A DNA stretch of 64,000 bases from Lampris incognitus (lineage: Eukaryota > Chordata > Actinopteri > Lampriformes > Lampridae), in contig NC_079224.1 in NCBI RefSeq assembly GCF_029633865.1, positions 16,437,890 to 16,501,889 of the forward strand. The letters run 5' to 3'. The notes below the pieces were generated by a model. The model was not told the DNA's origin and did no database searches. It saw nothing but the letters and a program-made list of their open reading frames with translations. The position numbers were made by a program, and so were the translations under genes. Within the stretch, counting starts at the first letter, position 1. Each line of letters begins with the position of its first letter. Below, piece by piece: positions 1-64,000 of this stretch.

Positions 1-121
1 GGATGCAACCAACACACAGGGGAAAATGTCTGGTTATGACTGTTCTGTATTTGTAACGTTAGATGTTACAATGTGGTGAATTCTATCTGTTTGCTCACAC
101 AGAGTCAGACAGAAACCGTAC

Positions 122-229
122 CTTGATCGCTGGAGAAATGTTGGAAGATTTCGGAACAGGAAACATTGACCACCTGGCCAACCTCTGCTCTCAGCCAGCA
201 CTGTAAACGATCCCACTCGGTTCTGCAAC
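122..229 (-). CDS. Class B1 (secretin/VIP/PACAP-family) GPCR, one internal exon of the hormone-binding domain; gene partial
   Basis: This 108-bp exon has a pyrimidine-rich acceptor (TCTCTCTGCAG, minus strand) and a GTACGG donor, and is phase 1 at both ends. Completed with a G from the previous exon it reads GCRTEWDRLQCW, then AEVGQVVNVSC and IFQHFSSDQG. The pattern G-C-x3-W-D-x-L-x-C-W, then VGxVVxVxC and IFxxFSSxQG, is the extracellular cystine-rich domain of VIPR1/VIPR2/PAC1/GHRHR-type receptors. These are plasma-membrane receptors for peptide hormones, mostly Gs-coupled. The 108-bp length and symmetrical phase fit the equivalent exon in this family as I know it. The following exons lie off the left edge. 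I did not find the preceding exon; a signal-peptide exon near 13.4 kb could belong to the same gene. Which subtype (vipr1, vipr2 or ghrhr-like) cannot be settled from 36 residues. Confidence 0.72.
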
Positions 230-287
230 CTGCAGAGAGAGAGAGGAGGATGTGCAGGGTGTGTGGGGTGATATCTATCTATCTATA

Positions 288-290
<3 letters not shown>

Positions 291-331
<41 letters not shown>

Positions 332-412
332 CAACACTTGTCGGTCGATCGATCGATCAATCAACAAATCGACCAACCAACAAATCAATCAATCAATCAA
401 TCAATAAACAGA
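291..412. repeat. (CAAT)n tetranucleotide microsatellite, interrupted
   Basis: Two runs of CAAT units (about 291-331 and 380-410) are separated by a GATC/GACC-rich degenerate stretch. It lies in the intron upstream of the class B receptor exon. Confidence 0.9.
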
Positions 413-439
413 TCAGTCAATTAATCAATCAATTAATCA

Positions 440-1580
440 ACCAGTACATGATTTAATCATCCCATTATCAATTCCACTTTAATTTCACCATCACTCATTG
501 GAGTATCTATGGCTTTCTGACAGTTTGGGGTAACAGTGACAAGGGTAACTGAGTCTGCCGGGTCCCAGCTGTCATGATCATCTCTCTAGACAGTTTAAGA
601 GACATACCGAAAGACGCCATTAAAATTTTCTCGGGTTATCCTGGGCCGACCCCGTGTTGCACTCCATTGTGTGTGCAACAATAGGTTATGGGTTTGACTC
701 CTGCTTCAAATGCGTGGTGGGAACGTGGTTGCTAACGGATTCCCTTCCCTCTAAGCGGATCGGGGTAAAACTTTATGATTAATCCGCCCCTCTGTGTCCC
801 CCAGCCATAAATCCTGCACTGGCGAAAAGAGAGAGAGGGGATTACTTGGTAATGGAAGTGTTGTGTCGGAAAAAGACAGACGGGAACGAGTGGATGGGTG
901 GACTCTTTGTGTTTATCATCCAGGCTGGAGAAAGACAGACATCTTCAGACGGTCTTTTGGCATGGAATATTGTCCTCTGAGGAAAAGTCGAGATTCTTTC
1001 AGCCAGTGAGGGATATGAAAAGGCTGCAGGTGGCCTGACGTAACTCTCTGACCGAAAAAGAAACACCCTTTAGCACCTCATGTCAAACTGAGATGTCCGG
1101 TCTTGGCTGGATACTGCTGAGACACGGTTTGGACAGATGCTGGCGTTCCCTCTCCTAGATTTATCCATCTGTCATTTGAACATTTGCTTGACTGAGCGAT
1201 GGCAAACAGGAGCGTTGACGTGATTGTAGTGTCCATGCTTTGTAACATGTTTTAGTGACGTTTCTGGTGTTAGTTTTAGTGTTTATTCTGGTCACAAGGG
1301 GGCGCTCTAGGCTAAAGTATCGTATATATGTGAGACGTTCTTGGTTCACGTTAAGCCCGGAAGTAGCGGAGTGAGAGAGGCGCGTGAGTAGCCATGGATA
1401 GCATATGCACTAGCGGATGTACCGTTGTTGTTATGCAAACGTTTCGCTAAAGATGCCAAAACGCAGCTTCGTGATATTTGAGTTTTTATTTTTAAACGTT
1501 ACAGTGATCACCGGGCAGTCCACGAGGACATGCCAGCAGAAAGAAAATGACAGGTGATTCTGCTGGATGGAAATCAATTT
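440..1580. other. No gene recognised
   Basis: No conserved coding frame, splice-bounded exon or known repeat was recognised here. If the receptor gene at the left edge extends to 13.4 kb, this is its intron. Confidence 0.5.
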
Positions 1581-1584
1581 AAGG

Positions 1585-1965
1585 GCGTCCGGGGGGCGTG
1601 GCGGTCGATTCCGTTGCTTACCAACATGGGGCGTCCCTACAGACACAGTTGGCCATGTCTGCGGAAGCCGGATGTGGGTATGTGCCCTGGTCGCTGCACT
1701 AGCGCCTCCTCTGGTCGGTCAGGGCACCTGTTCAGGGAGGAGGGGGAATAGCGTGATACTCCCACGCGCCACGTCCTCCTGGCGAAACTCCTCACTGTCA
1801 GGTGAAAAGAAGCGGCTGGTGACTCCACATGTATCGGAGGAGGCATGTGGTAGTCTGCAGCCTTCCCCGGATCGCAAAGGGGGTGGAGCAGCGACCGGGA
1901 CGGCTCAGAAGAGTGGGGGTAATTGGCACTAAGTACAATTGGGGAGAAAAAGGTGGGGGGGGGAT
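1585..1965 (+). repeat. tRNA-derived SINE, family A copy 1
   Basis: Family A is a repeat of about 430 bp with a tRNA-like head (A-box-like GTAGCGTAGCGGTC, B-box GGTTCGAATCC in the best copy at about 20.4 kb), a conserved body (GTGAAAAGAAGCGGCTGG, CATGTATCGGAGGAGGCATG) and the tail CAATTGGGGAGAAAA. This copy has lost most of the B-box segment. At least eight copies lie in this window in both orientations. A tRNA-derived SINE is expected to be non-autonomous and moved by a LINE. Confidence 0.8.
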
Positions 1966-2923
1966 CAGTTTAGTTTCCCTCAGGGTCATCAACTTCCCAG
2001 TCCGAGTCCCCTTACTGTTATTTACATGGTTCTAAGTTAAAGGTCATTTCCAGGTTTCTCCTCTACTTCTGAGCAAAGAAAGTTAACGAAAAAAAAGAGA
2101 GAATTCTCCAGGCTTCATCTCAAGTCTAGTTTTCCATATTTTCCTTTTCGTTCAGTGCTTGTGATTTCCTTATTACGGTGGCTCGGTTATTTCAATCTGT
2201 TCCTTCTGCAAATATATATTTTTTTCTATGCAAAAGCTAAAGAAGAATAAACAAAAGATTGATCACATGGAAGTTCTTCCTCGGTGAGCAGTGAAATGTA
2301 TTGCGTAGCTGCTTCCTCTCAGCCATCCGCTGTGGGCGGGGGGGGGGGGTTGATGCTGAGGAAAGGAAGGCCCCGACAGTGACTTATGGACTTCAGCCTG
2401 TCTGATGGAATATCCAATCTTGCTGCCTTCCTCACTCCATTTGTACCACGCCGGCGTATCTAATGCATTATCCAATCATTCTGTCGTCCCTCTTTATTTC
2501 CTTGAGCGCCCACCATTTTGTATCCGCGTGGAGGGTTTGGAGGAAATGATATTTCCTGCTGCGTGGCGCGTCAGGACAGCGGTGGGTCATCGGGCTGGCA
2601 TTATCCAGGAGAGGAGCCGCGCCTCGTCGGGGACGACTCAACATCAAGAGTTACATTTACTTTGTCAGGCCGATTTATTGTTTTGCCGCTCCACTTGGAC
2701 TGATGGTCCCTCACACCGAGGCTGAAGCTGGGGGCTGGGCAGGCAGAAGGGCGGCCTCCCCGTGTCCCTTTATGGATGCTCTTCTTCCCAGAGCACCTCA
2801 TCTACAGGAGATGGTTTATTTGGGCTTGTCTGCAGAAGACCAAAGCAGGTTGAAATTGTGATTAGTGAGTGAGTGGCTGACTCTGTGTGTGTGTGTGTGT
2901 GTGTTCCTTGTGACAACCAATCC

Positions 2924-3352
2924 CCCCTTTTTTCGCTCCAGTTGTACCCAGTAAATTACCCCACTCTTCCGAGCCATCCAGGTCACTGCTCCACCCCGTC
3001 TGCTGATCCGGGGAGGGCTACAGACTACCACATGCCTCGCCCGATACGTGTGGAGTCGCCAGCCGCTTCTTTTCACCTGACAGTAAGGCATTTCGCCAGG
3101 GGGACATAGCGCGTGGGAAGATCGCGCTATTACCCCCAGTTCCCCCTCCCCCTGCCCTGAACAGGTGCCCTGACTGACCAGAGGAAGCGCTAGTGCAGCG
3201 ACAGGACACATACCCACATCCGGCTTCCCACACGCAGACACGGCCAATTGTGTCTGTAGGGACACCCGACCAAGCCGGAGGTAACACGGAGATTTGAACC
3301 GGCGATCCCCGTGTTGGTAGGCAATGGAATAGACCGCTATGCTTGACAACCA
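2924..3352 (-). repeat. tRNA-derived SINE, family A copy 2
   Basis: Near full length and reversed. The tail lies at about 2930 after a (GT)n run and the head (GGTTCAAATC on the minus strand) ends at about 3345. Open frames across it are repeat-derived. Confidence 0.85.
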
Positions 3353-3451
3353 AATTTTTATCATCAGAGTGAGGACATCTTTGCAAGTGAGGACCAACCA
3401 CACTTCTGCAAGGGTCAGTTTTAGGGTTAGGATTTGGGTTTAGGCGTTAAG

Positions 3452-3628
3452 CTTCCGGTTTCTACTGCAGCGGTCATACCAGTTTCCTGTTTGTTGGCGT
3501 GTGCCACTGACAATGGCATATTTTTTTCCCGATGCCTGCAAGATTTACCATGGATAAATGTGCCATTGTCAATAGCACACGTCAGCAAACAGGAAACTGG
3601 TATGACCGCTGCAGTAGAACCCGGAAGT
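3452..3628. mobile_element. Foldback/MITE-like inverted repeat
   Basis: Arms 3452-3520 and 3560-3628 are inverted copies about 93% identical over roughly 68 bp, with a loop of about 40 bp. It interrupts a fish repeat rich in GGTTAGG and GTGAGGAC motifs that resumes at about 3660. No coding capacity. Confidence 0.8.
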
Positions 3629-3756
3629 CAGTGGACTACAGTTATGCACAGAATCGATTAGGTCAAGGTGAGGGTAAAGGTTAAGGTTAGGCATGTAGTT
3701 ATGATGGTTAAGGTTTGGGGCAAGGAAATGAAAGTCCTCACGAAGATAGTACAAGA

Positions 3757-3758
<2 letters not shown>

Positions 3759-3837
<79 letters not shown>
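3759..3837. repeat. (GT)39 microsatellite
   Basis: Uninterrupted GT dinucleotides for 79 bases. They generate spurious Cys-Val or Thr-His open frames on both strands. Confidence 0.97.
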
Positions 3838-3838
<1 letters not shown>

Positions 3839-3839
3839 C

Positions 3840-4875
3840 TGAGCAAGTGAGGAGTGACTGGGTGAGCTGGGGCCTGAGCATCATGTGCCTATGGGAAACC
3901 CTTGAAAAGTTGACCAAACCAGCTTCCGTGTTATGTGTGTTTGAGAGATGTGCTGGCCAAGAGTTATGAGTATATTTGGAGTGCTCTCGTTGGGCTGCCA
4001 GTTGGACTAGTGTGACGAAGTACAAATGTCGGTCACGCTGCCTGTCAAATGCTGGGACAAGATTCCCATATGGGAATTCCTTCCTCTTTTAATCCCTAAA
4101 TTCAGATGCCCTGGATATTAAGTCACACGGGCTGCCTGCATGATGATCTCTCGGTGCTGTGATGGGGAACAGTCCTCATCTTTGGCTTTTCAGATTGGAG
4201 AAAAGAAGGAAAGCAAAATTGTGTCGGCGGTGTCCAAAGAGACTTTTGTCTCATTCAAACATGCAAAAAACAAAAACAAAAAAAAGGATACGACGTGCTA
4301 GTTTCTACAAGAAGAGCAGAGGTTTTGAATATGCCCAGACTGTTTTATTGAGACTCGTGTCTTCGGATTTGAGTTGAATCACAGGAGGAAATGTTCATTG
4401 CGTCTAGATTAAACCATGATGAATCTGATCAAATTGCTTATATTGAAAGTTTCACAAATAAAGAAAAGTTACCGGTTAACATCAACCAATTTCAAGACAT
4501 CAGCCAAAAAAAAAAAAATCCTTCTCATTAATTTCCTGTGGCTCAATCGCTCCTCTTTAACTCAGACAGCTCTGGTGGGAGTTGTGTAGCCGGTCAAGAC
4601 CCACATGTCATCTGTGAATCTTTCAGGATAATTTTAGAGATTTGATGCTGATTGCTTCCAGGGTGTCGCTGGGGGGGGGGGGGGGGTCATATGTTGTCCT
4701 TTGCTCTTGTTTATTCGAAACAGTGTGGATTCTGTTGTGTTCTTGTGGTAATCTGATGAGAAGCATATCACCTCACAGTCAACATCACACAGACAGGCCT
4801 ATAGCGTTGAGTAGCAGGTCTGAAATGGGCACCAGATCGCTACATTGGTTCAGTGATTATTACCTGGCTATCTAA
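3840..4875. other. No gene recognised
   Basis: Unremarkable sequence with short homopolymers (A12 near 4506, G run near 4671-4686). No coding exon was recognised. Confidence 0.5.
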
Positions 4876-5074
4876 TTCTTTTTTTGGGGAGAGGGGTGGA
4901 TCCCCCCCCTTTTACTCCCCAAATGTACTTAGCCAATTTACCATATTCAGTGGTAAATGGTGCTTGTTTTTGGAAAGGTCAGTGGGGAAATGACATGGTT
5001 CACCTTAAAGAATAACGTCAATGGAGATATTTTGCACTCAGAAAGTGATCCTAATGGCCGTCATGTGCTATTAA

Positions 5075-5290
5075 TCCCCCCCCCCTTTTTTTTCTTCCCA
5101 ATTATACTTGGCCAATTACCCCACTCTTCCAAGCCATCCTGGTCGCTGCTCCACCCCCTCTGCCGGTGTGGGGAGGGCTGGAGACTACCACATGCCTCCT
5201 CCGATACATGTGGATTTGCCAGCTGCTTCTTTTCACCTGACAGTGAGGAGTTTCACCAGGGGGACGTAGCACGTGGGAAGATCACGTTAG
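5075..5290 (-). repeat. tRNA-derived SINE, family A copy 3, truncated at its 5' end
   Basis: Contains the tail (AATTATACTTGGCC beside a C/T run) and body (CATGCCTCCTCCGATACATG), ending at about 5285 without the tRNA head. A shorter remnant of the same tail lies at about 4880-4945. Confidence 0.75.
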
Positions 5291-5299
5291 GGTTAGGAG

Positions 5300-6020
5300 T
5301 TGCAGTTGGAACAACTATTCAGAATATGTAGGTTAATATAAAAGAGAAAAATATAGCAATATGATATCATATTGCTGTATTTTCTTGTTTCTATCTATCT
5401 TTCCCCTGAGGTCTGTTGCACTATTTTGATATTGCATATAATTTCACTTGGACAGTGTTAGCAGTGCAACTGTGCTGTAATAAAACAATCCTGTGTCAGA
5501 CTCTTTAATAACTCTTTAATAAGGGGTGTTATTAAAGAGTCTCTTCGATACCAAAAACACCAACCTTTCTAAAAATGTCCCATGTTACATCTTAGTTGCA
5601 GCAGGCTGTTGCTGTTCGAGCTATGTCTACCATCCTATTTACCACTACTGTCCCTAGTGTGTCTAGGTTAAGGCCATCGACTGAGCTAGGCTTCATTGGT
5701 GGTTTGTCCAGTTTCTGGGCATCACCCTAGTTGATGTTGCCCCTCCAATTCGTAAAAAAAATGCATGGATATTTTTACAATCTGCTGACCATTTTCTTAA
5801 TGTGTGCGTATACAGTTTCTATTTATACATCAGCTTATAAACTGATGCTAATTTAGATGTTCATGCACTTCTGTGTTCAAGTCCTGGGTCCCATTGTGCA
5901 CTCTCCAATGTCAGTGCAGTGTTCATTTGTGAAATGGGAAAGGATCATAATTTTTCTGAATGACCGGCTCCATCTTTTTAAAACAGCAACACACAATGAC
6001 CAGGGCACATTCACAGGCAC
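5300..6020. other. No gene; small perfect hairpin at 5499-5541
   Basis: GACTCTTTAATAAC at 5499-5512 is repeated exactly inverted at 5528-5541. Otherwise no coding exon or named repeat was recognised. Confidence 0.5.
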
Positions 6021-6021
6021 G

Positions 6022-6027
6022 CAACAC

Positions 6028-6067
<40 letters not shown>
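6022..6067. repeat. (CA)n microsatellite
   Basis: CA dinucleotides with a CACATATACACA interruption, immediately upstream of the LINE fragment. Confidence 0.9.
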
Positions 6068-6068
<1 letters not shown>

Positions 6069-6109
6069 CGCGCGCACACATCATCATCATCATCTCCATC
6101 ATGTCAGCT

Positions 6110-8049
6110 AAACTGAATGGACACATGAGTCACATGAGCGAAACTCAGAAAGGAACTGGGAACAACACCAGAGGGTCAAAGCATCAGCTACTGGTTGATA
6201 GAGCAGTCCCCATGACTCTTAAGCCCAGACAGACCAACCTGAGCACAGCCTGGATTGACTACAAGAAAGCCTATGATTCAATGCCCCAAAGCTGGTTACT
6301 GGAGTGCTTGGCACTATACAAAGCCAACAGGACACTAATAGCCTTTATCAAGAACTCAATGTGGCAGTGGAAAACAACACGAGAGGCCAACTCAAAGACA
6401 ATCACAGAGATAACCATCAAATGTGGCATATACCAAGGTGATGCACTGTCCCCACTGCTGTTCTGCATAGGCCTGAACCCCCTCAGTCAAATCATCACAA
6501 AGAGTGGATATGGATACAGGTTCAGAAGTGGAGTTACCATCAGCCACCTCCTATACATGGATTACATCAAGCTGTATGCCAGGAATGAGCGAGACATTCA
6601 ACTGCTGATCTGCCTCACCAGGATCTATAGGGATGCCATTCAGACTGGACAAGTGTTGTTGAATGGTGGCAAAAAGAGGAAAGGTGGTGAGTTGAATCAC
6701 CAGATGGCAGGATAACAGAGTACCTAGTGATAACAGAGTACCTAGTAACAAGTATCTAGTGTTCCACAGGCAAATGGAAACCACAAGGAGGCAGCAAGGA
6801 GGTCAGCTACAGCCAAATACCTCCAAAGAGTGAGGCAGGTCCTGAGGAGCCAGCTCAATGGGAGGAATAAGATCCAAGCCATCAGCACATATGCCCTACC
6901 AGTCATCAGACACCTAGCTGAAATAGTAAGCTGGCCAAAGGAGGCGATAAGGGCCACATATATGAGGACACAGACACTCCTCACAATGCACGGAGGGTTC
7001 CACCCAAAGTCCAGCAGGCTGAGACTGTACGATAAGTGAAAAGATGGGGGCTGAGGGTTAGTGAGTGTCAGGGCCACTATCCAGGATGAAACAAGGAACA
7101 TCCATGAGTACATCAGAAAGACCCCCCCCCCCCAGGATGAACTACTGAATGAGTACCTTAGGCTGCAGAAGACAGAGAGTGCAGAGGTAGAAGAAGAGGA
7201 GGTATCATGGAAGATCAAGCCCCTCCATGGGATGTAGTACCGTTGACAGATAGAATACATAGTTGATATCAAGAAATCCTACCAGTGGCTAGAAAAGGCT
7301 GGACTGAAGGACAGCCCAGGAGCTCTGATCATAGCAGCACAAGAACAGGCACTCAGGACCACATTGGTTGAGACAGGGGTCTACCACACCAGAGAAGACC
7401 CAAGATGCAGGCTGTGCAAAGATGCCCCTGAGAGAATCCAGCACTTCATAGCAGGGTGTCAAATGCTAGCTGGGAAAGCGTACACTGAAAGGCATAACCA
7501 AATGGCTGGAATAGTGTACAGGAATATCTGTACTGAATACAGACTGGAAGTCCCCAACTCCAAATGGGAGACACCGCCAAAGGTGGTTGAGAATGGCAGA
7601 GCTAAGATCCAGGGGGACTTCAAGTTCCAGCCTGACAAGCAGGTGCTGGCTAACCAACCAGACATTGTGACGGTCAACAAGAAACAGAAGACAACAGTAG
7701 TGATCGATGTAGCAATCCCGAGTGACAGCAAAATCAGGAAGAAAGAGCATGAGGAGCTGGAGAAATATTAATGGCTGAAGGAAAAACTAGATCGAATGTA
7801 GAAGGTGAAATCCACAGTAGTCCCAGCGGTAATAGGAGCACTAGGAGCTGTGACCCCTAAACTGGGAGAGTGGCTCCAGCAGTTTCCAGGAACAACCTCT
7901 GAGGTCCCTGTTCAGAAGAGTGTGGTGCTAGGAACCAGCTAAGATACTGCACAGAACCCTCAAACTCCCAGGGCCTCTGGTAGACGACCTGAGCTCGAAG
8001 AAGGAAGAAGACACACACCACCCAAAAAAGGGTGATATATATATATATA
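6110..8049 (+). pseudogene. Non-LTR retrotransposon fragment: reverse transcriptase plus restriction-like endonuclease (R4/Dong-like), inactive
   Basis: Frame from about 6240 encodes reverse transcriptase motifs: WIDYKKAYDSMP, then CGIYQGDALSPLLFCIGLNP, then the catalytic box LLYMDYIKLYA. The box should be YMDD, so the second catalytic aspartate is Tyr. A stop follows at 6715 and frames then alternate: 6830-7039 matches the post-RT region (LNGRNKIQAISTYALPVIRH), and 7364-7771 holds the C-terminal zinc finger CRLCKDAPERIQHFIAGC and an endonuclease-like VIDVAIPSD with KEHEELEKY. The C-terminal CCHC plus PD-(D/E)xK layout is that of R2/R4/Dong-type LINEs, not of APE-type LINEs. It ends near 8049 in a TA-repeat tail. 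The 5' part of ORF2 is missing. The clade assignment is from memory of the family layout and is less certain than the domain calls. Confidence 0.8.
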
Positions 8050-8190
8050 ATCCAGTGAGTCAAGTAAATTCTTTAAAAGACAGTACAAGCCTGTATCATG
8101 CCTTAAGCAATCACCAGCTGTCAATCTATTGCTTATGGCACGAAACAGGCTTGTACTGTCTCATAAAGAATGTACTTGACTCACTGGATT
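8049..8190. mobile_element. Foldback hairpin element 1
   Basis: Arms 8049-8094 and 8145-8190 are inverted copies (43 of 46 identical) around a 50-bp loop. The inner arm ends carry the motif AGTACAAGCCTGT, also found in the hairpin at 8575. Confidence 0.85.
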
Positions 8191-8250
8191 ATTTTGCTCC
8201 TTATTTGTTGAGCACTTTCCCTACCGTTGAGTGTTTCTTTAAACAAAGTT

Positions 8251-8500
8251 TTATATATCCATCCATCCATCCATTGTCTTAACTGCTTATGCTGCTCTCA
8301 GGGTCGTGGGGATGCTGGAGCCTATTCCAGCAGTCACTGGGCAGCAGGCAGGGAGACACCCTGGACAGGCTGCCAGGCCATCACAGCCCCCCCCCACACA
8401 CACACACATACACACACATTCATTCCTAGGGACAATTTAGTACCAGCAATTCACCTGACTTACATGTCTTTGGACTGTGGGAGGAAACTGGATCCCTGAG
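8251..8500 (-). repeat. SINE family B fragment
   Basis: Family B is the widespread fish repeat with head GGCGGCACGGTGGCGCAGTG and body TTCTCCGGGTGCTCCGGTTT, CCAAAGACATG and AAATTGTCCCTAGG. This copy is reversed and carries the 3' module (CATCCATCCATCCATT ... TGGGATAGGCTCCAGC-like). Confidence 0.75.
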
Positions 8501-8574
8501 CATTTATTTATTTTTCTATTTTTTTTGGAAACCGTCAGTGGTGTTGGTAAAAGTGCTGAGCAAACGAGGAGCGG

Positions 8575-8724
8575 AATATTAATGTAGATGTAGGAAAAAA
8601 AACTTTAATACATACTTTAATACAAGCCCGTTTTGTGCGTCACGCTGATGAGTATCTGACACACAAAAAACAGGCTTGTACTGCTATGTATTAAAGCTTT
8701 TTTTCCAACATCTACCTTAATATT
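8575..8724. mobile_element. Foldback hairpin element 2
   Basis: Arms 8575-8642 and 8657-8724 are inverted copies separated by only about 14 bp. The core TACAAGCC(T/C)GTTTT is shared with hairpin 1 while the outer arms differ. TA/CA repeats follow. Confidence 0.8.
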
Positions 8725-8934
8725 TATATATATATGTATATGCACACACATATATGTGTGTGTGTGTGTGTGGTTACAAACACACCATATGGTTTTTGTG
8801 GACACTGCTGCATCCATGAAGGATTAGAGTTTAAAGACTTGCATAAAGACTGGCAGTTCATCTTTCGCAGCAAATGTTATAGAAATATAACGACAACGCA
8901 AAAGCATCTCATGTGATTCATTTCTCCGTTTTTC

Positions 8935-9305
8935 AGTTAATGTTGTGTAACTTTTATCTTTTTTATTATCTCCACCAGGCGGTAGCCTGCAGGGGATTAA
9001 CATTGTCAATCTAAGCACACTGTATATACTGTATATTGTATGTCTACATGCATATGCTGTCATGTCCACCTATCTCTTGTATATAAGTAACCTGCTAAAA
9101 TATTTATTCCAGCATCTCTGCACTCTACACCACTGCCCTACTGACTTCATGTTTCACCTGTGAATAATCATGCTTGTATATATTCCTGAAAAGTGTTCTG
9201 CTGTTATTCTGTGGAAGTATTGAGCACCACTAAACCGGAATCAAATTAAATGCCATGTATGACATGGCCAAATAAAGATAATTCTGATGATGATGATGAT
9301 GTGTG
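8935..9305 (+). repeat. LINE 3' end (CR1/L2/Rex1-like)
   Basis: AT-rich 3' UTR-like sequence ending in GGCCAAATAAAGATAATTCTGATG plus a GAT-repeat tail, as in fish CR1/L2/Rex1-group elements. No reverse transcriptase remains. Confidence 0.55.
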
Positions 9306-10530
9306 TGCATGTGTGTATTTGCAAACGCCATCTTTATCCAGCTAGATTCTCAGATCACTGGCTTTATCCCTCACACACAACCGTTCTCAGTTCACTTGTT
9401 CGCGATCTGAGCTGAACGTGTTTGAGTCCAGTGAGTGGCACTACCCAGTCAGAGCTCAACGAACGATTCAGTGAACGAGTCTTTTGAACAAATCTTTTCA
9501 ATGAACTGATTCTAATGATTCAATACACTGAAAAGAACTGCCTTGCCCATCACTTCCGCCTAGGTGGCTGCTCATCCACCGACTGACAGGCAAACCGTTT
9601 AATAGGTAGATTTTTTTTAATTAAATTTTTTTTAGCTTGAGCGCTGCATATTCAATCGTTCAATCGATTTGGGCACTGCACAAAAGTCTCAAAATGGCAG
9701 GAAAAACACCCTCCTGGCAGGTGAAAAATGGGATGGTTTGTCACCGAGTCCCAGCGCTGGAGAAGGGGACATACCAATCCTCGCTCAGACTTTTGGGGGG
9801 ACCGAGTTATTATTTATTTACTCACTTTGTTGAATACTACTTTCAGTTGTCACTGAAACCGATTTTTCCCTCGGGTACTATCACGTGGCCATTTTATCTC
9901 ATCTCAGTATTTCATTCATGGTTCTGACTAAGTGGCTTCTAACGTAGCAGTTAACAACCCGCCTCTCCCACTCACAGCTGGAAACCGCAGCGTTAACAGA
10001 GACAGGCGATAACCGGCTTCATGGTACCGGCAATCCAGGATCACCAGTGTTAGTTTTAGTGAATCAGGAAACCCAAAGAGAGACTGGGACCTCAGGACCA
10101 CTGTTAGCGATATGGAGGTTGAATGCTAGCCAGGTTCTACAGATTGTTTTGTCTCGCCCTGGACACACTCTGGAATAAGGAACTTTAACACAACACGTGA
10201 CATGCCACCAACAATATTATGCGGCTGTTGTGTGAGTAATACAATGTCTTGTTGCTCACCTCGAACCCGCATCTTATCGGTCTGCTTTCTGTCTGCCTCT
10301 TGTGCCTCTGTTGGCGCCTTTTACCGCAAGGTGTGCACGCACATACACACACGCACACACACGCACGGACGGAGTATCTTCTCTTGTTTCTTTCGTGGTA
10401 CACCACCAGGTACACTCAATGCTGCCCCCACCCGACCGAGTGTAATTAGAAGAAGAAAAGTGACTGACTGCAGTCTCATGAGCTTGAACTTGTACCGATG
10501 GATGATAATGTAAGGACCACTGATGTGTAG
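9306..10530. other. No gene recognised; GAACGA/GATTC-rich repeat at 9400-9545
   Basis: The stretch 9400-9545 alternates variants of GAACGA and GATTCA (for example TGAACGAGTCTTTTGAAC) and looks like an old transposon end. The remainder shows no recognised exon. A CA-repeat lies at 10340-10372. Confidence 0.4.
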
Positions 10531-10535
10531 ACTCT

Positions 10536-10660
10536 CTAGCCCTTGGCTAATGGGTCGGACCCTTTAAGTCGATTAGTTAACGTGGTCACCCGTGGTGCGG
10601 GAGACCCGGGTTCGCGTCCCGGCTGCGGCGGTTCCCGACTGCCCCCCGAATTCGCTACAT
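10536..10660 (+). repeat. tRNA-Thr-like SINE head, copy 1
   Basis: Reads as a tRNA: A-box-like TAAGTCGATTAGTTAACG, anticodon stem-loop CCC-GTGGTGC-GGG (anticodon position GGT), B-box GGGTTCGCGTCCC. There is no intact acceptor stem. It is followed by a body ending ACTTGACTTGACTTGAG at about 10720. Treated as a retroposon, not a functional tRNA gene. Confidence 0.6.
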
Positions 10661-10836
10661 TGGTCTCAGAAGTGGGGTGGTGAGACCGTGATACAAATAA
10701 AATGGACTTGACTTGACTTGAGGCCATCGGAAGCGCGTGCGCCAAGAGGCGTGAGGGGGCTGATATTCTGAAGCGCGGGGACGCGCTTCCCGAGGGAGGG
10801 GCATAGCGTAACGACCATGAATAACTACACTCGCTG

Positions 10837-10955
10837 GGCCTTATCCAGCGGGTCGGGCCTTTTAGTCGACTGGTTAACGTAGTCACCCGAGGTGCGGGAG
10901 ATCCTGGATCGCGTCCCGACTGCGGCGGTCCCCGGCTGTCTCCACAATTCGCTAC
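10837..10955 (+). repeat. tRNA-Thr-like SINE head, copy 2
   Basis: Direct second copy of the 10536 element about 300 bp downstream (TAGTCGACTGGTTAACG, then CCC-GAGGTGC-GGG, then GGATCGCGTCCC). The B-box and anticodon loop have drifted. Confidence 0.6.
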
Positions 10956-11517
10956 GAGTTTTTTTTTGGGGGGGGTTAAATTTCCCGTTTCCCTCTTTTG
11001 TACATTGGGGGGGGGGCGTGTCCCCTGATCCCACAAAGCAATTACGCACTTGGAGGATCGTATGCCTTGTGGAGATCTGCAATCTACTGAGTGCACTCCT
11101 CAAGTTGCTTTTGTGTCTTTACTCCTTGGTTCTACTTAGCACTCCTCACTCCTCTGTCTGCTGCAGGTTTCTCTCTCTGCTCTGCTCCTGCAGCGCGGAC
11201 TGCGCATTTCTATTCTTTCCTGCACACGTGACAAGTTCTCTGTTCTTATTACGCAGGTTTGCATCTATGTGTTGGCGCTTGTATGCATGTGTGTGTGTGT
11301 GTATTCATGCGCTTCTGTGTGTGTGTGTGTGTGTGTGTCTGTCCATGTCTTTCTTTTGTGTGTCTGTGTGTCTGTGCATTAGCATGCATGTGCACTTAGA
11401 GTGAGTTTTTGGGGGGTGCGTGTATGTGTGTGTGCCTGCGTGCGCATAGATCTGTGTATTTTGTGTGCATGCTAACGTTTGGTGTCTGTCTTCATCTGTG
11501 TGTGCACATTTTTGCAT

Positions 11518-11518
<1 letters not shown>

Positions 11519-11603
<85 letters not shown>

Positions 11604-11604
11604 G

Positions 11605-11636
<32 letters not shown>

Positions 11637-11672
11637 TGTATGTATGTATGTATGTATGTATGTATACACACA
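11519..11672. repeat. Compound microsatellite (CA)n-(TA)n-(TGTA)n-(CA)n
   Basis: CA to 11566, TA to 11590, TGTA/GTAT units to about 11666, then CA. Flanking 11290-11470 is also GT-rich. All open frames here are repeat artefacts. Confidence 0.95.
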
Positions 11673-12059
11673 CATTACAGTACACACTGTGAACTCCAAC
11701 CATTAGATAACCACACCAGTCACCAGACACAAAGCATCACCATGGACATACCAGTGAAGCCAGTAAGATTTTGCGCCTCAGTCTTCCTAGTCTGCAAGCA
11801 GATCTCCCGAGCCTTCAGGTGCTGGGAAATGATGGCGCAGTCTGGATGAATGGCGTCTGCCTGCAAATACGGGACAACTGGTTTATCTATGGCAGACACA
11901 TGCATCTCGAGTTTACCCCCCTCCTCTGGGGGAGTTCAGTGTAAATGGGTGAAGTGATGGAGCAAAATGTAGGGAGGCTGGGATAAAAATGAACAGTCTC
12001 TATATGGGATGCATTTAGACTGCCCATATATGTTTGATTCACATTACTGAACTTAGCAC

Positions 12060-12404
12060 AAAAAGTAAGGAAATTTGTGTTTGGTGGATTATTTCTTTGT
12101 TGTAACAATGCTTCTTGGCAATAAATTTTATGTCAGGCACCTGGGGTACCAGAAGCTCAAAACAAGAGTCAATAGCAGCAGCGAAATAAGCTGTTTGGCA
12201 TTGGCAGAGAAGATTTGGCAAATTTTTCATGGGCACAACCCACATACTCAGCTCTGCTGCTCATCCCACAAATGCATGTCCCTTACACATGTGGCGCCAT
12301 TTAAACGGGAAATAAACAGGCTTTCCAACGATATAAGATTTATTGCCAAGAAGCATTGTTACAACAAAGACATAATCTACCAAACACACATTTCCTTACT
12401 TTTT
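12060..12404. mobile_element. Inverted-repeat MITE-like element, 67-bp arms
   Basis: Arms 12060-12126 and 12338-12404 match at 64 of 67 positions when inverted, enclosing about 210 bp without a supported ORF. The outer ends are AAAAAGTAAGGAAAT and ATTTCCTTACTTTTT. The family is not identified. Confidence 0.85.
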
Positions 12405-12788
12405 GTTTTAAGTATATGTGACTCAGTCGATCACATTTTAAGGGGTAAGATGCAGAATGTTTTGCTTGTCTTTTGGATCTTTGCTTATAACGCGTCTTCC
12501 CTTAGGCATCAGAAAAATTAACCTTTAGTTTTCTGCAACTTGTTTCTTTCCTCTCAAGGGACAATCTTGTGCCATTAATCCTGAACGACGACCTATAGTC
12601 AAGTCACAATCGTGACGTTCAATCAATGGATGTCAATAGCAAATATCCGCTAAACGTTATAAATGAAAACTCTGTTATCTGGAGTAGCCCAAACATTTTG
12701 GTAACTATCAATCATCTATTTCTGAATTGACGTGAGACCATACTGATTTGAGACCATACTGATGTGAATCCATGCCGAGGGTCTGATT

Positions 12789-12991
12789 CAGGGGTGGGCA
12801 ATCTTATCCAGAGAGGGCCAGTGTGGGTGAAGGTTTTTGTTCCAATCAAGCAATTACACACCTGTGTCTCCTAATCAAGCCCCTCAGCAAAGACTCTGCT
12901 GGTTGATTAGTGGATCCGGTGTGTAGCCGCTTGGTCGGAACAAAAACCTTCACCCACACTGGTCCTCTCTGGATAAGATGGGCCACCCCTG
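12789..12991. mobile_element. hAT-like MITE, CAGGGGTGGGC family, copy 1
   Basis: 203-bp palindromic element with ends CAGGGGTGGGCAATCTTATC and GATAAGATGGGCCACCCCTG; arms of about 57 bp. The CAGGGGT end resembles hAT termini. No clear 8-bp target duplication is seen at this copy. Confidence 0.7.
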
Positions 12992-13199
12992 GAACGGGGC
13001 TATTTTCTGTCCAGCACCAGTGGTCGTTCAGAGGGAAGTCTCCTGTGCTGGATGTGTAGAAGACAGAGAGACGACTGACGGTAAACTATAGTCTGGTGGG
13101 TAATATTTCAATCACTATGTATTTCTTTTTCTCCGTATACGATAAATTAACTCCTTTGTAATTTTCATACACAATTATTCGAGCTCGCGTCCAGTTTCT

Positions 13200-13860
13200 C
13201 TATTAAAGCAGCGGAAGAAGTGGGAAACGGGTTTGTGTGCCGAGCAGCGGAGACGCGTCGGGGTGTGGAGTTGGGTATGGGAGCGCGTCAAAGTGAGAAA
13301 CGGCTACAAACTGACCGATGTGGCGGGAAAGTGGCCGGGACCGCACTCACCAGGCGCCACAGCTGCAGGTGGAACAGCAGAAGTACCAGTTTCGGGTTGC
13401 GTCCCGACTCGCCAAAGCAGCGCAGTAAATCCATTTTCTCCCTTCTCCCCGCCACGTCTCTTCTCCGATGACAGAACGGCAAATCCATTTAATTAATCCA
13501 TTTAATTAATGATAATATGATATTAATTATTGGTATTAGTGTTCCTCGGCGCCTCTGGGAGGACGTGGCTCCCTGGTGTCTTCGGGACGGTGTGAGTCTT
13601 AAGGCGCGCGCGCTCTCTCTCTCTCTCCATCCAGACGGACGAGAGCGCTACACCGTGTGTCTGTGAATGCTGTCAGCCGAGTTCTTTACTATAAGTAAGT
13701 AAATAAATAAATAAATAGACGGATAAGAAGAGCAGACCGCGGACGGGCTGAGGCGTCTTGGCGGACCAGGATTTAAATGCGACCCATCCAGCTGCTGTGG
13801 GAGCTTGTAAGTCACTGGCTGCAGGACACGACGACGTCTGCACACCATGTGAGATGTGAA
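13200..13860. promoter_or_regulatory. CpG-rich candidate promoter block
   Basis: Locally enriched in CG dinucleotides (GAGACGCGTCGGGG, AAGGCGCGCGCGCTC) compared with the AT-rich surroundings. It contains a minus-strand ATG-to-donor exon (13351-13434) and, facing away on the plus strand, a short ATG at 13777 followed in frame by a perfect GTAAGT donor at 13807. The layout suggests a divergent or shared promoter; this is inference only. Confidence 0.4.
13351..13434 (-). CDS. Candidate first coding exon with signal peptide (possibly of the class B receptor gene)
   Basis: ATG at 13434 in good context (A at -3, G at +4) opens 28 codons ending CGCCTG before a GTGAGT donor. The peptide has a basic N-terminal part and the hydrophobic core KLVLLLFHLQLW, typical of a secretory signal peptide. 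An in-frame upstream ATG at 13488 could add 18 residues. In class B1 receptors exon 1 usually encodes just the signal peptide, and the next assignable exon on this strand is the receptor exon at 122-229, so the two may belong together. The connecting exon was not found. No family can be named from this exon alone. Confidence 0.35.
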
Positions 13861-14125
13861 GTGTATTATACACCGGTCGGGACCAGCCTGTCTATGCTGC
13901 CGATTTTATTTTTATTTATTTATTCGTTTATTTGCTTTGCCCCCCGTTCCGCCCCTTTCTTAATTCCAGCTCAACAGTTGCAACGTTGTCTGTCAAGCTG
14001 GATGGTTAAATGTGTTTTTGACATGCGGTGGCTTGTCATGGAAAGTGTTTTTGTTTTCTTTCACAAGGACGAAAGAGGACAGACAACCAGACGAAAGAGA
14101 GATTGGGTTGAATTTTAAACAACTC

Positions 14126-14819
14126 TTTATTTTACATAAAACAAAAACTCAGCAGTGACATATCCATTTCACAACATCAAACATAAGCAACTCCTTTACA
14201 TTAAAACGTCCCAAACGGTCTTTTTTTAAAAAGTGGTTCAAGTCACTTGAACCACTTTGTAACCAAAGGGTTCAAAAAGATGTTACGCAAAAGCAGAATT
14301 AAATACCAGTTGCCCCTCGTTGACTGAGCAAATGGCTGTAGTGAAACACCACCGGGCGATAAACTCATCTGAGTTGTTCACGAGGGTGAAGAAACCGAAA
14401 TCCACTCGGACTCTCACCTTCACCCTTGGCGATGAACCTTCATCTGAACCATTATTAATTCGACTTTTCCTACTTTAATCAATCGAAAACTCAGCTTGTC
14501 CCACTGCGAAATTTAAAAGTTGCCACTTTTCTGCATCGTTTCTCTTGTACCCAGCCCCAAAGATGAAACCCGTTTCCTTCCGTGCGTCACTACAGTGTGG
14601 GAATAACATGGTTTGTAGAGCTTCAGAAAGCACCTGAAGTCTCTCACATTCCACCTAACAATGAAAAATTCTCTGACGACTGACAGAAAGGACACTTTAA
14701 CAGAAAGAGTTGGGTTGGTCTTAGAAATGAAACTATTAACTGCCAGCGCTCCCTGTAGGATCCTCCGCTGCGAGTCACCTGACCTTTTTGTTCAGCGGGG
14801 CTTTATATAGCACCCTCCA
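14126..14819 (-). other. Candidate short transcription unit or solo LTR: TATA box to poly(A) signal
   Basis: On the minus strand CTATATAAAG (14811-14820) is a strong TATA box and AATAAA (14126-14131) a poly(A) signal about 680 bp downstream. No ATG-initiated conserved ORF lies between them. The same layout would fit a solo LTR or a non-coding RNA. Confidence 0.3.
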
Positions 14820-15374
14820 CACTGGCCTGCAATCATCTGCCAGAGAGAAAGAGAGAGGTGGGGGGGAGTTAAAGTGAGGGGCGACAGTCCCCCATCCATC
14901 AGAAGCTGTGGTGAAGGTGCTCATACTAATGCCATGCTAGGTGGACCTCAAGCCCACTCCAAAGTATCAGAAGAGCACTCCGAGGAATTTGTAACTACAA
15001 CAACACCAATAATCTTGTAAAAAAAAAAAAAACCCCAGCCCAAACCAACACATATTTTCCTCTGATAGTTACCATATTATAATGTTTTAGCGTCTCATTC
15101 CATCGTGGTTTGATATTCTGCCTTTCTGCAGTATTGGCATGTTTGATTTGTCAGTGTGCAGATTGGATTTTATGGTAATTTTGGAGGATATGTGTGTTGG
15201 TGTTAGCTCTTTTTTTTTTTTACAAGTATGGTTAGTCACTTGTAAAAGTCACTTTATACTAAATATGTGGCCACTTACAAGACTTAGCCAGGCTGGCCAA
15301 AACCAGCCCATAGTCTAGCTAGTCAACACATCCTGGCACCAAAAGAAAGAAAGAGTCACTTTATCTTCTCATTG

Positions 15375-16072
15375 TATTCTTACAACAAATGTCTTCTGCA
15401 ACCCATCCTATGGTATAGGAGCAGTGGGCAACTGCAGTGCCCAGGGATCAACTCCAGTTCTTCTTTCCATTGCCTTGCTCAGGGGCACAGACAGGAAGGA
15501 GAATTAATCCTAACATGCATGTCTTTTTTTGATGGTGGGAGGAGACTGGAGCACCCGGAGGAAACCCATGCAGACACGGGGAGAACATGCAACTTTATTC
15601 TCTGCATTTAACCCATCCTCTATATCAGGGGTGGGCAATCTTATCCAGAAAGGGCCAGTGTGGGTAAAGGTTTTTTTGTTCCAACCAAGCAGTTACACAT
15701 CTGATCCTACTAATCAACCAGTAGAGTCTTTGCTGAGGAATTTGATTAGGAGACACAGGTGTGTAACTGCTTAGTTGGAACAAAAACCTTCACCCACACT
15801 GGCCCTTTCTGGATAAGATTGCCCAACCCTGCTATACACACTAGAAACAGTGGGCAGCTGTGTACACTAGCAGCAGTGGGCAGCTGCAGTGCAGCACCCA
15901 GGGACCAACTCCAGTTCTTTGTCATCGGCATGGTCAGAGAGGCATAGGCAGGAGTATTAACTCTAATATGCAACACCGGGCAGCTACAGGGAGAACATGC
16001 ACACTGCACACAGAAAGGACCTGAGACGGTCTTGCTGTGAGGCAACAGTGCTAACCACTGGGCCACCCAAGA
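15375..16072 (-). repeat. SINE family B copies in tandem, one split by a MITE
   Basis: The SINE body (CCCGGAGGAAACCCATGCAG, then CTGCATTTAACCCATCCTC) is interrupted at 15625 by the hAT-like MITE and resumes at about 15832 (CTATACACACTAGAAACAGTGGGCAGC). The copy at 19080 shows the uninterrupted arrangement. It ends at about 16072 with CAGTGCTAACCACTGGGCCACC. Confidence 0.75.
15626..15831. mobile_element. hAT-like MITE, CAGGGGTGGGC family, copy 2, nested in a SINE
   Basis: 206 bp, same termini and arms as the 12789 copy, inserted in SINE family B. Flanking sequence shows a short CTATA duplication but not a clean 8-bp repeat. Confidence 0.75.
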
Positions 16073-16129
16073 GGAAAGCTCTTCAAAAGGCATAAAATGC
16101 TCGTATGAGGAGACATACCTCAGCACCGC

Positions 16130-16880
16130 TCCCCCTCACAGTGCCCAAATAGCCCTGTGTCAACCATGGAGACCTTCAAGTTTCTGGGAACCTACCATTT
16201 CCAAAGACCTGAGGTGGGACACCAACATCAGCTCCATGCTCAAAAAGGCCCAGCAGAGGGGGTTCTCTCTGCGGTAATTGAGGAAATTCCCTCTGTCACA
16301 GGAGTTGTTGAGCCAGTTCTATACTACAGTCATTGAATCTGTCCTGTGCACATCCATCACGGTCTGGTTTGGAGCAGCAACAAGGCAGGGTAGGAACAGA
16401 CTGCAGCGAACAGTGAGGCTGCAGAAAAAAAATCATTGGTGCTCTCCTGCCCACCCTGCAGGACTTATACACCTCTAGAGCCTGGAAACGGGCAGGCAGA
16501 ATCAGCAGAGACCCCCCCACACACACACACACCCAGCATACTGAGTGAACACCTAACCTCTGGCAAGCACCACAAAGCAATGGGGACCAAAACCCCCAGA
16601 CACAGCAACAGTTTTTCCCCACAGGCCATCTCTCTCATGAACACTTAACAGTATGGTGCAGGAATAGACAGTTATTATCGAAATATGACACAAAACCCCC
16701 TCTGGCCCAGATGTCTCACCTACATATCTATGATGTGCACTACCTCTTTAAACCAGATGTGCAATATAAATGTTTGTGCAATACAAGTGTACAATTGTAA
16801 ATACATATACTACTTCTGTATACTGTGTACAAAGTATTGCTGTTATTGTTGTGGATGTAACATAGGTATATAATAGTATG
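16130..16880 (+). pseudogene. CR1/L2/Rex1-type LINE: end of reverse transcriptase plus 3' UTR
   Basis: Translated pieces read FKFLGT, then WDTNISSMLKKAQQR, FPLSQELLSQFYTTVIESVL, TVWFGAATRQGRNRLQRTV and LQDLYTSRAWKRAGRI. These form the conserved C-terminal region following the polymerase in CR1/L2/Rex1 elements. It is broken by frameshifts and a CA insertion. An AT-rich 3' tail continues to about 16880. Confidence 0.75.
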
Positions 16881-16884
16881 TAGT

Positions 16885-17685
16885 TTTGAGGTGGATGGTA
16901 TAGTGTACTGGTACATAAGTTAATATAGTGGGAGTATATAGCATTGTTTATGGGCATGATGGGCTGTGGTGTCATGGTATGGTATATAGTATAGTGTATG
17001 GGCAATATAGCAGTCCTATTTATCAAAGTGAAGGAGGTTGCATGCAGGACTTGCTAGGTGGTTTAGGAGACTGCATTGTTTCTGAAAGCTAAAAACATTT
17101 GATGTCCACTGCCAACATGCCCGTTTAGGCTGATCGCAACTCCGACTTTGCCAGGAGGATTGATTTTCAAGCTTGTGGAGAGTCTGCATTGGTCTGCATA
17201 CAGTAGGGCAGGTCACCATGGACAGTTGGTAAACGTTATCTTGTAGTGTGTAGGGGTTTGAGATCCACATCACTCAACTCCCAGCTGAGCCCTCGACCAG
17301 TTGAGTAATCTCATGATAATATCAAACATGTTTGATTTTCTTACATTTTAACATAGCTGTGTAGTGGTCAGTGACAAAAACAGGTTAAGTATGTACATCT
17401 CTAAGAATGGAAATACTAGAAACTTCAATCATGAAGTGCACAGTGCTGTATCTTTTCACAATCTGGTACAATTATAAAAGTCATGTAGTCTGTCTGTGGT
17501 TTACCCTCAGTCAAGGTTGTAAACTCAAAGAGCTTTCCATGCCCACAGTGATAAGAAGTAGATATGGTAAATGAGCTCCTAACAGCCCTAAAGTTCACAA
17601 ACTGGCCCAGTGAATTGAACAAGTCGCTCCTCCAATCTTAATGCCATTCCTGTCCTGGTTTGTGACCTCTATGTCGACTCTGATA
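16885..17685. other. No gene recognised
   Basis: GTATA-rich sequence up to about 17000, then unremarkable sequence without a supported exon. Confidence 0.5.
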
Positions 17686-17686
17686 A

Positions 17687-17985
17687 TGTCAAGGGGGGAG
17701 AAAACGGGGTGGCTGCCCACCCCTGTTTCTCCCCAATTGTATCCGGGCCAATTACCCCACTCTTCCGAGCCGTCCTGGTCGCTGCTCCACCCGCTCTGCT
17801 GATCCGGGGAGGGCTGCAGACTACCACATGCCTCCTCCGATACATGTGGAGTCACCAGCTGGTTCTTTTCGCCTGACAGTGAGGAGTTTCACCGGGGGAT
17901 GTAGCGCATAGGAGGATCACACTTTCCTTTCCCCCCCAGTTCCCCCTCCCCCCTGAACAAGCACCCCAACCGACCAGAGGATGCT
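17687..17985 (-). repeat. tRNA-derived SINE, family A copy 4, truncated
   Basis: Tail and body present (CCAATTGTATCCGGGCCAAT, then CATGCCTCCTCCGATACATG). It stops at about 17980 before the tRNA head. Confidence 0.8.
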
Positions 17986-17989
17986 TTTA

Positions 17990-19020
17990 GACACAGACAA
18001 ATCAAACAATACAGAGTGGCCACAAGAACCAAACATATGACTTAGATCCCTGATACATGACATACATAGGATTGCACACAATCACATTAATATGTCATGG
18101 AAACTATAACAGCATCTACGAATGTATAAGTATAAGGAAACGCTCAGTGCATTACAATCTGGAAGGAAAAAAATTAGAAAACAAAATATGAAAATTAATA
18201 AATAAAAATCAATCAACAAACAACCATCTTATAACCCAAAAATGTCACTTTACTACCAGTTTTAGTCAACTGATTTTTATTCCTTCAGGCCAACACTGTG
18301 CAAGCCTCAGTAAAGACTGTGCGTACAGTGAAGGCAATCAAATGTTCCATAAGGTACATTATGATAAAGTCCACATGGATGTAATCTCTGCTACACTTTT
18401 CAGTTTAATTAAGGTCCCTTTGAGAAATAATTTGACCTGTGAGGTTATTCAGAATGGTAGAGGTTAAGGCATTATGGTATGTTCACATGTACACGTTTTC
18501 CAATCCCTTGAGATGCACTGCTGCCCAAGTTTTGGCTGCTTGATGGGCATGGCAATGAAATGAACTGGGCTATAACCATACAAGTCACTGACAAGTGCTC
18601 TCCTGTCCAATAGAAATATGTTTTTGTGGGGTTCAATCCCCACTCATGGTATTATCCCCAGACTAGCAACTAAATTACCCAGCTATGTCCAGACACTGGA
18701 CGGTAGCACTTTTCTGTAATTAGCTCTGTAAAGTATTTTTTTCACTTCTCTACTCACCTATTTATTTCATCTGGGTGGGAAGTGGATATTGGACTTGATA
18801 GTGTGATCTATACTGTTCGACTGACAACGCACATGTGCACGTAATTACTGTATTCCTTTCAATTATACACATCACACAGCATAAAGAAGATACTTGATTG
18901 TCACCGTACAGTGTCAATACATAGGGTTTTATAAGTCTGAAGAAGCACCTTGAAGTCTCATCTAACATGGATGGGAAGCCAATGAAGGGAGGAAATAGTT
19001 GGTGTAATATGGTCATATTT
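17990..19020. other. No gene recognised
   Basis: AT-rich single-copy-looking sequence with no splice-bounded conserved frame. Confidence 0.5.
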
Positions 19021-19021
19021 T

Positions 19022-19362
19022 AAGAAGATATACTTTTATTGTCACTGTACATACAATTAAATTTATTCTCTGCATTTAATCCATCCTCTGTACACACACT
19101 ACAAACAGCGGGCAGCTGTGTATACTAGCAGCAGTGGGCAGCCGCAGTGCAGCGCCCAGGGACCAACTCCAGTTCTTCGTCATCGCCACGGTCAGAGGCA
19201 CAGGCAGGAGTATTAACTTTAACATGTTACCCCATGCAGCTATGGGGAGAACATGCACACTCCACACAGAAATTACCTGGGATGGCCTGGGGTTCGAACC
19301 CAGAACCTTCTTGCTGCGAGGCAACAGTGCTAACCACTGGGCCACCGTGCTGCCCAGGATGG
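19022..19362 (-). repeat. SINE family B, near full length
   Basis: On the minus strand it begins GGGCAGCACGGTGGCCCAGTGG and includes the B-box GGGTTCGAACCCCAGG, the core and the 3' part ending with a fish-LINE-like tail (CAATAAAAGTATATCTTCT). Confidence 0.85.
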
Positions 19363-19669
19363 TTGAGAGTTGAAGGGTTAAGCTGTTGTATTTAAGATCA
19401 AATGGACGTTTATTCACACATTCAACCAGTGGTGTAGTGGTGGTGTTGTTTTGTTTTTTGTTTTTTTTCCTGAAACAACAACGGCAACAAACATTGTTGA
19501 ACCAAAGTTTTAGCTATTTAATGTTCTGGTGTCTGGCGATGGTCTTCAATGAGCTTAGTCGGCCATATCTGCTTGGTAGCCACAATAACTTGTTATGAAC
19601 TAAATTTCTGTTCTCAGCAAAGTCCTGCCCATCAGTAATCACACAAGCCTTCATGATTTAGCTATTCCT

Positions 19670-19835
19670 GGATAAGGTCCTGGGTTCAAAACCCAGGGTT
19701 TATCCAAGCTTGGGGGTCATCCCAGTGCCTTTCTGTGTGGAGTTTACATGTTCTCCCTGTGTCTGCGGTGGGTTTTCTCCGGGTGCTCCGGTTTCCTCCA
19801 ACCATCAAAAAGACATGCATGTTAGAGTTAATAGA
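19670..19835 (+). repeat. SINE family B fragment
   Basis: B-box-like GGGTTCAAAACCCAGG followed by TTCTCCGGGTGCTCCGGTTT and AAAAAGACATGCATGTTAG. Truncated at its 3' end. Confidence 0.7.
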
Positions 19836-20388
19836 AGCTAGATGTCTTAAATACACCAGTAATAGAAAATGTGATAAAGGACCTTTGTTGGCATGTAAGT
19901 CTTCAGGATCAGCTTTCACTTCTCTAATTTCAGTGTTAATAAATGTTGCTTTAGCATGCTTTTTGGGTTCATTTCCTTTTTTTTGTTCAAGTGCTGACAA
20001 CATTGTATGTAGAAAGTAGGCAGCCACATGTTAAAATCATATTTATCTGGAATCAGTGAATGGGATGGTACTCACTTCAAGTGGGACTTCTAATACACCG
20101 ACGGAGAATAAAGCAATGGCCTATTATGACCATTATCTAATGGCCTCTATTATGCAGCAGCCTGTGCATTCACTGGGGAAGGGCCCAAGAAAAGAGAAAT
20201 GCACTTGCATATATAATTATATGGCTGTAGGTCGATGTGTATCGATCTTGATGTAATGACTTCTATTAACTGAACTTGGCAGGTCTGAACTTAACTTGAA
20301 CAATAACAAACATGAAGATGTTGTTTAAATGACGATAATAATGAAGCACCTTTCCGGGACTCCAGGTTGCTTAAAAATTGCAATTATC

Positions 20389-20815
20389 AGGCGTCCGGGA
20401 AGCGTAGCAGTATATTCCGTTGCCTATCAACATGGGGATCTCCGGTTCGAATCCCCGTGTTACCTCCGGCTTGGTTGGGCACCCCTACAATTGGCCGTGT
20501 CTGTGGGTGGGAAGCCGGGTGTGGGTATGTGTCCTGGTTGCTGCACTAGCGCCTCATCTGGTCGGTTGGGGCACCTGTTCGGGGAGGGGGACTGGGGGGA
20601 TAGCGTGATCCTCCCACGCGCTACATCCTCCTGGTGAAACTCCTCACTGTCAGGTGAAAAGAAGCAGCTGATGACTCCACATGTATCGGAGGAGCCATGT
20701 GGTAGTCTGCAGCCCTCCCCGGATTGGCAGAGGGGGTGGAGCAGAGATTGGGATGGCTCGGAAGAGTGGGGTAATTAGCTGGATACAATTGGGGAGAAAA
20801 AAAAAAAAAAAAAAG
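20389..20815 (+). repeat. tRNA-derived SINE, family A copy 5 (best tRNA head)
   Basis: Contains the head GCGTCCGGGAAGCGTAGCAG, the B-box CCGGTTCGAATCCCCG, the full body and the tail CAATTGGGGAGAAAA with A18. This copy best shows the tRNA origin of the family. Confidence 0.85.
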
Positions 20816-20949
20816 AAGCAAGTATCATTATACAACAAGCAGTAACAATCAGAACATGACCTCTAACCAATAAGAAGACATAAATCCCTCAGGGGAAGGT
20901 GAATAGAAACAGGTAGCACTGTGAACATAGGTGAGTCTTTAAAGGAGAT

Positions 20950-23756
20950 CCTGTGGCGGAGCCAGAGGGGTGGCACGTGCCACCCCTGATATCTGATTGT
21001 CCACCCCAGGTGCCACCCCAAAATTTTATTCGCTGGCGTCTTTTTAATATCGAGGACGAGGACAGTACTTCCAGAGTTCACGCCACCACACACAACGGGA
21101 TCTACATTAAAGAACAACACATGTTGACGTAAGTTTTAAACAAAACTTGCATTGGGTTTAGGTCATTTTTTGATATTTATGTGGGATGGTTAAGATTAGC
21201 GTCTGATTGTTTCAAAAAGGGAAATGTGCTCTACATAAATTATAGCTAGCGAAAATCTTACCTATACAGCAGCAGCATTAACGTTAGCTAGCCGTGAAGC
21301 ATGTGTAACCACCTGAAACAATCCATGGCTAATCTTGAGCATCCGTCATAAATATTACCCAATTTTACTGAAATATCATATATTATGTATTAACTGCGCA
21401 ATATCAGAATTCATTTTGTGATATTTATGTTGGCTGGTTAAGATTAGTCTGATAAATTATAGCTAGCTAGCGTTACTCAACGTGGCCTACTACAGCAGCA
21501 TCAACGTTAGCTGTGGAACACGTTTAACCATTTGAAACAATCTTGACCATCCGGCATAAATATTACACAATTTTACTAAAATATCATATATTATGTATTA
21601 ACTGCACTATGTCGGAGTTCATTTTGTGATTTATGTGGGATGGTTAAGATTAGTCCCTGATTATTTCAGATGGGTTAATGTGCTCCAGAGCTAATGCCAC
21701 TGTCTTCTTTTTGCATAGGGTCAAAAAAAAGTTATGAAAAGAGAGGGAATTTCAGATTTCTTTATAAAAAATAAAAAATCAGATCAGGTGGTCATAGACC
21801 CCAGCCCATGCATAACCACCGGACCCCAGAGCAGCTCCCTACCCGAGGATAGTAATGCTGAGAGTCAGTGTGGTCAGGCTTCACAGGCCCAGGAGCATAG
21901 TCCTCCACCATCAGGTCAGAGCATCTACCAGACAGCCAGTCACATGCCCAGTTCAGAATTTAAGTTCAGTTTCAACTAGCAACAGTAGTTGATTTTTGCC
22001 AGATTGAGCCTCACTTTACATGTTGATTCTTGTGTTTTGTTTTAATGGCTGTGGCATTTGTATTGCGATTATACACTGATGGTTCTTGTGTTAATGACGA
22101 CACAGAGACCTCTGTTTCTGAGGGAGACATCGAGGGAGACATCGAGTCCTTTCCAAGTGCAACTGCATCTAGGAATGCTGTTCTAGGAGGACCAATGGTA
22201 GGCCTCTACTTTAAAACTACAGATTTTAGTTGGCAGCTATTGGTATGCAATCTTGTTGATTCTGCAATTACACATTTCCATAGAGATATGACACATTGTT
22301 TAATGTGTATTCCAGACATATCAAGATCCAGAGACGACGGTCCTGTACAGCCATCTTTGAAATAATTTCCTAGGACGCAGCATGGTACAAGGAAGAGGGT
22401 TTTTAACAGCTCTTGGTACATAGAAAATCCATGGGTTGAATATTCTGTTAGTCGAGATTCAACCTATTGTTTTGCCTGTAGGCGTTTTTCACTGCCAAAT
22501 ACACCTCAATCTGCCTTCACATCAAACTCAGGCTTTTGTAACTGGAAAAAGGCACTGTTCAAAGATTCTGGTTTTAAGCTACACTCTAAGGCAGAGCATC
22601 ATATTAATGCAATGTATGCATGGAATCATCATAAAAGGGCCAGAGAAAGCAATTCCTCAGTCATGGATAGCATAAATGAGGACTGTAAAAAGAAAGTTGC
22701 CGAAAACTGTACTCACATGAAAACTATTGCAGATGTGCTCCTATTAACTGCCACTCAAAATATAGTGCAGAGAGGTCATCGAGAGTCTGATGATGACTCT
22801 CATAACAAGGGCAAAATTTTAACAATCTTAGAGGAAATAGCAAAGCATGACCCTCTCATAGAGAAGAGGATGAACGAAACTGGCAATGCCAAGTACAAAG
22901 CCACCTAATACAGAACAAAGTTCTTGAGACATTAGCTGAGATGGTACAAAGTGAAATAATGAGAGAAGTGAAATCAAGTGAAGTGTTCAGTGTAACTGCA
23001 GATGAAACGAGATTTGAAGAAAAAGGAACAAATGTCTTTAGCTGTGAGATACTTTTACAACGGGACCATCCACGTGAGCTTTTTACAATTTAAGTCTGCT
23101 GAAAGCTTAGATGCTGCAGGTCTCTCAAAAATTATTATTGATTGCTTTGAAAAAACATGGACTAGACTACAGAAATAATTTTGTGGGGCAAAGGTATGAT
23201 GGTGCTTCGGTCATGAGTGGTAAGCATTCTGGTGTGGCTGCACGGATAAAAAATAGCGCAAGATTTGCTTTTTATGTGCAATGTAATGCCCCATTGTTTG
23301 AACTTAGTTCTTGTTGATGCTGTAAAATCTGTGCCCGAGGCAGTTAACTTTTTTTCTCTTCTGCGGAAGCTTTATAATTTTGTATCTGGCTCATATGTGC
23401 ATCTCAAGTGGCTTGCTGTTCAGAAAGAGCTCTATCCTCAGCAGCAGCCCAGGGAACTACAAAGACTAACTGATACGAGGTGGGCATGCAGATACATGGC
23501 ATGCCGCAATCTAAGGGACAGGCTTCCAGCAGTTCTGCGACTGCTACAGAATATTGCACTTGAAACTAGGGGCAATAGATCAGTGGAGGCAAAGGGCCTT
23601 CTTTGTCAGATATATTTATGCTTCATAGGGCTTTTAGTTACCATTTGTAAAGTACTAGGTGATGCCAAATGTCTTTCTGATGTGCTCCAATCCAGCTCTT
23701 TTGACGTAGCAAGGGCTGTGGATCGCTTTGGTTTTGGGACTATTTTTGTAATGCTA
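20950..23756 (+). mobile_element. Decayed hAT transposon of ZMYM1-like (TTF zinc finger/DUF4371) type, 3' truncated
   Basis: The left end at about 20950 carries GTGGCGGAGCCAGAGGGGTG with the internal palindrome GGGGTGGCACGTGCCACCCC, a terminus typical of this group. After a non-coding 5' segment holding a tandem duplication, coding remnants run to about 23756. There an L1 fragment and an (AT)49 tract replace the expected right end. Confidence 0.7.
21734..23756 (+). pseudogene. Transposase pseudogene, ZMYM1-like (TTF zinc finger + DUF4371 + hAT core)
   Basis: An N-terminal ATG at 21734 (MKREGISDFFI) starts a low-complexity leader. After an in-frame stop at 22363-22365 (AAA-TAA-TTT) the frame is open to 22908 and contains the TTF-type finger region WYIENPWVEYSVSRDSTYCF followed by CRRFSLPN and WKKALFKDSGFKLHSKAEHH. 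Later pieces in shifted frames give VTADETR, GQRYDGASVMSGKHSGV, VHLKWLAVQKELYPQQQPRE and LTDTRWACRYMACRNLRDRL, matching the DUF4371 catalytic core. At least three frameshifts and several stops are present, and the C-terminal dimerisation domain is missing. A domesticated gene is unlikely. Confidence 0.75.
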
Positions 23757-23764
23757 TGAAAATT

Positions 23765-24485
<721 letters not shown>

Positions 24486-24841
24486 TGGGAGTGATGGGAG
24501 CTCAATGGTGTGTGTGTGAGGACTGGAGATGGCTTTTTTATGGTTTTATCTGTTTGTTAATTTTTCTAATTTTGTTGATCTCAAAGCCTGTCTATTGCTT
24601 GTAATCCTATTTTGATACTTTCTTTTAATCCTAAAATTAGCATTTTCAAACATTAGAAGCTCTAAAAAGTCTTCTTTCTTTTTTTTAAGCTCAGTACTCC
24701 TGCCCCCCTACCATATTCATATAATGAATGTGGATTGGAGGGTTCCAGGTTTTTTTTTTTTTATCTTTGCAGTTTACACACTTTACTTAGGCTAAAGACA
24801 CCCTTTCTATGACTGACAGGCTGTTTTATTCATTTTAAGAC

Positions 24842-25610
24842 ACTAGTCACTAAATATTAGACAATGTTTTAAATACTAGTCGCAATTGTAAAGTCACTAG
24901 TTACTATAAATCAGACAGTAGCACTATTAGAATAAGCACAAGTTACTAATTTGATCATGACTAGTCACTTCTCTGTTACTAGTAACAAGTCAACAAACAC
25001 TAGGTATTTCATTGTAGTTATTAGTACCTAATTTAAAGGAACTAGTAACTGTTATATTCTCACTAGGAAAACACCAAGCTGTTCATCACTTGAACCTTAT
25101 GAGGCGTCACTTATTAGATATAAACTTTTCATTAACTACTAGTCACTAGTAGAATAGCACTAGTCGTTAATCCATTTCTACAAGTCATTTTATATTAGTT
25201 ACTAGTAACTATTCATCAATGACTAATTGCTATGCAGTGTAGACAAGTAGCTTTTTAATGAGGTCTGGTTTCTATCATGAATAAAGGTATCAACTCATGT
25301 AGCTTGATATTTCATAACACTGGTGAATTGATATACTAGTCACAACTAGATGTTGATGTCAGCATTTCAGATTGGACTAGTCATGATGAAAATGTTGATA
25401 GTATCAAAGTGAACTATTAATTTTTGATAAACTATCAGGGCTTATTCAAAAGCATGTGGTACATTCACTAGTGGAGACAAGTAAAAATGTATTTCTAGGC
25501 CAATTATGTATTTTTAGCAACTGGTAACTTTACAATAGCGACAAGGGACAACTAGAATAGTGACTAGTACTAAAAAAATAAATGCTAGTGTTTAATTTCT
25601 AGTGACTAGT
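24842..25610. repeat. ACTAGT-palindrome cluster of unknown nature
   Basis: Fifteen ACTAGT hexamers occur in 769 bp, usually as (T/C)NACTAGTNAC, at 24842, 24875, 24896, 24960, 24978, 25041, 25138, 25145, 25159, 25201, 25335, 25376, 25467, 25563 and 25605. Spacing is irregular, so this is not a simple tandem repeat. No ORF or known transposon end was recognised. Confidence 0.75.
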
Positions 25611-25879
25611 TTTTGATTTTAGTGATTCTTTAGTGATTCAAAACTCCTCTTTTTGCCTTAGCCTACCATTAGGTGCCTTTAAGTTGAATGCTTCACAACC
25701 TGTAGTGCGTGGCTGATCAGTTTCTGTCTCAATTAATTTACCAAGCACTGTCCTGCTGATGAGATTATAGAGTATAGGTTATAGATTATTGACTATTGTA
25801 AACTGTTCTCTTCTCTCACATGTCTTTTCTCCCTCGCTCTCTGAATGATATCTTCTCCTTTCTCTTTTTCTGTGTGTGA

Positions 25880-26575
25880 ATGGTGTGATGTGAGTCTCCC
25901 CTTTGTGCACGTGCAGTCTGTCCTCCTCCCGGGTCTCCATGGTGATGGTGGTCACCACCTGGACAGTGCTTGCATCCTCCTCATCACATTTTCTTTTAAT
26001 ATATCTTATTAAGCCATATGATTTTGTTATTCTGTTTTAATGTTATATCCTTCTCTCACTAAGATGTGTGAGTGATTTTTTTTTTTTTTACATGGTGATG
26101 CTGGTAGCGTGGCTCGGGTCATACTTAATACTCCTGTCTGTGCCCCTGACCGAGGCATGGCAAGAAGAGCTGGAGTAGGTCCCCGGGTGCTGCTTGGCGG
26201 CTGCCCACTGCTCCTAGCTACACAGCTAGAATGGGTTAAATGCAGAGAGGAATTTCCCTACAGGGATCATTAAAGTATATCAAAATCAAAAAGATCTTAT
26301 ATTTGTGTTATCCTCTTTCAATGTTGTATTCTGTAAATTGTGTAAACACAACATCCATTGCACATCTGTTATCTTGGGAGAGAGATCCGTCCTCTGTTGC
26401 TCTCCCTGAGGTTTCTTCCTATTTTTTATCCCTGTTAAAGTTTTTTTTTTTTTAGGGAGTTGTTCCTATCCGACGCGAGGGTCTAAGGACGGGATGTTGT
26501 GTTGCTGTAAAGCCCCCTGAGTTAATGTGTAATTTGTGATTTTGGGCTATACAAATACAATGACTTGACTTGATT
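25880..26575 (+). repeat. Dispersed fish repeat (tail CAATGACTTGACTTGATTT) with nested SINE B at about 26110-26285
   Basis: The outer repeat has GTGCAGTCTGTCCTCCTCCC, then GGTCTCCATGGTGATGG, then GAGGTTTCTTCCTATTTTTT, TCCGACGCGAGGGTCTAAGG and GGGCTATACAAATACAATG. A SINE family B 3' half (CTGTCTGTGCCCCTGACCG to CTACACAGCTAGAATGGG) interrupts it. A reversed copy of the outer repeat lies at 27886-28040 and a diverged one at 45165-45330. Confidence 0.7.
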
Positions 26576-26579
26576 TGAG

Positions 26580-27885
26580 TGAACCCCTAACAAAATACTA
26601 AAAGAATGGGATTGTACTTTTACTGTTTTGCAGTGCTGGAGATCAGATGAAACTTGACCAGACTAGGCTGCCATCTGCTGTACACGGGTGGAAGAAAAAA
26701 AAGTGTGTGTGTGATCTACAGTTAGATCTGTCAAGTACAGAGAACAGGTTGGAGGAATCGGTAGAATGGTATGGGGAAATCGCTCCATATCAAGTGACGA
26801 ATAGAAAATAGAGTAAAGTAAGTTGTCAAACAGTTTCATCCACTTCTCGCCCACTCTCCGTTTTGTAAGCTCAGTCTTACCCAATGCTAATAATGCAAAG
26901 GCTGCTTTGTTTATTACCTCCCCGTTTGTCTTGTGCTATCTGCTCTGCCACCCCCATCTGTTGTCACTGAGGTGCAACCCTATGCCTGGCCTGAGGTTCA
27001 GGTAATGTTCTTTATCCTAGCACGCTTTGCTTGCTGTTAGGCTCCAAGTGGTGTTACACCACACAGCCATCTTGAGGACAGCTTGCAGAGGTTCATTTGT
27101 GAACAGCATCTCTTGGAATTTGCTTCCCAGTACTCCAATACACTCTGAGAGTGGCCCTGTAAAGATTAGTACTGATATTTAGGGCCTGGCATTTGGTTTC
27201 ATCAAGCTCCGAGTACGCTCCTTTTACACATGGTGATGTAACCCCATAACATATATTCTATATATGTGTTTAGGTGTTTTTGTCTGGGATCTTGTAAAAA
27301 GTCAGTTATCATATGCACGTTGAGAGTCCTCTCACTGCTACCACTCGGCTGATGTGACCATGGACCCGACCCCTGCAGCAAAGCTCAGGACTTGGCGGGA
27401 CAGAAACTACACTCAGCTTTATGACTTCTACTATTCTACTGAGACATGCAAACAACATAAATATATGGTTAAATAACTTGTTTTTCCTTTCCTCGCTCCT
27501 CTCTGATGAACGCTTCCTTATCACACCTTCTGCAAAGGCATGATCAGCGAGCCGCCAAGCAGACCCTGCTTACTGACTCCTTTGCTCATAGCATGGGAAG
27601 AAAACCAGGCTGAAGGCTGACATAGAAGCTGTAGTTGCTGGTCTGGTGTGTTTTTTTTTAATTTTTTTTAATGGAATTATTCTTTGGTTATTTACTCTAA
27701 ATATCTTTTTTTTTCCACTGCAGTGTGAGGCATCATCATACTCTTTGATTCTAGGAGCAGTCAATGAGCCAAATAGTTGGATGCTGAACGTGAGGAAAAA
27801 ATGGGAATTTCATAACTATGTCAATGATTTATTGCATCCTTTTCCTTCTGTGTAATTTTTAAGATATACTTATGACTTAATATTA
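26580..27885. other. No gene recognised
   Basis: No conserved exon was recognised. Short T-runs near 27650 and 27707 only. Confidence 0.5.
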
Positions 27886-28040
27886 TCAAGTCAAGTCAAT
27901 TTTATTTGTATAGTCCAATATCACAAATGACAAATTTGCCTCAAGGGGCTTTACAGCAACCCAACATCCTGTCCTTAGACCCTCGCATCAGATAAGGAAC
28001 AACTCCCTAAAAAAGAAAAAAAAACTCTTTAACAGGGAGA
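27886..28040 (-). repeat. Dispersed fish repeat, reversed copy
   Basis: Inverse of the 26390-26575 segment: CAAGTCAAGTCAATTTTATT, then AAGGGGCTTTACAGCAACCC, then CTTTAACAGGGAGAAAAAAT. Confidence 0.75.
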
Positions 28041-28444
28041 AAAAATAGAAAGAAAGTGAATTTATACAGTACATGGGACTGATGCACTTTATTCCAAACC
28101 TTTAAAGTTGATCCATCCATCCATCAGTGGAGAGGAGCCTGCTGCAGGACTCCTCAGGCAAGGCCGACCTCAAACTTGAAAGTCAGTTGTGTGACAATAT
28201 AATAACATAATAATAACCAAATGTGGTGCTCCGTCTGCTTTTCAGGGAGCGTGTGAGATGAAGAGGAATTTAGGTGTCTGGGTGGACATGTGGTACGATC
28301 CCACATTTGTCTTTAAAATGTTATTTTTGAAATTTTCATTTCTTTAGTACGCTATCGCCTTGATTTGATCTATAATTTTTCAATTTTTTTAATTTTAATT
28401 TTTAATGTTTTTATTTTTTAATTCTTTTTTAAAATTTAATTTAA

Positions 28445-28800
28445 TTTAATTTGCTATTGGGAGTGACGAAGAAGGGCAAGGTTAGGAATGAGTACATTAG
28501 AGGGACAGCTCAGGTTGGACGGTTTGGAGACAAAGCAAGAGAGGCAAGATTGAGATGGTTTGGACATGTGTGGAGGAGGGATGCTGGGTATATTGGGAGA
28601 AGGATGCTGAATATGGAGCTGCCAGGGAAGAGGAAAAGAGGAAGGCCAAAGAGGAGGTTTATGGATGTGGTGAGGGAGGACATGCAGGTGGCTGGTGTGA
28701 CAGAGGAAGATGCAGAGGACAGGAAGAGATGGAAACGGATGATCCACTGCGGCGACCCCTAACAGGAGCAGCTAAAAGTAGTAGTAGTTTTAGTAGTAGT
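28445..28800 (+). pseudogene. Non-LTR retrotransposon ORF2 C-terminus, copy 1
   Basis: Encodes RLRWFGHVWRRDAGYIGRRM, then GKRKRGRPKRRFMDVVREDM and CGDP before the stop, followed by a GTAGTAGT tail. This is the usual end of several fish LINE ORF2 proteins. The upstream reverse transcriptase is absent, so it is a 5'-truncated insertion. Confidence 0.75.
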
Positions 28801-28804
28801 ATGC

Positions 28805-29540
28805 TATTACTTTCAATGTTTCTTGGGAAAAAACAAACAAACCAAAAAAAAACAACAGTTTTCTTATCACATGAAAAAAATCTATTTGCCTTCATCATCT
28901 CAGTATGCCCAGAAAATCTTTGCAGAGGCGACTCTTGAGTTTCCAAACTCATCACGGGATGCCGAAATGTGCACGTGATAGTGACAGTTGTGGATGAGAT
29001 TGGTATTTCTACCTTTCCCATTTACAAAAAGTCAGACGTCAATTGCCAGGTTAGCACTCATCCTGTATAACATTTTCATCATTGCCTTATATTTCAGACT
29101 CACCTTTCTTTCTTTTTTCAGATCCTTCAATTTCAATACCACGACTGTGTCTTTTACAGTGCTCCTCATGTCGACTGGTCCATGTGTTCTCTGTCTTTTA
29201 ATAATCCCAAATTGTATTGTGAAGCACCTCTAAATCATGGTTTAAAGAAAGGTGTGCCATGTAATCAAAGCTTTACTTACTTTTCTTTCTTTCTTTAGAC
29301 TGGCATTTTGAGGTTTGCTAGTTTTGTGTCATTCACTAAGGGAAGTTGAGTAATCCGAACAAGCTTTCCTTTCTTCAAGCTATTGCCAGATCTGTCAGGC
29401 AGCAAAAGGACTGCTGTTGCTACCCCATATATAGGGCATTAATGGTCATCCTTCATGCAACCTCTTTGTTTTCTGCAACATGCTCGTGGTGCTGCTGCAG
29501 CTCAAGTAGAAGTTTAATCTCTAATAACATATATATGTAT

Positions 29541-29573
<33 letters not shown>

Positions 29574-29580
29574 CATACAC
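28805..29580. other. No gene recognised; TA/CA microsatellite at 29527-29580
   Basis: No supported exon. The microsatellite abuts the MITE at 29584. Confidence 0.5.
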
Positions 29581-29583
29581 ATA

Positions 29584-29752
29584 CATGTAAAGTGGGACAC
29601 AACTTAATCATCTTTATGTGTATATACTTCCATTACTAAAAATCAACACTAAGTTTATTGTAAGTGTCCATAGCGCTGACATTTAAGCCATTTGATCACA
29701 ATTTAAAAATGACGCAAAATGTAAATTATCAGAACGTGTCCCACTTTACCTG
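29584..29752. mobile_element. Small MITE with terminal inverted repeats
   Basis: GTAAAGTGGGACAC at 29587-29600 is exactly inverted at 29736-29749, with ACAT/CTGT outside. The interior is about 135 bp, AT-rich and non-coding. The short perfect ends suggest a Tc1/mariner-type MITE (inference). Confidence 0.65.
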
Positions 29753-30171
29753 TATTCACCCTATTTAGATATTATAATTGTGATAATTGTTTTAATTGCG
29801 GTTCATGCTTCTTGACCACTCTATAGGGTTTTTGGGTTCACAACCATCGTAAAAAAAAATCTGTGGGAAACTGTGACATTGCAGCGATATGATCCATAAT
29901 TGCATTATTAAAATATTTCACATTTAAACATACAATAACCACACAGTACAAAAATATGTAGAACAGCTTCGACCTGGTTCTTATCACCACTGATCATGTC
30001 GAGGTTGATTTGCCTTAAAGTGTCACCTCCTTAAACGTCACGTTGTAGCTCTGCAAGCAGCCGAGGCTGAGCATTAACATTCCCTTGATATTTCCAAATC
30101 AGCCTGGATTCACATGCTGCAACCAAAATTTACCACCAAAATTCCTCCATCTTACTCTCTGCTTTGAATAG

Positions 30172-30392
30172 GCTGGCGGGAATAGAGTGATCCCCCCACA
30201 CGCTACGTCCCCCTGGAGAAACTCCTGTCAGGTGAAAAGAAGCGGTTGGCGACTCAACATGTATCGGGGAGGCACGTGGTGGTCTGCAGCGCTCCCCGGA
30301 TCGGCAGAGGAGATGGAGCAGTGATCGGGACAGCTCAGAAGACTGGGGTAATTGGCCGGATACAATTGGGGAGAAACCCCCCCCCCAAAAAG
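30172..30392 (+). repeat. tRNA-derived SINE, family A copy 6, 5' truncated
   Basis: Starts in the body (AATAGAGTGATCCCCCCACA) and runs to CAATTGGGGAGAAAC plus a C-run. Confidence 0.8.
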
Positions 30393-31029
30393 CGATCTTC
30401 TAACCTGTCTCCCTCCCTTTATTACTCAAGTGTATTTAATAGGTGGGATCATTAAATGATTACACACCTTTACCCCCTCAGCTTAGAATTTCAACTTTTC
30501 TAGTCTCTTGCTATGTCCTATTTGTTAAAAATTTACTTCCCATCAATTCAGTTCCTTTTACATCCAAACTTACATGCTGATGAAACAGATTGTGATGCTG
30601 ATAGTTCTTATGCGCAGTATACACAACATTTTTTGTTTTTGCTTATTGCCTACCATACTCGACTACACTAGTCAGCCACTATATTGATCAGCTACCTGTT
30701 TGCTTATTTCAGTCAATATTACTAATTTTCATTGCCTCACAAATATACTTGCGTATCTTGACCTTAATGAAGGAAGGACAAATTTTCTCACATTAACGCA
30801 TTATTTATTTTCTTATTATTTAATGAATACAGTATATTCTCTGAAAAGCAGAAGAATTCTATACAGCAGGAAAGTCACTATATTTTATTTGCATTAAATA
30901 CTGTACAATTAAGTTCTTTGCCAGTAATGAGTTCCAGCTAAAACTGAAACTATCCAGTTGGTCCACTTATGAAACTGAATTTGAACAACTGATCATCAAT
31001 GTAGACTCGGAGCTAAAAAACACAATATA

Positions 31030-31035
31030 TTTATT
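31030..31035 (-). terminator. Candidate abcb8 poly(A) signal
   Basis: AATAAA on the minus strand, 100 bp past the abcb8 stop codon. A second AATAAA lies at 30884-30889. Neither has other support. Confidence 0.4.
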
Positions 31036-31134
31036 TTCAATTATCAATGATCTGTTCATGCAAGGTTTCCCAATGCATTTCAGAAATTTAATTCATCACT
31101 TGAAGTACATCTAAAGTAAACTCTTTTTAAATCT

Positions 31135-34100
31135 TCATTTCTGTCCCTCGGCTCTTTGCCTGCGGATCAGATCTGAGTAGAGCCCTCCTTTACTCAGCAG
31201 CTCCAAGTGAGTCCCAGCCTGGAAGCAAGAAAATATCAGCTGTCACATCCAATTTAAAAAAACAAAAAACAAAAAAAACAACAACAAATGACCATTAAAG
31301 TTCATATAGGATGCTCCTATATGATTCACTGTGTATTTCGGTTTTCGCAACACTAATCCTATTGAATGAGTGTTTCATCTAAGGACACCATATATATGAA
31401 GAAAATCCCACTAAAGTTTTGAAAGGAAGTGCAATACAATGGAGAGGAAACTAAACAGACACAGGAGCACTTCAATGTCCATGCACCTCACCTCTACAAT
31501 ACGGCCATTGCTCATGACACAGATAAGGTCGGCCCCTTGTATAGTGCTCAGCCGATGAGCGATGATAAGCACGGTGCGACCTTTTGTGGCTCTGTCCAGA
31601 GCCTCCTGCACCACTCGCTCAGATTCTGCATCCAGGGCACTGGTGGCTTCGTCCAGCACCAGGATGCTCGGGTTCTTGATCAAGGCACGGGCAATGGCAA
31701 TGCGTTGTTTCTGGCCACCTGACAGTGTTACACCTCGCTCACCTAGACATTCATAGGAATACAGTTATGACTGGGTGTTTACTCATCAACTCCATTCAAG
31801 GAGAATCTAGAACAGGGGTCGGGAACCTTTTTGACTGGGAGAGCCATAAAAGCCAAATATTTCTAAATATATTTCATTGAGAGCCATATAGTATTTTTAA
31901 CGTATAATAAATTAAATATGTCTTACTTTTAATGCGACTTCTGGTGCTGCATGGTTTTGCTGATGGCCTTGTAGTCTGGTTCATACGTGGTGAGGTTGAG
32001 CTTCATGCAGGCGTTGAGGCTTCCATCAGTTAAACGTGAGCGTAGGTTGGTCTTAATGTTCCTCATATGCGAGAAAGACTGTTCACATGCATATGTAGAG
32101 CCAAACATGGTCAATACGGCAATACTCACACGCTGCATTGTGTGGTATGTCACAGGAAGCTCGTTCCAAGTTTTAAGAATCAGCTGGTCTTCAGGTTGAA
32201 GATTTTTAATTTTTGTCCACTTGTGTTCCCTCGCCAGCTCTGCTCGCTGTCGCGCAAGACTTTCCAACTCTCCATTAAGTGACTTGAACTTACTCATCCA
32301 CATGTCTGATGCCTTCAGGTCAGCAACTTCCAGCTCAAAGTCTCCGATAGAGACCCCGGGGATGCATGTCAGGTCGATTTTGTCCACTGCACACTCATGT
32401 GGATGAGTGATGAACTTGAAAAGACCAGTGCGCGCACGAAATTCTCCAAAACGTGCTTTGAATGACTGCAGGAGATTGAACGTAAAGCCAGCTAGCTGCT
32501 GGAGATCCAGATGTTGAGTGGAGTCACTTGCTAAGCATGCATCTCTAAATTGTTGCAGTCTTTCAAAGTGCAGAAGACGACCTGTTTCAATGTCCCTGAG
32601 AAAGACTTCCAGCTTGCTTTCAAATGCAAACACTGCTTGTTGAAGGGATGAGATTGTATTTCCAATACCTTGCATTTTCACATTGAGCTGGTTCAGATGG
32701 CCAGTTATGTCCACGAGATAGTGAAACTGCAGGAGCCAGTCAGTGTTGTCTAGCTCAGGATGCTTGACGCCTTTCATTTCAAGAAAAGTCCGGATTTCAC
32801 TCAGGCAAGCTGCAAAACGGCTGAGCACCTTCCCCCTTGACAACCAACGCACGTTGCTGTGTAAAAGCAGACCGGGATAATGATTCCCAACTTCTTCTAA
32901 CAGAGCTTTAAACTGGCGATCATTTAAAGCTCGGGCAACAATAAAGTTGACCACTCGAATGACCAGAGACATCACCTCGCCAAGCTCCTGGCCACACGTC
33001 TGAGCGCAAAGCGCCTCCTGGTGCAGGATGCAATGAAAACTTAGGATGGCTCTCTTTTCATGTTCACGGAGAAGCGCTACAAATCCTTTGTTCTTCCCCA
33101 ACATACAGGGTGCACCATCAGTACAGACAGAAATAAGTTTATCCATCGCTAGTTTTTTTTCTTTAGCAAACTCCATGAAAGACGTGAATAAATCCTCTCC
33201 TCTTGTTGTCCCTTTCATTGGCAAAACAGCCAAGCTTTCCTCACGCAGTGTGTCACCTGCAGCATACCTGGCAATGATACTGCACTGAGATAGATGGCTA
33301 ACGTCTGTTGACTCATCTAACGCGAGAGAAAAGTATGTCCCGGCGTTTATGTCCTTAATTTGTGTTTCCTCGACTTGATTTGCCATCATGATGCTACGAT
33401 CGTGCACAGTTCTTGCTGACAGGGGCATGTCTTTTATTCGTTTGATTATCTTGTCTTTATTTGGGAAGTCATCAAACAGTTCATTGGCCACATCAAGCAT
33501 GAATGTTTTGGCATACTCGCCATCTGTGAATGACTTTCCATTCCTTACTATTGCCAAAGCCCCCGCAAAGCTAGCGGAATTCCCGTCACCTTGCTTGGTC
33601 CACACACGTAGTTGCTGCTGACTCGTTTGCACTCTCCGCTGTAGCTCCTCGCATGCCCTTTTCCTGCTGTCCCCCGCTGGATATTTCGATGCAAATGAAG
33701 CATGGTGCGTATCGAAGTGCCGCTTTATATTTGACCGTTTCATCGATGCAATTTTATCATTGCATATTAGACATACCGCAGATCCTGCTCTCTCCACAAA
33801 TGCAAATTCCTCTGTCCACGCAGCCTGGAATGCACGGTAATCATCGTCTTTTTTTCTTTTCGCCATCTTTTCCGTTACAAGGGTTGAAGCGGATAAACTA
33901 GTTGGCTATCTGATAAAATTGATTTCTTCACCTTTACAATGACCCGGACATGCTCGCGAGCCATTGGTTCCCGACCCGACCCACGGGTGACCCGTGACCC
34001 GTGAAATTTATCTTCAAAACTAATTTCTGTTTACTTTAAAATGACACAGTATTATTAAGAAATATCACAAGTATTTTAAAATCAGTTCCAAACTGATTTT

Positions 34101-37100
34101 TTTGAAAAAAAAATAATTTTCAACTCAAAATTGTCTGGGAGCCATATGCCGTCACCGGAAGAGCCATATATGGCTCGCGAGCCATAGGTTCCCGACCGCT
34201 GATCTAGAAGTTAATGCCTTAACACAAACACTAACACAAAGAGCACATACCAACCACAGTGTTATAGCCATCTGGGAAACTTGTGATAAAGCGGTGAGCA
34301 TTGGCTTGCTTGGCGGCGTTGATGATCTCGGCATCGGTGGCCTCGGGCTTCCCAAAGCGGATGTTCTCCATCACAGATGAGCCAAACAACACTGGTTCCT
34401 GCAAACAGAAATGGAAGGTACAGAAAAGTGGACAGCTGTAAAATGAATAATTACTACGGTATTACTGCTGCACAACAGAAAGGCAGCAGAGAAAATGGCC
34501 ATGCTGTAGTAACCACAATGAAAAAAACGATTGATGAACTTTACCTGGTTAATGAACCCAATAACTTGTCCTCTGAGCCAGGATGGGTCAAGTGTTCGGA
34601 TGTCAAGCCCATCCAACATGATCACACCATTGGTCGGGTCATAGAAACGCTCCAGTAAGGACGCCACTGTGGACTTTCCTGGATGAGACAATTATTCACT
34701 CAGATCAATAACATGGCACTTGGGAACATGGATACCTGGGCAAACGATCCTACTCATGCCAAAAGAAAGTTATTATGGTAAAAAAAAAACTGAGCAGTTA
34801 CCTCCTCCAGATTCGCCAACAATAGCAATAGTTTTACTAGGGGGCAACGTTAGGTTGAAGTTTCTCAAGATTTGATGCCCTGGTCTTGTTGGATAACTGT
34901 AAATATGCATAAATATAAGAAACAGCATCCTCTGATATGCAAGTTAAGCAGCTAGTCGACATGAATTTGCACAAATCTGTATTCCAGCTGGATGATCTTA
35001 TACATGCGCCAATTCCTCCCAACACGAATGATAAAGGTGTGTGTGTGTGTGTGTGTGTGTGGTGGGGGGGTTAAATCTCTGTATGTGGAGAAAAAGCTAC
35101 GCTAAAAAAAAGTACTTGAATGAGATGTTCATGAAGTCAACCCTTCCTGTCAGAGAATGGTAAGGGATCCGTCCCCCGCCTGAGACTGGAATGGTAGGCT
35201 CCAGAGCCAAGTATTCAAAAACCCGGGCCCCCGAGCTTAAGCCTCTCACCATCTGTATAGAATATATTACAGAAGGAGCGCGAAACAAAATGTATTCCTT
35301 TACGCAAAAAGCCATGCCAATTTCACTTTCAGTGTAGTTTCAATGTATTACTTTACATATTTACACACACATGTACACACCAATAAATAAATGCTAGAAT
35401 TTAGATCTTTCCACTCACTTGTCCAAATAGGATGGAAATGCTGGCCAAAGACCTGAGAGTTAAAAAAAACAGCACAAAAAACAAACAAACAGATTAGCAG
35501 TCATATCACCTATTAGTTTTACTTTATTACTCACAGAAACACTGTACAACTTTTCATTGCTAACAAGGCAAACCTCTCACCTCTGAACAGTTTGGGACGC
35601 TACCAGGAAAGACATAAGTTCTCCAGGGGACATTTCATCACCAGCCATTAAAGAGCCTCCAGCAAAAATCGTTCCTAGAACAATGCCTGTATGAATGGTG
35701 CACAATACACAGTGACAGCAAACTAAGTCCTGACAAACTAAACAACTAATTCAAAGCAAAATGTTGCCATACATTATTAAAATTTTAAAATGCACTTACA
35801 GTTTAGGGCAATGTTTGACAAGCCTTGAAAAATTGCGATTCCTGTGCCAAGAGTTTCATTCATCTCACATGACTTGTCTACTTCATATGCATATAATCTG
35901 AAAAAAAAAGACAAAATACAGAACAGACACGTGTACAGTAAGCATCCATCCATCCACTACCCAAGCCGCTTATCCCAATCGGGGTTGGGGGGGACGCTGG
36001 AGCCTACCCCAGCAGTCATTGGGTGGTAGGCGGGGAGACATCCTGGACAGGCCGCCAGACAGTCACAGGGCCGACACACACACATTCACACCTAGGGACA
36101 ATTTAGCACGGCTGATTCACCTGACCCACATCTTTGGACTGTGGGAGGAAACCGGAGCACCCGGAGGAAACCCACGCAGACACGGGGAGAACATGCAAAC
36201 TCCACACCGAGGATGACTCGGGACGACCGCCATGGATGGACAACCCTGGGGTTCGAACCCAGGCCCTTCTCGCTGTGAGGCGACTGTGCTAACCACTGCG
36301 CCACCGTGCCGCCAATAAGCATGTGATTTATGTATATACCGCTGCATGTCATGAATTAAAAAAAAAAAATCTCTGACTTACTGAAGCTCCCGCTCCTCCA
36401 TGGCGAAGGCTTTCACTGTCCGCACATTGCCGAGCGCCTCGTCCGCCACTCCTGTTGCTTTTGACACCTCAAGCCCCACATCCATACAGTTCAGTCAAAA
36501 CACAGCAACACATCAAATGGGGCCGTCATCTAACAGTATCAGAATTACTGAGGGTCACTGAAAACATGACTAATGAATTCACACCTGTTCTTGAGCCATA
36601 CGAGACAGTTTGCGAAGGACTGAGCCGATCACAGCCCCCGCTCCGACCAGACAGGGCAGGACGACGACTGTTAAACCAGTGAGTTTGGGGGAGATGACAT
36701 AGAGGGAGACAAAACACCCGACTGTCTGTGTGATACTCCGCAGGCCCTTTGAATGCACAAAACGAACAAACATCAGAATGCCGAGATTTAACATGTCACT
36801 TTTAGCAACACACAACTATACCATGTATTTGTTCTGCGATTAATGCAGAGGTCTGTTTTTTTCTGTCAAGTTCTGTCATTGCTGCAAGGAAGTGGCAGGT
36901 GATGCTCAGCAATGAAGCAACACAAGAGACTGTGACAACAATTTATGATAATCCTGAATTTGGTATCATCTAATATGGGAAGTCACAAAGACATATGCCT
37001 CTTTTATCTCAGGTGACTGAAGAAGTTCGGCATGGGGTCCAAGATTCTACGGGTCTTCTACAGAAGCACAACCGAGAGCGTCCTGACTGGAGGCATCGCC

Positions 37101-39141
37101 GCCTGGCAGGGGAACTGTACTGCCCACAACTGCAAAACGCTGCAGAGGGTTGTGCGGACAGCCCAGGATGTCAGTGGATATGAGTTTTCCCTCCATCCAG
37201 GACATATATAACAGACATTGTGTCAGCAAAGCCCGTAGGATTATCAGAGATCCCAGTCACCCCAACTATGGACTGTTCAGCTGCTACTGTCAGGCAAGTG
37301 GTACCTCAGCCTCAAAGCCTGGGACAGCTTTTTCCACCAAGAAACCAGGACCTCTTCAGTCTCAACTGACTGCAGGTATCCCCAGCTTTATTTATCTTGT
37401 ATATAAGGGTGGGGACACCTGTAGTCAGTTGAGACCGAGCAGGTCACTTAGATGAGTGATGAAACGTTTATCTCTCAATAAACGTTGTATCCGGATGAAC
37501 TGATTCAACTTCACGTGATTACACAGTATCTGTTTTTGGTTTTTTTCTTGTTAGTTTCCTGTTAGCTGTTTCCTGTTAATTTCCCTCTGGGATAAAATTT
37601 GATTGTGTACTGATGATCACCATATCCTTATCTTGTTTAGAAAGCGATATGGTCACTAATTTTGGTTCTGTAAGGAATTTCTAAGGGTTGCATTTCCATT
37701 CATTAATTCATCTTCAGCCGCTTCTGCAGGGTAGGGTCGCGGTGGCAGCAAGCTAATTAGGGCACTCCAGACAATGCTGCCAGATTTGACTGAGACCAAA
37801 TAGCCCGATCAGAGCCCTGAACCCGCCCAATCGTCACAAAAATAGCCTTTTTTTTTTTTACTGCCGTTTAGAAGAAGGTTTCTCTGTCCGTCCAGTGTAT
37901 GTATGTAATAATAATTACGTTTATCAGAGCCATTTTTACCCGCCCAATCAAATAAAAAGTAGCCCAGTTGGGCATGAAACTGCCCAATCTGGCAACACTG
38001 AGTCTCCAGACGTCCCTCTCCCCAGCAACGCCCTCAAGCTCCTCCTGGGGGATCCCAAGGTGTTCCCAGAACAGATTGGACATTTAGTTCCTCCAGCAAG
38101 TTCTGGGTCTACCCCGGGGTCTCCTCCCAGTTGGCCATGCCCGGTAAACCTCCAAAGGAAGGCGCCCAGGAGGCATCCTAATCAGATGCCCGAACCACCT
38201 CAACTGGCTCCTTTCGATGCGAAGGAGTGGCGGCTCTACTCTGAGCTCCCTCCGGATGTCCAAGCTCCTCACCCTATCTCTAAGGCTGAGCCCAGACACC
38301 CTACGGAGGAAACTCATTTCAGCCACTTGTATCCGCTGTGAGGGTTGGAACGAAGGTTGACTGGTAAATTGAGAGCTTTGCCTTCTGGCTCAGCTCCCTC
38401 TTCACCACAACGGTCTGGTACAACATCCACATTACTGCTGATGCTGTTGCGTTTCCAGTGTACTGCAAAAAGACTTGTTAGCATCAAAACCTACCTTAAC
38501 ACTGCCTGTTCCTTGGGGGAATTGATGTGGAACAGGGTTTAACAAACTGACTATGTAGATAACAAATTACTGGCACTAATGTTCAAAAGGGAGAATATTA
38601 CTATTTATTAACACTTAAAGAGCACAAATACAGCACATGGTCATTATGCTAAGAATAGTGAATTATGTGATCAGCAATACCTGAGAGTAGGGGTGGGTAT
38701 CAAAACCCGGTATTAAACAGGCACCGGTGCTCAATTATTAAAGACCTTAGTATTGATGAGCTCCGTCATTAATGGTTCTGCTATTGGTATCGGAGAAATA
38801 AAGATAGCTTTGTTTTGAAAAGTGCTATATAAATAAATGGTTATTATTATTATTATTATTATTTTGGCTACAAAAATGTTATCTTGCACCTTTTATCTCT
38901 GTTTGATTTGACTTGATTTATTTTAAACATGTAAAAAAAAGAAATGACAAAAAAAGGATAAAAACAAAACAATAATAACATTAAATTGAAATGAACAATC
39001 TGTTTCTAATGTGCAATAAGATTAAGACATTTGTCTATGTTATAGTCTTGCTATTCCCAATCCAAGAGAGAGATATCTCTCTTGGAGCCTGTCGTATGTG
39101 CGAGCCGAGGGCCGGGTCCAGCTCTCTGCCTCTCTCTCGCT

Positions 39142-39218
<77 letters not shown>

Positions 39219-42200
39219 ACCTCAGGAGGTATGTTATGTATGCTAGGAGCCTAGAGCCCACACGGAGTTAGCTAAATTATGCAAACATGGTTAATGAATA
39301 AAAGTAATGCTCTGTCCAGACATGAGAAAATAAAGCAATGTTAACTCTGTTCTTAATTTGTTTTTTCTCTTAGATAAATAACAAAAAGTATCGATGAGTA
39401 CTGTTAAAGTACCGGATCAATAAGCAGTATTGGTAAGAGTAATAACCTTTTTTTTTTTTCTCTCCCTTTTTCTCCCCAATTGTATCTGGCCAATTACCCT
39501 ACCCTTCCGAGCCATCCCGGTCACTGCTCCATCCCCTCTGCCGATCCGGGGAGGGCTACAGACTACCACATGCCTCCTCTGGTACATGTGGCGTCACTAG
39601 CTGCTTCTTTTCACCTGACAGTGAGGAGTTTCGCCAGGGGGGCTTAGTGCATGGGAGGAACACGCTATTCCCCCCAGTTCCCCCTCCCCCCTGAACAGGT
39701 GCCCTGACCGACCAGAGGGGGCGCTAGAGCAGTGACCAGGACACATACTACACATCCGGCTTCCCACCCGCAGACACGGTCAATTGTGTCTGTGGGGACG
39801 CCCAACCAAGCCGGAGGTAACACGGGGATTCAAACCGGCGATCCCCGTGTTGGTAGGCAATGAAACAGACGGCTACGCTACCCGGACGCTCCCACGTACA
39901 GTTAAAATCTTAACGATACCATCCCTACCTGAGAGATGACCAATTTAAAGGACGATTTGAACTCCTGAATGTCAGCAGTCAAGCGATTCACCAGTTGCCC
40001 AGTCTTATTAGCATCAAAGAAGGCCACATCTTGCCTGAAACAGAAAAAAAGTTAAACAAGGTTTATCTACTTCAGAACTTTTTTTTTCACTCCAAAACAT
40101 AGTACAAAGCAGTACAATTTCAATATTCTTTGTCATCAGTCTTAATACTGAAAAGGTGCAGGGCATACAATTGTAATTACACATACAACTGATGTATACT
40201 GGTTACAAATACTTAATTATTGTTATAATTATAAGTATATAATATAGTATATAATTGTATAATATATAATAGGTAAATATATAGTATATATTTTATTATA
40301 TAAGATAATATAAGCATATAATATAGTATATAAGCACAAGTTAGTTATATTAGTACATAATATATCAAAATATCATATATAAGCAATATAATATATAAGC
40401 ACAAGTTATTAATCATTCAACCATAACAACATTTTGTATAGTAGTGACATACTTGTGTATACATACTTACCGCCAGTATTCTATTTATTATTATTCCATT
40501 TATTTCTTTTTTGTTTTGTTTTGTTTTTTTTGTGAGTGATATATGCAAGTACTAAAAGCTGCTGTAAACCGGAGTCAAATCCTTCATAGGCATAAGCACA
40601 CTTGGCCAATAATGTTGATTCTGATTAAAGGCTGATACAGTGCTCCTGCAGGAGCATTACTCTATGTATCTGGCATACATTTGCAAGTCTTAAAGGTGCA
40701 ATAGTCAGCAGACATAGTCATTAGTTTAAGAAAGTAATTGTAAATATTGATAACTGTGATTTCCCAGGGCTCCTCAGTTTTGATCCATTTCCCTTTTGGG
40801 TTACACTTTCTCTAATGTGTAACCTCTTTATCGCTAAAGCTGTCTTGGTGACTTCTCAGTCACCATGACAGCTTTTTTCCATTCAAAAATTTGCAACGTC
40901 CTCTCCGTCAGCCTGCCATGTGCTGGCATCAATAAATTCCAGATGGTACAGAATGTTGCCACATGAATTTTATGTCACTATATCACACCTATCCTAGCCT
41001 CCTAACACTAGCGCCCTATCCATGCTAGATCCAACTTTAAAGTGCTACTGTTAACATATAAAAAACTATATAGGGTGGCTCTATCTTATCTTTCAGACCT
41101 TATAAAGCTTTATGTAGCATCCAATGTCTTCAGAGCCCAAGGAGCAGACATCTCTGTTCCCAGAGCCAAAAGGCAGGGTTACAGACCATGTCCCTTTTCT
41201 TTCATCAGAGCGACTGATTTTGTAGTTTCATTCAAATCTACCTACTTTCTCATTATCATTTGACAAGCTGTTGCATGTGAGTTTCTTGGCTTTGTTGATG
41301 CTTACCCTTAATACCTCCACCTTAGGAGGGTCTTGGTCTCGATGTAAGGTTATGTAAGTCCTTCTAATTATCACTAAACTCCCGGCCCTGCCAATGGAAT
41401 TTAAGCACAATGAATGCTGGAAACAAGCTAAAGATGGCAAGTGCTTAGGTAGTATCAAGCAAGATAAACCAATATGTCTGTTACTTTACTGTCAGAGTAG
41501 GTTGTATATTTAGTGAAGTAGGGACTAGCAAAGTAGTAGTAAATTATAATGATGCAGGTAACATGTTCAGAGGGGTTCATTTTACCATCAGTCCTCTAGA
41601 ATCACCTGTCTGGCCTGATACCAAACTTCAAGTCAGTTTTATTAAGATGACAGTTGGCACACTTGTTCTTTTGCAAACTGACTTCGGCAATGCTAACTGT
41701 GGCTCATCTACTTGTTAAGAGGAGAGAAGAGCAAGAAGATGCAGAGGAGGTTGACTTGGCTGTGGAGGAGGCAGAACACATGGAGTGCCTCCAAAACAGC
41801 AGGAAAGAAAAGACTGAGGTGTGTATCGATCTTGACTCATATCTTTCAAGCTAATATTAAAGCTTCTGGGCTTTACTTGTCAACCCTGGAACTTCCCATT
41901 TTCCAACACCTGCCCTTTTCAAACACTTCAAGCAACAGTCTTTTGAGAGGGTAGGAGAACCTATAAACAACACTAAAGAAACGGTCAACCAGCTGGTCCT
42001 ATGTTTTTGAGTACAGATTTCTGTGGTGGTGGTGGTGGTGTGTGTACGGTGTGGGGGGGGGGTTACTATATGTAAATCACAAACCTTCAAGAATCCCTGC
42101 TGATATTTTCTAGCCATCTCATTCTACAGGAAAGCAGAATTATGGAACATTGTGCATTTAACTGGCAGAGAGGATGATAACATGACACAGGGATGGTGGA

Positions 42201-43960
42201 TAAATAAGCTCCAGATATTTTGAGTTAGTAATGTTTTTGTTTTTGTTCCATATGCCATTTTAGGTGTATTCAGAAATCCTTCTGTGAACCATTGTTCTTT
42301 AAAAATATAGGCACAGCCAAGGGACCTCAGCAGATTTACATCAGGCACAGCAACTTTGGCATAAAACACATCCTCAGATACACTGGATGTTATAAAATGT
42401 ATGTTGAAAATGTAAACTCAATTAGTTCTGAGCACAAATTCTGTTGTCTTTTTTTGATAAATCTCGTGTGTACTTAACTCTTAGTAATGGGACTAGTTTA
42501 TAGTATTAGCTGTTTTTGTTCAAAATAAAAAAAATAGGGTCCATGTACCTTAACAAAGATGTGAATAGGGTCTTCCTCATATCTGCTGCCACTCTCTCCC
42601 CCACCCTTGACAGAAGAATGATGTAGCCACTGGTCAGCAGACCCTTAACAAAGGTGGTGACTAATGAGCAGTGCAGCTGATAGTTTTATGATCCATGATG
42701 ACATTTATATGTATAAGCACTCATTGTGGCATAGGAAACAATAATGGTTACATGCCTATAACAATATTCCAAGCTTTAAACTTGTTTGGTACATACGATT
42801 GCGATCTACAACACAGTACAAAACATTTAGCTGGAGGAAGATTATTAGAGTGCTGGCATGATGTTATGCTGCTGTTTATCTTAATGATGGAATTCTTATG
42901 CACTTACTTGAATACCATACAGTCCAAGCAGCTTCAGAGCAGGGGCTCTGATCTCATAGAGGTAGTCCCCAGTGTGTTCCCTCATGTGGCGAGCCACAAC
43001 ATTCACCAAGTCTCCCAGCATTAAGGGAATCTGAATATTCAAGATGGCGGCACCAAAAGCAAGCTGAGCAAAAGAAAACAATGTAGTCCGCATAAACGCC
43101 ATGCCATTATGTTCACCACATTAACACAACAGATGGCCGCAAAAATAGCTAAACTTTATTGTTGCTTACCACAACAGCACCAATGAGAGCAAACAGCTGA
43201 GGTTTGACAAATTCCCATAGGATATGCCATTTGAAGTCAGGCACAGAGTCTTTGGCTGTGACTTCTACAAGGGTGTTGTTGTTCACATCTGCCTCACAAA
43301 ATGCCATATTTCTGAACAGCCATGCAGACATAGTGATGCCCACCGGCGCCAGGATAAACTTCAGGGCCATCTCTGGAGGTTTTACTGGGTGGGTGGCAGA
43401 CTGGCGGACTGCTCTCTGAGTTAGACTCCAAAGGCGACACGCAACATTTCTAGGTTGGTGTGAGGAGCTGGACACATTAGACACTGGTGATGGATACAAC
43501 CAGGATCTGGAATAAAATCGCAAGGGGTACATGTGAAACTTTCAAAATGGGAGAGGGATATTCTGACAAGATTGTTTAACAACCTAAGAGTGTAAATCAA
43601 GACTGGTTGTCAAAATCAATTTGCGTACTCGCTGACGCTAAAAACAGAGATTAGTAAACGCTGTCTTTGCGAGAAGTATTGTTTTACAGTGCTGAACAAC
43701 GTTTACAGTAGACTTGTTATCTACGGGACACTAATGTGAAAGGGGTCAAGTTATCTAACGAATTAAGTCACTAACTTGGCTACAGCTAGGAAACACAGGT
43801 CAGCTGTGATTAACGTGAAAGCAGTTAGCCTAGCTTTGACTGCCGGCTCTAGGTTACCCTACCGTGAACATTTCCATAAATCTGGAGATTTATTGAATCG
43901 ACTGCATAGTGATCGCACTGGTGCGGTGGTGCTTGTTCTACAACAAAGTAAGTAAAGCAT
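31135..43960 (-). CDS. abcb8: ATP-binding cassette subfamily B member 8, mitochondrial (complete, 16 coding exons)
   Basis: Half-type ABC exporter of the mitochondrial inner membrane, in human the ATP-binding subunit of the mitoKATP channel and linked to iron export. Coding exons from the start: 43863-43960, 43170-43506, 42908-43063, 42549-42643, 39929-40034, 36585-36746, 36382-36467, 35800-35897, 35581-35686, 35419-35452, 35116-35252, 34802-34896, 34545-34678, 34251-34398, 31492-31742, 31135-31218. All introns are GT-AG and all joins keep frame, giving 708 residues (human about 735). The N-terminus is rich in Arg/Ser with almost no acidic residues, as in a mitochondrial presequence. The transmembrane domain spans roughly residues 130-430 ([29 protein letters not shown]). 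Walker A GESGGGKST (499-507), signature LSGGQ (604-608), Walker B ILVLDE (624-629) and H-loop His about 660 are intact. Human ABCB8 is also head-to-head with ATG9B. An intact hAT transposon sits in the last-but-one intron. Confidence 0.96.
31813..34201 (-). mobile_element. Complete hAT (Charlie-like) DNA transposon in an abcb8 intron
   Basis: 2389 bp with imperfect terminal inverted repeats CAGGGGTCGGGAACC (left) and CAGCGGTCGGGAACC (right, minus strand), perfect 8-bp duplications and one uninterrupted transposase ORF. It lies in the same orientation as abcb8, between exons 14 and 15. A second copy of the subterminal motif CTCGCGAGCCAT(T/A)GGTTCCCGACC lies at 33952-33977, about 220 bp inside the right end. 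Intact termini, duplication and ORF together suggest a recent insertion. Confidence 0.93.
31929..33866 (-). CDS. hAT transposase, BED zinc finger, GTF2IRD2/ZBED-like (intact, 645 aa)
   Basis: Single exon from ATG at 33866 to a stop at 31929. A BED-type finger lies near residues 32-55 (CLIC ... HFDTHH). The RNase H-like core follows: [20 protein letters not shown] supplies the first acidic residue, [15 protein letters not shown] the second, then the hAT CxxH motif (CILHQEALC) and [15 protein letters not shown]. The hAT C-terminal dimerisation region is [20 protein letters not shown] with [16 protein letters not shown]. Relatives include the Charlie8-derived part of human GTF2IRD2. It cuts and pastes DNA between its terminal repeats. 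No stop or frameshift is present, so it may be active. Automated pipelines may label it a GTF2I-repeat gene; the flanking repeats show it is a transposon. Confidence 0.93.
   Translation of the reverse strand: MAKRKKDDDYRAFQAAWTEEFAFVERAGSAVCLICNDKIASMKRSNIKRHFDTHHASFASKYPAGDSRKRACEELQRRVQTSQQQLRVWTKQGDGNSASFAGALAIVRNGKSFTDGEYAKTFMLDVANELFDDFPNKDKIIKRIKDMPLSARTVHDRSIMMANQVEETQIKDINAGTYFSLALDESTDVSHLSQCSIIARYAAGDTLREESLAVLPMKGTTRGEDLFTSFMEFAKEKKLAMDKLISVCTDGAPCMLGKNKGFVALLREHEKRAILSFHCILHQEALCAQTCGQELGEVMSLVIRVVNFIVARALNDRQFKALLEEVGNHYPGLLLHSNVRWLSRGKVLSRFAACLSEIRTFLEMKGVKHPELDNTDWLLQFHYLVDITGHLNQLNVKMQGIGNTISSLQQAVFAFESKLEVFLRDIETGRLLHFERLQQFRDACLASDSTQHLDLQQLAGFTFNLLQSFKARFGEFRARTGLFKFITHPHECAVDKIDLTCIPGVSIGDFELEVADLKASDMWMSKFKSLNGELESLARQRAELAREHKWTKIKNLQPEDQLILKTWNELPVTYHTMQRVSIAVLTMFGSTYACEQSFSHMRNIKTNLRSRLTDGSLNACMKLNLTTYEPDYKAISKTMQHQKSH
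35035..35062. repeat. (GT)n microsatellite in abcb8 intron 11
   Basis: About 13 GT units followed by a G-run. Confidence 0.9.
35942..36318 (-). repeat. SINE family B, full length, in abcb8 intron 7
   Basis: On the minus strand it starts GGCGGCACGGTGGCGCAGTG, contains the B-box GGGTTCGAACCCCAGG and ends in GGATGGATGGATGC-type units. Confidence 0.88.
36995..37295 (+). pseudogene. Rex1/CR1-type LINE fragment in abcb8 intron 5
   Basis: Frame-broken peptides [40 protein letters not shown] and [15 protein letters not shown], then [20 protein letters not shown] in another frame. This is the post-polymerase region of Rex1/CR1 LINEs. Confidence 0.7.
37296..37525 (+). repeat. Unidentified retroelement tail
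   Basis: Contains TTGTATATAAGGGTGGGGAC, then GATGAGTGATGAAACGTTTA and TCTCAATAAACGTTGTATCC, a motif string I associate with 3' ends of fish retroelements but cannot assign. Confidence 0.4.
37965..38340 (-). pseudogene. LINE ORF2 C-terminus (second type) in abcb8 intron 5
   Basis: Minus-strand frames give [60 protein letters not shown] and [13 protein letters not shown], then a frameshift to [20 protein letters not shown]. It is a non-LTR retrotransposon end distinct from the 28.4- and 49.1-kb copies. Confidence 0.7.
38795..38865 (+). repeat. LINE 3' tail with (ATT)n
   Basis: GAAAAGTGCTATATAAATAA followed by ATT units, a common 3' end of fish LINEs. Confidence 0.55.
39143..39213. repeat. (AC)35 microsatellite in abcb8 intron 5
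   Basis: 71 bases of AC, preceded by a CTCTCTCGC run. Confidence 0.97.
39450..39893 (-). repeat. tRNA-derived SINE, family A copy 7, full length, in abcb8 intron 5
   Basis: Reversed. The tail lies at about 39460 (TTTTTCTCCCCAATTGTATC) and the head ends GGTAGCGTAGCCGTCTGTTT on the minus strand at about 39885. It ends only about 35 bp from exon 5 of abcb8. Confidence 0.88.
40440..40627 (+). repeat. LINE 3' end remnant
   Basis: Ends CACTTGGCCAATAATGTTGA followed by TTCTGATT, the usual CR1/Rex1-type 3' tail. Located in abcb8 intron 4. Confidence 0.5.
40910..41265 (+). pseudogene. LINE C-terminal coding remnant in abcb8 intron 4
   Basis: Encodes [20 protein letters not shown] and SDLIKLY followed by [18 protein letters not shown]. 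These resemble the last domain of CR1/L2/I-type LINE ORF2. Frame broken at its 5' end. Confidence 0.6.
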
Positions 43961-44838
43961 TTTTTCAAGATTTCCCCAAAGAGTAATTTCATTAGGCGAA
44001 ACTAATCGCTGAGCTCACAAGGATTCAAGGAGCAACATGCAGGCTGCCATATTGACAGTTACCCAGGATGCATTTCTTACGCTAAACCGGCAGCTAGCTG
44101 CTATTGTCTGTTTTTTTGTGACAACTAATTCGCTATAATTTACAAGACGCGTTCCGCTCCAAAGTCTTTGGGAATTTCGAGCTAATATTTCCGTCGGAAT
44201 AAATCGTGAAATGTATTTAAAAATGTAAAAAATAATAATAATACGACTCGCAATTCCAGGAAGTGACGCAACGCAGCGCAAAATGACGTTAACGATGTTT
44301 TGTTGACATTTGCTTGTGAAAGACAAAACAGTGGAGCCGCACGGATAGTCTATTTCTGGAAGCCGAGTTATTACCTGGCGAGACAGCTCGATTAAACACC
44401 GAATTTAGTCTTTATTGTGGTCAGATCTGGCGTTACCAAGCTAAGAGTGCTCTTCCAGGATTTGTTTTGTCAAAGTAAAGCGAAAGGAGGTCAAGATTTA
44501 GCGAATGGACCAAGTGGGGGAACAAAACAAATCGTAGCAGCCTTTAGACGAGTGGCTGAATCATTCGGTGTCAGGCCAGCCACCAGACAGTGGCTCAGCC
44601 ACCTACATGCAGGTACAACTATTAGCTAAAACAGGCTTGGTATCAGCCAAGTTCATCAAGTTAGCTCGTCATTAACCACTGGTTGTCAAACTAGCAAGTG
44701 AGCTATCTGGTGTTGTGACGTTAGTGTGATGTATTCGAGTGTTGCAACTACAGGCTAGCCATGTAGCGAGGATTCTCTTGCAGCTATTTATTGTTGTCGT
44801 ATTGGTCGTAGGGAGCGACTGTAAGAATGTGAAGTGCA
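43961..44838. promoter_or_regulatory. Bidirectional promoter region of abcb8 and atg9b
   Basis: Only 878 bp separate the two start codons, and the genes diverge. At 44257-44270 CCAGGAAGTGACGC combines an ETS site (GGAAGT) with a CRE-like half site, followed at 44284-44290 by TGACGTT. Such ETS/CRE composites are common in bidirectional housekeeping promoters. No TATA box was seen. 5' UTR splicing for atg9b cannot be excluded (possible donor at 44611). Confidence 0.65.
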
Positions 44839-47800
44839 ATGGCCAACTTTGAAGCTTACCAGGAATATCAGAGAATTGAGGACTTCGAGGAGGATTCACC
44901 ACCAGGCGAAGAGGATTTATTGGTTCATGTGCCAGAAGGCCTTAAAGGTGAACAATATCAGATATGCTTAATGCTTACTTGAGAATGCGATATGCTTGCA
45001 TCGGTTAGTCATCAGTAAGTTTAGACATTATGTGTTTTATCTCTACATCTGTCCTCCTTGCCCACTTGGCGACTGGTGAACACCTGTCATGAAAGAGGAA
45101 TCCCTATTTTGATGTGTCCCCTGAAATGAATATTTCTTCCCTATTGTTTTTATCAAATTATTTATCTGTGTTTCTTCCTGTGAAGTTTTTTTCTCATCCA
45201 ACTTAAGACTAAGAATAAAGGGTGTCATCCATTGTTTGTTATTGTGTCTGTGTCTTTTCACTGTGTGGATGTAAACCCCTCTGAGACTAACTGAATTTAG
45301 GTCTATATATATAGACTTGACTTGATTTGAAAATACATTGTTAATTGTGTTGCCAGGCTTGGTCCAAATTGATATTTAAGTACTGCACATGCTGTTACAA
45401 AAAAATTGCCACTTTGAACATTTGCTTTGAGTGAGTTGATTTTTCTTTTTCTAATGAGGTTAACAGTCTTGAAGATGGTGTCACTTTTGGAAAAGCTGTC
45501 TCATGATTTTATGCCCATTCTGTTACAGACTCATGGCATCACATCAAGAACCTGGATAATTTCTTCACAAGAATATCCTTTACATTTCAGTGGAACTTTG
45601 GTAGCTGATAACTATCAAATTGTAAATTGCATTGACATTTGATATGATTCAGTCTTTTTATATTAAGGGTGTTGCATGCCATTTAACATTTAGAATCTAT
45701 TGACGTAGTTTTACTATGTTACTATACGGCTCAATTTGAAAGTGGATTTCACACAAACAGACATAACTTCATTGAGATCTTTGTGCACGCTAGTGCACTT
45801 TTGTGTATTGCTGAAGATTGTCTCTACCCGCTACATTTTTGCTGTCCAAGTCTAAAATAATATCTTAAATTTCCATTAACCTGACTATCCACATCTATCA
45901 TTTCCATCAAAAGAATGGCTTCGCTTGTATGATGATGTCAGAGTTCTTTGAACTCATGTAAGTAACACTTGTTGTCAATGCCTTTCTCCATGTGAAATTG
46001 ATGATTAAAAAAATACAGGAATATCAATTTAATTAGGAATATTTGGAGTTTGATTGTACAGTAATGAGAAACATGTCAAATCAAAATATGATTTAAAATA
46101 CATTATGTTACAGATAGCCTTTTTTCATGTTGTTTTTACATTTAAGTATGCCTCAGGCTTAGAATGAACAAGTTCAACCAGCAGAATTGAAGAGTTGCCT
46201 CACAGAGTGCTGGCAAAGCCCAACATCATCTTTTTCTACTGAACTGCATTAGCTTCAAAAACTTCTTCCCTGCTCAAATATTACTGCTTTAATTTTTTCT
46301 TCAAGATGATCATACATTAATTACTTGGATTTTCACAAATGATTTCAACATCTCTTTTCTGTGACTTATTCTTTAAGCCTGTATCTCCTGTCAAGGACAA
46401 TTTATCAGTGTAGTTGATTGTGAAAAGAGGTAGGTCATACAGGAGTTTCTGAACCAACACACATGAGTGCATGGTAATAAATTGAGATGCACATATGAGT
46501 AAAAACTGATACCAAGAGGCCTACCAAGTTCTGTCCCAGTCAGGACAGTGACTGACTAGTTAACTGTCCTGAGATGGCTTGCAATGGCCCAACAAGTCAG
46601 CAAGTTGTCCTTTTTGCGAGATCTTAATCTAATGTTTATTCGCTTCTCCACACTGTTTACTAGGTTCATTTACAGTGGAGTTTAAAAAAAAATGCATCCA
46701 TATCACAACCACTCAAAACAACCTGTCAGCATATTTCTGAAGATTGCAGAATATTCTAAATGAATGATCCAATAGTTGAAAGATCAAATAGTTCACTCAG
46801 TGGCTTGACCATCAGAAGTCATCTACAATTTATTTTTGCTCTTACTAAATGCTATAGTTGGAATGATTAGCCTATTTGATGCCCAACCTCTCTTATCTGT
46901 GGTTAATCTCAGCCTGTTTTCAATCACTCCTCACAGTCAGTTCCTGTTCGTTGTCACATTTACAACGTTCCTCTTCAACTGTGTGGAGTATGATGTCTTG
47001 TTTGCCAACCGGGCAGTCAACCACACAGCACCAGGACAAAACCCCTTGGACAGGAACAAGGTCACTCTGCCAGATGCCATCCTACCTAGCCAGCAGTGCA
47101 CCGAGAGGTAATCATGTGTAATAATTGGACAAAGAGAGCATTTGAAGCAAGGTGTGTGAAAATTGGCTCACATGAAATCAGTAGTAATATCTGTTGTACA
47201 ATTTCAAGTCGACATATTATTATTAATATTAGAATTATTGGAAAACATGTACAGTCTTCAAAAGTGGCATTCCTATTCTTTTATCCCAGTGACTTCCACA
47301 ATAGCAAATTGGTTACTGTGTTCTCAACCCATGAGATCCATGGTAATATCAGGGATGTTTTAAACTTCACTGGGCATTTGGTGGGATTTAATTTGACAAG
47401 CCTTATTCAGTTGTGACTTACCATTCAAAGGCTGAATTTTTTTTATTTGATTGTGTCAATTGCGGTCTCAGAATTTAAGCTACCCTTACATAAAAAAGCG
47501 AGGAATATGGAGCAGTGACCTACTTTTACCATACCCTGTGGGTTCCTTTCTTTGACCCAGAATATAATGAAAGCCCCCTTTATTTAACATGTTTGGCAGA
47601 TGCAAATGATTGTCACCTCTTTAGCTCTGTGGTTGACTATCATAGAAAAGTTTTATTTGATTGCGCACGTAATGCCATTTGAGATCTTGTACACCCAACC
47701 AGCTGACTTAAGTTGTCATAGTGATATTTTGATTTCACATAAAACCTTGTTTTATTCATTCTGACCGTTGGAAGACTGAGATGGAGACATAGTAGGGGAG

Positions 47801-50800
47801 ACATTAGATTGACATTTTCTGTTGGGATTTGATCCCAGACCAGTTAGGATGCATGCGTACCTCAAGGTAGTGGCTGTACCTGCTCAATTAGCTCGAACTG
47901 TGTTGTTTACAAGTTGAAAAAAAGTCTGAATTCTGGTAGCAACTAGGAATTACCAGATCATCTTCTTTTGGTTTGTTATGGATAATATCAAACCATGCTT
48001 GCCCGGCAAGTCAGGTTAAATTTATTTTGAAGTGGTTTTCCAAAATAATGTGAAGTTTTCACAACGACATTCTATTGAATTTTGATAAGAACTTAGGTAT
48101 TTAAGTCATGAAAGTGTTGAAAAGCTGACGGCTTACTCCTGGAGCAATGTGGAATAAAGCATAATAATACCACATCAGCTTTAATGCTTCAAAGCTGACA
48201 CATTAGGGTGAATTAAGACCTTTGCATTCATCCATCCATCCATTATCCAAACCGCTTATCTGGCTCTCAGGGTCGCGGGGATATTTGAGCCTATCCCAGT
48301 AGTCATGGGGCGGCAGACCTTTGCATTGTTATTGCTTATTTTGTAATGCATTTGTGAGTCGGGTCAAAACATACTTGTGTTGCTGTTTACCTCAAAGAAA
48401 CCTCGATAATCAGTAGCCCCAAGTTGCAACACTGTGGTAGTGGTTGACTTCTTGGAGGAAGTTATGTGTGCACTATGTTCAGGGGCTCTTGGAAACAAGA
48501 CAGGTGTAACTGATAGCTCATGTGTGGTAAAACTGGCCAGCTGAGTAGCAAGCAATACTGACAGCGTGGCTGGGCTAGAAGCCTGATGACCATATGACAC
48601 CTCACCAGCCAGCTGCAAGGTGAAGCCCCCACCCCCAGTTCACTGAGTTCTTTTTCCAAGATGTAGCTTAGGCCCTGCTTGTTTTTCTCTAGCAGGCCTA
48701 TTACCAATTTGCCACTGGTCTTGACCATGGATGAATGGTTGTTTATACTTTAAAGTTGATGACGCACAATACCTGCGGGGCATTCCAAATTAGGAACAGT
48801 GGATCTTGGTCTTTGGAACCACTTTCTCATAATGTCGTTAACCCTTGCTCTGTTTTTTTTTCTTCTTCTTAATCCCAGATTTGTGTGCTTAGCACCTGCT
48901 GACATTTTCTTTTGATATATCTCTAAGTAATTGGATTGTGAAATGAAATTGCATTAACCCAGAAGATCATTTAAACATCAAAATGATACAAGCTGTGGTA
49001 TGTTCATAAGGCTGCTGCTTGTTATCCAGTGTATTATAGGTTTTGACATGGAATGCACAGAAAGTCTGCTTTTTTGCAGAATGAGACAAAGCAAGAGAGG
49101 CAAGCCTGTGATGGTTTAGACATGTGTGGAGGAGAGATGCTGGTTATACTGGGAGAAGGGAGAAGGATGCTGAATATGGAGCTGCCAGGGAAGAGGAAAA
49201 GAGGAAGGCCAAAGAGGAAGTTTATGGATGTGGTGAGAGAGGACATGCAGGTGGCTGGTGTGACAGAGGAAGCTGCAGAGGACAGGAAGAAATGGAAACG
49301 GATTATGCGCTGTGGTGACCCCTAATGGGAGCAGACAAAAGTAGTAGTAGTAGTAGTAGTAGTAGTTCATAAGACATCTAACCCATAACCTGTAAACAGG
49401 AAGAGGGTGGGATTTTAATGTGACACAACATATGAAAGCAACTATTGCAAGATTCCTGATCTATATTTATCACTTATTGAGTTACATATTACTTGAGTGG
49501 TGAATTTATGTATCAACGCTAGAAGAGGGGTTTGGGGGTGGGCTGACCCTTGTGCCCACGAACACAAAATGCAAGTGTTCAATTATAATTCTGTATAATT
49601 ATAATGTCAGTTGTCCAATGAGTTTCCTCCTGTTTTAAACAATTTTTCAACTTTTGATAGGATTTCTCTGTTTTTTTTTTTGTTTGTTTACCTAGTATCC
49701 AAGAGAACAGCTGGATTATATTCCTCCTTATCATGGCAGCTATTTTTTGGCTCTATCGACTTATCAAAGTTTTCTGCAATGTCCTGAGCTACTGGGAGAT
49801 ACGGCAGTTCTACATCAAGGCACTGAAGATCAGGATGGTAAGGCCTGTATTGAACCTGAAGACCTGATTCAAAACTTGTGCCATAACCATGATTTATCCT
49901 TGGCAATATTGAAACAGCTGACCTGAGCTTATACTAAGAGATATACTGACTGGCATACAATGGCATTGAGTGTCACTGACAGGAGGTGATGGTGTCTATC
50001 TGTCGGTCTGCTTCATGTTCCTGACATTCTCTTCCCAGGATGAGCTGTGCAACTTCACTTGGCAAGAAGTCCAGGACCGACTAATCAGTTTGCAGCGAGA
50101 GCAGCAGATGTGCATCCACAAGAAAGAGCTGACAGAGCTCGACATTTACCATCGCATCCTGCGTTTCAAAAACTACATGGTGGCCATGGTCAACAAATCT
50201 CTGCTACCAGTGCAGCTGCAGCTCCCCCTGCTGGGCAATGTGGTCTTTCTCACCCAGGGCCTGAAGTACAACTTTGAACTAATCCTCTTCTGGGGGCCCG
50301 GCTCACTGTTCCAGAACAAGTGGAACCTGCACCCCAAATACAAAAAAGCTGGAAACCGCCTAGAACTTGCCCAGCAGCTTAGCCGGATCATCTTGCTGAT
50401 GGGCTTGGCCAACCTGCTGCTGTGCCCATTCATCCTAGTATGGCAGGTGCTCTACGCCTTCTTTAGTTACACTGAGGTGATCCGCAGAGAGCCTGGAAGC
50501 CTGGGTGCACGGCGCTGGTCCCTCTATGGTCGCCTTTACCTTCGTCACTTCAACGAGCTGGACCATGAGCTTCATGGGCGTTTGGGCCGCGGCTACAAGC
50601 CCACCTCCAAGTACATGAACTCCTTCACCTCACCGCTGCTGACCGTGCTGGCCAAGAACATTGCTTTCTTCTCAGGCTCAGTACTGGCAGTCCTCATTGC
50701 CTTGACAGTCTATGATGAAGATGTCCTCACAGTACAGCATATCCTGACAGCGATCACTGTGTTGGGGGTGGTCATCACAATTGCAAGGTGAGGGTAGCAG

Positions 50801-53800
50801 GTGTAGGCAAAATCAGTATTTCATGTAGAATTTTGTTTTTGTTTTGTAAGATGAGGAAGCTTGGGCTGGGGGGTTATGGCTCATGAAATCCAGGTTTGCT
50901 CTTGGGCACATTCCAGGGAGCAGATTTTGGGAGTTTTTTGCTTCAGTACCGATCTAATGACGTACCGTCAATGAGTCTGTACTTGTAAGTTTCAGCTGTT
51001 TTTTGGAGTGGCTAATCTATAAAGCCAGATGATTACTTTTCCTTTAATTACCTTTTTCTAGTTTTGTGTGGGGGTGGGAGTGTGTGGGGGCATTCTTGTC
51101 TCCTGTAGTTGGATCACATCAGCCATTTTGGACTCTACAATGTTCCCAATTTACTTACTGTGCCATTTAATTTCGCACGAAGAAAAGGGTAACAACATGT
51201 AATGTTCCCTAAACCACCCCAGGTCCTTCATCCCAGATGAGCATATGGTGTGGTGTCCAGAGCAGCTGCTGCAGTGTGTGCTGGCACACATTCATTATAT
51301 GCCAGACCACTGGAGGGGCAATGCGAACAAGAGCGAGACGCGGGACGAGGTTGCGCAGCTGTTCCAGTATAAAGCGGTAAGGGAGGCAGAACCTCATTGG
51401 ATTGACACACACGAGATGCAGCCAAAAGTGAAATTATGACTGGGTTCGACCTGCAGTCAGTTTTATTTTTAATATGCATGTGGTCAGTGCTGAAGCTTGA
51501 TAAAACTAGGAGCAGTATGACATTGAAAGCGGCGCTGCAACAATTGATTGTTTTGGTAAGCGAGTATCCTGCCGAATATTCTAATGAGTAATTAGGATTG
51601 AGAAATGCTTAACTGGAGAAACAAAAAGGTAGTTATTATATAGATTATTATGAAATTACAAAATGGACTTGGAATTTATGCCATTGCTGTTAGAATACTC
51701 GCCCTTCCCAATGCTGCTGTGCACCGCTCTCGAACTGCGGTGCTGGAGAATAATTCTGTTTTCCTAACAGAACCTGTCCTGTCTTGCTCGCACACAATCA
51801 TCTTTACTAAATGAAATTACACCGTGTGTTTTAAAACTGCATCGTCACAGTATGTTTTTATACTTGTAATCCTAAAAAAAAAAAAGTATCTTGGTGTATT
51901 AGTTTTTAGTCTTAATTAAGCATTTTTTTTGCGATATTGTTTTCTTAATGGTATTATCATTTAGCTATATCTTAATGTTTTATCTAGTAAGCATTTCTGG
52001 CACATTGATAATTTAGAATTTCAGTTTGATTTAATGATTACAATCACAGGCCATCTCTCAGAAGCTTGGCTTTAACCAAATCCAAGAGGAATGATCAAGT
52101 AAGAATCATTTCCATTTAAGCCGAACTCCACTGGCGTTCCCGTTGATTTTGGAATCCCTTTTGTCTTTTTTTTTAATTCATTAATTTTAAGCCAATTAAT
52201 AGTTTAGTCCCATTTTACACCATTGAGCTTTAGGGCTATATTTTAGTGATCTAAGCACATGGTGCAAGTGCATTTAGGCATGTCCATATCCACTTTCGCT
52301 AGTTTAAGGGTGGATAATCAGAGCACAAAGTATGGCGCACAATTCAAAGGGGTTGTATTTAGTCTCAGTTAGTCATAATATGAAATAAACCAATCAGTAT
52401 CGTCTTCCATTTCCTTTAAAAGCCAGGTGTGCTTGCACCCTGGTGGATAGCTATTATAATGGCGCATTGTGCACCCCCCCCCCCCATGTAGGCACATATT
52501 ACTATTTTAATAATTTGCCCTTAAAATAACAGTAAAATACTGCGTAACTGACTTAAGACCAGGTTTTTGTTGGTCAATTGTGCAATTGCTTTCCGCTGCC
52601 TCAAGATAGCAATGCGCCAACAATGCGCGTGACCACACCTCATTTTAAGACCAACACGCCCATGGGCGCATAGATGGGCACAAGTACATTTGCTGTTTAA
52701 ATAACATGGGCACTGGATGGAAACATGACAACTGCGCTGGTCTGAAACTAGCAAAGACATTTGCATTGCGCATGGTGCCGCTTTGTGCTGGAGACCCCCA
52801 TTTTTGCGAGTAGCACCCAGCTGCAGCCTGCAGAGTGAGGCGGGGCTATACCCCTAACCTTAACCTGGGCGGGGCGAACCATGTGTAGCCTCGCCCCATG
52901 ACTGTGTAGCCACACCCCATACTGCAATCTGCAGCTGAGTGTGTACTTGGATTTTGCTGGTTGATCGCGCAATCGCTTTCCGCTGCCTCAAGATAGCAAT
53001 TCACAATGTACCTGACCACATCAGCGTGCCTATGGGCACTCAGATGGATGCAAGTACATTTGCTATTTAAACAACATGGGTGCTACACGGCATCAAGCAC
53101 AACACAAGTGTCTTTACTGGTTTCAGACTGACGCAGTTGTCATTTTCTGTCCAGCACCCATGTTGTTTAAATAGCAATTTACTTGCACCCATCTGAGTGC
53201 CCATGGGTGTGCTGGTCTTAAAATGCGGTGTGGCCAGGTGCATTGTTGGCATATTGCTATCTTGAGGCTGTAGAAAGCAATTGTGCAATTGACCAACATA
53301 ATTCTGGTCTTAAGTCAATGGCACAGTATTTTACTGTTATTTTATGGGTGCATTATTAAGATGGTAATATGCGCCTACATGGGGGGGGGGTTGCACAACT
53401 CCTACTACCACTACTTGGCAAATCTGCCATTATAATAGCAATCCACCAAGGTGCAAGCACACCTGGCTTTTAAAGGTAATGGGAGATGACACTCTGATTG
53501 GTTTATTTCATATTTTGCCCAAAACACACCTATGATTAAGAGACTAAGTACAAGCCCGTTGAGCCATGCGCCTTACTTTGCACTGCAGTTAAACTAGCAA
53601 AAGTGGGGGCGCATCCAGGTGGCGTGGCAGTCTATTGTGTTGCCCATCAACAGGGGGCTCGGCGGTTTTAATCCCCGTGTTACCTCTGGCTTGGTCAGAC
53701 ATCCCTACAGACGCAATTGGCTGTGTCTGCAGATGGGAAGCCGGATGTGGGTATGCGTCGTGGTCGCTGCACTAGAGCCTCCTCAGGTAGGTTGGGGCGC

Positions 53801-56800
53801 CTGTTCAAGGGGAATGGGGAACTGGGGGGAATAGAGTGACCCTCCAATGCGATACATCCCCCTTGTGAAACGCCTCACTGTCAGGTGAAAAGAAGTGGCT
53901 GGCGACTCCACATGTATCGGAGGAGGCATGTCACAGTCTGCAGCCCTCCCCGGCTCAGCAGAGGGGTTGGAGCAGTGACTGGGATGGCTCAGAACAGTGG
54001 GGTAATTGGCCAGATACAATTGGGGAGAAAAAGGGGGGGGGACTAGCAAAAGTAGATATGGACATGCCCTAAATGCACTTGCACCATGCATTTTAGAGCG
54101 TGCGCTCAGATTGTTAAAATATAGCCCAGAGCCCTTTATATCCTTATAACAAGATCCTCGTTAGGTCCAAAACCAAAACGTTTTGACTGTCCCCAAAAAC
54201 AGATTAAGGCCAGGTTCTTTTTAATTCCAATGCAATTGTCATTGGTGTACTGTTATTTTGATAATGTTAGTCATATGTTTAATATTATTGTATATTTACT
54301 CTTATGTTATTATTGTATTTATAGGCCCGAAGTCTTGTATTAGATAGATTTCTCTTTCTATTTTATTCAATAAAGATAACATGGTATGTTCTTTTTAGGT
54401 GTTATTCACAAAGTTTATTTTTATTATTGATTGCATGTACTGTTGTTCTGCAAAACAGGTGTTTATTTTGGAGGAGTTGCTCAGTCCTATTGTCACCCCC
54501 TTCATCCTCATCTTCCTCCTGAGGAACAAGTCACTGGAGATCATTGATTTCTTCAGGAACTTCACTGTGGAGGTGGTTGGAGTGGGGGACATCTGCTCTT
54601 TTGCACAAATGGATATCCGACGCCACGGAAACCCGATGGTGAGGCCAGTTAACTTCAGTGAATTACTACTGTTAAGCTTTTAGAACCGGGATGCCAGCAG
54701 ACACTCAGAATGTCTGGGTGTCAGTGAATCTTTGACTCATGCGGCGCTCTCTCACCAGTACAAACATGAGTTTTTTTGCACTGACCCATCTGACCTTCTG
54801 ATGTGTTTGCAGTGGATGTCGGAGGGCCAGACCGAGGCCTCTATCTATCAACAGGCTGAGAATGGCAAGACGGAGTTGTCCCTCATGCACTTCACCATCA
54901 AGAACCCACGCTGGCAGCCTCCCCAAGAGAGCTCAGTCTTCATCAGCCATCTGAAGGAGAAGGTGCAGCAGGACGCTCAGGGAGGACCGTCCACTCAGCT
55001 TCTGCTCTCCGAGGCTCCCCTTTGCGCCTCACTACTGTCCAATGAATCTGGCTCTGGGGTAGGAAAGATATTTGCACGTTAGACTTTTGAATGTATAACA
55101 TGAACATTTTCTCTAGAAAATGTTCAAGATGTGTATTGAGAAGTGATTGATGTTACATTAGCTAAAAATATTATCAGAACCTTTATTGAACCTATTTAGA
55201 GAAAATCAGACATAAGGGCGAGACATTTTCACAACAGTCTCAGCAATAGTGTGACAGATTAGTTGATTTGTCAGTACAGACCAACAAAGTACATCCATTA
55301 TATATATTTTTCTCTATAAAATATATAAAAGATGATTGTATTTATTATTGAATATAATTAAAACTAGTAATAATCATATTAGATCTATCAGTGATGTCTA
55401 TTCTTCTCCCCTGCTGGGGTTTTTTTTTTTTTTTTCAATTGCTCGGTCACTGGCAAATATGAGAAACCATGAAAAGTTCTGCTTTTACTTCAGCATTTAT
55501 TTAACAATTTACATATCTGGACATAACTCAACGTAAGGACTTTGTTGTCATGTCCAGCCCAACAACGTCTTGGCCAGTGTACTGGCTCATCCTGTTCTGA
55601 CTGCAACTGGATTACCGGGCCGAGACCGCCGTTTCCTGCCACCAAGTACAGCCGCTTCGGCGGCCGCCAGCGTCTTGGCCTCTCTGTCCACCTCCCAGCT
55701 TCCGCATGCCAGCCGCAACCGCTCACACAGCCTCCAGCCTTCTGCCACGTACCCCGAGAGCACTATGTACCACAGCAACCGCACCATTATTGACAGGTAC
55801 CCAACCGACATCACATCCCCTCCTGATAGAATCACAATATGGCAAAGATTTGGTCTATTGATCACATGTTCTGTTTGGACTTGTTTTTAGTGAAATAGAA
55901 AACAAATATTTTGGTTTCTTTATTGGTTTTAATTCTCTTCTTGTTCCCCAGTATGTATAACAGCGACACCCGTACCCGAAACAATGTGCTGCCCTCAGAG
56001 TTAGCCTCAGCAGAGATGAGCCTCCATGCAATTTACATGCATGAGGTAATTTGAATGAAAATTAGAATAATTTCTACATGTCAGGACTGGAACTTGATTT
56101 TACGCACCAGGCTTCACAATTGAATTTACATTCCTCCTTGTGTGTGTCTATGTGTGCATATGTTTGTGTTTGTCACATCTGTCAGCCTAGTAACTCTCTA
56201 AGTAAAGAGTATTTGTTGAGGTGGCAGTAACTCGCATAGGGTTTTGTCATTTTTTGCTCTGACAGATTACTGTCTCCCCAGGTCCACCAGCAGAGCTCCC
56301 AGCCCCTGGGAGCCCCAGGACAGTGGCAGAACCCAGTGCCAATGAGAGATCTACAAACTAACACTGGTAAATGAATGCATTCATCTGCAAGCCCAGACAC
56401 CAATTCAGCCTTACCATGTAGAATGGGCCAAAAACGCCTTTCTCTGTAAGAGTCAAATGAGGAACAAAGGCCATGACATGTCACTGGATATTACAAAACC
56501 CAAAAAAAATTGAGCCATTGGCTTAAGAAACTTTCTTAATTTCACAATCTCAAGGGTTCAGTCAACATGTGAACAGATAGATAATCTTGCACTAGGGGAA
56601 ATTCTGACTTGTCAGAACAGGACCCTAAACCTTGATGCTGCCTGTGTAAAAAGCTTGCTTCACACAGCAGTGTTTTCAAGGTTTTTTTTCTTCTTTTCAT
56701 CATTCTTTTTTCTATCTTTCATTCCTTTTTTTATTCAGATAATCATGCAATTGAATTTAGTCAACCTTCCTATACATGATCTTCATTTGGAAGACATGGA

Positions 56801-57126
56801 ATATGATTTTACACTGTAGGAGTTGTTAAAAGTATGGAAAACGTGCAGAAAGCAGGAAAACTGCCGAGGTCAAACCTGAAGAGTGAGAAAGGGCAGAATT
56901 TTATATTTCGTTGGAAATCATCAACAATTCTTTGTGCTCACTAGACCATACCTTTGTATCCTCACTCGACTCAGGTTCTCAGGCACGTAGCGGTCATACA
57001 GCCAGCCTGTCTATGCCCACTCCTCTCCACCTGGGAGGCTGGACAGAGGAAGAGGAGGAAGATGAAGGAGAAGAGGAGATCAACAGTGGATCTACTCCTA
57101 AACAGGGCAACAGGAGTAGTTGTTGA
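44839..57126 (+). CDS. atg9b: Autophagy-related protein 9B (complete, 13 coding exons)
   Basis: Multispanning lipid scramblase of Golgi/endosome-derived vesicles that seeds and feeds the autophagosome membrane. Coding exons: 44839-44947, 45529-45572, 45893-45957, 46937-47107, 49696-49837, 50039-50787, 51223-51376, 54459-54638, 54813-55058, 55558-55796, 55952-56045, 56282-56366, 56975-57126. All joins keep frame, giving 809 residues. The conserved start DSPPGEEDLLVHVPEGL is followed by WHHIKNLDNFF, membrane segments (FVVTFTTFLFNCVEYDVLFA; WIIFLLIMAAIFWLY), LTELDIYHRILRFKNYMVA, YNFELILFWGPGSLF, the scramblase core ending SFIPDEH, and EIIDFFRNFTVEVVGVGDIC. The C-terminal tail is Ser-rich and ends in an acidic run (EEEEEDEGEEE). 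The 9B rather than 9A call rests on VTFTTFL/DAILPSQQC similarity and on synteny with abcb8. The second intron has AT-AC ends. Confidence 0.95.
45165..45330 (+). repeat. Dispersed fish repeat, diverged copy, atg9b intron 1
   Basis: TTTCTTCCTGTGAAGTTTTT to TATAGACTTGACTTGATTTG, similar to the 26.4-kb element. Confidence 0.5.
45573..45892 (+). other. U12-type AT-AC intron (atg9b intron 2)
   Basis: The donor ATATCCTTT matches the minor-spliceosome AT-AC consensus at all nine positions. The intron ends CTATCCAC, and a branch-site-like TCCATTAAC (45872-45880) places its adenosine about 13 nt from the 3' end, within the short range typical of U12 introns. Reading exon 2 to AGA and resuming at ATC gives FFTR-IYHFHQKNGF, as expected for the family. 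GT-AG alternatives do not give this join. Confidence 0.88.
48230..48318 (-). repeat. SINE family B fragment, atg9b intron 4
   Basis: CATCCATCCATCCATTATCC, then GGTCGCGGGGATATTTGAGC, then CCCAGTAGTCA. Confidence 0.7.
49060..49375 (+). pseudogene. Non-LTR retrotransposon ORF2 C-terminus, copy 2, atg9b intron 4
   Basis: Same family as the 28.4-kb copy: RRMLNMELPGKRKRGRPKRK, then FMDVVREDMQVAGVTEEAAE, CGDP and a GTAGTAGTAGT tail. Confidence 0.75.
52231..54125. mobile_element. Large foldback element in atg9b intron 7, interrupted by a SINE
   Basis: The outer ends GGGCTATATTTTA (52231) and TAAAATATAGCCC (about 54125) are inverted, and the inversion continues inward: GTGCAAGTGCATTTAGGCAT / ATGCCTAAATGCACTTGCAC-type, GTCCATATC / GATATGGAC, CCAGGTGTGCTTGCACC / GGTGCAAGCACACCTGG and ACAGTAAAATACTG / CAGTATTTTACTGT. 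The left arm is roughly 52231-52780; the right arm is 53090-53600 plus 54042-54125. Part of the left arm (52571-52720) is also directly repeated at 52960-53085. No ORF is supported. Confidence 0.75.
53609..54040 (+). repeat. tRNA-derived SINE, family A copy 8, with target-site duplication
   Basis: Full length (GCGCATCCAGGTGGCGTGGC to CAATTGGGGAGAAAAAGGGG). It is flanked by ACTAGCAAAAGT on both sides, a 12-bp target-site duplication inside the foldback element, as expected for LINE-mediated insertion. Confidence 0.88.
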
Positions 57127-59866
57127 AGTGCCTTATGTCATAGGGTATGTGCTATCTCTTTAACTCACAGTAAAATGACACACGTCCATAACCCCTGCTC
57201 TGTTTGTTGATTCTGCATTGCAGGGAGTACCCCCCCACTTTTTTTTCTCCCCTTGAATGGAGTTCACGCAATATGCTTTCTCTCCCGTCAATGACACATA
57301 GCTATAATAACTGTTTTGTCTTCTCTCTTCTGTAGTGTTTACACTTTGCTTTCTTCAACGAACATTGTGGCCTTAGATGATCTTCATGGAAAATCTAAAT
57401 TGGACCTTTAAAGCGTTGCTCAGTGTTTGTAGTTGGAGGAACTCGTTAAAGAACCACTATCCCCGCACCTCCATGCCCTTCCTCCTGTCATACCGGGTGG
57501 AATATGGCATCAGGGAAACCATACGTCTTCCATCCCTTTAATCTCCACTTCGTCATGTCATGTCCATACGTTTTGCTGGTAAAGTGTGTGCAGATAAGAT
57601 TGTTCTTTGTGTTGGGAGGTGAGGGCTGTTTTCAATGTGGAATGCATCAGGCTCATGACAACTTCTGCTACGTATGTCTCGTGGGCAAAATTGAACTTAC
57701 ATGTGTGCATCTAAGAGGCTTACAGTTTACAACTGACCTTTTTTTCCCCACGGGATAGTGTTTGCCTTCTATTGCAAAGACTGCACGTTGTATCATAGCC
57801 ACTTGATCTTTTTGCTTTATATTCCAGCTTTTTTTTTATCATATTCTTCTTGGCCCTGGTCATTTGTAAATACACATTGGCCTCTTAACTATCTGTGAAT
57901 AATCCATGCTTCTTCTTTTTTTTTGTACTTGGAAATCTAATGATTGAGAGAGATCAAAAATACTACCAGTACCGCCGTACCACTTGAGTCATCATGATCT
58001 ATACTTGACAAAAGCCCTGTCAGGCTTTGATGAAACACGTCTCCATGCTGGACATACAGAGGCTTCAGAAGCTGCTGTCTGTTCTGAATAGTTTTGCTCA
58101 GTATTAACACCTCCCCTGCTCCTCGTTTTCAAAAGACATCCTCCACGCCAAGTCTGTGCCCCGACGGCCACTCTCTAGCAGATATCGCTTCAGGCGTTTC
58201 TGGCCTAGAGATGATGATGATGATGACGATGAGGGACAGTTTTCACTGCTCAAGACACAGTGCGGTATTGCTGTAGTTCCACGTGTTTGGTATACATGGG
58301 TTTTGTTTGCTGCTAAAATGAGTGCCCTTTTCCTCAAACGCACACACAGTATTGGACGTTTCACTCATTACTTGTTAGATCTTTTGCAGTTTGTGCTTTT
58401 TGTTTGTTTGAAGATATTGGAAAAAAAAGTCATCTCAGTGTTTTGCTTTATGTTTGCGAAGGGAATATGAGGAGAAAAAAAGTATGCTTTTCATATTCAG
58501 CATAAGTTCAGGCTTACTTATTTAATTTTGAGCTCATTTTATTTTGAAAAAAAATATTATTTGTTGGAAAAACAACAAAAAAAGATATTTATTTTGGCTA
58601 AAACTTGGCAAATTGTGAATTGGCCATAATCATAATAAAAATGTTTTGCCTCAGCTTTAATAGTAGCTCCAGATAATAAAAAAAAATCTCCCACAACGCA
58701 ACAGGCTATAAATAGGCAATAGTTAGAGGTGTTTATTTTAAAGCAAGTAGTAGTGTAAAAGGTTTCGGTGGTATTACTCTCTAAAGTTTTGTTATCGCAA
58801 TCAAAGAAGGCATCCCCAGATGCATGTTAAAGAAGATGAATTGAAAAAAAAGAAGGAAGCATCATGCACTTGCAACTATTCATATCGGCGTCATCCCAAA
58901 TTTATATCGAGCTTTAGACCACATTTATGTGGCGCTTATCAATCCACCGCTGTAAGACTTCTCCCAGGGCGCAGCCGTGTCTTTGCTCTCCCGGGTGTTT
59001 TAAGCAGGTCTGTTTTCTTTGTGAGCGTGTGCATGTTTGAAAAGACAGGTTTTGACTTCTACATTATTATGCTAACATTAATACAGCATTTTGCACTGAC
59101 AGAAAATATACTATTTTTTTTTTCTTCTAATAGACACTATTGCGTCAGCTAGGGCATGTCACAAAGGGACACCAAGTCAGTCTCCATCCTGAATGACCTC
59201 TCTCACTGTTTGTATATAAAGCTTTGCATTATCATGGATAATATTGTTATTGTCCACACCAGGTCATCTGGCAGCACTGTGGTCAAATGTACGCTAGGTT
59301 GTTGTTGTTACCTCTGGTCAGTAAAAGCTCACCCGATACAGGATGATGTCTGTGTTTCTGCAACACCTTTGACTTGGTCACTTATGCTACAAGGGTATTG
59401 ATTTTTAATTTGATGTAACGTACACTTTACAGGCGGCACGGTGGCGCAGTGGTTAGCACGGTTGCCTCGCAGAAGGAAGGTCCTGTGTTCGAGCCCTGGG
59501 GTAGTCCAACCTTGGGGGTCATCCCGGGTCGTCCTCTGTGTGGAGTTTGCATGTTCTCCCCGTGTCTGCGGTGGGTTTTCTCCGGGTGCTGCGGTTTCCC
59601 CCACCATAAAAAAAGACATTCATGTTAGGGTTTATACTCCTGTCCGTGCCCCTGAGTAAGACAATGGAAAGAAGAACTGGAGTTGGTCCCCGGGTGCTGC
59701 ACGGCGGCTGCCCACTGCTCCTAGCTACACAGTTAGGATGGGTTAAATGCAGAGAAGAATTTCTCCCCGTGTCTGCATGGGTTTCCTCCAGGGGCTTCGG
59801 TTTCCTCCCACAGTCCAAAGACATGTAGGTCAGGTGAATCGGCCATACTAAATTGTCCCTAGGTGT

Positions 59867-59898
<32 letters not shown>

Positions 59899-60910
59899 TG
59901 GCGTGTTGGCCCTGTGATGGCCTGGCGGCCTGTCCAGGTGTGTCCCCGCCTGCCGCCCAGTGACTGCTGGGATAGGCTCCAGCATCCCCGCGACCCTGAG
60001 TAAGGATAAGCGGTGTGGATAATGGATGAATGAATGAACACACTTTACAGATGCGGTGAGTATGTAAATGTAGAGCCAAAAGCAGGTCTCCTTTATTCAC
60101 AGCGTCGTTTCCTGTTGACAGTCTCCATGTCGACCGCTCACCGTTTTTTGTTTTTGTTTTTTTTTTTGTGTCATTTTTGTTTTTAAGCAGTGCCTTAGGA
60201 TTAGCTCTATACAGAAACCCTCTCATGTAAACCATATGATTGACCTTTTCATAGGTTTGACAGCACATATTTACAGTATTTATTTTCGTTTCTTCTTCGG
60301 CGAGTCATTGTGTACGACGCGAAGTGTACAGCGGCATCATACCCCGACGTTGTGAACGCGGCTCGCGTGACGGGTCGGAAACGGGACAGACCTGACACCG
60401 TTCGAAGCTGCGTCGCGAACCGCACTAAAAGGTTTTTCGTCCCGTCCGAGACGGGCGCCGTCTGCGCGTCCGCAGCTGTGCGGGCCCGCTATGAGGAGGG
60501 TGCTCTGTACCACGTAGTGTAGTCACGACCAAGCTGCGCGTGCGACGGCTTCTTACCCACTACACACGCCGGTCGGGTTAATCATATCGACTGGTACAAG
60601 GTGCTACGTTTTCATCTTTCAAGTGTTGAACTGGTTTTTAAAACGTGTATTATTTTCTTATGTTGGTTTGTTTTTTGTTTTTTTTTAAAGTAAATTAAGA
60701 AACACTAGCTGAAAATGAAAACATGCCAAAAAAGTAAAAACAAAACAAAAAAAACCTTGTTTTCAACTCAGCTTTACGATCCTCGATTTGTTTTCCGTAA
60801 GTGAATAGAGAGGCAAATTAATCTTATTTTGAGTGTATTTAATCATTGAAGTGTGTCTGGACATGTCATGTTTGATTTGAGAAATAAAATACGATGTACA
60901 TTTTAGTCCT
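57127..60910 (+). other. Probable atg9b 3' UTR/downstream region with three poly(A) signals
   Basis: AATAAA occurs at 58634-58639, 58675-58680 and 60883-60888; the last is followed by a T/GT-rich stretch (CATTGTGTGTTTGC). No further coding exon was recognised. A SINE insertion (59431-60045) and a CpG-rich block (60296-60540) lie inside. Transcript ends cannot be fixed from sequence alone. Confidence 0.5.
59431..60045 (+). repeat. SINE family B, long copy with 3' module
   Basis: Starts GGCGGCACGGTGGCGCAGTG, has the B-box-like GTGTTCGAGCCC, repeats the core at about 59765 (CCCCGTGTCTGCATGGGTTT), carries a GT-repeat at 59864-59897 and ends TAATGGATGAATGAATGAAC. Confidence 0.88.
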
Positions 60911-61034
60911 CTCTTCATTGTGTGTTTGCATGGCGAGTGTGCGTCAACGTGTCTTTCAGGTTACATCTAAATGATCAAATAGGTGAAAGTAGTAGATGTT
61001 GGTCGCACACAGCAGATAACTGGAATTCAAGAGT

Positions 61035-61282
61035 GAGTCCTCAAGAGTCCTCTGGGGAGTTTGCATGTTCTGCCCGTGTCTGCGTGGGTTTCCTCCGGGT
61101 GCTCCGGTTTCCTCCCACAGCCATACTAAATTGTCCCTAGGTGTGAATGTGTGGGCCCTGTGATGGCCTGGCGGCCTGTCCAGGGTGTCTCCCTGCCTGC
61201 CCCCCAGTGACTGCTGGGATAGACTCTAGCATCCCGTGGCCCCAATTGGGATAAGCAGCTTGGATAATGGATGGATGAACCA
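61035..61282 (+). repeat. SINE family B fragment
   Basis: GGAGTTTGCATGTTCTGCCC through AAATTGTCCCTAGG and TTGGATAATGGATGGATG; lacks the tRNA head. Confidence 0.8.
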
Positions 61283-62145
61283 TTAAAAGCAAGCAGGTTT
61301 TACAAACAGCTTCTCTGGAGTTTATGTCTAAACAGGTAGTTCAGAATGGTAACTATTTCCTCTGCATCAGGTCCTTATGAAAAGGGGAATGATTGAGTCT
61401 CACATTTTCAAATCGAGTCACTTTATTGTTTCAGACAAATCCAAGAATATTCAGCCAACATGAGTCATTGAGAAGGTTCAGAAATGACAGATTGGAAAGT
61501 TGGACTTAAAATAACAGATTAACAGGTGGGGTCAGCCACCAGGAGAGGCCCATGATATGTCCTGTCTATGCTCATCCTCAATTTGTGTCAACCAAAACTT
61601 TTTTTTTATAATTTTTTTTGGTTTTGGCATTTCTGCTTTTAATTATTTGACAGTTTACTGTAGACAGAGATAGGAAAGGCAGGGGAGAGAGAGGGGGGCG
61701 ACATGCAGCGAAGGACCCGGGCCGGACCTGCACCCAGGGTGCCGCAGCAAGGGCCCAGCCCTGACATGTGGCACGCGCTCCACCAGGCGAGCCACCAGGG
61801 TGCTCCCAACCACCAAAACATATTTTGAACCAAATTAGTGCCCATCACTTACCAAACAATTACATGTTTAAAAAAATGATTCGTTGCTTTAACAAAATGT
61901 AGCATACACCCCAACCAACCCCCATAAAATTATGTGTGCCATGCACAGTGGGAGTGGGTGGGGGGGGCTTTCCTGGACTTTTTCAGGGGCCCAGTCATCA
62001 CTTTGTGTGAGCCAGCAGATTAACATCACAGAACAAGTACAGTACATGGCTCAAAAGATTAACATTTAAATAAATGTAAAGTCTTGGGGTGAAAACTATA
62101 CACATAAGCTTTTTCATTGAAATGAACCCACCCTAATGGTTAATC

Positions 62146-63418
62146 TTATGCAAAAACACCTCCGCCGTTTCTTCTATGTCCCGCAATTGGTGAACCAAAT
62201 CCACGTCGGCTTCCTGGTCGGCTTCCAGGTCGGCCTCCAGGTCGGCCTCCAGGTCGGCCTCTTGGTCGGCCTCGGTTTCCCCCGTGATGGCTTGTTGAGC
62301 TCCTTCTAGACCTGCTCCGCCTTGTCCTAACCCTTCCCTGTCATTACAGGGAGCAGGAAAAGAAAAAAAAATAGACATTAGTGACGTTCAGGAGGTTCAC
62401 AAAAGTGTTGTTGAACCCATGACCACTCAACTGATTTGGTCTGTGTGGTTTGGTTGACCCCAAATGTCTGCCCGTTCATTGGCAGAAACGGATGATGAAA
62501 GGACCGGTTTGTCTTGACAAATCTGCATGTGTTTAATTTTTTTGGAGCCTCAGACTGAGCAGTAGTCCAACTTAAATCGTACTTATTCCTGACTGCACAG
62601 TTCTTCCTCTCTGCATGTGTGAGAAATGATCTAACCAGGGGAGCGTGAGTTTGTTTACCTGTGGTTGTCCCTCCACTTCTGCCCTTTCACACTTCATTTC
62701 AAACGCACTGATATCACTGACGTCATGGTTTGGGTAGGTAACCTTTACTTTGCACAACATCCGTTTCTAAAAATCAAAAGAGAGAGATTGTTTTTTTCAT
62801 TGTTTGCATAAAAAAAACACCATTTATTTAACTTCAACCACAAAAAGGGTTGTAGCTGCACTGTGCAGATATGTTAACCAGTAATAATCCTGTTGGTGTC
62901 ACAGCAAAACTCATTGCTCTACCCCAGAAATCTGTGAATAATTTAGTGAGACGGTGATGTGAGACTTAGACCTACCCCGTTTCCCTTCAGAGGACACAGT
63001 TTGTGTTGATGTTCCCACGGGGAGCTTCCGACAGTGATACATTCGGTCTCTTGTGCAGGAAATGCCAGACTCTTGACTGACACTGCAGACAAGTCCACAT
63101 CCTCGGGATCCAACTAAATTAGAGAGTACAATAAACAGTAAATGGCCAAAATTAATCATAAATGAATACTCTGAATTGTTCAAATTTCATTCAGTTGCTT
63201 AAATACTCCATATTTTGTGTCAGGGTAAAGCATCTGGTCTCTTGTCTTGACATACTCACAGTTTGGATGTCGACTTGATCCAGAAGTGGGCGGTAGTTCC
63301 CCAGAGGAAATATGAAGTTAGAGAGGAACTCTTCGTAGTCAGGAGCAGCTGGCGTCTGAGCTGTCACCAGCAAAGGAACCACAGCGAGAAGGAAGAACGG
63401 ACTCATCTTTGTCTTCAT
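62146..63418 (-). CDS. camp: Cathelicidin antimicrobial peptide precursor (complete, 4 exons)
   Basis: Secreted host-defence precursor: signal peptide, cathelin domain, then a C-terminal cationic peptide released by proteolysis. Exons: 63260-63418, 62976-63113, 62659-62766, 62146-62337. All junctions are GT-AG and phase 0, giving 198 residues. ATG at 63418 is the first in the likely mRNA. Residues 1-20 form a signal peptide (FFLLAVVPLLVTA). The cathelin-like part has LDPEDVDL, QETEC and four Cys (78, 93, 104, 125) with CPLKGNGKRMLC, like the CDFKENG-containing core of cathelicidins. Exon 4 encodes 63 residues with 18 Arg, no Lys and no acidic residue: an N-terminal GRVRTRRSRSRRSS, six 12-bp repeats giving GRPG-type units, and the end SPIAGHRRNGGG. 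Its N-terminal RTRRS and Gly-rich tail recall cod and salmonid cathelicidins. The longest ORF over exon 4 is in another, acidic frame. The four-exon plan is that of cathelicidin genes. Chemerin, another cystatin-fold protein, was considered; the basic last exon argues against it. Confidence 0.88.
62200..62271 (-). repeat. 12-bp coding minisatellite in the cathelicidin mature peptide
   Basis: Six units of (G/A)GCCGACC(T/A)GGA with small variation, each adding Gly/Ser-Arg-Pro-Gly/Arg or a variant. Unit number is likely to vary between alleles or species. Confidence 0.85.
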
Positions 63419-63454
63419 TTTCACGTCTGTGCCCACAACTGGAGCTCTCTGCTG

Positions 63455-63461
63455 TTTTATA
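63455..63461 (-). promoter_or_regulatory. TATA box of the cathelicidin gene
   Basis: TATAAAA on the minus strand, 37 bp upstream of the start codon. Transcription about 25-30 bp downstream would leave a 5' UTR of only about 10 nt, so the start site may lie slightly upstream or the downstream ATG at 63406 may also be used. Confidence 0.7.
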
Positions 63462-63954
63462 GGCTGCTGTATCAGGGTTTCCAGTGTTGTGCAATACAGG
63501 TTGTTGTTTTTTTCTTCTTTTTTTTTTCTTGGCCATCTCTGCTGCTACATGTGTTTTCCATGAAAGTCCAAGGCTCAACAAGCAGGCTGCCATGCATTCC
63601 ATTTTTCTTCATGACAGTAAATGTGACGGGAACATTTACAGTAATTGTAGATGAGTAATGCAAAAATAATTACTTTCTATAATTCCACCATGAAGCCACC
63701 CACTTTTACTTGCTGCTATTTTCTATCGTTATAGTAAACAAAAAAAAAACAACTAATCAAAGAGGCCTATAAAGATAAATTGTCAGTGTATGTTTGTTTT
63801 AAGTTGTTAAGCATTATGCAGTTCAGAGGTTGGAAAATCAGTAATGGCAGGGGTGAAATAGGTTGTTGTATGGGAATAATGATGTGTTTTTGCATGCCCT
63901 TAATGAGAGGGAGGCAAACGCTGGTCGTGCAGGAGGGCATTTCACAACATATTT

Positions 63955-63965
63955 GGGAATTTCCC
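63955..63965. promoter_or_regulatory. Palindromic NF-kappaB site
   Basis: GGGAATTTCCC, a perfect match to the kappaB consensus on both strands, about 0.5 kb upstream of the cathelicidin TATA box. Its role in inducing the gene is inference. Confidence 0.5.
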
Positions 63966-64000
63966 TACCAATGGTAAGAAAATATTCCTCAAAAATGTCA

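Follow-up and report, generated by a model that had tools for sequence, protein, structure and literature searches.

One locus in the window, i.e., the whole 64,000-nucleotide stretch analysed here (C17:16437890-16501889 in a 1.48 Gb assembly of 537 contigs), is in all likelihood an intact, single-copy teleost cathelicidin gene that encodes a secreted precursor. The locus runs from position 63418 down to 62146 on the minus strand, and its four exons give a product of 198 amino acids. The exons and a promoter element were located as follows.

Exon 1: 63260..63418, minus strand, 159 nt; leader and start of the cathelin domain.
Exon 2: 62976..63113, minus strand, 138 nt; cathelin domain with Cys78 and Cys93, ending in CPLKGNG.
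Exon 3: 62659..62766, minus strand, 108 nt; cathelin domain with Cys104 and Cys125.
Exon 4: 62146..62337, minus strand, 192 nt including the TAA stop; putative processing site GRVRTRR and Arg/Gly/Pro-rich peptide, ending in FGSPIAGHRRNGGGVFA.
TATA box, TATAAAA: 63455..63461, minus strand, about 40 bp 5' of the ATG; sequence read directly.

All four exons were free of internal stop codons. Because every exon length is a multiple of three, the three introns are all in phase 0. Each intron has GT-AG borders, i.e., the donors gtgagt, gtaggt, and gtaaac, with all three acceptors ending in ag. The original prediction had joined four phase-0 exons into 198 amino acids, and the exon lengths and intron borders agree with it. 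The vertebrate cathelicidin plan, in which the last of four exons holds the mature peptide, was found at the locus, and four exons are given for most fish cathelicidins in a review (PMC4690011). The TATAAAA element probably marks the core promoter, which would leave the 5' UTR short. On the other side of the gene, AATAAA was not found in the 645 bp 3' of the stop (window 61500-62145, minus strand), and the ATTAAA nearest to the stop lies 503 bp 3' of it. The 3' UTR is therefore long, or a different signal is used.

The leader of exon 1 shows a hydrophobic run, MSPFFLLAVVPLLVTA, after MKTK, and residues 5-20 have a mean Kyte-Doolittle value of 2.14. From this hydropathy, the leader MKTKMSPFFLLAVVPLLVTA was predicted as a signal peptide. 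The precursor has cysteines at positions 78, 93, 104, and 125 only. All four lie in the prodomain, which has a net charge of -8. In the Pfam-A search, Cathelicidins (PF00666) was the sole family listed, with 16.8 to 19.0 bits, i.e., under the curated cut-off of 21. The full-length product had an E-value of 0.0087, and three shortened versions of it had 0.0035, 0.0022, and 0.0018. The NCBIfam search gave no match, and phmmer against the PDB, with the precursor and the prodomain as queries, found no cathelin and returned one unrelated chain at E 1.7.

The prodomain was also aligned with pig cathelin (1kwi). The Smith-Waterman score was 57. When the fish domain was shuffled 5000 times, no shuffle reached this score, the best one scoring 56. 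The motifs ETxC and LCxxKxNG and the next Cys align between the two domains, and exon 2 is separated from exon 3 directly after the NG of LCxxKxNG. Mammalian cathelicidins have an exon break at the same spot, just past this NG. The cathelin domain of the pig protegrin precursor (1kwi) likewise has four cysteines, but they are spaced 10-10-16, compared with 14-10-20 in the fish prodomain. The mature peptides of pig protegrin and the present gene are unrelated.

The exon 4 product has 63 residues, of which 18 are Arg, 17 Gly, 8 Ser, and 6 Pro. It has no Lys and no Asp or Glu, and the charge of this tail is +18. A leader, a four-cysteine prodomain, and a 63-residue tail with 18 Arg and no acidic residue had been predicted, and each of these counts was recovered. 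Most fish cathelicidins carry the elastase site QKIRTRR in exon 4, and their mature peptides have 47-69 residues and charges of +8 to +17, as summarized in the same review (PMC4690011). Exon 4 of the present gene starts with GRVRTRR, i.e., VRTRR stands in place of the fish IRTRR and the QK is not kept. Depending on the assumed cut, the mature peptide would be 56 or 60 residues long with a charge of +14 or +17, and both forms fall inside the reported range.

Each reading frame of exon 4 was scored against six reference peptides from the table text of PMC11762488, hagfish among them, and each comparison was set against 2000 composition-preserving shuffles. The frame encoding the Arg-rich peptide, hereafter the basic frame, scored 20 to 89. 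Its score was reached by 2/2000 shuffles for lenok, 3/2000 for ayu, and 7/2000 for trout CATH-2a. The basic frame was not above its shuffles for trout CATH-1 (209/2000), codCath (312/2000), and hagfish HFIAP-1 (1410/2000). A five-sequence alignment with four of the six references, i.e., cod, ayu, lenok, and trout 2a, with trout CATH-1 and hagfish left out, had 11 invariant columns, including G.GS.IAG. The C-terminal GS.IAG motif of linear teleost cathelicidins is present in the exon 4 peptide.

The cathelicidin identity stands above chance because Pfam listed only the family that had been named beforehand, no shuffle reached the score with pig cathelin, and exon 4 exceeded nearly all of its shuffles for three of the six references. 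The identity given in the original prediction is supported by the Pfam family, albeit under its cut-off, the pig cathelin shuffles, and the fish peptide motifs. Its N- and C-terminal likeness to cod and salmonid peptides was also recognized, in the VRTRR start and the GS.IAG tail. The GRPG repeats had been regarded as a surprise, which did not hold, as salmonid cathelicidins already have them. In the table text of PMC11762488, trout rtCATH_1 carries IGRPGGGS repeats and rtCATH-2a carries RGRPGSGSRPGFGS.

The locus is the only copy found in the 1.48 Gb genome. A PF00666 profile search of the whole genome gave no match and missed the known locus too, so it says nothing on copy number. Since this search was useless for absence, a protein search and an exon 4 DNA search were used. 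The protein search gave 10 matches. Four of them are the exons of the locus, and the remaining six (E 0.11 to 9.8) were read as chance or low complexity. The exon 4 DNA search hit a single place. A search for the piscidin family gave no match, with its controls equally silent. A peptide pattern fitted 12 stretches in viral contigs, and by tblastn not one of these encoded a relative.

Exon 4 is also covered by an open frame of acidic character and by a tandem repeat.

Acidic stop-to-stop ORF: 62133..62387, minus strand, 84 aa; a different frame that spans exon 4, considered non-coding.
12-bp tandem repeat: 62200..62273, minus strand, 6.2 copies with 90% matches; translated as GRPG in the coding frame and, one frame on, as ADLE.

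Between stops, the acidic EAD frame is longer than the basic one (84 aa vs 64 aa). It was considered as the true coding frame of exon 4 or as the source of a second protein. Against the six references it scored 18 to 30. For four of them, with scores of just 28 to 30, it modestly exceeded the shuffles of its own sequence (17 to 26/2000 reached the score), and for the other two 706 and 997/2000 shuffles did so. The third frame scored 18 to 33, reached by 17/2000 shuffles for lenok and by 324 to 1778/2000 for the other references. However, the acidic frame is open only below 62387, and no AG joins exon 3 to it anywhere from 62420 to 66 bases into exon 4. Between 62420 and 62200, read downward, 18 AGs were counted, of which 1 leads to the basic frame, 12 to the third frame, and 5 to the acidic frame. 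The acceptor of the basic frame is the first AG and has the sole good tract, with a pyrimidine share of 0.70 in the preceding 20 bases. The five acidic-frame AGs lie 67 to 124 bases into exon 4, with pyrimidine shares of 0.30 to 0.45. The acidic frame appears to be open because the 12-bp tandem repeat by itself keeps all frames open; repeated 12-mers were open in all three forward frames in 53% of random draws and 80% of draws of the same composition (20,000 draws each). In addition, the IAG motif common to other fish peptides falls in the basic frame. A coding role of the acidic frame is scarcely credible on these grounds, and the frame was rejected for its lack of a suitable acceptor near the exon start, the openness explained by the repeat, and the IAG read in the basic frame. 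The basic frame is taken as the coding frame. The gene had been described as hidden behind a longer acidic ORF. This applies to calling by raw ORF length and goes no further, as the acceptors favour the basic frame, to which a splice-aware gene caller should be led.

The locus could also be a decayed or silent cathelicidin copy, i.e., a pseudogene whose exons are still open. The Pfam score under the cut-off, the missing AATAAA, and the still putative expression would fit such a copy. They are set against four open exons, GT-AG at each intron, and a TATA box, and the genome searches turned up no better cathelicidin copy. Decay or silencing is therefore very improbable, if slightly less so than a coding acidic frame. 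Judged from its sequence, the cathelicidin gene is probably a working one.

As a working cathelicidin, the precursor may be handled as in cod and salmonids. The acidic, cystatin-like cathelin prodomain (-8) would accompany the +18 tail until a protease cut. By analogy with cod and salmonid peptides, an elastase-like or basic-site protease would cut at the VRTRR site where exon 4 begins and free a linear peptide of 56 to 60 residues with a charge of +14 to +17. Such a peptide may bind anionic bacterial surfaces and damage bacterial membranes, and it may also modulate leukocytes. The cod peptide codCath is described as having high activity against Gram-negative bacteria and Candida albicans and almost none against Gram-positive bacteria (PMC3978493), and codCath1 and CATH_BRALE are described as immunomodulatory (PMC11233757).

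A more specific reading joins several features, i.e., a Lys-free, single-copy cathelicidin with an Arg/Pro/Gly repeat in a non-gadiform host with a large MHC class II beta array, a GRPG core that acts partly inside bacteria, and a 12-bp repeat that varies allele length in whole GRPG steps. Proline-rich peptides act inside bacteria. Indels in exon 4 have been reported between cod alleles (PMC4451034). Taken as a whole, this combination is speculative and rather unlikely.

The neighbouring genes were surveyed from ORFs of at least 110 aa, so smaller genes in between are possible.

ABCB8-like ABC transporter exon: 31414-31764, minus strand; matches to protein chains.
658-aa open frame: 31932-33905, minus strand; hAT dimerisation and Spin-doc zinc-finger matches, adjoining the ABCB8-like exon.
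ATG9 exon: 49970-50788, plus strand; ATG9A scores higher than ATG9B.
Obscurin-like first exon: L012:877, i.e., window coordinate 74877, beyond the window, plus strand; Pfam I-set domain.

The ABC transporter exon was called ABCB8-like because, in the best 60 of 202 matches, the ABCB8 chains scored 130.0 and 129.7 bits vs at most 117.7 for ABCB10. The matches above ABCB8 in these best 60 were transporters that either matched over two stretches or bore more distant names. The 658-aa frame is a transposase-like ORF that possibly lies inside an intron of the ABC gene. The I-set-bearing start at coordinate 74877 is presumably that of an obscurin-like gene. The ATG9 exon and this first exon flank the cathelicidin, one on each side, and this gene order could show where the locus belongs among fishes. 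In literature titles and abstract openings, nothing settled the reach of cathelicidins into percomorph fish or the obscurin synteny, and absence is not claimed.

Elsewhere in the genome, the MHC class II beta domain was found at 51 places over the cut-off. Of these, 43 lie on the same strand within 1.7 Mb (C22:39.09-40.82 Mb), and this cluster is a large MHC class II array. The remaining matches were placed elsewhere on C22 (3) and on C26 (2), C117 (2), and C191 (1). Atlantic cod is reported to be without MHC-II (PMC4451034). A critical note concurs that the evidence points to the lack of a canonical class II system across Gadiformes, and calls the timing preliminary (PMC6081975). Given the 51 class II beta matches, the host is therefore probably non-gadiform.

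The gene is apparently an ordinary, intact new cathelicidin of a family that is already known. It adds a probably non-gadiform fish to the cathelicidin family and is a clear case of a repeat-built antimicrobial peptide where raw ORF length misleads; general ideas on cathelicidins are unchanged. The teleost cathelicidin genes given in the 2015 review are those of salmonids, ayu, and cod (PMC4690011). Cathelicidins are also named for hagfish, Japanese eel, and Dabry's sturgeon (PMC3978493, PMC8468504). In surveys of antimicrobial peptides from golden pompano and black rockfish, the passages containing the word cathelicidin belonged to the introduction or references only (PMC10608450, PMC8533284), and no cathelicidin was identified according to an article on a lionfish transcriptome (PMC8468504). 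These three articles are weak evidence on how widespread the gene is.

Among the known fish peptides of the table text (PMC11762488), those closest to the present one include salmonid CATH-2 and CATH_BRALE of trout and lenok, which have in common with the present peptide the core RGRPGSGSRPG(F/G)GS.IAG and the RR start. Unlike these, the present exon 4 is without Lys and carries the GRPG unit in tandem. Trout 2a also differs by two Cys and a longer C-terminus. Atlantic cod codCath is alike in its length of 67 aa, its charge of +15, its SRS start, and its GSTIAG tail, with SRS coming after RTRR in the present peptide. Its Gly/Ser repeats contain one Pro, whereas the present peptide has GRPG with 6 Pro. 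Ayu aCATH is alike at both ends, with the start RMRRSKSG and the tail GSSIAG, but its middle consists of GSK repeats in contrast to the GRPG repeats of the present gene.
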